Origin: Eubacteriales bacterium
Lineage (GTDB): Bacteria; Bacillota; Clostridia; Lachnospirales; Lachnospiraceae
Length of the DNA stretch: 43,844 bases
Direction of reading: 5' to 3'
NCBI GenBank assembly: GCA_030537135.1
Contig: JAUNOP010000018.1
Span: 1-43,844, forward strand
Shown: in pieces, positions 1-43,844 of the stretch
Position numbering within the stretch: the first letter of the stretch is position 1
Layout: the number at the start of each line of letters is the position of its first letter
Program-made: the position numbers and the translations under genes
The notes under the pieces: generated by a model
Seen by the model: only the letters and a program-made list of their open reading frames with translations
Told to the model about the DNA's origin: nothing
Database searches by the model: none

Positions 1-50
1 CGACACCACGGGTATGAACCGTGTGCTCTAGCCAACTGAGCTATCTCGCC
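1..50 (-). tRNA. tRNA-Met(CAT), 3' part cut by window edge
   Basis: Read on the minus strand, the acceptor start GGCGAGA is followed by a D-arm and a CACGG/CCGTG anticodon stem with loop TTCATAC, so the anticodon is CAT. The stem lacks the three G-C pairs of an initiator tRNA, so this looks like elongator tRNA-Met. The variable and T arms lie beyond the left edge. It lies 17 bases after tRNA-Val and is probably co-transcribed with it. Confidence 0.9.
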
Positions 51-67
51 ATATTCTTTTTGTGGTA

Positions 68-140
68 TGGGGCCTATAGGGCTCGAACCTATGACCCTCT
101 GCTTGTAAGGCAGATGCTCTCCCAGCTGAGCTAAGACCCC
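68..140 (-). tRNA. tRNA-Val(TAC)
   Basis: A complete 73-nt cloverleaf is visible on the minus strand. The acceptor stem GGGGTCT pairs with AGGCCCC (one G-T pair), the anticodon stem is TCTGC/GCAGA with loop CTTACAA (anticodon TAC, valine), and the T-loop GTTCGAGCC is standard. The discriminator is A and no CCA is encoded. Confidence 0.95.
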
Positions 141-178
141 ATAAATTAGGTGCGGACATTTCCGCAACCGACTTGATT

Positions 179-208
179 ATTATATAACCAGTCGTGGGAT
201 TTTGTCAA
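179..208 (-). promoter_or_regulatory. Promoter of the tRNA-Val/tRNA-Met unit
   Basis: On the minus strand there is a perfect -35 TTGACA (208-203), an 18-bp spacer and a perfect -10 TATAAT (184-179). It lies about 40 bases upstream of tRNA-Val. A small inverted repeat (TGCGGA/TCCGCA, 151-166) falls in the leader. Confidence 0.8.
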
Positions 209-240
209 CTGTTTTTTTACTTTTTTCTGCTTTTTTATAC

Positions 241-405
241 AAGGCCTCCCCCCTGAGGGGGAAGACCTGATATTGCTTTATCCGAAGGTTTCTTTTCCTT
301 CTTTTTCAGCCTGACCTTCTGAGGGGAAGATCTGATGTTCTTTTATCCTCTTCCAGCAAGAAGGCTCCGACCTCTAAGGTGGGGGAGGATGTCACCTGAA
401 GTAGG
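241..405. repeat. Decayed short repeats downstream of purL
   Basis: Two similar stretches of about 30 bases (253-283 and 319-348), each running from CTGAGGGG through a TCTGAT- or CCTGAT-like core to TTTATCC, are followed by a third C- and G-rich piece at 370-400 that runs into the purL stop codon. They contain G-run/C-run inverted repeats. They look like worn copies of a short interspersed repeat. No terminator with a T-run is evident for purL here. Confidence 0.35.
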
Positions 406-3400
406 CAACTCCAGACTCAAAAATTCTGATATCCTGTTCTCCGTAAATATTCACGGCCACACCGCCGCCGCGGCGCTCCGAATGAGCCATCTTGCCGAGT
501 ACACGGCCATCCGGACTTGTGATGCCCTCCACTGCGCAGTAGGAGCCGTTCACATTCCATTCTTCGTCATTAACCAGAAGATTTCCGTCTGCATCCACAT
601 ACTGAGTTGCCACCTGTCCGTTTGCAAAGAGCTTTCTGAGCCATTCTTCATTTGCCACAAAGCGTCCCTCTCCGTGAGAAGCCGGATTGCAGTACACACC
701 GCCGAGCTGCGCTTTCTGAAGCCATGGAGACTTATTGCTCACTACCTTTGTGTATACCATCTTAGAGATATGACGTCCAATGGTATTATAGGTCAGAGTC
801 GGAGAGTTTGCATTTTGTCCGGTAATCTCTCCGCCAGGAACCAACCCCAGCTTAATAAGAGCCTGGAAGCCATTGCAGATGCCAAGAGCAAGGCCGTCCC
901 TCTCATTCAGAAGCTTCATCACAGCCTCCTTGATCTTCTCATTCTGGAAGGCGGTTGCAAAGAACTTTGCAGAGCCGTCCGGCTCATCGCCTGCTGAGAA
1001 GCCGCCTGGGAACATGATCATCTGCGCCTGACTGATCGCCTTCTCAAACAGCTCCACAGAATCACGGATATCCTCTGCTGTAAGGTTCTTAAATACCTTC
1101 ACATCCACATTTGCGCCTGCCCTCTCAAAAGCACGGGTGCTGTCATATTCACAGTTTGTTCCTGGAAATACAGGAATAAATACGGTTGGCTTTGCCACCT
1201 TATTCCTGCACACATAGATATTCTTGGTTTCATACAGCTTCACAGAAGAAATGTTTTCCTGCTGTGCCTCTCCGGAATGAGTCCTGAACACGCTCTCCAG
1301 AGTATTCGTCCAGGTTTTCTGTGCCTCGTCCAGAGAAATTTCCATATCTCTGTAGGAAATCGCCGCTTTCTTTGTCACCTCGCCGATAACCGTGTAGGTG
1401 ACAGAAAGGCTTCCGACTCTTCCCTCAGGAACCTCGCAGAGTAAATCTCCAAATCCAGGAACAAAGAGATCTCTCTCATCCACATTGTGTTCTATCTTCA
1501 CACCCATACGATTTCCAAAGGCCATCTTGCTGACAGCAGCAGCAATTCCATGACGATCCAGAGCATAGGCAGAAACAATCCTTCCTTCCTGAATGTCCTC
1601 TCTCACCCGTGCATACAGGTCCATAAGCGCAGGATAATCTGGCAGAGAGTATTCTGCCTTTGGCATACGTATCCATATCAGCTTATTTCCCGGCTTCTTG
1701 AGTTCAGGGGTAATCACATCCTGAAGCTTTGCTGTATCCACGGCAAAGGAGACCAGTGTCGGAGGAACATCTATATCATTAAAGGTACCGGACATACTGT
1801 CCTTTCCTCCTATGGACGGAAGTCCAAAGCCCAGCTGCGCAGAATAAGCGCCAAGGAGAGCTGCAAACGGCTGGCTCCATCTCTTCGGATCCTCTGTCAT
1901 ACGGCGGAAATATTCCTGGAAGGTAAAGCGGATCTTGGAATAATCACCGCCTGCTGCCACAATTCTTGCCACAGATTCCACCACTGCATACACAGCTCCA
2001 TGGTAGGGACTCCAGCTTGAGAGATAAGGGTCAAAGCCATAGGACATCATTGTGACCGTGTTGGTTCTTCCCTTGAGGACAGGAACCTTGGCAACCATAG
2101 CCTGCGTCTCTGTCATCTGGTATTTTCCGCCATAGGGCATGAACACAGAGCCAGCGCCAATGGAGCCGTCAAACATCTCCACAAGTCCCTTCTGGGAGCA
2201 TACGTTCAAATCTCCCAGAACCTCAAGCCATTTTGCCTTCACATCAGCAATGTCTTTCCTCTCCTCAAGAAGATTACCCTCTCTGGATGGGATTTCCACT
2301 GTGACCTCAGTCTCCTGATGCGCGCCGTTGGTATCCAGGAAGGCTCTGGAAATATTCACGATTTCCTTTCCTCTCCACGCCAGAACCAGACGCGGCTCCT
2401 CTGTGACAACAGCAACCTTGACTGCCTCCAGATTCTCCTCATTTGCATATCTCAGGAAGGTATCCACATCCTTAGGATCTACCACAACAGCCATACGCTC
2501 CTGGGATTCCGAGATGGCAATCTCTGTTCCGTCCAGTCCGGCATATTTCTTAGGCACCCTGTCAAGGTCTACACGAAGTCCGCTCGCCAGCTCGCCGATG
2601 GCAACAGAGACTCCGCCCGCGCCAAAGTCATTGCACTTCTTGATGATTGCGCTGACCTCTTCTCTTCGGAACATGCGCTGGATCTTACGCTCTGTGGGTG
2701 CATTTCCCTTCTGCACCTCAGCGCCGCACACCTCAATAGACGCCTCTGTGTGTACCTTGGAGGAGCCTGTGGCGCCGCCGATGCCATCACGGCCGGTACG
2801 TCCGCCCAGAAGGATAATCACATCTCCTGGGTCTGAGTTCTCACGGATAACCGCGCGTCTCGGAGCAGCGCCCAGAACAGCGCCGATTTCCATTCTCTTT
2901 GCCACATAGTTTGGATGATAAATCTCTTTTACATAGCCAGTGGCAAGTCCAATCTGATTTCCATAGGAGCTGTAGCCCTGCGCTGCGCCCCTCACCAGCT
3001 TTTTCTGAGGAAGCTTACCCTTCAGGGTATCCTTCACAGACACAGTGGGGTCGGCGGCTCCTGTCACACGCATAGCCTGATATACATAGGTACGTCCTGA
3101 GAGCGGGTCGCGGATAGCGCCTCCCAAACAGGTGGCAGCGCCGCCGAACGGTTCGATTTCTGTAGGGTGGTTGTGCGTCTCATTCTTGAAATTAATGAGC
3201 CACTCTTCTTCCTTTCCATCCACATCCACAGGAACCACGATGGAGCAGGCATTGATTTCGTCAGATTCCTCCTGGTCCGCAAGCTTTCCCTCTGCCTTAA
3301 GCTTCTTCATGGCAGCAAGAGCCAGATCCATCAGGCACACAAATTTATCGTCTCTTCCTTTATATAAAACCGCTCTGTCCGCAAGATACTGCTCATAGGT

Positions 3401-4156
3401 ATCCTGAATCGGCTTCTTATAATCGCCTTCCTCAAACTCCACCTTTGTAAGCTCTGTGGAAAAGGTGGTATGACGGCAATGGTCAGACCAGTAGGTGTCC
3501 AGAACACGGATTTCTGTCACAGACGGATCTCTCTTCTCTTCTCCCTTAAAATACTTCTGAATATGCAGGAAATCCTTAAAGGTCATGGCAAGATTCAGGG
3601 AGCTGTACAGAGCCTTCAGCTCGTCCTCTGGCATATCCTGAAAGCCCTCAAAGATTTTCACATCCTCCGGCTCGTCAAACACAGTTACCAAAGTCTCTGG
3701 CTTGTCCATGCCTGTCTCTCTGGAGTCTACCGGGTTAATGCAATGGTTCTTGACAGCGGCAAATTCCTCGTCAGAAATATCCCCTTCAATTACATAGGTC
3801 GTAGCAGAGCGGATAATCGGCTGCGCGTCCTCCTTGAGGAACTGCACGCACTGCACTGCTGAGTCTGCTCTCTGGTCAAACTGGCCGGGCAGAAATTCCA
3901 CTGAAAATACACGGGAATTCTCTGCCGTCTCAAAGCTCTCTCTATACAAATCATCTACTGGCGGCTCTGCAAAAACAGTTTTGCAGGCCTTCTCAAAAAC
4001 CTTGTCAGAAAGATTCTCCACATCATAGCGAATCAGCACACGTACACCTGTTACATCCCCGATTCCCAGATAATGCCTGATTTCATGCCGAAGCTCCTTT
4101 GCCCTTACCGCAAAGCCTGGTTTTTTCTCCACATAAACACGTCTTACGTTACTCAT
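392..4156 (-). CDS. purL: Phosphoribosylformylglycinamidine synthase, PurL-PurQ fusion
   Basis: Converts FGAR, glutamine and ATP to FGAM, the fourth step of IMP synthesis, in the cytoplasm. At 1254 residues it is the large single-chain form with synthetase and glutaminase in one protein. The FGAM-synthase core is marked by SDHCRHTTF near residue 230 and by GGAIRDPLSGR. The glutaminase part runs from about residue 989 and starts with VFPGTNCEYD; the triad is Cys1094 (GICNGFQ), His1225 and Glu1227 (AHSER). The start is chosen because AGAAAGGA lies 8 bases before the ATG. It is transcribed away from the LysR gene and is separate from purE-M-N-D at 20-24 kb. A small mobile element sits directly upstream of its Shine-Dalgarno sequence. 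The family call is near certain. Confidence 0.97.
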   Translation of the reverse strand: MSNVRRVYVEKKPGFAVRAKELRHEIRHYLGIGDVTGVRVLIRYDVENLSDKVFEKACKTVFAEPPVDDLYRESFETAENSRVFSVEFLPGQFDQRADSAVQCVQFLKEDAQPIIRSATTYVIEGDISDEEFAAVKNHCINPVDSRETGMDKPETLVTVFDEPEDVKIFEGFQDMPEDELKALYSSLNLAMTFKDFLHIQKYFKGEEKRDPSVTEIRVLDTYWSDHCRHTTFSTELTKVEFEEGDYKKPIQDTYEQYLADRAVLYKGRDDKFVCLMDLALAAMKKLKAEGKLADQEESDEINACSIVVPVDVDGKEEEWLINFKNETHNHPTEIEPFGGAATCLGGAIRDPLSGRTYVYQAMRVTGAADPTVSVKDTLKGKLPQKKLVRGAAQGYSSYGNQIGLATGYVKEIYHPNYVAKRMEIGAVLGAAPRRAVIRENSDPGDVIILLGGRTGRDGIGGATGSSKVHTEASIEVCGAEVQKGNAPTERKIQRMFRREEVSAIIKKCNDFGAGGVSVAIGELASGLRVDLDRVPKKYAGLDGTEIAISESQERMAVVVDPKDVDTFLRYANEENLEAVKVAVVTEEPRLVLAWRGKEIVNISRAFLDTNGAHQETEVTVEIPSREGNLLEERKDIADVKAKWLEVLGDLNVCSQKGLVEMFDGSIGAGSVFMPYGGKYQMTETQAMVAKVPVLKGRTNTVTMMSYGFDPYLSSWSPYHGAVYAVVESVARIVAAGGDYSKIRFTFQEYFRRMTEDPKRWSQPFAALLGAYSAQLGFGLPSIGGKDSMSGTFNDIDVPPTLVSFAVDTAKLQDVITPELKKPGNKLIWIRMPKAEYSLPDYPALMDLYARVREDIQEGRIVSAYALDRHGIAAAVSKMAFGNRMGVKIEHNVDERDLFVPGFGDLLCEVPEGRVGSLSVTYTVIGEVTKKAAISYRDMEISLDEAQKTWTNTLESVFRTHSGEAQQENISSVKLYETKNIYVCRNKVAKPTVFIPVFPGTNCEYDSTRAFERAGANVDVKVFKNLTAEDIRDSVELFEKAISQAQMIMFPGGFSAGDEPDGSAKFFATAFQNEKIKEAVMKLLNERDGLALGICNGFQALIKLGLVPGGEITGQNANSPTLTYNTIGRHISKMVYTKVVSNKSPWLQKAQLGGVYCNPASHGEGRFVANEEWLRKLFANGQVATQYVDADGNLLVNDEEWNVNGSYCAVEGITSPDGRVLGKMAHSERRGGGVAVNIYGEQDIRIFESGVAYFR

Positions 4157-4172
4157 AAAACAGGTCCTTTCT

Positions 4173-4233
4173 GTTACTGTTCACGTGCGGCTGCTTTATC
4201 AAGCGTACTGCTGTGAACAAGGTGAACAGTAAC
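4173..4233. mobile_element. MITE-like element, copy A (short, 61 bp), in purL leader
   Basis: The ends are perfect 12-bp inverted repeats, GTTACTGTTCAC and GTGAACAGTAAC. It is flanked on both sides by TCCTTTCT (4165-4172 and 4234-4241), a perfect 8-bp target duplication. Its right 35 bases match the right ends of the 133-bp copies at 13392 and 31587, so it is an internally deleted member. On the minus strand the duplicated site reads AGAAAGGA, which is the ribosome site of purL; the insertion therefore copied that site rather than destroying it. It has no coding capacity. Confidence 0.85.
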
Positions 4234-4291
4234 TCCTTTCTTGTAGTGTAATCAATAAGTGTTCTGTCTTTGTTGCTTTTTTTTCAGTTTT

Positions 4292-4320
4292 ATAGTATCA
4301 TACTTCATATCATTAGTAAA
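4292..4320 (-). promoter_or_regulatory. Candidate purL promoter
   Basis: On the minus strand TTTACT (4320-4315) and TACTAT (4297-4292) are 17 bp apart, about 135 bases before the purL ATG. A small palindrome AGTATCATACT (4294-4304) overlaps the -10 and could be an operator for the divergent LysR protein. That link is conjecture. Confidence 0.4.
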
Positions 4321-4372
4321 ATTAATATATCTTATATCTTTTATTAGTATTATAGATAAAAGGGGATCTTCT

Positions 4373-5257
4373 ATGGACATTAATCTTGAGCTTTACCGTG
4401 TATTTTATTATGTGGCGACAACGCTTAGCTTTTCAGAGGCTTCCAGACAATTATATATTTCCCAGTCTGCTGTGAGTCAATCCATTAAAGTCCTGGAAAA
4501 AAAGCTGAATCAGACGCTTTTCACCCGAAGCACCAAGCATGTTCTTCTCACGCCTGAGGGAGAGACGCTTCTGCGCCATGTAGAGCCTGCCATCCGTATG
4601 CTTGCAGAGGGGGAAGCTCTTCTTACGCAGCAGTCCTCCTTAAGAGGCCAGCTTCGTATCGGCGCCAGCGACACCATCTGCCGATATTTCCTTGTCGATT
4701 ATCTGAAGCGTTTTCATGAGGAATACCCTGACGTACACATCAAGGTTATCAACCGGACCTCCATCGGCTGTGTGGAGCTTCTTGAAAGCGGACAGGTAGA
4801 CTGTATTGTATCTAATTATCCAAATTCCCGCCTTGACATCCATGCCAATTTTCAAATTGTAAAGGAATTCCAGGATGTGTTCGTCGCAAATTCAAAATAT
4901 TTTCCGCTAAATGACCAGGAGCTTTCCTTTGAGCAGCTCCTTGGCCTTCCTATTCTGATGCTGACGCAGCGCAGCACCACCAGCGAATACCTGCATCAAT
5001 ATCTCTCCTCCTTTGGACTGCGGCTTCATCCTGAGGTGGAGCTAAGCAGCAATGATCTTCTTATCGACCTTGCCGGAATCGGCCTTGGCATTGCCTTTGT
5101 TCCAAATTATATGCTGAAAGGACAAAAGAACCTGTTTTGCTTAAAGCTTCGGGAACAGATGCCTCCCAGACAGCTTATTCTTGCAAAACAGGGTCTTCTT
5201 CCTACCTCTCCGGCTGCAGAGGCATTTATGAAATACTTTGTAACTGAGCAGAAATAG
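4373..5257 (+). CDS. LysR-family transcriptional regulator
   Basis: A 294-residue protein of the usual LysR length. The N-terminal winged helix-turn-helix is at about residues 2-60, with the typical FSEASRQLYISQSAVSQSI recognition region and RSTKHVLLTPEGETLL wing. A periplasmic-binding-like effector domain follows from about residue 90 (RIGASDTICRYFLVDYL). The ATG at 4373 is preferred over an upstream in-frame start because AAAGGGGA lies about 7 bases before it and residue 1 then begins the DNA-binding domain. It is divergent from purL with roughly 215 bases between the starts, a layout in which LysR proteins often control the neighbour. The sequence does not reveal the effector or the true target. 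Confidence 0.93.
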   Translation: MDINLELYRVFYYVATTLSFSEASRQLYISQSAVSQSIKVLEKKLNQTLFTRSTKHVLLTPEGETLLRHVEPAIRMLAEGEALLTQQSSLRGQLRIGASDTICRYFLVDYLKRFHEEYPDVHIKVINRTSIGCVELLESGQVDCIVSNYPNSRLDIHANFQIVKEFQDVFVANSKYFPLNDQELSFEQLLGLPILMLTQRSTTSEYLHQYLSSFGLRLHPEVELSSNDLLIDLAGIGLGIAFVPNYMLKGQKNLFCLKLREQMPPRQLILAKQGLLPTSPAAEAFMKYFVTEQK

Positions 5258-5343
5258 TAAGAAGCTGTCGGAAAATGGAAGACCCATTTATTCTTATTCA
5301 TTCCTTTATTATTCCTGACAAAGACTTTACCTTTATTTTTCAT

Positions 5344-5472
5344 TCACATTGCCACAGCTACCTCAATCGTTGTCTTTCCCTTCTTGATTTCCTTTATCAT
5401 GCCCTTAACGCTTATTGCAATCTTGGAGTTGGAAGACTTATAGGTTATCTTTTTTAGATTGAAGGGCTGGAA
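5344..5472 (-). pseudogene. Possible remnant of a bacterial Ig-like (Big_2) domain
   Basis: The minus strand is open here without a good start codon. It encodes ITYKSSNSKIAISVKGMIK followed by EIKKGKTTIEVAVAM and a stop. This pattern (KSSNSK-A, KG-I-IKKGKTTI-V) resembles the core of group 2 bacterial Ig-like domains found in surface proteins. No ribosome site or remaining parent gene is present, so if real it is a relic. The stretch 5258-5571 holds no other supported gene. Confidence 0.3.
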
Positions 5473-5571
5473 TTAGCAGTAACTAACTCTCATTCATGAA
5501 ACTACATTGCGTTTGTGCTGATTATGTGTTATGATGACGTGAAAACAAAGAAAAGTTCAGAGGACAATGTA

Positions 5572-5940
5572 TTGAAAAAAAAAGAAAAGATTTTTATAGC
5601 AGCTCTTTTGCTTCTTGCAGGAATCCTATCTCTCCTCTTTTCATTGACAGGGAGAAAAGAAAGCGCCTCCATCCGCATCTGCGTGGACGGCGAGGAATAC
5701 GGCATCTACTCTCTGTCCGAGGATCAGGTGATTTCCATAGGCGATACCAATATATGTGAAATCAAGGACGGACATGTCTCCATGATTGAAGCTACCTGTC
5801 CAGACCATCTCTGCATGAAGCAAAGGCCTATTGACGAAAACGGAGGCACCATTGTATGCCTTCCAAACAAAGTAATTATAGAAGGAGAAAAAGCCGCAGA
5901 TTCCGACGGCAGTCAGCCGGAAATAGATGCAGCTACTTGA
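5572..5940 (+). CDS. Membrane-anchored NusG domain II protein
   Basis: A small protein of 122 residues if translation starts at TTG 5572, or 141 from an upstream ATG at 5515. The TTG is favoured because AGAGGA lies 7 bases before it. One membrane segment (IFIAALLLLAGILSLLFSL) is followed by an exported NusG-II-like beta domain with the family's two-cysteine motif ATCPDHLCMKQ and a further CLPN motif. Function is not established; in Firmicutes this domain is commonly paired with the Gx-type transporter gene that starts 3 bases after this stop codon. The two form an operon, and the product probably acts at the outer face of the membrane. Confidence 0.75.
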   Translation: MKKKEKIFIAALLLLAGILSLLFSLTGRKESASIRICVDGEEYGIYSLSEDQVISIGDTNICEIKDGHVSMIEATCPDHLCMKQRPIDENGGTIVCLPNKVIIEGEKAADSDGSQPEIDAAT

Positions 5941-5943
5941 CAT

Positions 5944-6423
5944 ATGACAAAAAAGGTTTCCTATTTGGGGCTGTTTTCAGCCATTGCTATTATTTTCGGT
6001 TATGTAGAAACACTTATTCCTGTATTTGCAGGTATTCCAGGCATTAAGCTGGGACTTGCCAATTTGTGCGTCCTGTTTATCCTGATACGATATTCCTTTC
6101 GCGAGGCTGCGCTGGTATCCGTAGTTCGCATCCTGGTTATTGGTTTTCTCTTTGGAAACCTGTTCAGCATTGTTTACAGTCTGGCAGGAGCTGCCTTAAG
6201 CCTTAGCGTCATGACCCTCATAAAAAAAAAGACAGACTTCAGCCTGCTCGGTATCAGTGTGGCAGGCGGCGTATCCCACAATATCGGTCAGCTCATCATA
6301 GCCATGCTCCTCGTTGAAAACACAAGCCTTGTGTATTATGCCCCTGCGCTCCTTGTTTCTGGTGTTGTCACAGGGCTTTTGATCGGGTGGCTGACAGAAC
6401 AGGTAGGGAGAAGAATTCCATAA
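5944..6423 (+). CDS. Gx transporter family / heptaprenyl diphosphate synthase component I-like membrane protein
   Basis: 159 residues with about five hydrophobic segments, beginning MTKKVSYLGLFSAIAIIFGY. The pattern GIPGIKLGLANLCVLFILI and the C-terminal GGVSHNIGQLIIA are typical of the family annotated as heptaprenyl diphosphate synthase component I or Gx transporter. The family resembles ECF-type substrate-binding membrane subunits; its substrate is unknown. It follows the NusG-II gene after 3 bases, which fits an operon. No energising subunit is nearby. The gene ends before a strong shared terminator. Confidence 0.8.
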   Translation: MTKKVSYLGLFSAIAIIFGYVETLIPVFAGIPGIKLGLANLCVLFILIRYSFREAALVSVVRILVIGFLFGNLFSIVYSLAGAALSLSVMTLIKKKTDFSLLGISVAGGVSHNIGQLIIAMLLVENTSLVYYAPALLVSGVVTGLLIGWLTEQVGRRIP

Positions 6424-6512
6424 AACCATCTTAATAAGACTCTTTATCTTCACTCAAAAAAATTTTTCCAAAATGGTCTCAAAGCTGCTCCTTTATTACA
6501 AGCAGTAAATTA

Positions 6513-6573
6513 CAAAGAGTCTGATTTATTGCAGCAGTCTCCCATAGCACTTCGCAATAATCAGACTCTTTTT
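6513..6573. terminator. Strong two-way terminator hairpin
   Basis: CAAAGAGTCTGATTTATTGC (6513-6532) pairs with GCAATAATCAGACTCTTT (6554-6571), with one bulged base. T-runs lie on the plus-strand side and A-runs on the other, so it can stop both the Gx gene and the convergent sugar transferase. Confidence 0.85.
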
Positions 6574-6583
6574 AGTCTCCTGT

Positions 6584-6621
6584 GAAGCGAAAATTCGCAA
6601 TCCGCTTACTGATACGTGAAA
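6584..6621. repeat. Palindromic repeat family 1, degenerate copy
   Basis: Matches the family 1 pattern (AGCGRAAATTCGCAATCCGCTT-like, then TGATACGT) with several changes. It lies between the terminator and the sugar transferase stop codon. Better copies are at 8651 and 34985. Confidence 0.6.
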
Positions 6622-6632
6622 GACCATCACAG

Positions 6633-8051
6633 TTATTTTGATCCTTCTCTCTTGAGTACCACCAATATGGTTTTTACTAAGAGCTTAATATCCAATCCCA
6701 AACTCCAATCACAAATATATTTCATATCAAGCTTTACTACTTTTTCAAAATCTGTTATTTCACTTCTCCCATTTGCCTGCCACATTCCTGTAAGACCTGG
6801 TTTTATCGCAAGCCTTGCTCTATGGTGCAATTCATATTTCTGCCATTCATCCACAGTAGGCGGTCTTGTGCCAACAAGGCTCATATCACCTTTTAGTACA
6901 TTCCAAAACTGGGGAAATTCATCAATAGAAGTCTTTCGAATGAAATGCCCAACTCCCTTAATAATTCGTGGATCATCGTCCAGCTTAAACATCAGTCCAT
7001 TTCCAAAATTGTTCTGAGCTTCCAGTTCCTTTTTTCGTTCTTCTGCATCCATATACATAGAGCGGAACTTATATATCCGAAATTTCTTTCCATTCTTCCC
7101 TACTCTTATCTGAGAAAAGAAGATAGGTCCCGGAGATTTAATATAAATCCAAGGTCCCACAATCACTGTGAGAAGCAATGTAAAAACACATCCAATCAAT
7201 CCTCCGCAGATATCTATAAAGCGTTTTAATAGCATCTGCTTTTGTGTAACCATGTTCACACTAGTGGTTAACACTGTATAAGTTCCTAAAGGTTCTATTC
7301 TCTGTTTTTGTCCAATATATTCATGAATATGTGCCAATTTTTCATGAACTGTTACTCCCATTTCTAAAAACACCTTTGTAAGACGTTCACAAGCTGGAGA
7401 ACCCAATGGAAGATTCAGAAATACCTCATCCACCCATTCTCTGCACACATAGTCCGCTACAGAATTGACATCTGCTACTACTTGTACACCATCTATTATG
7501 CTTCCTACCAGGTCTGCATCCACAACAGCAATCCCAGATAAATAAAATCCCTCATAATTATTGTTTTTGATATTTTTTACTACATCTTTTATGTACTCCT
7601 GCGATGTCACAATTAACAAGGATCTCCTGCCAGAAGAAAGGCTCTTTTTCCAAAGATATTTTTTCCACAGAAGACGCGTAGTATAGCTCAGGAAAAAATA
7701 AATACAGCCCGTCATAAGCAGGCTTCCTCTGGAATAAACACCTCCTGTCTTTGTTAAAAATAAATAGAAAGTACAAAGCAATATTACCAATACATCATGC
7801 CGAAGTGTTTCTACCATCTCCTTATAAATGCCCCTTTTCAACACATTTTTCAGAGATTCGAAAAAAAACAGCACAAAAGTCTCTATCAAAAGTAAGACAA
7901 CAGCCAAATCTCGATAAAGATCATCCTGTAAAAAATTTCTAATTTTCAAATAAAAAAAACAAGACAAAAAAAACGCAACTTCCAAGCAAAGACAATCCAA
8001 AACCAGGAAATCCAAATGTTTCAGCCATCCTCGAGTTGATTTCTCATACAT
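6633..8051 (-). CDS. Polyprenyl-phosphate sugar-1-phosphate transferase (priming glycosyltransferase)
   Basis: Transfers a sugar-1-phosphate from a nucleotide sugar to a polyprenyl phosphate carrier, the first step of exopolysaccharide or capsule repeat-unit synthesis, at the inner membrane. The 472 residues show N-terminal membrane segments (about 10-125), a nucleotide-binding-like middle domain (145-265), and the C-terminal catalytic domain from about residue 277. That domain carries KRFIDICGG, FRIYKFRSMYMDAE, RKTSIDEFPQFWNVLKGDMS and GTRPP. No other polysaccharide genes lie within the window, so it is an orphan. The gene and its 5' flank look clearly more AT-rich than neighbours, which suggests separate acquisition. 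The sugar donor cannot be told. Confidence 0.92.
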   Translation of the reverse strand: MYEKSTRGWLKHLDFLVLDCLCLEVAFFLSCFFYLKIRNFLQDDLYRDLAVVLLLIETFVLFFFESLKNVLKRGIYKEMVETLRHDVLVILLCTFYLFLTKTGGVYSRGSLLMTGCIYFFLSYTTRLLWKKYLWKKSLSSGRRSLLIVTSQEYIKDVVKNIKNNNYEGFYLSGIAVVDADLVGSIIDGVQVVADVNSVADYVCREWVDEVFLNLPLGSPACERLTKVFLEMGVTVHEKLAHIHEYIGQKQRIEPLGTYTVLTTSVNMVTQKQMLLKRFIDICGGLIGCVFTLLLTVIVGPWIYIKSPGPIFFSQIRVGKNGKKFRIYKFRSMYMDAEERKKELEAQNNFGNGLMFKLDDDPRIIKGVGHFIRKTSIDEFPQFWNVLKGDMSLVGTRPPTVDEWQKYELHHRARLAIKPGLTGMWQANGRSEITDFEKVVKLDMKYICDWSLGLDIKLLVKTILVVLKREGSK

Positions 8052-8226
8052 AACGCAAACACCTAACCTTACAATTTTCTTTTTCTTATAATATCAGTCA
8101 AGCGGAATTTCGCAATCCGTAACCGTACAGCTGCTATCTCAGCTTCTCGCTTTCTGATATCCTTTTCCACACTTGAATAACTGGAAGACTCCGCCGCAAA
8201 AGCCTTACAATTATTGTCTTCCATAT

Positions 8227-8368
8227 TTTCATAGAACACACAAGTCTATGAAACAAATGCTACAGATTCATTATCATGATACCAAAGCTAAAAAGTCATG
8301 TATTTCGTATCTACCTTTATGGCAGATATGAAAGCTTGCTTTCCTACTTGCATAAAAACACATGACTT
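8227..8368. ncRNA. Candidate structured RNA or DNA element
   Basis: Three inverted repeats occur in 140 bases. TTTCATAGA/TCTATGAAA (8227-8253) is a simple hairpin. AAGTCATGT (8293-8301) pairs with ACATGACTT (8360-8368) and encloses TTTCGTATCT (8303-8312) pairing with AGATATGAAA (8324-8333) through one G-T. No reading frame or family match is seen. Transcription is unproven. Confidence 0.3.
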
Positions 8369-8602
8369 CAGAAACCGTAAACCATGAAAAAACAATCCAT
8401 ATAAATCGAATTTCAAGCATTCAAAAAATATTAGATATAGAACAATGATGTCGGGGTTAAAAGGTATTTTGACCCTTACATTTCGTTATCAGTATACTAT
8501 TCTTCCAAAAGATTTTCAATCATCAATTTGTCCAATTCTACTATTATTTCTAGTCTTTCTATAATGCATTTAAGCAAAAAACGTCATATATTTTCTGATT
8601 TC

Positions 8603-8645
8603 AAAAAATAGGTCTGAAAATAATAGAATTCTCAGACCTATTTTT
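8603..8645 (-). terminator. ridA terminator
   Basis: AAAAATAGGTCTGA pairs perfectly with TCAGACCTATTTTT around a short AT loop. It lies 45 bases past the ridA stop codon. The stem is flanked by A and T runs, so it may work in both directions. Confidence 0.85.
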
Positions 8646-8650
8646 CGCAT

Positions 8651-8695
8651 TCAAGCGGATATTCGCAATCCGCTTCGCTGCTTGATATGTTAAAC
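8651..8695. repeat. Palindromic repeat family 1, full short copy (45 bp)
   Basis: Reads TCAAGCGGATATTCGC, AATCCGCTTCGCTG, CTTGATATGTTAAAC. Only two bases differ from the copy at 34985-35029. AAGCGGA and TCCGCTT can pair. Its terminal TTAA contains the ridA stop codon. Confidence 0.85.
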
Positions 8696-9061
8696 CTCCG
8701 CAATAACCTCAACCTCGCACAGCACATCCTTTGGAAGTGTTTTCACTGCCACGCAGGAGCGCGCCGGTTTATTCACAAAATATCTGGCATATACTGCGTT
8801 AAAGGCTGCAAAGTCTGCCATATCTGCCAAAAAGCAGGTTGTCTTCACTGCCCTCTCCGGACAGCTTCCGGCTGCCTCAAGAAGGGCTGCCAGATTCTTC
8901 ATCACCTGCTCTGCCTGCTCTTCAATGGTACTTCCCACAATCTCCCCTGTAGCCGGGTTTACCGGAATCTGTCCAGAGGTAAATACAACTCCATTCAAAA
9001 TCATTGCCTGAGAATAAGGTCCAATCGCTGCTGGAGCCTTTTCTGTATAAACCGTTTTCAT
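8690..9061 (-). CDS. ridA: RidA family enamine/imine deaminase
   Basis: 123 residues, the normal length. Members hydrolyse reactive 2-aminoacrylate and related enamines released by PLP enzymes. The protein shows GPYSQAMILNGVVFTSGQIP and the C-terminal block KPARSCVAVKTLPKDVLCEVE, with the substrate-binding Arg101 and Glu116 of the active RidA subgroup. It forms trimers in known members. The stop codon lies inside a palindromic repeat, so the last codon context was set by an insertion or the gene end has drifted into it. The gene stands alone, with its own terminator. Physiological substrate is inferred from the family only. Confidence 0.94.
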   Translation of the reverse strand: MKTVYTEKAPAAIGPYSQAMILNGVVFTSGQIPVNPATGEIVGSTIEEQAEQVMKNLAALLEAAGSCPERAVKTTCFLADMADFAAFNAVYARYFVNKPARSCVAVKTLPKDVLCEVEVIAEV

Positions 9062-9089
9062 TCCTTATTTCCTTTCCAATTTTTTTCTG

Positions 9090-9154
9090 TTAAGCGGAAA
9101 TCCGCAATATCCACTTCACTGCCTGCTCATAACCATACACCCTACCGCGCAGCG
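9090..9154. repeat. Palindromic repeat family 1, long variant
   Basis: Starts TAAGCGGAAATCCGCAAT and ends near CCTACCGCGCAGCG. The second half (CATACACCCTACCGCGCAGCG-like) is shared with the copy in front of htpG (42589-42668). It fills the gap between the helicase stop codon and ridA. Confidence 0.65.
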
Positions 9155-9175
9155 TCCGATCCAAAGAAGCATAGA

Positions 9176-11524
9176 TCACAGGGCACCCCAGAAGGAAGAG
9201 AGTTCCCATTCCACGTTTTCCAGTCTGCAGGAGCGATAATTGCTCCACTCTGCTGGAAAGAGTCTTTTATAATCCAGGGACAGGAAGCGATGATCAAGGA
9301 GAAGAATCACGCCCCTGTCTCCTGCTGTGCGGATCACTCGCCCTGCTGCCTGAAGCACCTTGTTCATTCCCGGATAACGATACGCATAGTCAAAGCCGTT
9401 TTCTCCTGCTTTTTCATAAAAGTCCTTTAAAATTTCCTTTTCCGCCCTTACCTGCGCAAGTCCGGTTCCTATGATTGCGGCTCCAATCAGCTTTTCGCCT
9501 GTAAGGTCGATTCCCTCGGAAAAAATTCCTCCCATCACGCAAAAGCCAAGGAGCGTTCCCTCTCTTGCGGAAAATTCCTCAAGAAAGACCTCTTTTTCCG
9601 TTTCTGTCATGGAAGCGCTCTGAAGAAGGCAGCGTACATCTGCATCCTGAAACTCTTTTGCATAGATTTCATACACATCCTCCAGAAGGCGGTAGGAGGG
9701 AAAAAATGCAATATAATTTCCTGCCTTTGCCTTGACCATACAATGCAAATATGCAGCAATCTTCTGATATTCTCCATATCCTCTGGAGGTATACCGGCTG
9801 GTCACATCCTGGGCTATGAGAATTCTTCTGTTTTTTGACGGAAAGGGAGAATGCGCGCAAATCATATACACCTGTTCCTCTGTGCCAAGCAGCTTCTTAT
9901 AATACGCAAGGGGAAGAAGCGTCGCAGAGAAAAACACGCTGCCAGCGCCCTTATCCAGATATTCCTTGAGGTTTCTGGCCGGATTAACGCAGTACTCCCG
10001 TATCTTAAAATTGCCGTCCTCGTCAAGCTCTGAATAGATAACATAATTATCATCCACAAGCTCCGCGACATTCAGAAAATCTCTGACCTTAAAGTAAAAT
10101 GTAAGAACCTCCTTCTGGATTTCTCCATCAGAGGCCTCCTCCAGGAATCGGTCAAGCTCTGCCTGAAGATTAGCAAGGAGAAGAAGAAGATCTGTGCAGC
10201 CTGGAAGTACCTGAAAGCCTTCGCACTCGCGCTTATAAGAGAGCAGATTGCAGTTTACCTTTTTGAGCGCCCTGCAAAGGCCTGTCTGTTCATAAGACTT
10301 AAGTCTCCTGCAAAGCTGTAGGACTTCCTCTTTGCAAAGCTCTGCACTGTACATCTCCCGTCCTCTGTCCACAAGATTATGAGCCTCGTCAATCAGAAAA
10401 ATATACTCCCCCTTTACACCTTCGCCAAAAAACCGCTTTAGGTGAACATTGGGGTCAAATACATAGTTAAAATCGCAGATAACAGCGTCTGCCCAGACAG
10501 CCAGATCCAGACACAGCTCAAAGGGACATACCCTCCGCTTTTTTGCCTGGGCAAGAAGAACCTCTCTGGTATAATGATTCTCGCTTGTCCAAAGCTCATA
10601 CACAGCATCATTGATTCTGTCAAAATGACCGTCTGCATAGGGACAGACGTCTGGATTACATTCTGCCTCCCCCTGAAAGCAGAGCTTTTCCTTTGCAGTA
10701 ATGACAATAACCTTATATTTTAATCCTTTTTGCTCAAGGATAGAAAAGGCTTCCTGCGCCACAGTTCTTGTAATGGTTTTTGCTGTCAGATAAAAAACAG
10801 TTTCCCCATATCCCTCTCCAACAGCGCGGATGGCCGGGAACACAGCAGACATGGTTTTGCCCACCCCTGTGGGGGCCTGCACAAAAAGCTGCTTTCCCCG
10901 GGAAATGGTGTGATATACGCCGCTTACAATATTTCTCTGTCCCTCCCTGTAAGGAAAGGGAAACTGCATTTCCTTCATGGAGGCATTCCTCTCCCTGCGC
11001 CAGACAAGCTGAAAGGCAAGCCATTTATGGTAAGAGGCAGTCAGCTCCTCGAACCATTCCTTCAGATAAGGGAGAGAAAACTCCTCCTGAAACCTGCGGA
11101 TGCTTTCTGTATCCAGATTCACATAGGTCATCTGCACCCAAATGGCAGGAATATTCTTTTCCTGCGCATAGATGCTGGCATAGCACATGGCCTGGGCTTT
11201 GTGAACCAAAATGGGTTCCTGCATTTTTCCAACGTCTATGCCGACTCCCTTGATTTCATCGATAAGAACACAGCCGTCCTCCTCCTGGATTCCGTCTGCC
11301 CTTCCCTCTACAGTCAAGAAAAGGTCTGGATATTCCATTTCCTTTTTTAGGGAAACCTCGGCTCTGTAGGAGCTTCCCATCTGCTTTTGCAGCCTTCGGT
11401 GTATGCGTGCGCCTTTCTGCATTGCATCCCTGTCCACTGCTCCCATGCGGCTGTCCAGGCTTCCGCTTCGCAGGATAAATTCTACCAGATTTCTTACAGA
11501 AATCCTCATTCTGGGCTTTTCCAC
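9176..11524 (-). CDS. PD-(D/E)XK nuclease fused to a DinG/XPD-like Fe-S helicase
   Basis: 782 residues. The N-terminal 190 residues look like a RecB/Cas4-type nuclease: His42, Asp77 in GRAD, Asp89-Glu90-Ile91-Lys92, and a Q-x3-Y motif (Gln111-Tyr115). The rest is a superfamily 2 helicase of the DinG/XPD type: Walker A QAPTGVGKT (216-224), four likely Fe-S cysteines (282, 289, 294, 333), DEAH box (379-382), and late motifs QAAGRVIR near residue 725. Family members unwind DNA 5'-3' in repair; the nuclease part implies processing of the unwound strand, which is inference. The start is GTG with AGGAGG 9 bases upstream. No partner subunits are beside it. Confidence 0.88.
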   Translation of the reverse strand: MEKPRMRISVRNLVEFILRSGSLDSRMGAVDRDAMQKGARIHRRLQKQMGSSYRAEVSLKKEMEYPDLFLTVEGRADGIQEEDGCVLIDEIKGVGIDVGKMQEPILVHKAQAMCYASIYAQEKNIPAIWVQMTYVNLDTESIRRFQEEFSLPYLKEWFEELTASYHKWLAFQLVWRRERNASMKEMQFPFPYREGQRNIVSGVYHTISRGKQLFVQAPTGVGKTMSAVFPAIRAVGEGYGETVFYLTAKTITRTVAQEAFSILEQKGLKYKVIVITAKEKLCFQGEAECNPDVCPYADGHFDRINDAVYELWTSENHYTREVLLAQAKKRRVCPFELCLDLAVWADAVICDFNYVFDPNVHLKRFFGEGVKGEYIFLIDEAHNLVDRGREMYSAELCKEEVLQLCRRLKSYEQTGLCRALKKVNCNLLSYKRECEGFQVLPGCTDLLLLLANLQAELDRFLEEASDGEIQKEVLTFYFKVRDFLNVAELVDDNYVIYSELDEDGNFKIREYCVNPARNLKEYLDKGAGSVFFSATLLPLAYYKKLLGTEEQVYMICAHSPFPSKNRRILIAQDVTSRYTSRGYGEYQKIAAYLHCMVKAKAGNYIAFFPSYRLLEDVYEIYAKEFQDADVRCLLQSASMTETEKEVFLEEFSAREGTLLGFCVMGGIFSEGIDLTGEKLIGAAIIGTGLAQVRAEKEILKDFYEKAGENGFDYAYRYPGMNKVLQAAGRVIRTAGDRGVILLLDHRFLSLDYKRLFPAEWSNYRSCRLENVEWELSSFWGAL

Positions 11525-11602
11525 TGCCTTAGACCTCCTGATTCACAGATAAGAAATATGCATCCCTTGTCAGATCAGTCTCCCCCTTATCGGGCCGCAT
11601 TC

Positions 11603-12433
11603 TTATCTTGGCAGCACTGCGTCTGCCTGAGCAATATAAGCATTGGAAATCTCGTGGAATGCTCCGCAGTCTGCCTTGGAAGCAAACACAGTGTCAATCG
11701 GCATACGTCCCACAACAGGAACCTTCAGCTCCTCTGCGATTTCGTCAATGTGACTCTCTCCGAATACTTTGATTTCCTTTCCGCAGTCAGGACATTTGAC
11801 ATAGCTGTAGTTTTCTATAATTCCAAGCACAGGAACCTTCATCATTTCCGCCATATTGTAAGCCTTCTTTACAATCATGCGCACCAAATCCTGCGGGGAG
11901 GTGACAATCATCACTCCGTCAAGAGGAAGTGACTGGAAAACCGTGAGCGGCACATCGCCTGTTCCTGGAGGCATATCTACAAACAAATAATCCAGTTCTC
12001 CCCAGATAACATCCTTCCAGAACTGCTTTACCATGTTTGCCAGAATCGGTCCTCTCCAGATAACCGGTGTGTCTTCTGTGGGAAGAAGAAGATTGATGGA
12101 GATTACCTTAATATCGTTCTGCGTGAGAAGCGGATAGATGCCGTTCTCATCTCCCTGCGCTGCCCCTTTGAGACCATACATTTTCGGAATAGAGGGACCT
12201 GTGATATCCCCGTCCAGGATTCCTACTCTATAGCCCTTGGCTGCCATACGGTTTGCAAGCGATGCTGTCACAAAGGATTTTCCTACTCCTCCCTTGCCGC
12301 TCACAATTCCGATAACATGCTTTATATCAGAATATGCATTCATTTCCTCCTGAAGACTCTGAGGCTGTCCCTTGCTCGGACATCCCTCACAGCTGCTCTT
12401 ATTGCAGCTTGTGTTATTGCATTCCTTTGCCAT
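11603..12433 (-). CDS. Mrp/NBP35-type Fe-S carrier P-loop ATPase
   Basis: 276 residues. The protein probably binds and delivers Fe-S clusters in the cytoplasm. A cysteine-rich N-terminus (CNNTSCNKSSCEGC, residues 5-18) precedes a deviant Walker A SGKGGVGKS (45-53), a DGDITGPS switch region, DMPPGTGD, and a late CPDC pair (near residue 215) that in this family bridges a cluster between two subunits. The start follows GAAAGGAAAAG. It is 63 bases after the CsoR-type gene on the same strand, so the two may be co-transcribed. Some relatives have been linked to other metals, but Fe-S handling is the best reading. Confidence 0.92.
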   Translation of the reverse strand: MAKECNNTSCNKSSCEGCPSKGQPQSLQEEMNAYSDIKHVIGIVSGKGGVGKSFVTASLANRMAAKGYRVGILDGDITGPSIPKMYGLKGAAQGDENGIYPLLTQNDIKVISINLLLPTEDTPVIWRGPILANMVKQFWKDVIWGELDYLFVDMPPGTGDVPLTVFQSLPLDGVMIVTSPQDLVRMIVKKAYNMAEMMKVPVLGIIENYSYVKCPDCGKEIKVFGESHIDEIAEELKVPVVGRMPIDTVFASKADCGAFHEISNAYIAQADAVLPR

Positions 12434-12496
12434 GATTCTTTTCCTTTCTTATATTTTTTATAGGTAACGACAGTTATATTTGTCACTTCCTATAGC

Positions 12497-12862
12497 CTAC
12501 TTTATAAAGCGGTCAATTGCCTTTTCCAGTTCCTTAAGAGCATCCTTATCTCCATGCTCCACAGCGTCTACAATACAGTGTTCAATATGATCCTGAAGAA
12601 TGATTTTCGCCGTATTGTTGATTGCCGATTTCACGGCTGAAAGCTGAATCAGAACCTCACTGCAGTCCCTTCCGCTCTCCACCATGCGCTTGATGGACTC
12701 CATATGACCGATTGCACGACTCAGACGATTCAAAACCGCTTTCGTCTGTTCGTGGCTGTGGGTATGCCCATGACCATGGTCATGAGCATGCGTATGCTCA
12801 ATAATGGTTCCATCCTCCAGAACATGTCTGTGCATGTGCTGTTCTTCCCTGTCTGTACTCAT
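12497..12862 (-). CDS. CsoR-family metal-sensing repressor with His-rich N-terminus
   Basis: 121 residues, all-helical DUF156/CsoR fold from about residue 38. Cys67, His92 and Cys96 keep the exact 25- and 4-residue spacings of the copper-sensing triad of CsoR. In the family, metal binding releases the dimer or tetramer from operator DNA. Residues 9-37 hold a run of histidines (HTHAHDHGHGHTHSH), longer than in classic CsoR, which may buffer or pre-bind metal. No copper ATPase or chaperone lies nearby. The next gene encodes an Mrp ATPase, so copper damage to Fe-S clusters is one possible reason for the pairing. Confidence 0.9.
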   Translation of the reverse strand: MSTDREEQHMHRHVLEDGTIIEHTHAHDHGHGHTHSHEQTKAVLNRLSRAIGHMESIKRMVESGRDCSEVLIQLSAVKSAINNTAKIILQDHIEHCIVDAVEHGDKDALKELEKAIDRFIK

Positions 12863-13011
12863 TTATGCCCTTCCTTTCTTCTGCTGTCAACAATAGCTGC
12901 GCAGCCATACACAACAAGCCTTTGCATCTGATATCCTGCGAGTATTTCAGACAGGCAAATCCCCTGCTCTTATTACTCCCCCAAATGGAGGAGAGGGACT
13001 TCCCTGATACG

Positions 13012-13239
13012 TCAAATCTCTGTAAAGGAGCATCTCTGCTTCATCTGGGATGTGGTGATATCAAAAACAAGGGTTCCGTCTGCAAGCATAGTTTTCTCAT
13101 AGGAAACCTCCTTGCCCTCGAATTTCTTTTTCACATATTCTTCCGGGTCATCAAGCATGAGTTCCTCTACCATTACATCGCGCATCTGATTTCTTGGACA
13201 TTTATTAAAAATCTCCCATATGACTTCGTATTCTTTCAT
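13012..13239 (-). CDS. Conserved small protein, function unknown
   Basis: 75 residues starting MKEYEVIWEIFNKCPRNQMR. The ATG at 13239 is preferred over an upstream in-frame ATG because AGGAGAAGG lies immediately before it. The protein is acidic, without membrane segments or cysteine pairs, and carries DGTLVFDI near its end. I recognise the general look of a small cytoplasmic Lachnospiraceae protein but no named family. It stands alone, with the CsoR gene 150 bases downstream. Confidence 0.65.
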   Translation of the reverse strand: MKEYEVIWEIFNKCPRNQMRDVMVEELMLDDPEEYVKKKFEGKEVSYEKTMLADGTLVFDITTSQMKQRCSFTEI

Positions 13240-13359
13240 TTTCCTTCTCCTTCCTGCTTCCCAGTATATCCGAAAGCAGGCCGTATATTCTGCTCTGCCA
13301 AATATTTGCGGCTGTCCGTTTACTATTATAATTTTTTTCCTGTATTTTGTCAAAAAGAA

Positions 13360-13388
13360 TTGTGTTTTGGTACATTTTATCGTATGAT
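13360..13388 (+). promoter_or_regulatory. Candidate xpt promoter
   Basis: TTGTGT (13360-13365), a 17-bp spacer and TATGAT (13383-13388). The predicted transcription start falls at the left end of mobile element copy B, so the xpt transcript would carry the whole element in its leader. The rest of the gap 13240-13589 holds only that element. Confidence 0.5.
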
Positions 13389-13391
13389 GGT

Positions 13392-13524
13392 GTTACTGTT
13401 CACGAACGACTATTTTGCGAGGTACTTTGGTGCCTCTGCCACAAAAATTCCAAGGTAAGCAGCGCCAAATGCGGCATTCCTGTGCAGCGCGAAGCGTGTT
13501 GCTGTGAACGCAGTGAACAGTAAC
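13392..13524. mobile_element. MITE-like element, copy B (133 bp), in xpt leader
   Basis: It has 12-bp inverted ends identical to the other copies and is about 86 % identical to copy C (31587-31719), counted by eye, with exactly the same length. The flanks ATGATGGT and AGAATGGT agree at 6 of 8 positions, consistent with an aged 8-bp duplication. Internal inverted repeats pair GCGG with CC-T-GTGC where copy C has GCAG with CTGTGC. No reading frame is kept. Confidence 0.85.
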
Positions 13525-13589
13525 AGAATGGTTAATAATCTAATCAGACAACAACATCTGCTGTCATTTTTTATGGAGGAGAACTTGTT

Positions 13590-14159
13590 ATGCAGCTTCT
13601 AAAGGACCGTATTTTAAAAGACGGAGTCGTAAAACCGGGAAATGTCCTCAAGGTGGACAGCTTTCTCAATCATCAGATGGATATTGCATTTATCAATGAG
13701 CTTGGAAAGGAATTCAAAGCGCGTTTTGCCAGTCAGCCCATCACCAAAATCCTGACCATTGAGGCGTCTGGCATTGGTATAGCCTGTATTGCGGCACAAT
13801 ACTTTCATGTTCCTGTGGTATTCGCCAAAAAGGCACAGAGCATCAACCTTGACGGAGAAATGTACACTTCCAAAATAGAATCCTTTACTCACAAAAAGGT
13901 TTATGACGTCATCATATCAAAGAAATTTCTCACTCCAGAGGATCATGTATTAATTATCGACGATTTCCTTGCCAATGGCTGCGCGCTCATAGGGCTTATT
14001 GATATTGTAAATAAATCCGGAGCCGTTCTGGAAGGCGCCGGAATTGTAATTGAAAAGGGTTTTCAGTCCGGAGGGCAGCGAATCCGGGATATGGGAGTCC
14101 ATCTTGAATCCCTGGCCATTATTGATCATATGACAGACAGTGAAGTTTGCTTTCGCTGA
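13590..14159 (+). CDS. xpt: Xanthine phosphoribosyltransferase
   Basis: 189 residues, the family's usual size. Salvages xanthine with PRPP to XMP in the cytoplasm. [29 protein letters not shown] is the standard N-terminus, and [15 protein letters not shown] near residue 130 is the PRPP-binding loop. LTIEASGI (around residue 52) is also typical. GGAGGAGAAC precedes the ATG. Its leader contains a mobile element instead of a recognisable purine riboswitch, which often controls xpt in Firmicutes. No permease gene follows. Confidence 0.96.
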
Positions 14160-14253
14160 CGCCTATGCCCTGCCGCCTGCTGCTCATCATTACAAATAAG
14201 AGACTGCTGCTTTGCATTTCGTGTTCCTGCTGTAATCCATCCGCGGCGCCGCA

Positions 14254-14284
14254 CCGGATAGGGGAATTGGCTTCCCCTATCCGG
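14254..14284. other. Perfect 12-bp hairpin after xpt
   Basis: CCGGATAGGGGA and TCCCCTATCCGG form a strong stem with a short loop between the convergent xpt and sugar-binding protein genes. There is no T-run on either side. It may still end transcription or protect RNA ends. Confidence 0.5.
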
Positions 14285-14357
14285 GCCTGACAGTCAACTG
14301 CCCACTCGTAATGAAATCCTGCACAAAATGAAAGGGTTTGGTTCCGGCTTGTCCAGG

Positions 14358-15632
14358 TCAGGGAATTTTAATCTGCTGTTCTACCTCATAGACGCCTGTG
14401 TCAATCAGGATTTCCTGATAGGTAGAAATATCTACCAGAGAAATCTCACTAAGTACAGCCGGAATAATCTTAAGTCCATTATCATACTGGTCTACCGCAT
14501 TCTCAATTTCCTTATCCTTTAATATGGCGTCTGCTGTCTCTGCGCATACCAGGGAAAGCTTTTCCACGCTTCCATAGGAGGTGACTGCCTGCTTGTGACT
14601 GATAAGGTTATTCATCCCGGAGACTGTAGCTCCCTGTCCGGTAATCAGAGGCCAGCTGCTTTGCTCCTGTGCAGCTTCCTCGTCTGATTCATCTCCCTCT
14701 GGCTCGTCTTCCTTTGAAGTCTCATGCGCTGCGCTCTTTTTTTCGTAAGCTGCATCCTGCACAGCCCAGACTGCAATTTCTGCCAGCTGGTCAGAGGCTG
14801 TACAGATGATATCCGGAGCCTTGTCAGGATAATAGTCCTCCAATATCCAGCTCATTCGGTCCTGTGCCTCCTGAAAGGTCTCTCCCTCTCTCCCAACCTC
14901 GTCAAAGGCTGTTTTTCCGGACAAGGCAATGAGCTTTCCATTGTCCAGATAAGGAGAAAGCGTCTCCATCAGGCCTGTATAGAACAGAAAATTCGCTGCA
15001 TCGTTCTCTGCTCCCATGAGAAATTCTATGGTTTTGGGGTTCTCCTCTGACACGTCCTCAAGCACAGCCTTTTCCTTGATGTATTCTCCCATCTTTTTTC
15101 CCAGTCCCAGATAATCATAGGTAATAAAGTAGTCCACGTCCTGGGTATTTGTAATCATATTTTCCAGACAAAGAATGGGTATTTTTGCCTCTCCTGCCGC
15201 TTTGAGGCTTTCTGGGAGCGCATCTGGATCCACAGGGTTGATAATCATAAGGTCAACCTCTTCGTCTGTCCATTTCTCAATATCCTGCTTTTGGATGGAG
15301 GCTTCTCCCCATGCAAATCGAAGATCCACAATATATCCAAGCTCCTCAAGTCTCTGACCTATATATTTTGCCTGCCCTGCCAGCGAGTCTGTCTGAGAGT
15401 TAGGAATAGAAAGCGCTATTTTCATGTGCTTTTTGTCTTCCTCTTCACTCTCCTCCTCTTTCTTCTCTTCTTCCTCTGCTGCCTTTTCCGCCTCTTCCAG
15501 TTCTTCCTCCTCTTCCGGATTCAGGGCTCCTTCTGTCTCATCCTCTGCTGTGCGGACAGTGGCAAAGGCCCCCTGAGATATGCCAAGGATAAGAGAGACT
15601 GTCACTGCAAGATATCCTGCTTTTTTTATCAT
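14358..15632 (-). CDS. Secreted sugar-binding protein, periplasmic-binding type 1 (CUT2-like)
   Basis: 424 residues with an export signal (MIKKAGYLAVTVSLILGISQ then GAFA, cleavage near residue 24) and no lipobox cysteine, so attachment is unclear. A very acidic stretch (residues 30-68, rich in Glu) precedes a binding domain starting MKIALSIPNSQTDSLAGQAK, similar to ChvE-type multiple-sugar or xylose binding proteins (DLMIINPVDPDALPESLKAA). A second acidic insert lies at about residues 303-325. No ABC ATPase or permease is adjacent. The WYL-type regulator ends 16 bases upstream, so the pair forms an operon and the protein may act as a sugar sensor rather than a transporter part. That role is inference. 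Confidence 0.8.
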   Translation of the reverse strand: MIKKAGYLAVTVSLILGISQGAFATVRTAEDETEGALNPEEEEELEEAEKAAEEEEKKEEESEEEDKKHMKIALSIPNSQTDSLAGQAKYIGQRLEELGYIVDLRFAWGEASIQKQDIEKWTDEEVDLMIINPVDPDALPESLKAAGEAKIPILCLENMITNTQDVDYFITYDYLGLGKKMGEYIKEKAVLEDVSEENPKTIEFLMGAENDAANFLFYTGLMETLSPYLDNGKLIALSGKTAFDEVGREGETFQEAQDRMSWILEDYYPDKAPDIICTASDQLAEIAVWAVQDAAYEKKSAAHETSKEDEPEGDESDEEAAQEQSSWPLITGQGATVSGMNNLISHKQAVTSYGSVEKLSLVCAETADAILKDKEIENAVDQYDNGLKIIPAVLSEISLVDISTYQEILIDTGVYEVEQQIKIP

Positions 15633-15648
15633 CTGTAATTCTCCTGTT

Positions 15649-16614
15649 TTATTTTTCCAGATTTTTGTAATCCTTTATAATCGTTTTCAGATAGTCCCGA
15701 TAGGCGATTGCCTCTTTCCTGGGCTTCTGAATATGAATGTCTGTGCCAACAGAGGTCAGCCAGCCATAAAACGAAGACCCTGGCACAATGTCTACTGACA
15801 CCACGTACCATCCAGGCGACTTTTTCTTGCAGAAAGCGCTGTTTCCAAAAAGTCTGAGAGCAGTCTCCTTTCCCCTTTCATTGCACAGAAGCTTAAAGGT
15901 TTTTGCCATATCTTCCTTTTCCCAAGGGCTTCTGCTGAAAAAACATGTCTCTGGTCTGTCCGGTATCCTGCGCCTGAAAATTGACAGTACGGCTTTCCCA
16001 TTGTCTGGCTTAGAGTCATTCTCTGGCTTAGAATCCTCCTCTGGCTCTGGCTCTGACTCACTCTCTGCCTTAGAATCCCCCTCCAGCTCGTAACTATTCT
16101 CTGGCTCAAAATCCGCCTCTGGCACAGAACTGCTCTTCTCTTTCTCTTCTGAAGGGCTGCTCTCTTCCTTTACCTGCACTGCTTCCTCTGCCTTGCACGC
16201 ACCTTTGTCTGCCCTCTGCTCTTCTCTCTCAGATCCAGAAGTGTCACCTGGCTTAACATCCAATATTTTTTCTGCTCCAGGCTCAGCCGTGGGTTCATCC
16301 TGCACAGCGGGCTCTGTTCTCTGCTCTTGCCTGTCTCTGTCCAAAGCAGCCGCCCGAAAGCCTGTCTTTGGGGCTTCCTGGTCTCTTACCAGATAATAAC
16401 CGCTTGGTCTCTCCTTGCGGAAACGAATATCCAGTCCGAATTGCCTGAGTACCTCCAGGTCATCATAAATACTCTTCCGCTCTGCGCTGATTCCCTCTGC
16501 TGCCAAAAGCTCTACCAGAGTCTGCATGGGATATACAGGCGTCTCCTCCCTCTCTTCCTGAAAAAGCCTGAGCAAAAACAGAATTTTCATCTTTTGGTTT
16601 GAAGATTTGGCCAT
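15649..16614 (-). CDS. WYL-type transcriptional regulator with long acidic linker
   Basis: 321 residues from ATG 16614, which has GAAAGGAG 7 bases upstream. Residues 1-75 are an HTH domain of the kind found in WYL regulators (MKILFLLRLFQEE then ERKSIYDDLEVLRQFGLDI). Residues about 85-225 are low-complexity and acidic, full of Glu, Ser, Pro and Asp repeats. The end (YVVSVDIVPGSSFYGWLTSVG) matches the C-terminal part of WYL proteins (WCX region). Most of the WYL core seems replaced by the linker or strongly diverged. It precedes the sugar-binding protein gene by 16 bases, its probable partner or target. Confidence 0.75.
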   Translation of the reverse strand: MAKSSNQKMKILFLLRLFQEEREETPVYPMQTLVELLAAEGISAERKSIYDDLEVLRQFGLDIRFRKERPSGYYLVRDQEAPKTGFRAAALDRDRQEQRTEPAVQDEPTAEPGAEKILDVKPGDTSGSEREEQRADKGACKAEEAVQVKEESSPSEEKEKSSSVPEADFEPENSYELEGDSKAESESEPEPEEDSKPENDSKPDNGKAVLSIFRRRIPDRPETCFFSRSPWEKEDMAKTFKLLCNERGKETALRLFGNSAFCKKKSPGWYVVSVDIVPGSSFYGWLTSVGTDIHIQKPRKEAIAYRDYLKTIIKDYKNLEK

Positions 16615-16714
16615 AAAAACACTCCTTTCTTTTATGTATGCAGACGTCTCCCTTATTGCCGTCTGTGCCAGACAGGGCCGCCTCACAGTGCATTCCTGCC
16701 GCCCTGCCTGTAAG

Positions 16715-16746
16715 GAAAATGCCGAAAACATTTCTGCTTCCGGCAT
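16715..16746 (-). terminator. Rubredoxin terminator
   Basis: On the minus strand ATGCCG/CGGCAT with an inner GAAGCA/TGTTTT pairing ends in TTTTCC, 10 bases beyond the rubredoxin stop codon. Confidence 0.65.
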
Positions 16747-16755
16747 CCTGCTCTC

Positions 16756-16917
16756 TTATTCTTCGATTTCAAAATCTTCCTTGCCTACGCCGCAAATCGG
16801 ACAAACCCAATCTTCCGGTAAGTCTTCAAATGCAGTTCCTGGCTCAATTCCATTATCTGGATCTCCAACCTCAGGATCATACTCATATCCGCATGGTCCA
16901 CATACATACTTTGCCAT
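16756..16917 (-). CDS. Rubredoxin
   Basis: A 53-residue one-iron electron carrier of the cytoplasm: [19 protein letters not shown] through [18 protein letters not shown]. The two CxxC pairs that bind Fe(SCys)4 are Cys6/Cys9 and Cys39/Cys42. GGAGAA precedes the ATG, and a good promoter lies about 60 bases upstream. In anaerobes rubredoxin passes electrons to oxygen- or peroxide-reducing enzymes; no such partner is beside it here. It is short and easily missed in gene calling, but the motifs leave little doubt. Confidence 0.96.
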
Positions 16918-16973
16918 AAGAACTTCTCCTTTCTGTCCAATAAATGTACATTTTTGGTTCGATTTATGAGGCC

Positions 16974-17002
16974 ATTATACTCCTGTACAGAAAAATTTGC
17001 AA
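16974..17002 (-). promoter_or_regulatory. Rubredoxin promoter
   Basis: On the minus strand TTGCAA (17002-16997), a 17-bp spacer and a perfect TATAAT (16979-16974), between the gatD stop codon and the rubredoxin start. Confidence 0.75.
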
Positions 17003-17024
17003 GGAGGAAATTGCCGTTTTTTCC

Positions 17025-17759
17025 TCACTCGCTGTCTTTTTTCACAAAGCGGTGATAGATATATTGGTTTGCTTCCCTTTCCTCCTGGTCCTTCAGAGGA
17101 GACAGCTCTATGGGCTTTCCATACCTCTTTTCCAGAGCCTTCTGTATCAGCCAGTCTGCAATCTGGGGATTTTTGGGAAGAAGAGGCCCGTGAAGATAGG
17201 TTCCAATCACATTTTTATAGACAATGCCCTCATAACCGCTTCTTCCGTCGTTTCCATTTCCGTAAAGCACCCTTCCCAGAGGCTTTACGCCCTTTCCAAG
17301 GCGAGTTCTCCCTCCATGATTTTCAAAGCCCACCACAGGCATGGAAAAAAGCGGACTTTCCATCACAATATTTCCAATCAATCTTCCAGGCTCCTGTTCT
17401 GTGTACAAATCGACCAGATTAAGCCCTGTAATGGTGGCGTCCTCCAGCTTGTAGTATTTTCCAATAAGCTGATAGCCCCCGCAGATAGCAATGACTACCC
17501 CATTATCCTCCACATATTTCTTAAAATCCGGCTGGATCTCCCTGAGCTTCTCACAGACCAGAAGCTGCTCTCTGTCAGAGCCTCCGCCAAGGAGCACAAT
17601 ATCCAGCTTTTCAAAATCAATCTTATCGTCCCTCTCGAAAGGAATGGTTTGTGCCTCAATGCCTCTCCATCTGCATCTGCTCATAAGACATTGGATGTTT
17701 CCCCTGTCTCCATAAAGGTTCAGCAAATCCGGGTATAAATGTCCTATTGTAAGTTTCAT
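17025..17759 (-). CDS. gatD: Lipid II isoglutaminyl synthase, glutaminase subunit GatD
   Basis: 244 residues, class I glutamine amidotransferase-like. It supplies ammonia to MurT, which amidates the D-Glu alpha-carboxyl of lipid II to D-isoglutamine. Cys93 in AICGGYQLIG is the nucleophile and His190 in GTYLHGPLLPKNP its partner, close to the positions known in Staphylococcus aureus GatD. The ATG overlaps the murT stop codon by 4 bases, the usual tight coupling of these subunits. The gene ends about 50 bases before the rubredoxin promoter. Confidence 0.96.
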   Translation of the reverse strand: MKLTIGHLYPDLLNLYGDRGNIQCLMSRCRWRGIEAQTIPFERDDKIDFEKLDIVLLGGGSDREQLLVCEKLREIQPDFKKYVEDNGVVIAICGGYQLIGKYYKLEDATITGLNLVDLYTEQEPGRLIGNIVMESPLFSMPVVGFENHGGRTRLGKGVKPLGRVLYGNGNDGRSGYEGIVYKNVIGTYLHGPLLPKNPQIADWLIQKALEKRYGKPIELSPLKDQEEREANQYIYHRFVKKDSE

Positions 17760-19093
17760 GCTTTTTCCCCCTGGATTTTCTTTAAAATATTGTGCGTACT
17801 GTAGAGAGCCGTGTAATTGACCAGTACATATAAATTTCCTGTGTGTCCCTTCAAGCGGCTCCGTATCGCCTTCTCTACGTCAGGCTCCAGTTCCGATTGG
17901 ATATCCACATATTTGAGCCGAAGGCGCATATCCTGACATCGGATTCCGCTCACAACCACTGACTTCACGCTCTCCTCTCCCAGACGGTCAAAATCCACAT
18001 CCCAGAGCCAGGAGATATCGGTTCCATCCTGAGCATTGTCATTGATAGTAATCACCAGATCCTTTGGAGACGGATCCTGGAACACAGCGGATATATTCTG
18101 GTTAAAGCCCGCCGGGTTCTTGGCAAGATTCAGGATAACTGAGGTGCCTCCTATACGGAATTGCTCCATTCTGCCGTTCTCTGGGTTAAATTTCTTCAAC
18201 ATATCATTAAAATGCTCTCCGGAAAAGCCCGCCATGCAGACTCCGGCATAGGCCGCAAGAATATTGTAGACATTATAAAAGCCCTTATAATTGGCTGTGA
18301 TGTGCCTTCCTTTCACATAGAAGGAAAGCTGATCTCCCACTGTGACATTCTCAGCGTCAAAGTCATGGCTTGGACGATGGAAGCCGCAATTCGGGCATAC
18401 ATAATCGCCAAGCTGACTGTAATGATAGAAGCGGTAGACAAGGCGCTCTCCGCACTGCTTGCAGAATCTCCCTTCACGGATTTCGTTTGTTTTATTCTCC
18501 ATCACAGGCTTGCTGATTCCATAAGACACATAGGAATTGCCGCTGGACATGGCCAAAAACGCAGACAAAGCGTCATCTCCGTTTACAATTACCCTCATGC
18601 CTGGAACCTTCTTCATCATTTCCTTGAGAATGTTCATGGTGATGTCAATCTCACCATACCGGTCAAGCTGGTCGCGGAAAAGATTGGTAAGGATCATATA
18701 GTCTGGATGGATTCTGGGAAATACATGACGGGTGGAGGCCTCGTCCACCTCTATGCAGGCATAATCCGCATCCAGCCTTCCATTCAGTCCGGCCGCAAGG
18801 GCATAGGCTGCTGCCACCCCGTTGAGCATATTGGAACCGGTATGATTGCATACCACCTTCTTGCCTTCTGCTTCAAGAGCTGCGCACAGCATATTGTTGG
18901 TTGTTGTTTTTCCGTTTGTGCCGCAGACAGTGAAGGTTTTTTCACGAACCTGCGCCGAAAGCTCCTCCAAAATATGAGGATCTATTTTCAGAGCTATTTT
19001 TCCTGCCCAGGTAACTCCCTGTCTTCCCATTTTCTTACAGAGCCAGCCAGCTCCCTTTGCAGCCCAAACAGCCAGTAATCTTCTAATTATCAT
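17756..19093 (-). CDS. murT: Lipid II isoglutaminyl synthase, Mur-ligase subunit MurT
   Basis: 445 residues from ATG 19093, chosen because AAGGAG lies 6 bases upstream; longer in-frame starts lack a ribosome site. Mur-ligase P-loop GTNGKTTT is at residues 58-65. A four-cysteine zinc ribbon (CKQCGERL ... CPNCGF) sits in the middle domain near residues 207-236, a feature of MurT. The C-terminal domain is of Mur-ligase type. With GatD it amidates lipid II stem peptides in the cytoplasm, needed for efficient cross-linking. The two form an operon by their 4-base overlap. Confidence 0.96.
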   Translation of the reverse strand: MIIRRLLAVWAAKGAGWLCKKMGRQGVTWAGKIALKIDPHILEELSAQVREKTFTVCGTNGKTTTNNMLCAALEAEGKKVVCNHTGSNMLNGVAAAYALAAGLNGRLDADYACIEVDEASTRHVFPRIHPDYMILTNLFRDQLDRYGEIDITMNILKEMMKKVPGMRVIVNGDDALSAFLAMSSGNSYVSYGISKPVMENKTNEIREGRFCKQCGERLVYRFYHYSQLGDYVCPNCGFHRPSHDFDAENVTVGDQLSFYVKGRHITANYKGFYNVYNILAAYAGVCMAGFSGEHFNDMLKKFNPENGRMEQFRIGGTSVILNLAKNPAGFNQNISAVFQDPSPKDLVITINDNAQDGTDISWLWDVDFDRLGEESVKSVVVSGIRCQDMRLRLKYVDIQSELEPDVEKAIRSRLKGHTGNLYVLVNYTALYSTHNILKKIQGEKA

Positions 19094-19110
19094 AATCAAC
19101 TCCTTCATAT

Positions 19111-19130
19111 CCCAGGCTTCCCTGCCTGGG
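19111..19130. other. Small hairpin in murT leader
   Basis: CCCAGGC and GCCTGGG form a 7-bp stem directly upstream of the murT Shine-Dalgarno sequence. It could affect translation. The rest of 19094-19229 shows nothing further. Confidence 0.35.
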
Positions 19131-19229
19131 CCTTTCTCTTTGCAAGGTTTTCTCAAAAGAAGAGTCGCCTCCGGCAATTTAAGAGAGGTAACCTCCTCTC
19201 ATTCATATTCTTCTCCTGTAAGGGAAATT

Positions 19230-20225
19230 TTATGAGGCTTCCAGTCTCACATAGACAAAGTCGCCGCCTGCATAGCAGTCCTCCCCATATCTCTCCCAGA
19301 GTCCCTCCCGGAGTCTGCGCCACTTTTGGGGAATGTCCGCAAAGCTTTGGAGGGGGCTTTCAATCAGGTCTCTGGGCATTCCCAGGATAAAGCTTCTCTC
19401 CACCTCATCCGGTGCATCCTCTCTAATAAAATACGGCAGCGTCACTCTCGCCTCCACGCAATCTATTCCCTGGATTCTGCACTCCCTCATTTCCTCACGG
19501 TTGTAAAACTCCAGAAGCAACTCCCTCACAGGCTGATAATAGGCTCTGAGATATTCCTTTTCTGTGAAGTCAAGATCCTCTGTCCCCTGCTTTGCGCTCC
19601 TTTGCACCCTTGCAGAAAAAATTCCCTTCTCATAATAGGTCATGCACACAGCTCTCATCCTGGGCGCCATTCCCTGTACTGCCCGAATCTCCTGCGCCTG
19701 AGAAAGTCCCTCCTGCAGAGCATCCAGGCTATTATTGCTCCGTCCTCTTGCAGCCCACACGCTAAAGCCTTCCTGTCCAAGCTGATAGCTCAGCATTTCC
19801 GAGCGCTTCTTTCTTCCTATATAAAAGAAATACTCTCCATTTTCTCTGTGTATGAGCTGCACATGCGTAAGAAAATCCTCATGAAACACCCTGGCACTGA
19901 CCAGCTTTGTGAAAATGAGTCCCAGGTAATAGGAAACCGCGGTTTTTTCCACAGAATCCAGATATCCGATAACAGGAGATTTTCCAAAATATTCCTCGTT
20001 CTGAATCAGTGCAGCCTCCATCATGGCACATTTAGCGTACAGCTCTTCTCTGCGTTTTCTTGTATATCCGTCAAGCACCCGGCTCGCCGGAAAGGTGCAG
20101 GTCACAACCGCATGGAGAAGCTCTAATGCCGAAAATTCCACAAGACTATTCGAGCTTAAAAAGTCCTCCATTCCTCCCCGGTTCTCCACAGGCAGTTGAT
20201 ATGAATTCATCTTTGTCAGCAACAT
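19230..20225 (-). CDS. Protein of unknown function, 331 residues
   Basis: I do not recognise a family. The start is supported by GGAGGAAAAAAAC before the ATG. The protein appears soluble and cytoplasmic, without signal peptide or membrane segments, and is rich in Arg, Glu and aromatic residues. Visible segments include KKRSEMLSYQLGQEGFSVWA, and a C-terminal half with YYEKGIFSARVQ and YAGGDFVYVRLEAS. It lies between the murT operon and the purD terminator, in the same direction, with its own ribosome site. Codon use matches neighbours, so it looks like a resident gene. Confidence 0.75.
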   Translation of the reverse strand: MLLTKMNSYQLPVENRGGMEDFLSSNSLVEFSALELLHAVVTCTFPASRVLDGYTRKRREELYAKCAMMEAALIQNEEYFGKSPVIGYLDSVEKTAVSYYLGLIFTKLVSARVFHEDFLTHVQLIHRENGEYFFYIGRKKRSEMLSYQLGQEGFSVWAARGRSNNSLDALQEGLSQAQEIRAVQGMAPRMRAVCMTYYEKGIFSARVQRSAKQGTEDLDFTEKEYLRAYYQPVRELLLEFYNREEMRECRIQGIDCVEARVTLPYFIREDAPDEVERSFILGMPRDLIESPLQSFADIPQKWRRLREGLWERYGEDCYAGGDFVYVRLEAS

Positions 20226-20314
20226 GTTTTTTTCCTCCAGGAATCTATGCCTCTATCATACCATAAAGTACAGCTTCTTACAAGAATCGACTTATTCCAG
20301 GCTGTTCCTGAGCC

Positions 20315-20354
20315 AAAAACAGGCAGGAGAACACATATGTGGTTCCTCCTGCCC
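20315..20354 (-). terminator. Terminator at the end of the purE-M-N-D operon
   Basis: AGGCAGGAG (20321-20329) pairs with CTCCTGCC (20346-20353) around a small ACACATATGTG palindrome. The minus-strand side runs into TGTTTTTGG. It lies 20 bases past the purD stop codon. Confidence 0.8.
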
Positions 20355-20372
20355 GTTTCCATGCACGGAAAA

Positions 20373-21647
20373 TCACGCCTCGTCAATCGCCTTGCCGATA
20401 TCGTGTCTCATATACTTATTTGCAAAGGAAATCCATTCTGTAGCCTCATAGGCATTTTTTCTGGCTTCCTTTAAATCCTTTCCAAGAGCTGTGATTCCAA
20501 GAACACGTCCTCCGTTTGTCACTATCTGCTCTCCATCCCGTCTGGTTCCTGCATGGAAGCAGTAATAGCCGTCCTTATCCTTGAAATTCTCAAATCCTGT
20601 CATGGGAACTCCCTTCTGATAAGCTACCGGATAGCCTTCGCTCGCCAGAATCACACATACGGCTGCATTGTCCTCAAACTGCAGATCCACCCTGTCCAGA
20701 GTTCCATTTACACAGGCCTCCACAACCTCAATGATGTCGTTCTTCATGCGCGGAAGCACTACCTGAGCCTCAGGGTCTCCGAAGCGCGCATTATATTCCA
20801 GCACCTTTGGCCCGTCCTCTGTCAGCATCAGGCCAAAGAAAATAATTCCGACAAAGGGTCTTCCTTCTGCTGCCATAGCGTCCACAGTGGGCTGATAGAT
20901 GGCCTTCTGACAGAATTCATCAATCTCCTTTGTATAGAAGGGACTCGGAGAAAAGGTTCCCATTCCGCCCGTGTTCAGTCCCTGATCTCCGTCCTTTGCG
21001 CGCTTGTGATCCTGAGCAGAGGTCATGGTCTTAATAGTCTTTCCGTCCACAAAGGACAGTACCGATACCTCGCGGCCTGTCATGAATTCCTCAACAACCA
21101 TGGTATTTCCGGCAGAGCCGAATTTCTTATCCTCCATGATTTCCTTAACGCCTGCCTCAGCTTCCTCAAGAGTCTTGCAAATCAGAACGCCCTTTCCAAG
21201 AGCCAGACCATCTGCCTTCAATACCACCGGGAACTTTCCCTGTGCTTTTATGTATTCTATAGCTTTGGCCGGATCGTCAAAATTTTCATACGCAGCAGTA
21301 GGAATATTATATTTTTTCATTAAATCCTTTGAAAATGCCTTGGAACCCTCCAGGATTGCCGCATTTTTGCGGGGTCCGAATACCTTAAGTCCCTTTGCCT
21401 CAAACACGTCCACAATACCGCCTACCAACGGGTCATCCATTCCGATTATTGTCAGGTCAATGGCCTTGTCCACGGCAAAATCCGCCAGCTTCTCAAACTC
21501 CATGGCTTTGATAGAAACACATTCTGCATACTCTGCGATTCCGGCATTTCCGGGCGCACAGTAAATCTTGTCAACCTTTGGGCTTTTTGCCACGCTCCAG
21601 GCAATGGCATGTTCTCTTCCGCCGCTTCCAACAATGAGTACCTTCAT
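20373..21647 (-). CDS. purD: Phosphoribosylamine-glycine ligase
   Basis: 424 residues, standard length. ATP-grasp enzyme joining phosphoribosylamine and glycine to GAR, step two of IMP synthesis. MKVLIVGSGGREHAIAWSVA is the classic N-terminus. The ATP-grasp region includes LKADGLALGKGV and VVEEFMTGREVSVLSF, and EYNARFGDPEAQVVLPR near residue 285 holds the metal-binding Glu and Asn. Its start is 6 bases after the purN stop codon, so it is the last gene of the purE-M-N-D operon and ends at a terminator. purH, often next to purD, is absent. Confidence 0.98.
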   Translation of the reverse strand: MKVLIVGSGGREHAIAWSVAKSPKVDKIYCAPGNAGIAEYAECVSIKAMEFEKLADFAVDKAIDLTIIGMDDPLVGGIVDVFEAKGLKVFGPRKNAAILEGSKAFSKDLMKKYNIPTAAYENFDDPAKAIEYIKAQGKFPVVLKADGLALGKGVLICKTLEEAEAGVKEIMEDKKFGSAGNTMVVEEFMTGREVSVLSFVDGKTIKTMTSAQDHKRAKDGDQGLNTGGMGTFSPSPFYTKEIDEFCQKAIYQPTVDAMAAEGRPFVGIIFFGLMLTEDGPKVLEYNARFGDPEAQVVLPRMKNDIIEVVEACVNGTLDRVDLQFEDNAAVCVILASEGYPVAYQKGVPMTGFENFKDKDGYYCFHAGTRRDGEQIVTNGGRVLGITALGKDLKEARKNAYEATEWISFANKYMRHDIGKAIDEA

Positions 21648-21653
21648 AATTCT

Positions 21654-22280
21654 TTACTCCTCTATGCTCGCAATTCCATCTGTAACTGTTACCTTGCCAT
21701 TTGCAATCAGGTCAATGGCTCTTGGCAGAATAATCCACTCTGCCTGCTCCATCACTCTCTGCTGAAGAATTTTCGGTGTATCTCCTTTTTGTACCTCCAC
21801 AGCCTTTTGAAGAATAATGGGACCTGTGTCTGTCCCTGCATCCACAAAATGCACGGTAGCTCCTGTCACCTTCACCCCTCTTTTCAATACTCCTTCATGC
21901 ACCTTGAGTCCATAATAGCCCACTCCACAGAAGGAGGGAATCAAGGAAGGATGAATATTCACAATGCGGTTTGGAAAAGCGTTTACAATAGCAGGAGGAA
22001 TGGCTACCAAATAGCCTGCCAGAACAATCAAATCCAAATCTCTCTCCACAAGAGCCTCAAGAAGCGCCTGGTGAAAGGCTTCCCTGCTGTCATAGCTCTT
22101 TGGTGAAATGCACAGTGCCTCAATTCCATGCTTTCTCGCTCTCTCCAGAGCATAGGCGCCCACATTATTGCTGATAACAGTCTGCACGCAGGCATTGGTG
22201 ACTTCTCCGGAGTCTATTGCGTCCAGAATTGCCTGAAGGTTGGTTCCTCCTCCAGAAACCAGAACACCGATTTTTAACAT
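21654..22280 (-). CDS. purN: Phosphoribosylglycinamide formyltransferase
   Basis: 208 residues. Transfers a formyl group from 10-formyl-tetrahydrofolate to GAR, giving [24 protein letters not shown], the HPSLIPSF motif (His near residue 110) and [15 protein letters not shown] with its catalytic Asp are clear. The start overlaps the purM coding end by 7 bases, implying translational coupling. Confidence 0.98.
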
Positions 22281-23299
22281 AAGGTCACTCCCTTTTCTCC
22301 TGCTTCAATTCTTCCCACTACATAAGGAGTCTCTCCTGCTGCTCTCACAGCCTCCATGGTCTTGTCCACATCCTTGCTGTCAACGGCAAGAACCATTCCC
22401 AGTCCCATGTTGTAGGTATTGTACATCATCTTTTCCTCAATATCGCCTGTCTTTGCCAGAAGCCCGAAGATTGGAAGAACAGGATAGCTGTCCTTCTCTA
22501 TCACTGCGCGTGTTCCCTCCTTGAGCATGCGGGGAACATTTTCATAGAAGCCGCCCCCTGTGATATGGCTGCAGGCATGAATGCGAACTCCTGCCTCCTT
22601 GATGCTCTTTAATGCCTTCACATAAATCTTGGTCGGTGCAATAAGAGCCTCTCCAAGAGTTGTGCCAAGCTCTTCATAATAGGTATCCAGGGACTCCTTT
22701 GTCATCTCAAACACCTTGCGCACAAGAGAAAAGCCATTGCTGTGAACGCCTGAGGACGCCATTCCAATAAGAACATCTCCTGGCTTGAGTTCTTCGCCTG
22801 TAATCAAATCCTTTTTATCCACAACGCCCACGGCAAAGCCTGCCAGATCATATTCATCCACAGGGTAAAATCCCGGCATTTCCGCGGTTTCTCCGCCGAT
22901 CAGGGCAGCTCCTGCCTGCGCACAGCCCTCTGCCACTCCGCTCACAATATCTGCGATTTTCTCTGGATAATTCTTGCCGCAGGCAATATAATCCAGGAAA
23001 AACAGCGGCTCTCCGCCAGCACAGGCAATGTCGTTCACGCACATGGCAACGCAATCGATTCCCACGGTATTATGCTTGTCCAGAATAAACGCCAGCTTCA
23101 GCTTGGTTCCCACGCCGTCTGTACCGGATACCAGAGTAGGCTCCTCCATGTTTTTGAAGCTGTTCATGGAAAAGGCTCCGGAAAAGCCGCCAATTCCTCC
23201 AAGAACCTCTGGTCTCATGGTTTTTGCAATATGCTTTTTCATCAATTCTACTGATTTATAGCCTGCCTCAATATCAACGCCCGCATTCTTATAATCCAT
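22274..23299 (-). CDS. purM: Phosphoribosylformylglycinamidine cyclo-ligase (AIR synthase)
   Basis: 341 residues, normal length. Closes the imidazole ring: FGAM plus ATP gives AIR. The N-terminus [20 protein letters not shown], the ATP-binding [15 protein letters not shown], the metal site [20 protein letters not shown], and [11 protein letters not shown] are all present. It takes FGAM made by the PurL encoded at the left of the window. It follows purE after 32 bases and overlaps purN. Confidence 0.98.
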
Positions 23300-23331
23300 T
23301 GTAGTCCTCCTGTATGGTTGTTTGTATAATA

Positions 23332-23832
23332 TTAGTAATTTTTATATCCCACTTCCTGAAGCCTTGCATCCTTTGCCTCTACCTGAGCCTTCAGCTCCTG
23401 ACTATAGGCCTTAAGTCTGTCCAAAAGCTCTGCGTCTGAGGTAGCGAGAATCTTTGCTGCAAGGAGTCCTGCATTGGCTCCGCCGTTGATGGCAACCGTT
23501 GCAACCGGAATTCCTGACGGCATCTGCACAATCGAATACAGGGAATCTCTTCCGCCCAGGGAGGTAGTATGCATAGGAATTCCAATGACCGGCATCGGGA
23601 AAATAGCCGCGCACATTCCCGGCAGATGCGCTGCCATCCCTGCTCCGGCAATGATTACCTTAAAGCCCCTGTCCTCTGCTGTCTTTGCATACTCAAAGAA
23701 CACATCTGGTTCTCTGTGTGCGGAAATAATCTTCATTTCATAGTCGATTCCAAGCTTGTCCAGAATCGCTGCTGCCTTGCTCATTACGGGCATATCTGAG
23801 TCACTGCCCATCACAATTCCTACCTTTGGCAT
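23332..23832 (-). CDS. purE: N5-carboxyaminoimidazole ribonucleotide mutase
   Basis: 166 residues. Moves the carboxyl group from N5-CAIR to C4 to give [26 protein letters not shown] (catalytic His), AAHLPGM and [14 protein letters not shown] are intact. No purK is in the window; it may lie elsewhere, or the enzyme may be of the kind that works directly on AIR and CO2. It is the first gene of the purE-M-N-D unit and has a promoter candidate just upstream, though read-through from the peptidase gene is possible. Confidence 0.97.
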
Positions 23833-23879
23833 AATATTCTCCTCTTTCTATGATTGATTTGTCCTCGTAAAACGGATAT

Positions 23880-23908
23880 AGCATATCACATAATAATAGA
23901 AAATGCAA
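23880..23908 (-). promoter_or_regulatory. Candidate purE promoter
   Basis: On the minus strand TTGCAT (23908-23903), 17-bp spacer, TATGCT (23885-23880), in the 77-base gap after the peptidase gene. No PurR box or purine riboswitch is recognisable. Confidence 0.5.
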
Positions 23909-23909
23909 T

Positions 23910-25943
23910 TCATTCCTCAAACGGCGCATTCAGCTCTTCTGTTCCCGGAAGAACAAACCTTCCATTTTCAATAATGGAGATCATCTCCCCGTCGTCGTCA
24001 ATGACGCGAATGCTTCCCAGCTCCTCATAAGGAATCGTAATATCCGTATGGCATCCATAGTAGGCATCGCTGACGTTTTCTTTTCTGAGAATGGAAATTT
24101 CATTATCCCTTGCTATAATTTCCCTTCCGTCCGGATTATATACGGGCGTATCCTCGCTCCAGCTGTAGCAGGTATCTCCCACAGCAAAATGCGGTCCCAT
24201 CTTCTCTGCTATCAGAATCGGAAGCTTGTCTGCAATTTTATATTTTTTTGCCATAACATAGGCCGTGGTATTGGTTCCTATTGCAAACTCTCCCATGGGA
24301 AGCTTTGGATGGTGGAAAAGAATATTATCCTCAATATATTTTCGGTTCTCTTCCTCTGATTCAAAATTTTCACAGGAATAATCAATCACCTGTCCGCAGT
24401 CAAATACCAGACGCAGCCCCTTAAAGAGAAGGCCGTTTAGGTATACCTGACTTACATGGAGAAGTCCGCCGGTTCCAGCCAGCTGCGGAGAGGTGAAGAC
24501 TTCGCCCACTGGAATATTCACGTCTGCCACGCAGTTTTCAAAATTGGTCTGCTTCTTCACATCCTCAAGCTCATGAAGATGAATCAGAAGGTCTGTCTCA
24601 TTGTCCCCTGAGCCTTTGATTTCTACCCACTTGCAGGTGTCCAGAGTCTCGATAATAGTCTGCTGAATCCGCTGGTACTGCTTATAATCCAGGTTATTGA
24701 CCTTCACAACCTCCCGGAAGATTTCTTCAAAGAAGGGGCCGATTTCAGGCATTGGATAGGCTATGATGGTAAAGCTTCTCTCGTCTCCTGGAATATAGCG
24801 GTTCACAATCTGGCCTGATTCATTGTCAAGCTCTGTCTGTTGCTTTTTCTGCGTATCTGAAAGCGCCATGGCTCCTGCCTTATTCATCGGCTCAAAGCCT
24901 TTCTCCCCAAAGGTCTCGATCACTGCCGGACCTGCATGAAGCCTGGAAAGCTCCTTGTATTTTTCATAGGAATTCTGCATAGCCCGAAGCTTTTTTCCTA
25001 TAAAATCGCTGTCAAGGAACAGAGCGCAGTCCTGTCTGTGGTCATAATCATACTGGGGATTTGGATTGCCTCCCTGAAAACCAATGCGGTTCTGATTTTT
25101 CTTATTGACCGCATGGGTCGCATACCGGTAAATGACAGGACAAAGCCCCATTTCCTGGAACTGTAAAATGGCCTCTCTGACCACCCTCTCAAAGCCAAGC
25201 GGATACCGGATATTGACTGTTTTCTTTTTAGAGAGATCCTTTCTTCCATTGATAAAGCCAATACGATACCCCTCTGTATAGGTTCTGGCCATGGCCTGAA
25301 GTTCTTCTCTGTCCATTTTTGCAAGAAAGCGTGCCAGCCCCAGCTCGTTTTCTCCCACATATTCTCCGCTTCTGTACAGATAGCGGATGTCAGAGAAATC
25401 CGCCTCCATAACAAGACGCACAAAGAAGTCTCTGGAAGGGTCTACTGCCTGGGCAATCCGATCCTCCACCATCTCCTGACAATAGTCGTTCACATAAGAA
25501 TTTAAGATTGCTCTGATTTCCTTTTCCTCTGGAAGATATTCTCCCTGAAAGGAGGAATACACCTCCAGAAAAAGCTCCAGACACACTGTAATATCCCAGA
25601 TGCGCCTCTCATAGGCATAGGCAATCACGCCCCGAAGCTCTGCATAGAGAAAGCCAAGCGCCTGCCCGAACTCTCTCAGCTTCTCCTTTGCATAGTCTGG
25701 ATTTGCATAGGAAAATCGATAATTTTCCGGAAAAAGCTCTTCATAGAGCCTTTTGTTCCTGTTCTGAAGAGTTTCCAGGCTCTCTTCCCTGTCAAGATGC
25801 TCTGTCTCTTTCAGAACCATGTTCAGGAAATGAGCGGTTCTCTGAAAAAAGTCACGAAAGGGTTCTGGTACGGTTTCCTCTGTGCATACCTCTCCCACAC
25901 GCGCTCTTGCAAGCTCATATCTCTCTAAAATCCATTCGTCCAA
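23910..25943 (-). CDS. M29-like aminopeptidase with long N-terminal extension
   Basis: 677 residues. The C-terminal 350 or so resemble thermophilic-type M29 aminopeptidases: NFENCVADVNIPVGEVFTSP, MGEFAIGTNT, GPHFAVGDTCYSWSED and DAYYGCHTDITIPY carry the expected metal and active-site Glu, His and Asp residues. The first 300 or so residues are a helical, charged region not found in classic 410-residue members. The enzyme would remove N-terminal residues from peptides in the cytoplasm; specificity is unknown. It follows the HD-domain gene after 42 bases and precedes purE, so it lies between pyrimidine and purine clusters without an obvious link to them. Confidence 0.8.
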   Translation of the reverse strand: MDEWILERYELARARVGEVCTEETVPEPFRDFFQRTAHFLNMVLKETEHLDREESLETLQNRNKRLYEELFPENYRFSYANPDYAKEKLREFGQALGFLYAELRGVIAYAYERRIWDITVCLELFLEVYSSFQGEYLPEEKEIRAILNSYVNDYCQEMVEDRIAQAVDPSRDFFVRLVMEADFSDIRYLYRSGEYVGENELGLARFLAKMDREELQAMARTYTEGYRIGFINGRKDLSKKKTVNIRYPLGFERVVREAILQFQEMGLCPVIYRYATHAVNKKNQNRIGFQGGNPNPQYDYDHRQDCALFLDSDFIGKKLRAMQNSYEKYKELSRLHAGPAVIETFGEKGFEPMNKAGAMALSDTQKKQQTELDNESGQIVNRYIPGDERSFTIIAYPMPEIGPFFEEIFREVVKVNNLDYKQYQRIQQTIIETLDTCKWVEIKGSGDNETDLLIHLHELEDVKKQTNFENCVADVNIPVGEVFTSPQLAGTGGLLHVSQVYLNGLLFKGLRLVFDCGQVIDYSCENFESEEENRKYIEDNILFHHPKLPMGEFAIGTNTTAYVMAKKYKIADKLPILIAEKMGPHFAVGDTCYSWSEDTPVYNPDGREIIARDNEISILRKENVSDAYYGCHTDITIPYEELGSIRVIDDDGEMISIIENGRFVLPGTEELNAPFEE

Positions 25944-25985
25944 TTCTATCCCTCTTTTTTCATAATTTCTATCTGTTCTGTCCGT

Positions 25986-26591
25986 TTATTCGGCTTTTAC
26001 ATGTCCCTCTTGTATATGCTTTTCCACCAGTTCCTGCATTTTCTCCCAAATCATAGGCGCGCCCTCGCTGGTTTTCTGGTTTCTTTTATAAATCTGGCTC
26101 TTTTTTACCTGATGCTCTGCCCAGCTCTTTCCGCCGGAAGCGTCGTTCAAAAAGAGGGGCTGACTATTGTCGAGCATATGGGCATACTTTGCGTCCGGGG
26201 TCTCATAAGCCTCAAACTCCTCCCACAGTTCCCGAAGCCATTCTCCCTGATCCTCTGGAAGGATTCCAAAGATACGGTCTGCTGCCCTTGTCTCTCTTTC
26301 CCACTTTGTGACAGCTCCGGCCTCATCATAGGCATACGTATCTCCTGCGTCGATTTCCACAAGATCATGAATCAAAACCATGGGAATTACCCTTCCAAGA
26401 TCCACCCTTTCCGGCGCATACTCGGTCAGAAGCACTGCCATCAGAGCCAGATGCCAGGAATGCTCTGCATCATTCTCCCGGCGCTTGCCATCTGCCAGAT
26501 ATGTCTGCCTGAAAATATTTTTCACCTTATCTACTTCTACAATAAACTGAAGCTGCTGCTCCAAACGTTTTTTTCTGTCAAATTCCTCCAT
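25986..26591 (-). CDS. HD-domain phosphohydrolase (YfbR/5'-deoxynucleotidase-like)
   Basis: 201 residues from ATG 26591, 2 bases after the preceding stop codon. HD motif residues are visible: His44 (DAEHSWHLAL), His75-Asp76 (VLIHDLVEIDAGD) and a late Asp in HMLDNSQPL. This pattern fits the HD_3 group, which includes dNMP 5'-nucleotidases and relatives. A role in nucleotide pool cleaning would suit the pyr/pur surroundings, but the substrate is not shown by sequence. The stop-start spacing indicates coupling to the small membrane protein gene. Confidence 0.82.
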   Translation of the reverse strand: MEEFDRKKRLEQQLQFIVEVDKVKNIFRQTYLADGKRRENDAEHSWHLALMAVLLTEYAPERVDLGRVIPMVLIHDLVEIDAGDTYAYDEAGAVTKWERETRAADRIFGILPEDQGEWLRELWEEFEAYETPDAKYAHMLDNSQPLFLNDASGGKSWAEHQVKKSQIYKRNQKTSEGAPMIWEKMQELVEKHIQEGHVKAE

Positions 26592-26593
26592 AT

Positions 26594-26908
26594 TTATATC
26601 CCCGCTAAATAAATTCCCACCCAAAGCACCATCAGAATTCCGTTTGCAATGGAGCCTATCACACTGTATGTATGGGAATATTTCTCATTGGAAAAGCTCT
26701 TAAGCCCCTGAAAGAATCCATATACAGACAGCATCATGGAAAACAGGCAAAGTCCTCCGCAAACAACTCCTCCATTGCCATTAAGAGCAAAGGAAACTAT
26801 AACAGCCGCCAAAAGAAGCACAACAGAGACAATAAAAAGTCCCAGACACAGCTTTCCGCGCGGCTCCTCCCTGCGCTTTGCAAAAGCATATCTATACCTT
26901 TTTGCCAT
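26594..26908 (-). CDS. Small membrane protein, function unknown
   Basis: 104 residues. A basic N-terminus (MAKRYRYAFAKRREEPRGK) is followed by about three membrane segments, including LCLGLFIVSVVLLLAAVIVS and VVCGGLCLFSMMLSVYGF. It resembles a DUF family common in Lachnospiraceae (possibly DUF6142), which I cannot confirm here. The start overlaps the VanZ gene end by 17 bases and the stop is 2 bases before the HD-domain gene, so the three are one operon. Confidence 0.75.
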   Translation of the reverse strand: MAKRYRYAFAKRREEPRGKLCLGLFIVSVVLLLAAVIVSFALNGNGGVVCGGLCLFSMMLSVYGFFQGLKSFSNEKYSHTYSVIGSIANGILMVLWVGIYLAGI

Positions 26909-27365
26909 AGTATCCCCTCCTTATCTGATTGCATATCCAGAATAAAAGATATCCTGCCAAAGCTCCCAGTGTATTTAGAATCAAATCATCCACGTCAAAG
27001 CATCCCACTCTGGTGACGAGCTGAATCGTCTCTACCAAAAGACTGATTGCAAAGCCTGATGTGGTAATTAAAAAACCATTTCTCATATTTCCCAGGATTA
27101 CCGGTAAAATAAAGCCATAAGGAATAAAACCCAGCACATTGCCAAAAACATTGGAAAACATCGCTTCCCATCCCAATTCTCTTCTATAATTCCAAAAGCG
27201 CCGGATTTCCACAAATGGAATCAGATTGTAGCGATAGGTTCTCTCTTCATCTACTACTCTTCCATAGCTTTCAGAGAAAAAGAGGAAGTACATGAGCAGC
27301 AAAACGTAAATCAGAAACAGAATTCCTCCTGCGGTTCTGATAATCCTTTTCGTTTTCTTTTTCAA
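26892..27365 (-). CDS. VanZ-family membrane protein
   Basis: 157 residues from a TTG start at 27365, with AGGAGG about 10 bases upstream. A longer in-frame GTG start would place MGIANIRL inside a palindromic repeat and is rejected. About four membrane segments; the VanZ pattern is in NLIPFVEIRRFW, NVFGNVLGFIPYGFILPVI and VETIQLVTRVGCFDVDDLIL then NTLGALAGYL. VanZ relatives are linked to glycopeptide tolerance, but most chromosomal members have no known role. Confidence 0.85.
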   Translation of the reverse strand: MKKKTKRIIRTAGGILFLIYVLLLMYFLFFSESYGRVVDEERTYRYNLIPFVEIRRFWNYRRELGWEAMFSNVFGNVLGFIPYGFILPVILGNMRNGFLITTSGFAISLLVETIQLVTRVGCFDVDDLILNTLGALAGYLLFWICNQIRRGYYGKKV

Positions 27366-27423
27366 TCTGTCCAGTCCTCCTGCGGTAAAAAGCCACACCA
27401 GACTGTGCGGCTTTTCTTGCCAG

Positions 27424-27487
27424 ATCAAGCGGATATTCGCAATACCCACAGGGTACGATGTCCGCTTCGCTGCTTAATACGTTAAAT
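27424..27487. repeat. Palindromic repeat family 1, long copy
   Basis: Begins TCAAGCGGATATTCGCAAT and ends CTTAATACGTTAAAT, with a 19-base centre (ACCCACAGGGTACGATG region) that the 45-bp copies lack. The centre contains its own CCCACAGGG palindrome. Its end supplies the stop codon of the 50-residue gene. Confidence 0.8.
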
Positions 27488-27634
27488 CGTAATATCTTCT
27501 TTTCTCTTCAGCAGTCTTGCTCCTGTGATAATCATAATGGTTCCAGCGGCAATTCCTGTTGTCAGCGTAACAATTCCCACTGCCAGGTTTGCCACACCAA
27601 TTCTGGACATGGTTTTATATATTTTTTCGTTCAT
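27482..27634 (-). CDS. Small hydrophobic membrane protein (50 residues)
   Basis: Starts MNEKIYKTMSRIGVANLAVG and ends GARLLKRKEDITI. There are two short hydrophobic stretches joined by TLTTGIAAG, with a positively charged tail. AAGGAGA lies 7 bases before the ATG. The gene lies 90 bases after pyrE, in the same direction. No family is recognised, but the ribosome site, composition and length argue for a real gene. The TAA stop falls within a palindromic repeat. Confidence 0.7.
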   Translation of the reverse strand: MNEKIYKTMSRIGVANLAVGIVTLTTGIAAGTIMIITGARLLKRKEDITI

Positions 27635-27724
27635 TCCACACTCTCCTTACCCCATGATTGGCTGTATGTCTGCAGATTGGCGCTCCTTGCCTGTTCCTTT
27701 GCAGGCAGGAGAGATAGCCCTTTG

Positions 27725-28399
27725 TTATTCTGCTCCATACTGCTCATAATATGCGTCAATGGCAGCTTTGAGAACATCGTCAATGATAATTTTGCCTTTG
27801 TATTCTCTGTTGTACAGATGCTCCACAACCTCAGCCATTGTCACAATCGCGGTTGTCTGAAGACCATATTTTTCTTCGATTTCCTTCAGAGCGCTCTTGC
27901 TTCCCTGCCCTCTTTCCATACGGTCTACAGACACAACAAGACCAATCGGGCTTACCTCTCCCTGTGCCTTGATAATGGGGAGTGTCTCCTGAATAGAGGT
28001 TCCGGCAGTCGTCACATCCTCGATAATCACGATTTTATCGCCGTCCTGAATCGGACTTCCCAGAAGGATTCCCTTGTCTCCATGGTCCTTCATCTCTTTT
28101 CTGTTGGAACAGTAGCGGATATCCTTTCCATACTTCTCGCTGATTGCCATGGTTGCTGCCACAGTCAGAGGAATTCCCTTGTAAGCAGGTCCAAACAGCA
28201 CGTCAAAATCCAGACCAAATTTGTTCTCAATCGCTCTTGCATAATATTCTCCCAGCTTGCGCAGCTGCGTACCTGTGCGGTAAAAGCCTGTGTTCACAAA
28301 AAACGGAGTTTTTCTCCCGCTCTTTGTGACAAAGTCTCCAAATTTCAGTACATTGCAGTCAATCATAAATTCAATAAATTCCTGTTTATAGGTCTCCAT
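27725..28399 (-). CDS. pyrE: Orotate phosphoribosyltransferase
   Basis: 224 residues. Joins orotate and PRPP to OMP, step five of UMP synthesis. The PRPP loop is IVIIEDVTTAGTS (near residue 120), and DVLFGPAYKGIPL and the flexible Arg/Lys loop KEMKDHGDKG are present. Last of the pyrF-K-D-E run, 20 bases after pyrD. Confidence 0.97.
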   Translation of the reverse strand: METYKQEFIEFMIDCNVLKFGDFVTKSGRKTPFFVNTGFYRTGTQLRKLGEYYARAIENKFGLDFDVLFGPAYKGIPLTVAATMAISEKYGKDIRYCSNRKEMKDHGDKGILLGSPIQDGDKIVIIEDVTTAGTSIQETLPIIKAQGEVSPIGLVVSVDRMERGQGSKSALKEIEEKYGLQTTAIVTMAEVVEHLYNREYKGKIIIDDVLKAAIDAYYEQYGAE

Positions 28400-28419
28400 G
28401 CCTAATTCCTCCTTATTTT

Positions 28420-29322
28420 TTACCGAACCGCTCCGATGAGAGTGCGGATATCCTTTACTCCCTTGTCTTCCATAAACTGGCGCATACCCTCAATGATTTC
28501 AATGGTTGCACAGGGATTATGAAAATTGGCGGTTCCCACAGACACGGCTGTGGCGCCTGCCATCAGAAATTCCAGAGCATCCTCTGCGCTCTGGATGCCT
28601 CCCATCCCAATAATCGGCAGCTTTACAGCCTGCGCTGTCTGATACACCATGCGCACGGCAATAGGCTTTATGGCAGGTCCGCTCATGCCTCCGGTTTTAT
28701 TTGCCAGAGCAAAGGTTCTCCGGTTGATATCGATTTTCATTCCTGTGAGCGTATTAATCAGGGAGAGTACGTCCGCCCCGCCAGCCTCGGCAGCCCGCGC
28801 CGTCTCCGTGATATCCGCCACATTTGGACTGAGCTTCATGATCACCGGCTGTCTGGCTTTCTTCTTGACAGCGGCAGTGATGGCCTCCACAGCCTTTGGA
28901 TCCTGGCCAAAGGCAATTCCTCCCTCTTTCACATTCGGACAGGAGATATTGATTTCCAGCATGTCCACAGGCTCATCCGCCAGTCTTTCTACAACCTCGC
29001 AGTAATCCTCTGTTGTTTTTCCGCACACATTTACAATAATCTTTGTATCATATTTTTTGAGAAACGGGATGTCTCTTCTGCAGAACACATCGATTCCAGG
29101 GTTCTGAAGGCCTATGGCATTGAGCATGCCTCCATAGGTCTCTGTGATGCGGGGCGTCGGATTTCCCGGCCACGGAACATTAGCAACTCCCTTTGTAACC
29201 ACAGCTCCCAGAGCATTCAAATCCACAAATTCACTGTATTCCTGTCCTGAGCCAAAAGTCCCTGATGCTGTCATTACCGGGTTCTTCAGCTCCACGCCTG
29301 CTATCTGCACTTTCATATTCAT
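28420..29322 (-). CDS. pyrD: Dihydroorotate dehydrogenase, class 1B catalytic subunit
   Basis: 300 residues from ATG 29322, which shares one base with the pyrK stop codon (TGATG) and has GGAGGTGGAG upstream; a longer start would lie inside pyrK. It oxidises dihydroorotate to orotate on FMN, passing electrons to PyrK. The catalytic cysteine is in NISCPNVKEGG, with NVCGKT and the FMN phosphate site GMGGI ... SVGTAN. The adjacent pyrK shows it is the NAD-linked 1B form. Confidence 0.97.
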   Translation of the reverse strand: MNMKVQIAGVELKNPVMTASGTFGSGQEYSEFVDLNALGAVVTKGVANVPWPGNPTPRITETYGGMLNAIGLQNPGIDVFCRRDIPFLKKYDTKIIVNVCGKTTEDYCEVVERLADEPVDMLEINISCPNVKEGGIAFGQDPKAVEAITAAVKKKARQPVIMKLSPNVADITETARAAEAGGADVLSLINTLTGMKIDINRRTFALANKTGGMSGPAIKPIAVRMVYQTAQAVKLPIIGMGGIQSAEDALEFLMAGATAVSVGTANFHNPCATIEIIEGMRQFMEDKGVKDIRTLIGAVR

Positions 29323-30104
29323 CACAGCTCCACCTCCGTACTCAAAAATACAGGGCCGTCCTTGCACACACGCTTGTTATGCACATGAGAATGTTCGTCT
29401 ATTTCTGTGGATTTGCACACGCAGCCAAGACAGGCTCCGATTCCGCATGCCATGCGCTCCTCCATGGAAATCCAGCATGGAATCTGCTTTTCAAGGGCAT
29501 ATGCCTTGATGGCCCGAAGCATGGGAGCAGGACCGCAGGCCATAATCACATCTGCCTCCAGGGCGTTCTCCCGAACAGCATCCATGACATTGCCATGCGT
29601 TCCAAAGCTTCCATCCTCTGTCGCAGCAAAAAGCTCTCCATTTTCTGAAAGCTCTTCTGTGAGAAAGAGCTCGTCCCGGTAGCCCACAATAATTTTCTTA
29701 TCTGCTTTCAGCTCCTTTGCAGTCTGAAGCATGGGAGGGATTCCGATTCCTCCTCCCATGAGAAAGACACGTTTTCCCTCTGCCTCCTTTAATGGGAAGC
29801 CATTTCCCAGAGGTCCCAGAACCTCAAGTCCAATCCCCGGATGGAGCTTTGAAAACTGCTCTGTTCCTGTGTTTTTTCCTGTGACGCGGTATACAAGGCG
29901 AATTCTTCCTCTCTCCCTGTCTATCTCGCAAATACTGATGGGTCTTGGCAGGATTTTCCCTGCATCTCTTGTATATACAGACAAAAACTGCCCTGGAGCA
30001 GCTTCCTTTGCGATAGTCTGTGTCTGCAGCCACATGCTGTAGATGCCTCCCGCAATCTGCTCCTGACTTACAATCGTACATGTTTCTTTTTTCTTTGTAC
30101 TCAT
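29322..30104 (-). CDS. pyrK: Dihydroorotate dehydrogenase electron transfer subunit
   Basis: 260 residues. Carries FAD and a [2Fe-2S] cluster and passes electrons from PyrD to NAD+. FAD-binding RPISICEI is near residue 55, the nucleotide-binding GGGIGIPPML near 115, and the cluster cysteines lie in MACGIGACLGCVCK with a fourth in KRVCKDGPVF. It overlaps pyrD by one base and follows pyrF after 33 bases. Confidence 0.97.
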   Translation of the reverse strand: MSTKKKETCTIVSQEQIAGGIYSMWLQTQTIAKEAAPGQFLSVYTRDAGKILPRPISICEIDRERGRIRLVYRVTGKNTGTEQFSKLHPGIGLEVLGPLGNGFPLKEAEGKRVFLMGGGIGIPPMLQTAKELKADKKIIVGYRDELFLTEELSENGELFAATEDGSFGTHGNVMDAVRENALEADVIMACGPAPMLRAIKAYALEKQIPCWISMEERMACGIGACLGCVCKSTEIDEHSHVHNKRVCKDGPVFLSTEVEL

Positions 30105-30137
30105 GTGACAAACTCCTCTTATTGTTACATAAAATTC

Positions 30138-31064
30138 TTATCTGCTTTGAAGCGCCTGACTGATATCTGTTACCATGTCCTTGACGGCCTGACGGGAAGC
30201 GTCCGCATAGGCTCTCTCTCCAAAGGAGGCATATTTCTCCTGCTTATAGGCAGCAATAATTCCTCTGGAAGAATTCACAATCGCTCCCAGACCATCCTTG
30301 TCAAAGAAATGCACAAGATCTGCCCCCTTTCCGCCCTGCGCGCCATAACCCGGCACCAGGATAAAGGTCTTTGGCATAAGTTTTCTCAAAATTCTTCCCT
30401 GCTCAGGATAGGTAGCTCCCACTACTGCGCCGATATAACTATAGGAAGCTCCCATGTGATCTGTTCCCCACTCGTTTACCTTCTCTCCTACCCATTCATA
30501 AAGCGGACGGCCGTCAATGATTCTGTCCTGAAACTCGCCGCTGGACGGATTCGATGTTTTTACAAGAATGAATAATCCCTTTTTTTCCTGCTTACATACG
30601 TCAATGAATGGTTTTACACAGTCTGTTCCCATGTAGGGATTGATAGTGGCAAAGTCCTCGTCAAAGGGTACATAGGTTTTGCTTCCTACCTGTACTCTTC
30701 CCAAATGACCGACTGCATAGGCAGCTGAGGTGGAACCGATATCTCCTCTCTTGATATCTCCGATGACAATTAGCCCTTTTTCCTTACAGTAATCCACAGT
30801 TTTCTTATAGGCAATCACGCCTTCCACGCCAAACTGCTCATACATGGCAATCTGGGGCTTTACTGCTGGGATAAGGTCATACACAGCGTCTACAATTCCC
30901 TTATTAAACTGCCAAATGGCCTCTGCTGCTCCCTTAAGAGTCTCTCCATGCTCCTTAAATGCTTGTTCCTTAATATAAGAAGGAACATAAGCAAGCATAG
31001 GGTCCAGTCCTACCACAACAGGTGCGTTTGTCTTCTGAATTTTCTCAATCAGCGTGTTTATCAT
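30138..31064 (-). CDS. pyrF: Orotidine 5'-phosphate decarboxylase, subfamily 2
   Basis: 308 residues from ATG 31064, chosen because AAGGAGA lies 8 bases upstream and MINTLIEKIQ is the family start; the longer frame crosses a mobile element. Converts OMP to UMP. VVGLDPML near the start and the catalytic Asp-Lys-x2-Asp in GDIKRGDIGST mark it, and its length is that of the larger subfamily 2 form. It is first of pyrF-K-D-E. Its leader carries mobile element copy D. No PyrR-type attenuator was recognised. Confidence 0.97.
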   Translation of the reverse strand: MINTLIEKIQKTNAPVVVGLDPMLAYVPSYIKEQAFKEHGETLKGAAEAIWQFNKGIVDAVYDLIPAVKPQIAMYEQFGVEGVIAYKKTVDYCKEKGLIVIGDIKRGDIGSTSAAYAVGHLGRVQVGSKTYVPFDEDFATINPYMGTDCVKPFIDVCKQEKKGLFILVKTSNPSSGEFQDRIIDGRPLYEWVGEKVNEWGTDHMGASYSYIGAVVGATYPEQGRILRKLMPKTFILVPGYGAQGGKGADLVHFFDKDGLGAIVNSSRGIIAAYKQEKYASFGERAYADASRQAVKDMVTDISQALQSR

Positions 31065-31112
31065 CTGAAAATCTCCTTTTTTAACTTGTCTTAGCAAGAA
31101 GTCTCCCACTTC

Positions 31113-31246
31113 GTTACTGTTCACTCCGTTCGCAGTAACGAAGCCAAAATTCCAGATTGCCTGCGGCAATGGAATTTTGGCTTGTATGTCTCGAGATTTT
31201 GGCATATACATGCCAAAACACCTCGCGGGACAGTAGCCGTGTGAAC
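31113..31246. mobile_element. MITE-like element, copy D (134 bp, inverted), in pyrF leader
   Basis: It lies in reverse orientation to copies B and C. GTTACTGTTCAC is intact on the left; the right end is shortened to GTGTGAAC. CCCACTTC lies directly on both sides (31105-31112 and 31247-31254), a perfect 8-bp duplication. Inside are a hairpin GCCAAAATTCCA/TGGAATTTTGGC (31143-31181) and a TTTTGGCAT/ATGCCAAAA hairpin (about 31196-31218). The first replaces, with unrelated sequence, the hairpin seen at that place in copies B and C. Confidence 0.8.
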
Positions 31247-31254
31247 CCCACTTC

Positions 31255-31578
31255 CAAAGCGGCAAGGATGCATTGCCATCCATTCTTGTTTTTTCTAAAA
31301 ATACTGCTATACTAAATACAATGATTAGTACATTGACAGCGAGAAATCCCCCTCTTCTTAAGTGGTGGGAGCACGTCACACAATTGTGCCTTCTCCCTCG
31401 CTTTTCTGCGCAGAAAGAGATATGCACATCTCTATACATTACTATACACGAAAATTGTCATATTAGCAAATTATTTTTATGAACCTTTGTCCGGGAGTTA
31501 TTATAAAAGGTTCCTGTTCACAGGGACTATAAAAGTTCTCACTTAAAGTGGAGGCCTCCTTGACACGTTCAAACTGTG
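31255..31578. other. Non-coding stretch between copies D and C
   Basis: No supported gene; short open frames lack ribosome sites. AT-rich parts at 31300-31330 may hold the pyrF promoter, but no convincing -35/-10 pair was found. The whole gap 31065-31923 is taken up by copies D and C, this stretch, and the csp promoter and leader. Confidence 0.4.
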
Positions 31579-31586
31579 CTGTTTTT

Positions 31587-31719
31587 GTTACTGTTCACGG
31601 GCGACTATTCCGCGAGGTGTTTTCGTGCCTCTGGCATGAAAATCCCGAGATAATCGGCGCGAAATGCAGCATTTCTGTGCATCGCGAAGCGTGTTGCTGT
31701 GAACGCAGTGAACAGTAAC
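31587..31719. mobile_element. MITE-like element, copy C (133 bp), upstream of csp
   Basis: Perfect 12-bp inverted ends and a perfect 8-bp duplication CTGTTTTT at 31579-31586 and 31720-31727. Inner hairpins are TTTTCGTGCC/GGCATGAAAA, all paired with one G-T, and CGCG-AATGCAG/CTGTGCAT-CGCG. It is the best-preserved copy and defines the family. It ends 37 bases before the csp -35. No coding capacity. Confidence 0.9.
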
Positions 31720-31756
31720 CTGTTTTTAGAGAGAAACGAAAACTTTCAGATTTTTC

Positions 31757-31785
31757 TTGACTTTTTCTTAGTCCAAAGGTATAAT
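31757..31785 (+). promoter_or_regulatory. csp promoter
   Basis: TTGACT (31757-31762), 17-bp spacer, perfect TATAAT (31780-31785). It starts an unusually long leader of about 130 bases before the csp ATG. Confidence 0.85.
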
Positions 31786-31816
31786 TTAGTTATAGATGAT
31801 TATGGATGTAACGATT

Positions 31817-31878
31817 ATCACTAGCTATTAGAGATTGTATATTACATAATATAGTCTGTAATAGCTGGTGATTTTTTT
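31817..31878 (+). promoter_or_regulatory. Terminator-like hairpin in the csp 5' leader
   Basis: ATCACTAGCTATTA (31817-31830) pairs with TAATAGCTGGTGAT (31859-31872) over 14 bp with one G-T, followed by seven or more Ts. It lies between promoter and gene, so it can act as an attenuator or as a cold-responsive switch. Cold-shock gene leaders are known to refold with temperature; the mechanism here is inference. Confidence 0.6.
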
Positions 31879-31923
31879 CGCCAGAAACTCTTTTTAATTT
31901 TTATTTTTTATGGAGGTAACATC

Positions 31924-32124
31924 ATGAACAAGGGAACTGTTAAATGGTTCAATGCTGAAAAAGGATACGGTTTTATTACCGGCGAGGACGGAGCTGACGT
32001 GTTCGTACATTTTTCCGCAATTAACGGAGAGGGATTCAAATCTCTGGAAGAAGGACAGGCTGTATCTTATGACTTGACAGAAGGCGCTCGCGGAATGCAG
32101 GCTGCTAACGTTACTAAGTTATAA
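31924..32124 (+). CDS. Cold-shock protein, CspA family
   Basis: 66 residues, single cold-shock domain. It binds single-stranded RNA and DNA and melts RNA structure. RNP1-like KGYGFIT and RNP2-like VFVHFSAI are both present, with [11 protein letters not shown] at the start. GGAGG lies before the ATG. Several paralogues per genome are usual, so no specific csp letter is given. A strong terminator follows after 60 bases. Confidence 0.97.
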
Positions 32125-32184
32125 TTGACTGCCAGGAATACAGGACACAGCTTCTTATAAATCCTGTGTATGTGCATTCAAAGA

Positions 32185-32213
32185 GCCTCCGGTGCTGCAC
32201 CGGAGGCCTTTTT
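32185..32213. terminator. csp terminator
   Basis: GCCTCCGGTG and CACCGGAGGC form a perfect 10-bp stem around CTG, followed by CTTTTT. It may also serve the convergent gene at 32287-32553. A second small hairpin GTCTGCT/AGCAGAC (32258-32278) lies just after that gene. Confidence 0.9.
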
Positions 32214-32286
32214 CCATTGCTTTATATCAGCCTGCTGTTGGCTGGCCGCATTTTCCTGTCTGCTATGTATCAGCAGACTCCCTTTC

Positions 32287-32553
32287 CTACTCTTGTGCAG
32301 CTGCCAGGGTCAAATCCGAAAGATAATCATTGACTGCTGTCATATCGACCTCTGTCTGCTCTACTGCTGACTGGGTCTGTGTATCTTCAGCTGTCAGTCT
32401 TCCATATGTGGAATATCCAATCCAGCCGATTACTGCAACACACACGAGAGCTGCTGCTGTCTTCTCCAGCGTCAGCATTCTCTTCTCCTTTTTAATGATT
32501 TGCTTGCGGTTTGCTTTCTGTGCTTTATAGGCATCTACTTTTTTCTGACTCAT
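32287..32553 (-). CDS. Small single-span membrane protein, function unknown
   Basis: 88 residues. A very basic N-terminal part (MSQKKVDAYKAQKANRKQII then KKEKR) precedes one membrane segment (TAAALVCVAVIGWIGYSTYG, about residues 32-50) and an acidic tail of about 38 residues. This predicts an N-in, C-out protein. AAGGAG precedes the ATG. No named family recognised. It lies between csp (convergent) and the DegV gene (upstream, same strand). Confidence 0.7.
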   Translation of the reverse strand: MSQKKVDAYKAQKANRKQIIKKEKRMLTLEKTAAALVCVAVIGWIGYSTYGRLTAEDTQTQSAVEQTEVDMTAVNDYLSDLTLAAAQE

Positions 32554-32643
32554 AGACTATGCTCCTTTATCTGCAAAAATAATCTGACTTCTGTCAGTAT
32601 CACGTAACTTTCAGTATAGCATATTTCTGCAAAAATGGGAAGC

Positions 32644-33498
32644 CTATACTACCACAATAACTCCGCCGTCATTGGCGTACATACTGCTCAGACCCGCTGT
32701 ATCCAATACGACCACATCCTTCCATTGCTTACGTCCCATCAGAGCTTCCTTAAGCATCTGGGCTCTCTGAGCACAGTTGCAATGGGAAATCGCCAGGATG
32801 CGCTCCTTGCTGTCTGTTACAGAACCCACAACATAATCTGCCATTTTTACCATAGCCTTGTTAATGCCTCTTGCCTGGTCAATCTGCTGAATACTTCCGT
32901 CAGGTGTGGAACCCATGACAGGCTTGATCTTCAGTGCAGACGCCACAAAGGCTTTAATTCCGCTCAGTCTTCCATTCTTCCTCAGAGTTTCAAGGTTCTC
33001 CAGGACAAAGAACGTATGCTGAGACTCAATATAGGCTTCCACTGTGGAGACAATCTCCTCAAAAGGAAGTCCTGCCTCCTCACACTCCACAATCTTCATA
33101 GCAATGAGTGTCTCTCCTATAGAAGCGGAACAGGAATTAAATACATGGATTTTCTTATCAGGCGCTTCCTCCAGCGCAAGGCTGCGTCCAAGCTGGGCGC
33201 TGTTATAGGAACCGCTCAGATTCGCAGAAATGGTCACAATGTATACACGCTCTGCATCTCCCTGTGCTGCCATGCGGTAGCTCTCTGGAGAAGGGCAGGC
33301 AGATTTTGGACATTCTGGAGAGGCTGCCACCCTTTTCAGAAAATCCATCTGGTCAAAATTCTCATCATCTATAATATCTACATCATCAACCGTCATCACA
33401 AAGGGAATGGACACAAATCTGGGGTCCTGCTTCCAGCTTTGCAATAATTCACCGCAGCTATCTATCACAATCTTGTATTTTAAAAATTCGCGTTCCAA
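32644..33498 (-). CDS. DegV family fatty-acid-binding protein
   Basis: 284 residues, usual length. DegV proteins bind a fatty acid and in some Firmicutes (FakB) present it to the kinase FakA for phospholipid synthesis. YKIVIDSCGEL is the family start, with TISANLSGSYNSAQ (fatty-acid head-group region) near residue 93 and GRLSG near 180. No fakA gene is adjacent, so this member's partner is unknown. Confidence 0.92.
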   Translation of the reverse strand: MEREFLKYKIVIDSCGELLQSWKQDPRFVSIPFVMTVDDVDIIDDENFDQMDFLKRVAASPECPKSACPSPESYRMAAQGDAERVYIVTISANLSGSYNSAQLGRSLALEEAPDKKIHVFNSCSASIGETLIAMKIVECEEAGLPFEEIVSTVEAYIESQHTFFVLENLETLRKNGRLSGIKAFVASALKIKPVMGSTPDGSIQQIDQARGINKAMVKMADYVVGSVTDSKERILAISHCNCAQRAQMLKEALMGRKQWKDVVVLDTAGLSSMYANDGGVIVVV

Positions 33499-33660
33499 TT
33501 ACATCGTCCTCTTTTCCATTATATGTAGTTCTAAATACTATATTTTATTTTATCATAGTCCCATGTATTTGAAAAGAGTTTTCGTAAAAACTCTAGGAAT
33601 TTTTAAACAAATGCCGTATACTTACTCTGAAAGCAAGCCAAGCAGCCAGGGCTGCATATA

Positions 33661-33790
33661 AGCAGACATGGATATTCGGCGCGCCCGAAATATGAACAGG
33701 CAGTGTACCTTGCGAATACCTTTGGCAGATACGCAAGCGCCACAAATCCGAAATATATCTGCGGTAGCTCTCTGATGACAATTGATTTAC
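33661..33790 (+). pseudogene. Possible C-terminal remnant of a short-chain dehydrogenase
   Basis: One plus-strand frame reads KYEQAVYLANTFGRYASATN, then PKYICGSSLMTIDLP, with codon use like the neighbours but no start or ribosome site. The AVYLA ... YICGSSLMTID pattern resembles the C-terminal end of SDR oxidoreductases (YLAS ... ITG-xL-IDGG). If so it is a relic. The gap 33499-33844 otherwise holds a small hairpin AGAGTTTT/AAAAACTCT (33575-33594) and no gene. Confidence 0.25.
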
Positions 33791-33844
33791 CAATACGTTT
33801 CTTCGCTTTAAAACCTGTAAATGCTATAGAAAGGAGTTCTATTT

Positions 33845-34348
33845 ATGATTGCATTAAGAATCACGGATGTCAAGGGCTTCATGGCAAAGCTCCTTGGAGG
33901 AAGCAGTTTCGACGCCTTTTATTTTGTAGAGGCTTCCATCACAACTTTTAATACCTTTATGCTGGATGGCTCCCTGCACCCTGATTTTTTTGATGAAGAA
34001 AAGGCAAAAAATATCCGGGAATCCGGACAAATTTATTCTCTGTGGGGAGACGTCCGAAATCTGTGCTTTTCCATTATCAAAGGAACACGCTCTCCTCTTT
34101 CTTTTAAGATTGTATTACAACAATCAAGAAAAAATACAGAAAAAATTCTTCTGCAAAGCGGCACCTGTATGGACAGTAAAGATATCCACGGACTTTATTT
34201 GAATTTTCAGTACAATAACGGAGAGCTTATGTGTACTACTGGCACGTCTCTTCGCATCTTTACTATGGACAAAACACTTGATAATTACTGGGACTCCCTG
34301 ATTCTGCGATTTTTTGACAGACAGGAATTTTCCTTTGAACAGCTGTAA
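33845..34348 (+). CDS. Conserved hypothetical protein (DUF5721-like)
   Basis: 167 residues starting MIALRITDVKGFMAKLLGGS, with AAAGGAG 9 bases upstream. It seems soluble, without membrane segments or cofactor motifs. The overall pattern (N-terminal DVKGFMAKLL, then FDAFYFVEASITTFNTF, C-terminal LDNYWDSLILRFF) resembles a family of unknown function in Lachnospiraceae that I believe is DUF5721; this is from memory only. It is convergent with the Spo0A-like gene, 10 bases apart. Confidence 0.7.
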   Translation: MIALRITDVKGFMAKLLGGSSFDAFYFVEASITTFNTFMLDGSLHPDFFDEEKAKNIRESGQIYSLWGDVRNLCFSIIKGTRSPLSFKIVLQQSRKNTEKILLQSGTCMDSKDIHGLYLNFQYNNGELMCTTGTSLRIFTMDKTLDNYWDSLILRFFDRQEFSFEQL

Positions 34349-34358
34349 CAGCCTCCAG

Positions 34359-34682
34359 TTACTTCTGCTCCTGGATATAATAAGCTACAATATCCACAAA
34401 CTCACTGTTCGTAGGCTTATAGTCAAGTTCATATCCTGCAATTTCTTCCATCTTATCCCTATGATTAAGCCAGCAGATTTCCACCACTGTACGAATTGCC
34501 CGTTCCACGCTTTTCGCAGTTGATTTATATTTGCTGGCTATGGGAGGATAAATATCCTTTGTGATCATAATAGGTGTGTCTCCGGAGTGAATGGCTATCT
34601 CGATTGCCTCTGCAACAAAATAATATCCCCTGTACTTTGCAGTAATTCCCATCTGTCGGATTACCTTGAAAATTTCTCTCAT
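34359..34682 (-). CDS. Stand-alone Spo0A C-terminal DNA-binding domain protein
   Basis: 107 residues that match only the effector domain of Spo0A: GITAKYRGYYFVAEAI, ITKDIYPPIASKY, SVERAIRTVVEICW and KPTNSEFVDIVAYYI align well with the known domain, including the recognition helix region TAKSVERAIR. The phosphorylated receiver domain is missing, and the start is native: GGAAGGAAGCAC lies directly before the ATG. It should bind 0A boxes without phospho-control, perhaps competing with or modulating true Spo0A. A TGTCGAA box lies about 150 bases upstream. Role is inference; domain identity is firm. Confidence 0.9.
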   Translation of the reverse strand: MREIFKVIRQMGITAKYRGYYFVAEAIEIAIHSGDTPIMITKDIYPPIASKYKSTAKSVERAIRTVVEICWLNHRDKMEEIAGYELDYKPTNSEFVDIVAYYIQEQK

Positions 34683-34834
34683 GTGCTTCCTTCCTTTATG
34701 CTCTTCCCCCCTCAGCTGTCATATTCGTCTGCAAAACGATATAAAATTCCCAATCACACAACCTATGCGCACATCATACAACGGATTTTTCCAAAAATGG
34801 CTCGTTCTGCAATAATCTTCAATAATCGACGAAA

Positions 34835-34841
34835 TTCGACA
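34835..34841 (-). promoter_or_regulatory. 0A box upstream of the Spo0A-like gene
   Basis: TGTCGAA on the minus strand matches the 0A box exactly, followed by a looser TCGTCGA. A possible -10 TAATCT (34854-34849) and -35 TTGTGA (34876-34871, 16-bp spacer) place the box just downstream of the promoter, where binding would repress. Confidence 0.5.
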
Positions 34842-34919
34842 GCCCCTCAGATTATCGTACAATAAAATTTTCACAAAAGATATGTCTAAAACACAAAAAC
34901 ACACTTTTTCCTTCTAAGA

Positions 34920-34978
34920 CAAGCAAGTCTCCCACTACTGCTTATTTCTCTGCAAAACGGAAGCGAAGGACTTGCTTG
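34920..34978. repeat. Inverted-repeat element family 2 (59 bp)
   Basis: CAAGCAAGTC and GACTTGCTTG form perfect 10-bp inverted ends around a core CTTATTTCTCTGCAAAACGG. A second copy lies at 40255-40316. A fragment AAGTCTCCCACTTC is seen at 31099-31112, where copy D is inserted. No target duplication was found. Confidence 0.65.
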
Positions 34979-34984
34979 ATATGG

Positions 34985-35029
34985 TCAAGCGGAAATTCGC
35001 AATCCGCTTCGCTGCTTGATACGTTAAAC
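34985..35029. repeat. Palindromic repeat family 1, full short copy (45 bp)
   Basis: Two mismatches to the copy at 8651-8695. It abuts the family 2 element and precedes the response regulator promoter region, which shows a TATAAT near 35080. The gap 34683-35115 holds this, the family 2 copy and the 0A box. Confidence 0.85.
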
Positions 35030-35115
35030 TTCCTTCCTATTGCATCGGAATTACTAGATTTTTAGGAAAATTAATAGTATAATAAAAAATAGTAAAATTT
35101 CCGGAGTATTGTTGT

Positions 35116-35787
35116 ATGAAAATTTTGTTAGTTGAGGATGATAAAGATTTATGTCAGGCATTGTCCTGGCAGCTAAAAAAAGAACATTTTACAGTTGACT
35201 GCTGTTTTCGCGGAGATGAGGCAGAATTGTATTTAAAAGAAAAAATTTATGACCTGCTGCTCCTGGATTGTATGCTTCCAGGAATTAGCGGAATTTCTAT
35301 CTTAAAAAAGATGCGTGCAGCCGGAGATTTTACCCCGGTGATTATTCTCTCTGCTCTTGGAGAAGTCAAGAATCGAGTAACCGGATTAAATGAAGGTGCT
35401 GATGATTATCTGGTAAAGCCCTTTGCCTTCTCTGAGCTTATGGCAAGAATCAACAGCCTGTTTCGCAGAAAAGCAGCCTTTCATACAGAGGCCCCCTCTT
35501 TTGGAGACCTTACCCTGGAGTTGGATAAGAATCGGCTTGTTTGCAAGGAACGCTTCTGCAGTCTGTCCCAGACAGAATGTATGCTGATTTCCCTTCTTCT
35601 TCAGGCAAAGGGAAGCTCTCTGCAGCGTTCTTTTTTGCTGCACAAGGTCTGGGGACTTGATACCTGCGTGGAGGATGGCAACCTGGACAATTATATTTAT
35701 TTTCTGCGAAAACGCCTGAAAACCCTGAACAGCTGCGTGAGTATACGAAATCTCCGCGGCAGGGGCTATTATCTGGAGGAATCATAA
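35116..35787 (+). CDS. OmpR/PhoB-family response regulator
   Basis: 223 residues. Receiver domain 1-120 with acidic pair Asp8/Asp9, phospho-acceptor Asp51 (LLLLDCMLPG), Ser79 and Lys101 (LVKPFAFSEL). A winged-helix DNA-binding domain follows from about residue 128, with GNLDNYIYFLRKRL and NLRGRGYYL. GGAG lies about 10 bases before the ATG. The sensor kinase starts 26 bases after its stop, so the two are a cognate pair. Targets may include the convergent HlyD-permease genes, which is inference from position. Confidence 0.95.
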   Translation: MKILLVEDDKDLCQALSWQLKKEHFTVDCCFRGDEAELYLKEKIYDLLLLDCMLPGISGISILKKMRAAGDFTPVIILSALGEVKNRVTGLNEGADDYLVKPFAFSELMARINSLFRRKAAFHTEAPSFGDLTLELDKNRLVCKERFCSLSQTECMLISLLLQAKGSSLQRSFLLHKVWGLDTCVEDGNLDNYIYFLRKRLKTLNSCVSIRNLRGRGYYLEES

Positions 35788-35813
35788 GCTGCAATGCTGG
35801 AAAGGAAGCTGTC

Positions 35814-37136
35814 ATGTATCAAAAAGTCCGAATCCATCTGACCATTCTGTTTTCTGCTGTTACCTGTACCCTTTTGCTGGTGTTTCTCTGTGTAAGTCTG
35901 TATATATCTGAAAGGTCTCAGTTTTCTCTTGTTCTGTCTGGCTTTTCCAAACAATCCTCTGCTGTCCTGGAGGACATCCACATGCAGAGTGTTCTTACCA
36001 TAGACTGGCTCTCTGCCAGGGAGGATGCCGGCTCCTTTTACCTCTTCCTTCTGGATCAGGGTATTCCTATTTTTCATGATTCTACACATCCTGCCCAGGT
36101 TCAAGAGCTTTTTGATGAGCTGCTTCCTTGTTTTCCTGCCAATGCTGTGCTTTCCCCTTCCCCAAATCTCCGAAAGCTTTCTGAAGAGCCGACTGTGTAT
36201 GCTGTTTATACAGAGCATTCTATTATGGGGCTAAAAAAAATTCGCGGTTTTTTTCCGACTGCCCTGCTCTATTATAAACAGACATGGGAGAAAAACAGTC
36301 TGCTTCAAATCTTTTCTCTCTGTTCTCTGGATGGTCTTTATCATGACGTTCGAAAGCATATAGCCTCTTACAGCCTTCTGTTCATACTTGCCGGCTGCTT
36401 TCTTGTGTGCTTCAGCCGGTATTTCACAGGTCGTCTTCTAAAGCCCCTCCTGGATAGTCAGGAAAGTCAGAACCGTTTTATTGCTTCTGCCTCTCATGAG
36501 CTTCGTACGCCTCTTGCCGTGATTTTAACCAGTGCATCTGCCTGCAGAGGCATGTCTCCAAGGGAGCAGGCCGCCTTCTTTGACATTATTGAGCGAGAAG
36601 GCGCCCAAATGTCAGACATGCTTGAGCAGCTTCTTCTTTTATCCCGTGCAGACAGTCATGGCTTACATCTGAAAATAGACGAGACAGACCTTCAGACCTT
36701 GCTTCTTGACACCTATGAAGCCTTTCTTCCTCTGGCCAGAAGGGAAGGGCATTTTCTCTCTATCCGTCTTCCTGACGAGGAAATTCCTCTGTGCTTGTGC
36801 GACGGCTTTCGTGTTAAGCAGGTATGCACCATTCTTCTTGAAAACGCTCTTGCCTATACGCCGGAGGGAAGTCGCATTCTCCTCTCTCTGTCCTGCCTGG
36901 AAAAGGGAATCCAAATTTCTGTACAGGACAATGGCCCTGGAGTCCCTGATGAGGAAAAGGAAGCGATTTTTCAGCGATTTTCCCGGGGAAAATATGAGGA
37001 CAACAAAAAAGGACACCATGGTCTCGGACTGGCTGTTGCAAAGGAAATCGCCTCTGCTCACAGCGGAACTATCCAAGTCCAGGATGCCCCTGGGGGCGGT
37101 GCTGTTTTTGTATTCTGCTTTCCCGTTCATCCCTGA
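35814..37136 (+). CDS. Membrane sensor histidine kinase
   Basis: 440 residues. Two membrane segments (about 8-31 and 184-203) enclose an extracytoplasmic sensing region of about 150 residues without a recognised fold. His228 in ASHELRTPLAV is the phosphorylation site. The ATPase domain shows LLENALAYTPEG (N box), QDNGPGVPDEEKEAIFQRFS (G1/F) and GLGLAVAKEIA (G2). HAMP is short or missing. Signal is unknown. Ends 14 bases from the convergent HlyD-like gene. Confidence 0.95.
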   Translation: MYQKVRIHLTILFSAVTCTLLLVFLCVSLYISERSQFSLVLSGFSKQSSAVLEDIHMQSVLTIDWLSAREDAGSFYLFLLDQGIPIFHDSTHPAQVQELFDELLPCFPANAVLSPSPNLRKLSEEPTVYAVYTEHSIMGLKKIRGFFPTALLYYKQTWEKNSLLQIFSLCSLDGLYHDVRKHIASYSLLFILAGCFLVCFSRYFTGRLLKPLLDSQESQNRFIASASHELRTPLAVILTSASACRGMSPREQAAFFDIIEREGAQMSDMLEQLLLLSRADSHGLHLKIDETDLQTLLLDTYEAFLPLARREGHFLSIRLPDEEIPLCLCDGFRVKQVCTILLENALAYTPEGSRILLSLSCLEKGIQISVQDNGPGVPDEEKEAIFQRFSRGKYEDNKKGHHGLGLAVAKEIASAHSGTIQVQDAPGGGAVFVFCFPVHP

Positions 37137-37150
37137 CGATTTCCAGGTAC

Positions 37151-38320
37151 TTAATTCATTTCCCGCACAGAGTCGCCGTCCTTCAAATCCTTGGTGCTGT
37201 CTGTAACAATCCGAGTCTGGCTATCCAGAATTTCCTCAAACACAGCTGCCTTGTCCGGGGATTTTTCCAGTACCCTTACATCCATTTTCCGCACAGACAG
37301 CTCTGTTCCCAGGATTCCTTCTTTTTCTCTTAATACATAGACAAAGCACCTGTCTCCATTGCTGTGAAGAGCCTGTATAGGAATCACATAATCATAAACT
37401 GGAGAGCTGTACGTAACCTTCATGCTGCCCTCTGTCTCTCCCTGCCCTTCTCCTGGCTCCAGCCAGACAGAGGCCTGATAAGCACCGTTTTTTTCTTCTA
37501 TCCAGTCAATTGTACCAGAAACCGTCTGCTTGCTTCCGAAGAATTTTATCTCTGCATTGTCCCCCACATGAATCCATGCTTTATCCTCTGCTGAAATGGA
37601 AGCCTTGAATACAAGGGAGCTTTCCTCGTTTACATAGCGAATAACAGGAGCATCGGTCATATATTCGCCTGTATTTATCAGGACCTCAAGAATTGTCCCT
37701 GCGTCCGCCGCCTCTACCCTTCCTTCATTTTGCAGGAGTTCAAACCAGCTGGAAATCCTCGCTTTTCTCTGGTCTGCCTCTCTGTACGCACTTTCTGTAA
37801 TCACATTCTCAAACACGGCGTCCCCACTTCTTCGCGATGCCTCTGCCGGAGAAATATCCATTTCCTTTACCAAATCATCCTCAAACACAGCATTCCTTCT
37901 CTGTGTCTCATCTGCCTGGGCCTCCCAGGTATTCTGCTCTGCAATCAGAGCCGCAAGTTTCTTTTGAAGATCTATGAGGTCAATTTCATATAAAAGACTT
38001 CCTACTTCTATCTGTTCTCCTGCAAGGACATGAAGCTTTGCAATTTTGAGTCCGTCAATTCCATAAATCACCTGCGCACTGACAGCGTCTACAATGCCCT
38101 CTTGGGAAACGCCAAAGTTAATAGAACTACTCACAGCATATTTCCAGCTCACCTGAGGAAGCTGATTCGTATAGATTGTGCGAGAAAGAAAGGTCAGAAT
38201 CAGAATCACTATAAGGAATGCACCAAAACCCCCGAGCAGCCGTTTTTTTCTTGCCTGCATCCACGCTTCCTGTTCTGCCTCCCGATTTTTTCCCTGTCCA
38301 GTATAATCCTCATTTCTCAT
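37151..38320 (-). CDS. HlyD/membrane-fusion-type protein
   Basis: 389 residues. A basic cytoplasmic N-terminus leads to one membrane segment (GGFGAFLIVILILTFLS, about 30-47), then an outer part with a lipoyl-like half motif (LKIAKLHVLAGEQIEVGSLL), a helical hairpin (about 120-205) and a second half (EAADAGTILEVLINTGEYM). Such adaptors link inner-membrane pumps to the cell exterior; in Gram-positives they go with ABC exporters. Here the neighbours, 12 bases upstream on the same strand, are sugar ABC permeases, an unusual pairing. Confidence 0.8.
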   Translation of the reverse strand: MRNEDYTGQGKNREAEQEAWMQARKKRLLGGFGAFLIVILILTFLSRTIYTNQLPQVSWKYAVSSSINFGVSQEGIVDAVSAQVIYGIDGLKIAKLHVLAGEQIEVGSLLYEIDLIDLQKKLAALIAEQNTWEAQADETQRRNAVFEDDLVKEMDISPAEASRRSGDAVFENVITESAYREADQRKARISSWFELLQNEGRVEAADAGTILEVLINTGEYMTDAPVIRYVNEESSLVFKASISAEDKAWIHVGDNAEIKFFGSKQTVSGTIDWIEEKNGAYQASVWLEPGEGQGETEGSMKVTYSSPVYDYVIPIQALHSNGDRCFVYVLREKEGILGTELSVRKMDVRVLEKSPDKAAVFEEILDSQTRIVTDSTKDLKDGDSVREMN

Positions 38321-38332
38321 CCTTGCATCCTC

Positions 38333-39193
38333 TCAATTCTTACCTTTCATATAGGAAATTCCTTCTATTAGCGCGTCCTGTCCAAGTGCATAGACAAATA
38401 ATGCTGGAATCAGCACCAAAAGGGACATTGCAAAAGCAAAGCCTGCCTGTTCTATTCCAAGCTGCGGCAGATACAAAGACAATGGCCAATCCCTCTGCTC
38501 CTGAAGAAATGCCATGGGCTGCTCCACCAGGTTCCAGCACTCCAGAAAGCCAAGCACAACAGCAGACTCTATCCCCATCTTCCCCATCGGCACTCCGATT
38601 CTCAGGAAAATCTGCCATTCTCCTGCTCCGTCAAGTCTCGCCGCCTCCAGCATTTCTGCCTCTATCTGGGAGAAGCCCTGGTACATGAGAAATACTGGAA
38701 ATGTGGAAAAAATCATGGGTAAAATCACTGCTGCCATATTCCCGTACAGCTTCGTCTGCTTTAATACAAGATACTGCGGAAGCAGCATGACCTGAAAAGG
38801 AAGCAGCAGTAAAACAATATAAAGTCCAAACAGCAAATTCCTTCCTCTGAATCGAAACGCAGCAAACGCCCAGGCAGACGGTGTTCCAATCACAAGCTGT
38901 CCCAGCAAAATACAAACCGTCATTCCTACTGAATTCCAGAACAAATGGTAGAATTGCGGTGATTCAAGGAGCAGTCTCTGAAAATTTTCTAATGTCGGGT
39001 ACAGTACCAGGACATACCACTTTGCATACCCATCTCCTGTTCCAAGAACAGGCGCCAGCATTCTTCTCATCTCTGCTGCTCCTGTCACCGAGCCTGCTGG
39101 AATCAGAAGCAAGGGTGCGCAGATAAGAAAAACAAGTAAAAAACACAGCAGCGTAGCCGCTGTCGAATACCCTCGCCTTTTTTTGTGTCTCAT
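38333..39193 (-). CDS. Sugar ABC transporter permease, MalG type
   Basis: 286 residues with six predicted membrane segments. The EAA loop that contacts the ATPase is EAARLDGAGEWQIFLRIGVP near residue 185. The N-terminus MRHKKRRGYSTAATLLCFLL has the usual basic start. GAGAGGGATAGAAT precedes the ATG. It follows the MalF-type permease after about 108 bases. No solute-binding protein or ATPase lies in the cluster; in this family the ATPase is often shared and encoded elsewhere. Confidence 0.92.
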   Translation of the reverse strand: MRHKKRRGYSTAATLLCFLLVFLICAPLLLIPAGSVTGAAEMRRMLAPVLGTGDGYAKWYVLVLYPTLENFQRLLLESPQFYHLFWNSVGMTVCILLGQLVIGTPSAWAFAAFRFRGRNLLFGLYIVLLLLPFQVMLLPQYLVLKQTKLYGNMAAVILPMIFSTFPVFLMYQGFSQIEAEMLEAARLDGAGEWQIFLRIGVPMGKMGIESAVVLGFLECWNLVEQPMAFLQEQRDWPLSLYLPQLGIEQAGFAFAMSLLVLIPALFVYALGQDALIEGISYMKGKN

Positions 39194-39301
39194 ATTCTAT
39201 CCCTCTCATTTATAATGGCATCTTGACCAAAGGGCGAATCTTATGCGTTTACTATAAGAGTACCAGACTGGGTCTAAGACCAAATCGCGAATCACACCTG
39301 T

Positions 39302-40230
39302 TCACGAATTTCCTTCCAGTCTTTTTTGCAGAAAAAAGCACAAGAACAAAAGCACAAGAAACAGCATCACTGTCAGAGCCGCCATTTTGTCAAACTCCAG
39401 TTTTAAGTACCAATTTTGTAAAAGATGCTGCAAAAGATAAATATTTTCCTGTGGGTAATTTCCTGCTGCCATCCAGATTTCCCGATAGCTTTTAAAGGCC
39501 TGAAGCATGGATAGAAGAAAAATAGCAAAAAAGCTCCCTGCCAGCTGCGGAATAATAATATAAAGCAGGCGCTTTCCTTTTCCTGCGCCGTCTACGCTTG
39601 CCGCCTCCTCCAGCTCCCTTGGAAGGGCGGCAAGCCCTGTGAGCCAGAGAACTGTCATATAGCCTGTATTTTTCCACCAAAAACTTAGCAAAATTATGAG
39701 AACTGCCCACTTGGAGTTCATATAATTTGTATGGGATTCTGAGGGAAGAAAAGGAAGATAGTTCGATAAACCGGAAATCAGACCATTCCAAAGACCATTT
39801 CTGTCTGTCAGAAGCTGCAGAATCAGAACCATCACAGCAGCAGGAACAGCCATAGGAAGCAACATGGCTGCCATGAGCTTTCTGCTTGCAAGCGCCCTTC
39901 TCAGAAGCAGGGCTGCTGCAAAAGACAAAAGCATCAAAACAGGAACTCCTGCTCCGATAAACACTCCTGTATTTTTCACAGCAAGATAGAAGGCCTGATT
40001 TTTCAGTACCTCCCTGTAATTTTGTATTCCTGTAAATCTGCCGCTTGCAGACTGTATAAAGGAACGGCGCACGGTCTCCATAAAAGGAAGCAGATAGAAC
40101 AAGCATACTCCCACGAGACCTGGCAGCAAAAAGCCTACAAATTCAGGAATTTTTCTTGTGTGTCTGCGTTTTCTCGCTCTGCCGGCAGCACGCCTTTTTT
40201 TCTTCCTTGTCTGTAGGCGTGTCCTCTCAT
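39302..40230 (-). CDS. Sugar ABC transporter permease, MalF type, with frameshift near the start
   Basis: The permease frame (39302 to about 40195) has six membrane segments and the EAA loop EEAASVDGAGKGKRLLYIII. In that frame no ATG exists before the first membrane segment; the first usable codon is TTG 40129, inside the segment. A good ATG with a G-rich ribosome site at 40230 opens a frame MRGHAYRQGRKKG that would stop after 32 codons. The two frames meet at seven As (40201-40195 on the minus strand, A AAA AAA). A -1 slip gives RKK-RRAAGRARKRRHTRKIPE followed by the membrane segment, just like normal relatives. It is a programmed or transcriptional slip, a recent mutation, or a base error. 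Confidence 0.75.
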
Positions 40231-40254
40231 CACATATCCCCCCTTCTTAGCCTC

Positions 40255-40316
40255 GCAAGTCCCCACCGCTTATTTCTCTGCGAAATGGAAGCGAAAGACT
40301 TTCTTGATACGTTAAA
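40255..40316. repeat. Inverted-repeat element family 2, second copy
   Basis: GCAAGTCCCCACCGCTTATT through GAAAGACTTTCTTGATAC matches the copy at 34920-34978. Its right end CTTGATACGTTAAA is shared with family 1, so the two families may be related or nested. The gap 40231-40509 otherwise contains the htpG terminator. Confidence 0.6.
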
Positions 40317-40423
40317 AAGTGTAACAGAAAAAGTCTCTAAAAATCCTCTAAATTTAGAAGAAAAGTTTATTTTCTGCGGTATCTCATTTCCTTGGATGCG
40401 CCTATACACAGTGATCTGGTCAT

Positions 40424-40473
40424 AAAAATCCCCCTTAAGTAGACTTTATTTACCTTGTCTACCCAAGGGGGAT
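40424..40473 (-). terminator. htpG terminator
   Basis: ATCCCCCTT-AA-GTAGAC (40428 on) pairs with GTCTAC-CC-AAGGGGGAT (to 40473). On the minus strand the stem runs into TTTTTA. It lies about 40 bases past the htpG stop codon. Confidence 0.88.
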
Positions 40474-40509
40474 CCTATATTCTATATAAGCGAGCGCCTC
40501 TGCCTGCGC

Positions 40510-42564
40510 TTATTTTGCAAGCAGCAGCATAATCTCATTGCTTCTATTTACAAACGCTGTCATCTCCTCAGGAGAAAGCTGCTTGTGGCTGATCATGGCC
40601 AAATCATAGAGCTGGCGGCACAGAAGATTGGTATGCTCTCCATCCTTGTGAGCAGCCAGATACTGTACCAGCGCATGGTTTGCGTTCAGAATCAGAGTCT
40701 CCTGTCCTCCGAACATTTCCGGATCCATACCGTACATATTGTACATCTTCATCATTTCCTGCATACGGCGGCTTTCCTCAGAAAGAGTCATCATGGCTGA
40801 AATCTTCTCATTTTTCAGTTTTTCCACCTTGACTACAAGCTTGTCCTTTCCGATTTCCTTGCGAAACAGCTCCTGAAGATCCTTTGCCATGGTTTCGTCA
40901 ATCGCACTGTTTTCCTTGACTTCCTCTGTCACATCTGCGTCAATACGCTTGAACTGAATCGTCTGATCCTTCTGCTCCAGATGAGAAATAAAGGCGCTGT
41001 CAATGTTATGACGAAGAATCACCGCATCCTTGCCGGCCTCCTTGAACATATTGATATACTGGCTCTGCTGCACCTCATCTGTCACATAGAAGATTACGGT
41101 TTTCTCCGGCTCCTTGTCGTCCTTGTTGTCTTCCTTTTCGTCCTTGTCCTCTGCCGTTTCATCAGCAGGCTCCTCTGCCTTCTTATTTTCCTCTATGCAG
41201 TCCTTCAGAGTCAGATACTTTCCTTCCAGGTTCTTGAAAAGAAGGAAATCGTGCATCTTTTCTTCAAATTTGCTCTCCCTGATGCAGCCAAATTTGATAA
41301 ATGGACTGATGTCGTCCCAATATTTCTCATAGGACTCTCTGTCTGTCTTGCACATTCCGGTGAGCTTGTCTGCCACCTTTTTGGTGATATAATCTGAAAT
41401 TTTCTTTACAAAACCGTCATTTTGCAGGGCGCTTCTGGATACATTCAGAGGCAGATCCGGGCAGTCAATCACGCCCTTGAGAAGAAGCAGAAATTCCGGA
41501 ATCACCTCTTTAATGTTATCTGCAATGAATACCTGATTATTGTACAGCTTAATCGTGCCTTCAATAGAATCATACTCCGTGTTGATCTTCGGGAAATACA
41601 GAATTCCCTTCAGGTTAAACGGATAATCCATATTCAGATGAATCCAGAACAGAGGCTCCTTGTAATCCTGGAATACCTTTCTGTAAAATTCCTTGTACTC
41701 CTCATCTGTACATTCATTCGGGTGCTTCATCCACAGGGGAGTCGGGTCGCTTAAGGATACCGGACGCTTATGAATCTTCACACGGTCTCTGGCAGGAGAA
41801 ACCTCAACGATTTCCTTTTCTCCGTTCTCATTCTCCTTTTCCTCTGTTTTAGCTTCCTCATGGATATGCTCAACGATTACATCATCATCCCGTAAATCCT
41901 CTTTGTCTATTGTCTCATACTCCTGCTCTGCATTTTCCTTTGACAGATAAATGCAAACCGGCATAAAGGAGCAATATTTTTCCAGGACCTCTCTCATTCG
42001 GTATTCATTTGCAAACTCCAGGCTTTCCTCATTCAGGAAGAGAGTAATCTCTGTACCTACAGTTGTCTTAGAGCCCTCCTGAAGCTCATACTCTGTGCCT
42101 CCATCACAGCTCCAATGCACTGGAGAAGCGCCTTCCTTGTAAGAGAGGGTATCAATATGAACCTCATCTGCAACCATAAAAGCAGAGTAAAAGCCCAGAC
42201 CAAAATGTCCTATCATCTGGTCGTCTGTTGTCTTATCTTTATATTTCTCCAAGAACTGCGTGGCGCCTGAAAAAGCAATCTGAGTAATGTATTCTTCCAC
42301 TTCATCCGCTGTCATTCCAAGTCCATTGTCAATAAATTTCAGGGTCTTCTGCTCAGGATTCACCTGCACACAGATGGCAGGCTTATAATCCTCTGGAAGA
42401 TTATATTCTCCCATAACATCCAGCTTTTTGAGCTTTGTAATGGCGTCGCAGCCATTTGATACCATTTCTCTCGCAAAAATATCATGGTCTGAATAGAGCC
42501 ACTTCTTGATAATCGGAAAAATATTTTCACTGTTAATCGATAAATTGCCATGCTTTACAGCCAT
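40510..42564 (-). CDS. htpG: Chaperone HtpG (Hsp90)
   Basis: 684 residues from ATG 42564, which has AAGGAG upstream; a longer start inside a repeat (MCLVGIANF) is rejected. Cytoplasmic ATP-dependent chaperone. The GHKL ATP site shows EMVSNGCDAITKL, DNGLGMT and GHFGLGFYSAFMV; the middle domain has LPLNVSRSALQND. Acidic low-complexity inserts lie near residues 235-265 and 480-510, the latter giving a length somewhat above the 620-640 of many bacterial forms. A CIRCE element and promoter lie about 250-310 bases upstream, so HrcA control is expected. Confidence 0.97.
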   Translation of the reverse strand: MAVKHGNLSINSENIFPIIKKWLYSDHDIFAREMVSNGCDAITKLKKLDVMGEYNLPEDYKPAICVQVNPEQKTLKFIDNGLGMTADEVEEYITQIAFSGATQFLEKYKDKTTDDQMIGHFGLGFYSAFMVADEVHIDTLSYKEGASPVHWSCDGGTEYELQEGSKTTVGTEITLFLNEESLEFANEYRMREVLEKYCSFMPVCIYLSKENAEQEYETIDKEDLRDDDVIVEHIHEEAKTEEKENENGEKEIVEVSPARDRVKIHKRPVSLSDPTPLWMKHPNECTDEEYKEFYRKVFQDYKEPLFWIHLNMDYPFNLKGILYFPKINTEYDSIEGTIKLYNNQVFIADNIKEVIPEFLLLLKGVIDCPDLPLNVSRSALQNDGFVKKISDYITKKVADKLTGMCKTDRESYEKYWDDISPFIKFGCIRESKFEEKMHDFLLFKNLEGKYLTLKDCIEENKKAEEPADETAEDKDEKEDNKDDKEPEKTVIFYVTDEVQQSQYINMFKEAGKDAVILRHNIDSAFISHLEQKDQTIQFKRIDADVTEEVKENSAIDETMAKDLQELFRKEIGKDKLVVKVEKLKNEKISAMMTLSEESRRMQEMMKMYNMYGMDPEMFGGQETLILNANHALVQYLAAHKDGEHTNLLCRQLYDLAMISHKQLSPEEMTAFVNRSNEIMLLLAK

Positions 42565-42588
42565 GTTTACACACTCCTTTGTCTTATT

Positions 42589-42668
42589 AAAACAGAAATT
42601 TGCAATACCCACTAGGCACATATCCGCTCTGCTGCTTACTCTTAGCCGTATACCTTACCGCGCAGCGC
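42589..42668. repeat. Palindromic repeat family 1, diverged long copy in htpG leader
   Basis: AACAGAAATTTGCAATACCC followed by CGCTCTGCTGCTTACTC and a tail TACCTTACCGCGCAGCG shared with 9090-9154. It lies within the predicted htpG leader, directly before the ribosome site. Confidence 0.6.
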
Positions 42669-42811
42669 TGGCTCCAACGGAACATGTATTGTGGAATGCC
42701 CCAATGGGTATAGCTGCTGCCGCAGCTTCCGAGAAGAGGCTTGCGCCCCTTCACCAGGAAAACAGAGTCGCCTCAAAGCGAAGGATCTTTCTTAATTTCC
42801 TGATAACAGAT

Positions 42812-42840
42812 ATAGTAATACTCTTTGCTGCAAAAGTCAA
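42812..42840 (-). promoter_or_regulatory. htpG promoter
   Basis: On the minus strand TTGACT (42840-42835), 17-bp spacer, TACTAT (42817-42812). The leader to the ATG would be about 240 bases. The gap 42565-43036 holds only this, CIRCE, the repeat and a terminator. Confidence 0.75.
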
Positions 42841-42848
42841 GAAAAATT

Positions 42849-42875
42849 TTAGCACTCATTAAAAATGAGTGCTAA
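42849..42875. promoter_or_regulatory. CIRCE operator (HrcA site)
   Basis: TTAGCACTC-N9-GAGTGCTAA, a perfect match to the CIRCE consensus with the exact 9-base spacer. It sits 8 bases upstream of the htpG -35. HrcA repression with heat-shock release is established for such sites. Confidence 0.97.
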
Positions 42876-42945
42876 CAAAAATTTTCTTATCTGTGTCCAC
42901 ATAAGGAGAGGCTGCACAATACCCCAAATTCTCCGGCTTCCCCAC

Positions 42946-42979
42946 AAAAGAGGAGACAGATTTCTCTGCCTCCTCTTTT
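42946..42979 (-). terminator. Terminator of the surface protein gene
   Basis: AAAAGAGGAG pairs perfectly with CTCCTCTTTT, with an inner CAGA/TCTG. It lies about 60 bases past the surface protein stop codon. Confidence 0.7.
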
Positions 42980-43036
42980 CCTGGTGCGCGTCCTCTTTCC
43001 CTATGGCCGCCCTATTTTCTTATCCCTGCGCGAGCT

Positions 43037-43844
43037 TTATTTTCCTCGCTTTTTCATATAAATCACGCCGCCTGCGACACATGCTGCTGCAATAACCAGG
43101 ATAATCAGCCACATCAGAATCGGCGTATCATCCCCTGTCTGAACACTGTTCCTCTGATTTACAGATGGGCTGGCTCCTGGCGTTACCTTTGCATCATACA
43201 CCCGGAAGTTCACTTTCTTCACATCCTGCTGACCATCTGCCACCCAGTTGCTTCCATCAAACACCTGACGGTTAAAGGTGACGCTCAGCGTATAGTTTCC
43301 TGCAAGAGTGATCTTGAATGCGCCGATATACGGAGCTTCCTTCCAAGAATACGTATTGGTAACTGTCCAGTTCAAAGGAACAAAACGTACATCTCCCTTT
43401 CCAGGATTTGTATTGTCCATTCCTGCTCCCTCTGCCGTGAAGTTAATTGTGGAGCCTGCTGCGTGTCCATTTGTGGTGTCAATTCCTGTGATTTTGTTTG
43501 CAGACGGATCTGCAATTCTGGAATTCAAGCCCTGTACACTCACAGATATTTTTGTACTCAGGCTGACATTGTTAGGGTTCGTCACTCCCTGCGGAAGTGT
43601 GACAACGCCATTTACAGTAAAGCTCTGCGCTGTTGTCAGATTCGGGTCATAGCTTGCACTGTTCACATCCCAGGTAACTGCTGCCTGCATCTCACCCTTA
43701 TCAGTAACAATTGTTACCTGCGCCGGAAGCTTCATAGCTTCTGCTGTTTTCTTTGTTCCGTTTGCCAGATTGCTGATAGCTGCCGGAGCTTTGATAGAAT
43801 TCAACACTGCTGCTGCCGGAGCTGGAGTTGCTGTCGGCGGTACC
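43037..43844 (-). CDS. Wall-anchored surface protein with Ig-like domain, N-terminal part beyond window
   Basis: The frame is open to the right edge, so at least 268 codons of the C-terminal part are seen. A Pro/Ala/Thr-rich linker (VPPTATPAPAA) precedes a bacterial Ig-like module resembling Big_4 (LPAQVTIVTDKGEMQAAVTW ... FTVNGVVTLPQGV), then a second beta-rich domain (about 43200-43480), and the sorting region: SVQTGDD, a hydrophobic span MWLIILVIAAACVAGGVIYM and KKRGK. VQTGD in place of LPXTG is common in Lachnospiraceae. Likely displayed on the cell wall by a sortase; any catalytic part would lie upstream, outside the window. Confidence 0.88.
   Translation of the reverse strand, partial: VPPTATPAPAAAVLNSIKAPAAISNLANGTKKTAEAMKLPAQVTIVTDKGEMQAAVTWDVNSASYDPNLTTAQSFTVNGVVTLPQGVTNPNNVSLSTKISVSVQGLNSRIADPSANKITGIDTTNGHAAGSTINFTAEGAGMDNTNPGKGDVRFVPLNWTVTNTYSWKEAPYIGAFKITLAGNYTLSVTFNRQVFDGSNWVADGQQDVKKVNFRVYDAKVTPGASPSVNQRNSVQTGDDTPILMWLIILVIAAACVAGGVIYMKKRGK

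Follow-up and report, generated by a model that had tools for sequence, protein, structure and literature searches.

The window analysed here, a stretch of 43,844 bp, is contig C47 of a draft genome that we took as Blautia (3.07 Mb in 103 contigs, 91% complete). The 12-mer GTTACTGTTCAC occurs in it seven times exactly, and with up to two mismatches it is matched eight times, against 2.0 matches expected from shuffles. These sequences delimit four copies of a short repeat, three with both 12-bp ends and one with an incomplete end. Two full copies, both on the minus strand, are 133 bp each, the equal length first reported for them. The one at 31587-31719 has perfect 12-bp inverted ends and lies between two copies of CTGTTTTT (31579-31586 and 31720-31727); it is a subfamily A element that lacks 10 bp internally and carries a 27-bp end unit on its minus-strand 5' side. 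The other, at 13392-13524, is flanked on the left by ATGATGGT (13384-13391) and on the right by AGAATGGT (13525-13532), which agree at 6 of 8 positions. A third minus-strand copy, of 61 bp (4173-4233), is internally deleted with its 12-bp ends intact and is bounded by TCCTTTCT at 4165-4172 and 4234-4241. The fourth, a 134-bp copy of subfamily B on the plus strand (31113-31246), lies between copies of CCCACTTC at 31105-31112 and 31247-31254. The original prediction, that four copies share 12-bp inverted ends and abut 8-bp direct repeats, three perfect and one matching at 6 of 8, was borne out in the number and places of the copies and in all of the repeats. It did not hold for the right end of the 31113 copy: there the 12-mer is present on the left only, and the right end, having lost its final 6 bp (AGTAAC), finishes in GTGAAC directly at the duplication.

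A purL-like gene (392-4156, minus strand) has the 61-bp copy inserted at its likely ribosome-binding site. On that strand the duplication of the copy reads AGAAAGGA, and the Shine-Dalgarno-like sequence of the gene is thereby doubled (window 4165-4241). Upstream of an OMP-decarboxylase-like (pyrF-like) gene (30138-31064, minus strand), the 31113 copy is about 48 bp from the likely start, which was placed by eye; the 13392 copy is in the leader of an xpt-like phosphoribosyltransferase gene (13590-14159; PF00156), beside a TATGAT that by eye resembles a -10 element. The xpt-like leader has different end-like sequences at two loci from other Blautia, GTTACTGTTCAT in L317 (1986-2086) and GTAACTATTCAG in both L317 and L319, which suggests that it may have been hit by repeated insertions; in certain other relatives the leader is longer or unlike this one. 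Long open reading frames that cross copies in the window, 12865-13458 on the plus strand and 30138-31439 on the minus strand, look spurious or over-extended. The former is probably spurious and is antisense to a small conserved reading frame of about 75 amino acids (13012-13239, minus strand), which begins MKEYEVIWEIFNKC. The longer reading frame listed there (13012-13353) gave no Pfam match, and the region is found again in 48 of the 64 Blautia genomes.

Target duplications and empty sites

The genome as a whole contains 74 exact copies of GTTACTGTTCAC and none of the reversed pattern, which served as a control. Its loci include 13 pairs of exact ends at a spacing of 40-260 bp, and the adjoining 8 bases are identical in 11 pairs, match at 6 of 8 positions in one and at 2 of 8 in one (L005, where by eye a 1-bp shift gives a six-base match). 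Over all loci, the 71 distinct pairs with both ends exact had duplications of 8/8 in 43 cases, 7/8 in 10, 6/8 in 7 and at most 4 in 11; exchanging the right flanks among these 71 elements (4,970 comparisons) gave no match of 8/8, one of at least 7 and 46 of at least 6, and the claim that the duplications are beyond chance is upheld accordingly. In total, 88 distinct elements of 61-198 bp were collected that have 12-bp ends and a duplication of at least 6/8. The target sequence is only mildly AT-rich (0.69 vs 0.65). Terminator hairpins had seemed, by eye and from a few sites, to be preferred for insertion, but this was not supported: the mean folding energy was -5.7 at 48 sites, and 50-200 bases away from them it ranged from -5.1 to -7.8. 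At L028 (1378-1528) and L137 (3459-3660) two end units stand in tandem with one 8-mer in common, so that some apparent duplications may reflect tandem copying and not insertion.

Empty sites were sought by joining the two flanks of each of 114 distinct insertions (duplications matching at 7 or 8 of 8) and comparing them with the loci collected, which gave 53 spanning matches, mostly the insertions themselves. The site of a 93-bp element of L089, flanked by CCAGAAAT twice, is represented in another Blautia genome (L087) by a single exact CCAGAAAT, and that of a 198-bp element of L093 (AAAATATA twice) by one 8-mer alike at 7/8, AAAATTTA, in Blautia sp. MSJ-9 (L218). Similarly, a 2,237-bp insertion sequence (IS) of L257, flanked by GACATGCT twice, has a counterpart in the same genome (L095) with a single GACATGCT and a 98% match over 112 bp. 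As for the 13392 copy, the leaders of five relatives (L321, L334, L336, L318 and L331) are free of the insert, with a promoter-like block that continues to the start codon; their 8 target bases are only 5-6/8 alike to those at 13392, and these leaders thus show where the insert lies, though not precisely where the target was cut.

The original prediction had read the repeats as miniature inverted-repeat transposable elements (MITEs), and had named empty sites without single-copy 8-mers, or copies across the genome without duplications, as grounds for giving that reading up. Most exact pairs in the genome are in fact duplication-flanked, the 8-mer stands once at the empty sites of both a mini-element and an IS, and elements that are short, transposase-free and bounded by inverted ends and 8-bp duplications fit the description of a MITE.

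IS66-type elements with similar ends

It had also been proposed that a parent transposase with the same ends should exist in this or related genomes, outside the window, with IS66 and ISL3 among the families named for their 8-bp duplications. No transposase match was found in the draft genome, window included; the relatives do contain such a gene. A search for the IS66 DDE domain gave 22 matches in 6 of 10 genomes, nine of them low-scoring, mostly in reading frames of 565-570 amino acids. The ends of 2.2-kb IS66-type elements in relatives read GTTACTGTTCA(A/C), some with perfect 8-bp duplications; four of the low-scoring matches (L249, L255, L257 and L259) lie in elements 2,237-2,242 bp long whose ends read GTTACTGTTCAA and whose 8-bp duplications are perfect. 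By protein search, relatives of the transposase, fragments and 30%-identical proteins included, were found in 19 of 64 Blautia genomes. The resemblance to the mini-elements is closest at a few loci. In L307, a locus of a metagenome-assembled genome that carries the end unit, the exact 12-mer stands at both IS ends, with no duplication. L276, a 2,253-bp element with a 527-amino-acid transposase, has ends GTTACTGTTCAC/GTTACAGTTCAC, the first an exact match, and TGCTTTTC on both sides, and in L273 and L294 single GTTACTGTTCAC ends lie at IS66-type transposase genes or fragments. The end in L275 is GTTACTTTTCAC, with CGCCGGGG flanking both sides. Matching flanks were absent in four two-ended IS copies, L307, L299, L243 (ends GTTACTGTTCAG) and L260. 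Ends in the closest IS clades begin GTTAC, not GTAAC; in L279/L292 the end reads GTAACAGTTCAG. At base 12 the mini-elements have C, where the commonest IS clade has A or G.

The transposases score 71.8 and 77.9 bits against Pfam PF03050 (cut-off 23.1), and 143.8, 153.7 and 136.5 bits against the NCBIfam IS66 transposase equivalog, all under its cut-off of 180; we therefore call them IS66-type, ISBst12-like, and do not file them as IS66 members. They are 527-581 amino acids long, are encoded by one large reading frame in each of three IS copies, and have invariant D303, D353 and E475 (L276 numbering), which by eye we assign as a DDE-like triad. L276 has in addition a small reading frame of about 80 amino acids upstream of the transposase (about 1025-1269), coiled-coil-like by eye.

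Other candidate parents were tried and rejected. IS256 (PF00872) is present in 4 of 8 genomes, with no GTTACTG-type ends in 12 loci. ISL3 (PF01610) is present in 3 of 10 genomes, and its ends where found (G079) are GGTTCTTCC/GGTTCTTTCC, of the GGTTCTT type; of the two families named beforehand, it is thus IS66 that fits. Classical IS66 elements of G004 have ends GTAAGCGTC, with an 8-bp duplication. No long element was found near 17 single-end loci of the window's own genome or near 20 partial matches in relatives.

Distribution of mini-elements and transposases

The element family is widespread in Lachnospiraceae, beyond the genome in which it was noticed. A query element (L003:1501-1643) has matches in 28 of 64 Blautia genomes. 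The exact 12-mer was found in 17 of 41 genomes, all 17 of the same genus, and was absent from the 16 genomes that belong to the order but to other families. A stricter end pattern of 27 positions, 26 of them specified, matched at least 115 stretches in genome contigs, and the matches listed come from Blautia, Kineothrix alysoides, Oliverpabstia intestinalis, and Lachnospiraceae, Eubacterium and Eubacteriales records. No match was found in viral contigs with a 19-position end pattern, or in plasmids by blastn. Two records labelled "UNVERIFIED: Bacteriophage sp." carry elements (L060, MT836813.1; L061, MT838670.1). L061 has in common with the chromosome of G078 (L111, about 5580) a decayed end unit and the 8 bases that flank it; on this ground L061 may be misclassified chromosomal DNA, and both phage contigs are perhaps chromosomal. 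The original prediction knew of no named family with these ends, and none was found in the literature searched for the end sequences, for IS66/ISBst12 with MITEs, and for Lachnospiraceae or Blautia repeats, a search that lay outside ISfinder.

Co-occurrence of mini-elements and transposases in the 64 Blautia genomes is loose. Mini-elements are present in 28 and transposases in 19; 12 genomes have both, 16 the mini-element only, 7 the transposase only and 29 neither, and at least four of the seven transposase-only genomes (G006, G009, G010 and G017) hold exact 12-mers. The transposase profile matched in 8 of 28 carrier genomes, mostly fragments, a count in which eight carriers had been pre-selected as negative (G000, G004, G046, G061, G063, G066, G072 and G079), making 8 of 20 the fairer figure; near full-length genes were found in just two of the 20 newly screened carriers (G084 and G090). 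The match is absent in Kineothrix and in G004, an assembly of 4 contigs that is 100% complete. Such carriers would be explained by a transposase that mobilised the elements in the past and was then lost, by gaps in drafts, or by a second transposase. Nor does the interior of the mini-elements resemble that of six IS copies: of 1,442 short matches the longest span 17-18 bp, and among the matches listed these fall mostly at the ends. The mini-elements are therefore not simple internal-deletion derivatives of those copies.

Taken together, these data could be read to mean that another transposase, with the same terminal motif and an 8-bp cut, moves the mini-elements and that the ISBst12-like elements are only similar. 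The 20 of 28 carriers without a transposase match (eight of the 20 being the pre-selected negatives), the distinct interior and the C at base 12 would all agree with this. Yet L276, L307, L273 and L294 bear GTTACTGTTCAC itself beside IS66-type transposase genes or fragments, and the IS256, ISL3 and classical IS66 candidates have other ends or are missing. We consider a different transposase unlikely, and favour, with a probability of roughly 0.8, the reading that the mini-elements are MITEs with IS66/ISBst12-type ends on which a transposase of that type would act in trans.

A folded core and the 27-bp units

The inner parts of 79 elements (130-150 bp) fold more strongly than dinucleotide shuffles (40 each), with a mean z of -4.2 and z below -2 in 74 of the 79. 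Subfamilies whose stem sequences differ share one plan, in which the 27-bp palindromic end unit is followed by hairpin 1, then by a spacer and hairpin 2, and last by the left end. Rfam gave only tRNAs in the window and eight loci. In a MAFFT alignment of 28 elements, the structure found by RNAalifold consisted mainly of the end stem and part of hairpin 1, with changes on both sides in 6 of 22 pairs; the subfamilies align poorly, and hairpin 1 was therefore examined anchored on its loop. In the 36 of 79 elements selected for the upper-loop motif (21 distinct hairpins), the lower stem, a 7-nt 5' bulge and the upper stem recur, and the bulge reads ATNNNA(A/G) in 18 of the 21. Swapping arms between elements lowers the pairing of the lower stem from 93% to 65% and that of the upper stem from 98% to 76%; the register of 5 or 6 upper pairs was set by one A-T pair, itself uncounted, and weaker lower stems (L180, 6/8; L203, 4/8; L137 at 3519, 3/8) were kept in the averages. 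For hairpin 2, 17 distinct sequences with the loop CAGYNARTG differ in their stems and form pairs at 6-8 of the 8 positions; the set was chosen by its loop motif, and the constancy of the loop is accordingly no evidence.

Compensatory changes thus keep the bulged hairpin across subfamilies, for which selection for structure is one reading. Alternatively, one arm of the palindrome could have been copied onto the other in replication, a process that alone leaves the constant bulge unexplained. The strong hairpins, the compensatory changes between subfamilies and the position of copies in gene leaders might even suggest that the repeats are structured regulatory RNAs, such as terminators, processing signals or riboswitch-like elements, whose copies stem from recombination and which are not transposons at all. 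Ordinary RNA genes, however, would not be expected to have duplications fixed at 8 bp, empty sites with one copy of the target or ends in common with an IS, and Rfam returned nothing beyond the tRNAs. We regard this as very improbable and as contradicted as a sole explanation; a regulatory role may exist alongside transposition. The interior may, with a probability well below even, be a functional structured module, acting as RNA or as a folded single strand with a protein that recognises it, which would ride on ISBst12-type ends through Lachnospiraceae and supply regulatory leaders. In this reading the 7-nt bulge is held constant as compensatory changes replace the stems on either side of it.

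The 27-bp end unit also stands by itself. Among such units in loci of the window's own genome, 8 of 30 are directly flanked by duplications of 7-8/8, and 18 such minis were found in the 80 loci examined, identical to the end unit of full copies. Several species have them, as would be expected if they were mobile units in themselves, the smallest duplication-flanked transposons and not remnants. A length of 27 bp, however, leaves little space for a two-ended synapse, and of three A-type minis two retain CAGCAAC (the third has CAATAAC), which is internal and not terminal sequence; moreover, full copies have direct repeats flanking the core that the minis lack. Independent mobility of the minis appears improbable. 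The simplest account of the minis would be deletion between the CAG(T/C)AAC repeats on either side of the hairpin core. A 37-bp element with ends GTTACTATTCAC/GTTGCTGTGAAC and a perfect 8-bp duplication, GATGATTT, was seen in a 6.1-Mb Lachnospiraceae genome (L312:1726-1762) and is another derivative under 40 bp, with a related end type.

Discussion

The mini-elements could have spread in a few steps. First, an ISBst12-like transposase would bind the ends common to IS and mini-element, acting in trans on the latter. Second, the mini-element would be inserted by way of a staggered cut of 8 bp. The interior, with its 27-bp palindromic end unit and two hairpins, is a separate structured module that does not derive from the IS copies compared. 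Finally, slippage between the CAG(T/C)AAC repeats, one at positions 21-27 and one at the far end, may remove the hairpin core and leave the 27-bp minis.

A widespread Lachnospiraceae repeat tied to a transposase type gives annotators a family to recognise and offers a testable pair of donor and transposase. The folded core, together with the copies in leaders of nucleotide-metabolism genes, makes these elements a candidate source of new regulatory leaders; if the interior is indeed a functional module, a ready-made regulatory leader would have been brought to the purL-, pyrF- and xpt-like genes. The 27-bp copies hint at a route by which such elements decay.

The presumed parents most resemble the ISBst12 group of the IS66 family. 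Its member ISDge4 has ends GTGACTACTCAGCA/GTAACTGCTCAGCA, an 8-bp repeat and a 449-amino-acid transposase, according to the accessible text of the report (PMC12898284). The group's 8-bp duplication is found here too, ends such as GTAACTATTCA(G/C) and GTAACTGCTCAG are near GTTACTGTTCAC, and the presumed Blautia parents have one large transposase gene, with the small extra reading frame beside it in L276; their transposases (527-581 amino acids) are longer than the 449 given for ISDge4 (PMC12898284). The mini-elements differ from the group in being transposase-free and in having T, not A, as third end base. In Geobacillus, ISGst1, which is annotated IS66-like, is bounded by GTAACTATTCAG/GTAACTATTCAC with AAAAGAAC twice and is probably a member of the group, and an element of Nostoc has ends GTAACTGCCCAG/GTAACTGCCTAG with ATTTTACG twice. 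The same report, in its accessible part, calls the movement of ISDge4 the first for the ISBst12 group, and its reference list describes ISBst12 itself as an insertion that switches off an S-layer gene (PMC12898284); documented movements of this type are few in the literature consulted, in so far as its text was accessible. ISBst12-group copies are listed for Geobacillus kaustophilus, and the accessible part of that account makes no mention of mini-elements (PMC8024623).

Among bacterial MITEs, a parallel is offered by RUP of Streptococcus pneumoniae, which in the accessible text of PMC2229807 is short and gene-free, with ends that match those of the resident IS630-Spn1 and with mobilisation presumed in trans. 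As described there, RUP has TA targets and IS630-type ends, whereas the mini-elements have an 8-bp duplication and IS66/ISBst12-type ends. ERIC, Correia/NEMIS and other bacterial MITEs are characterised in that text as about 100-200 bp long, mostly with terminal inverted repeats, and as having strongly folding transcripts (PMC2229807). Most are said there to carry a terminal TA (PMC2229807), whereas our elements begin GTTAC, a distinction drawn from description and not from sequence. Compared with ERIC and Correia/NEMIS, several subfamilies of the mini-elements hold to one bulged hairpin plan with differing stems. Our results thus describe a family of a kind already known, a MITE with IS-type ends, in which the conserved folded core is unusual.
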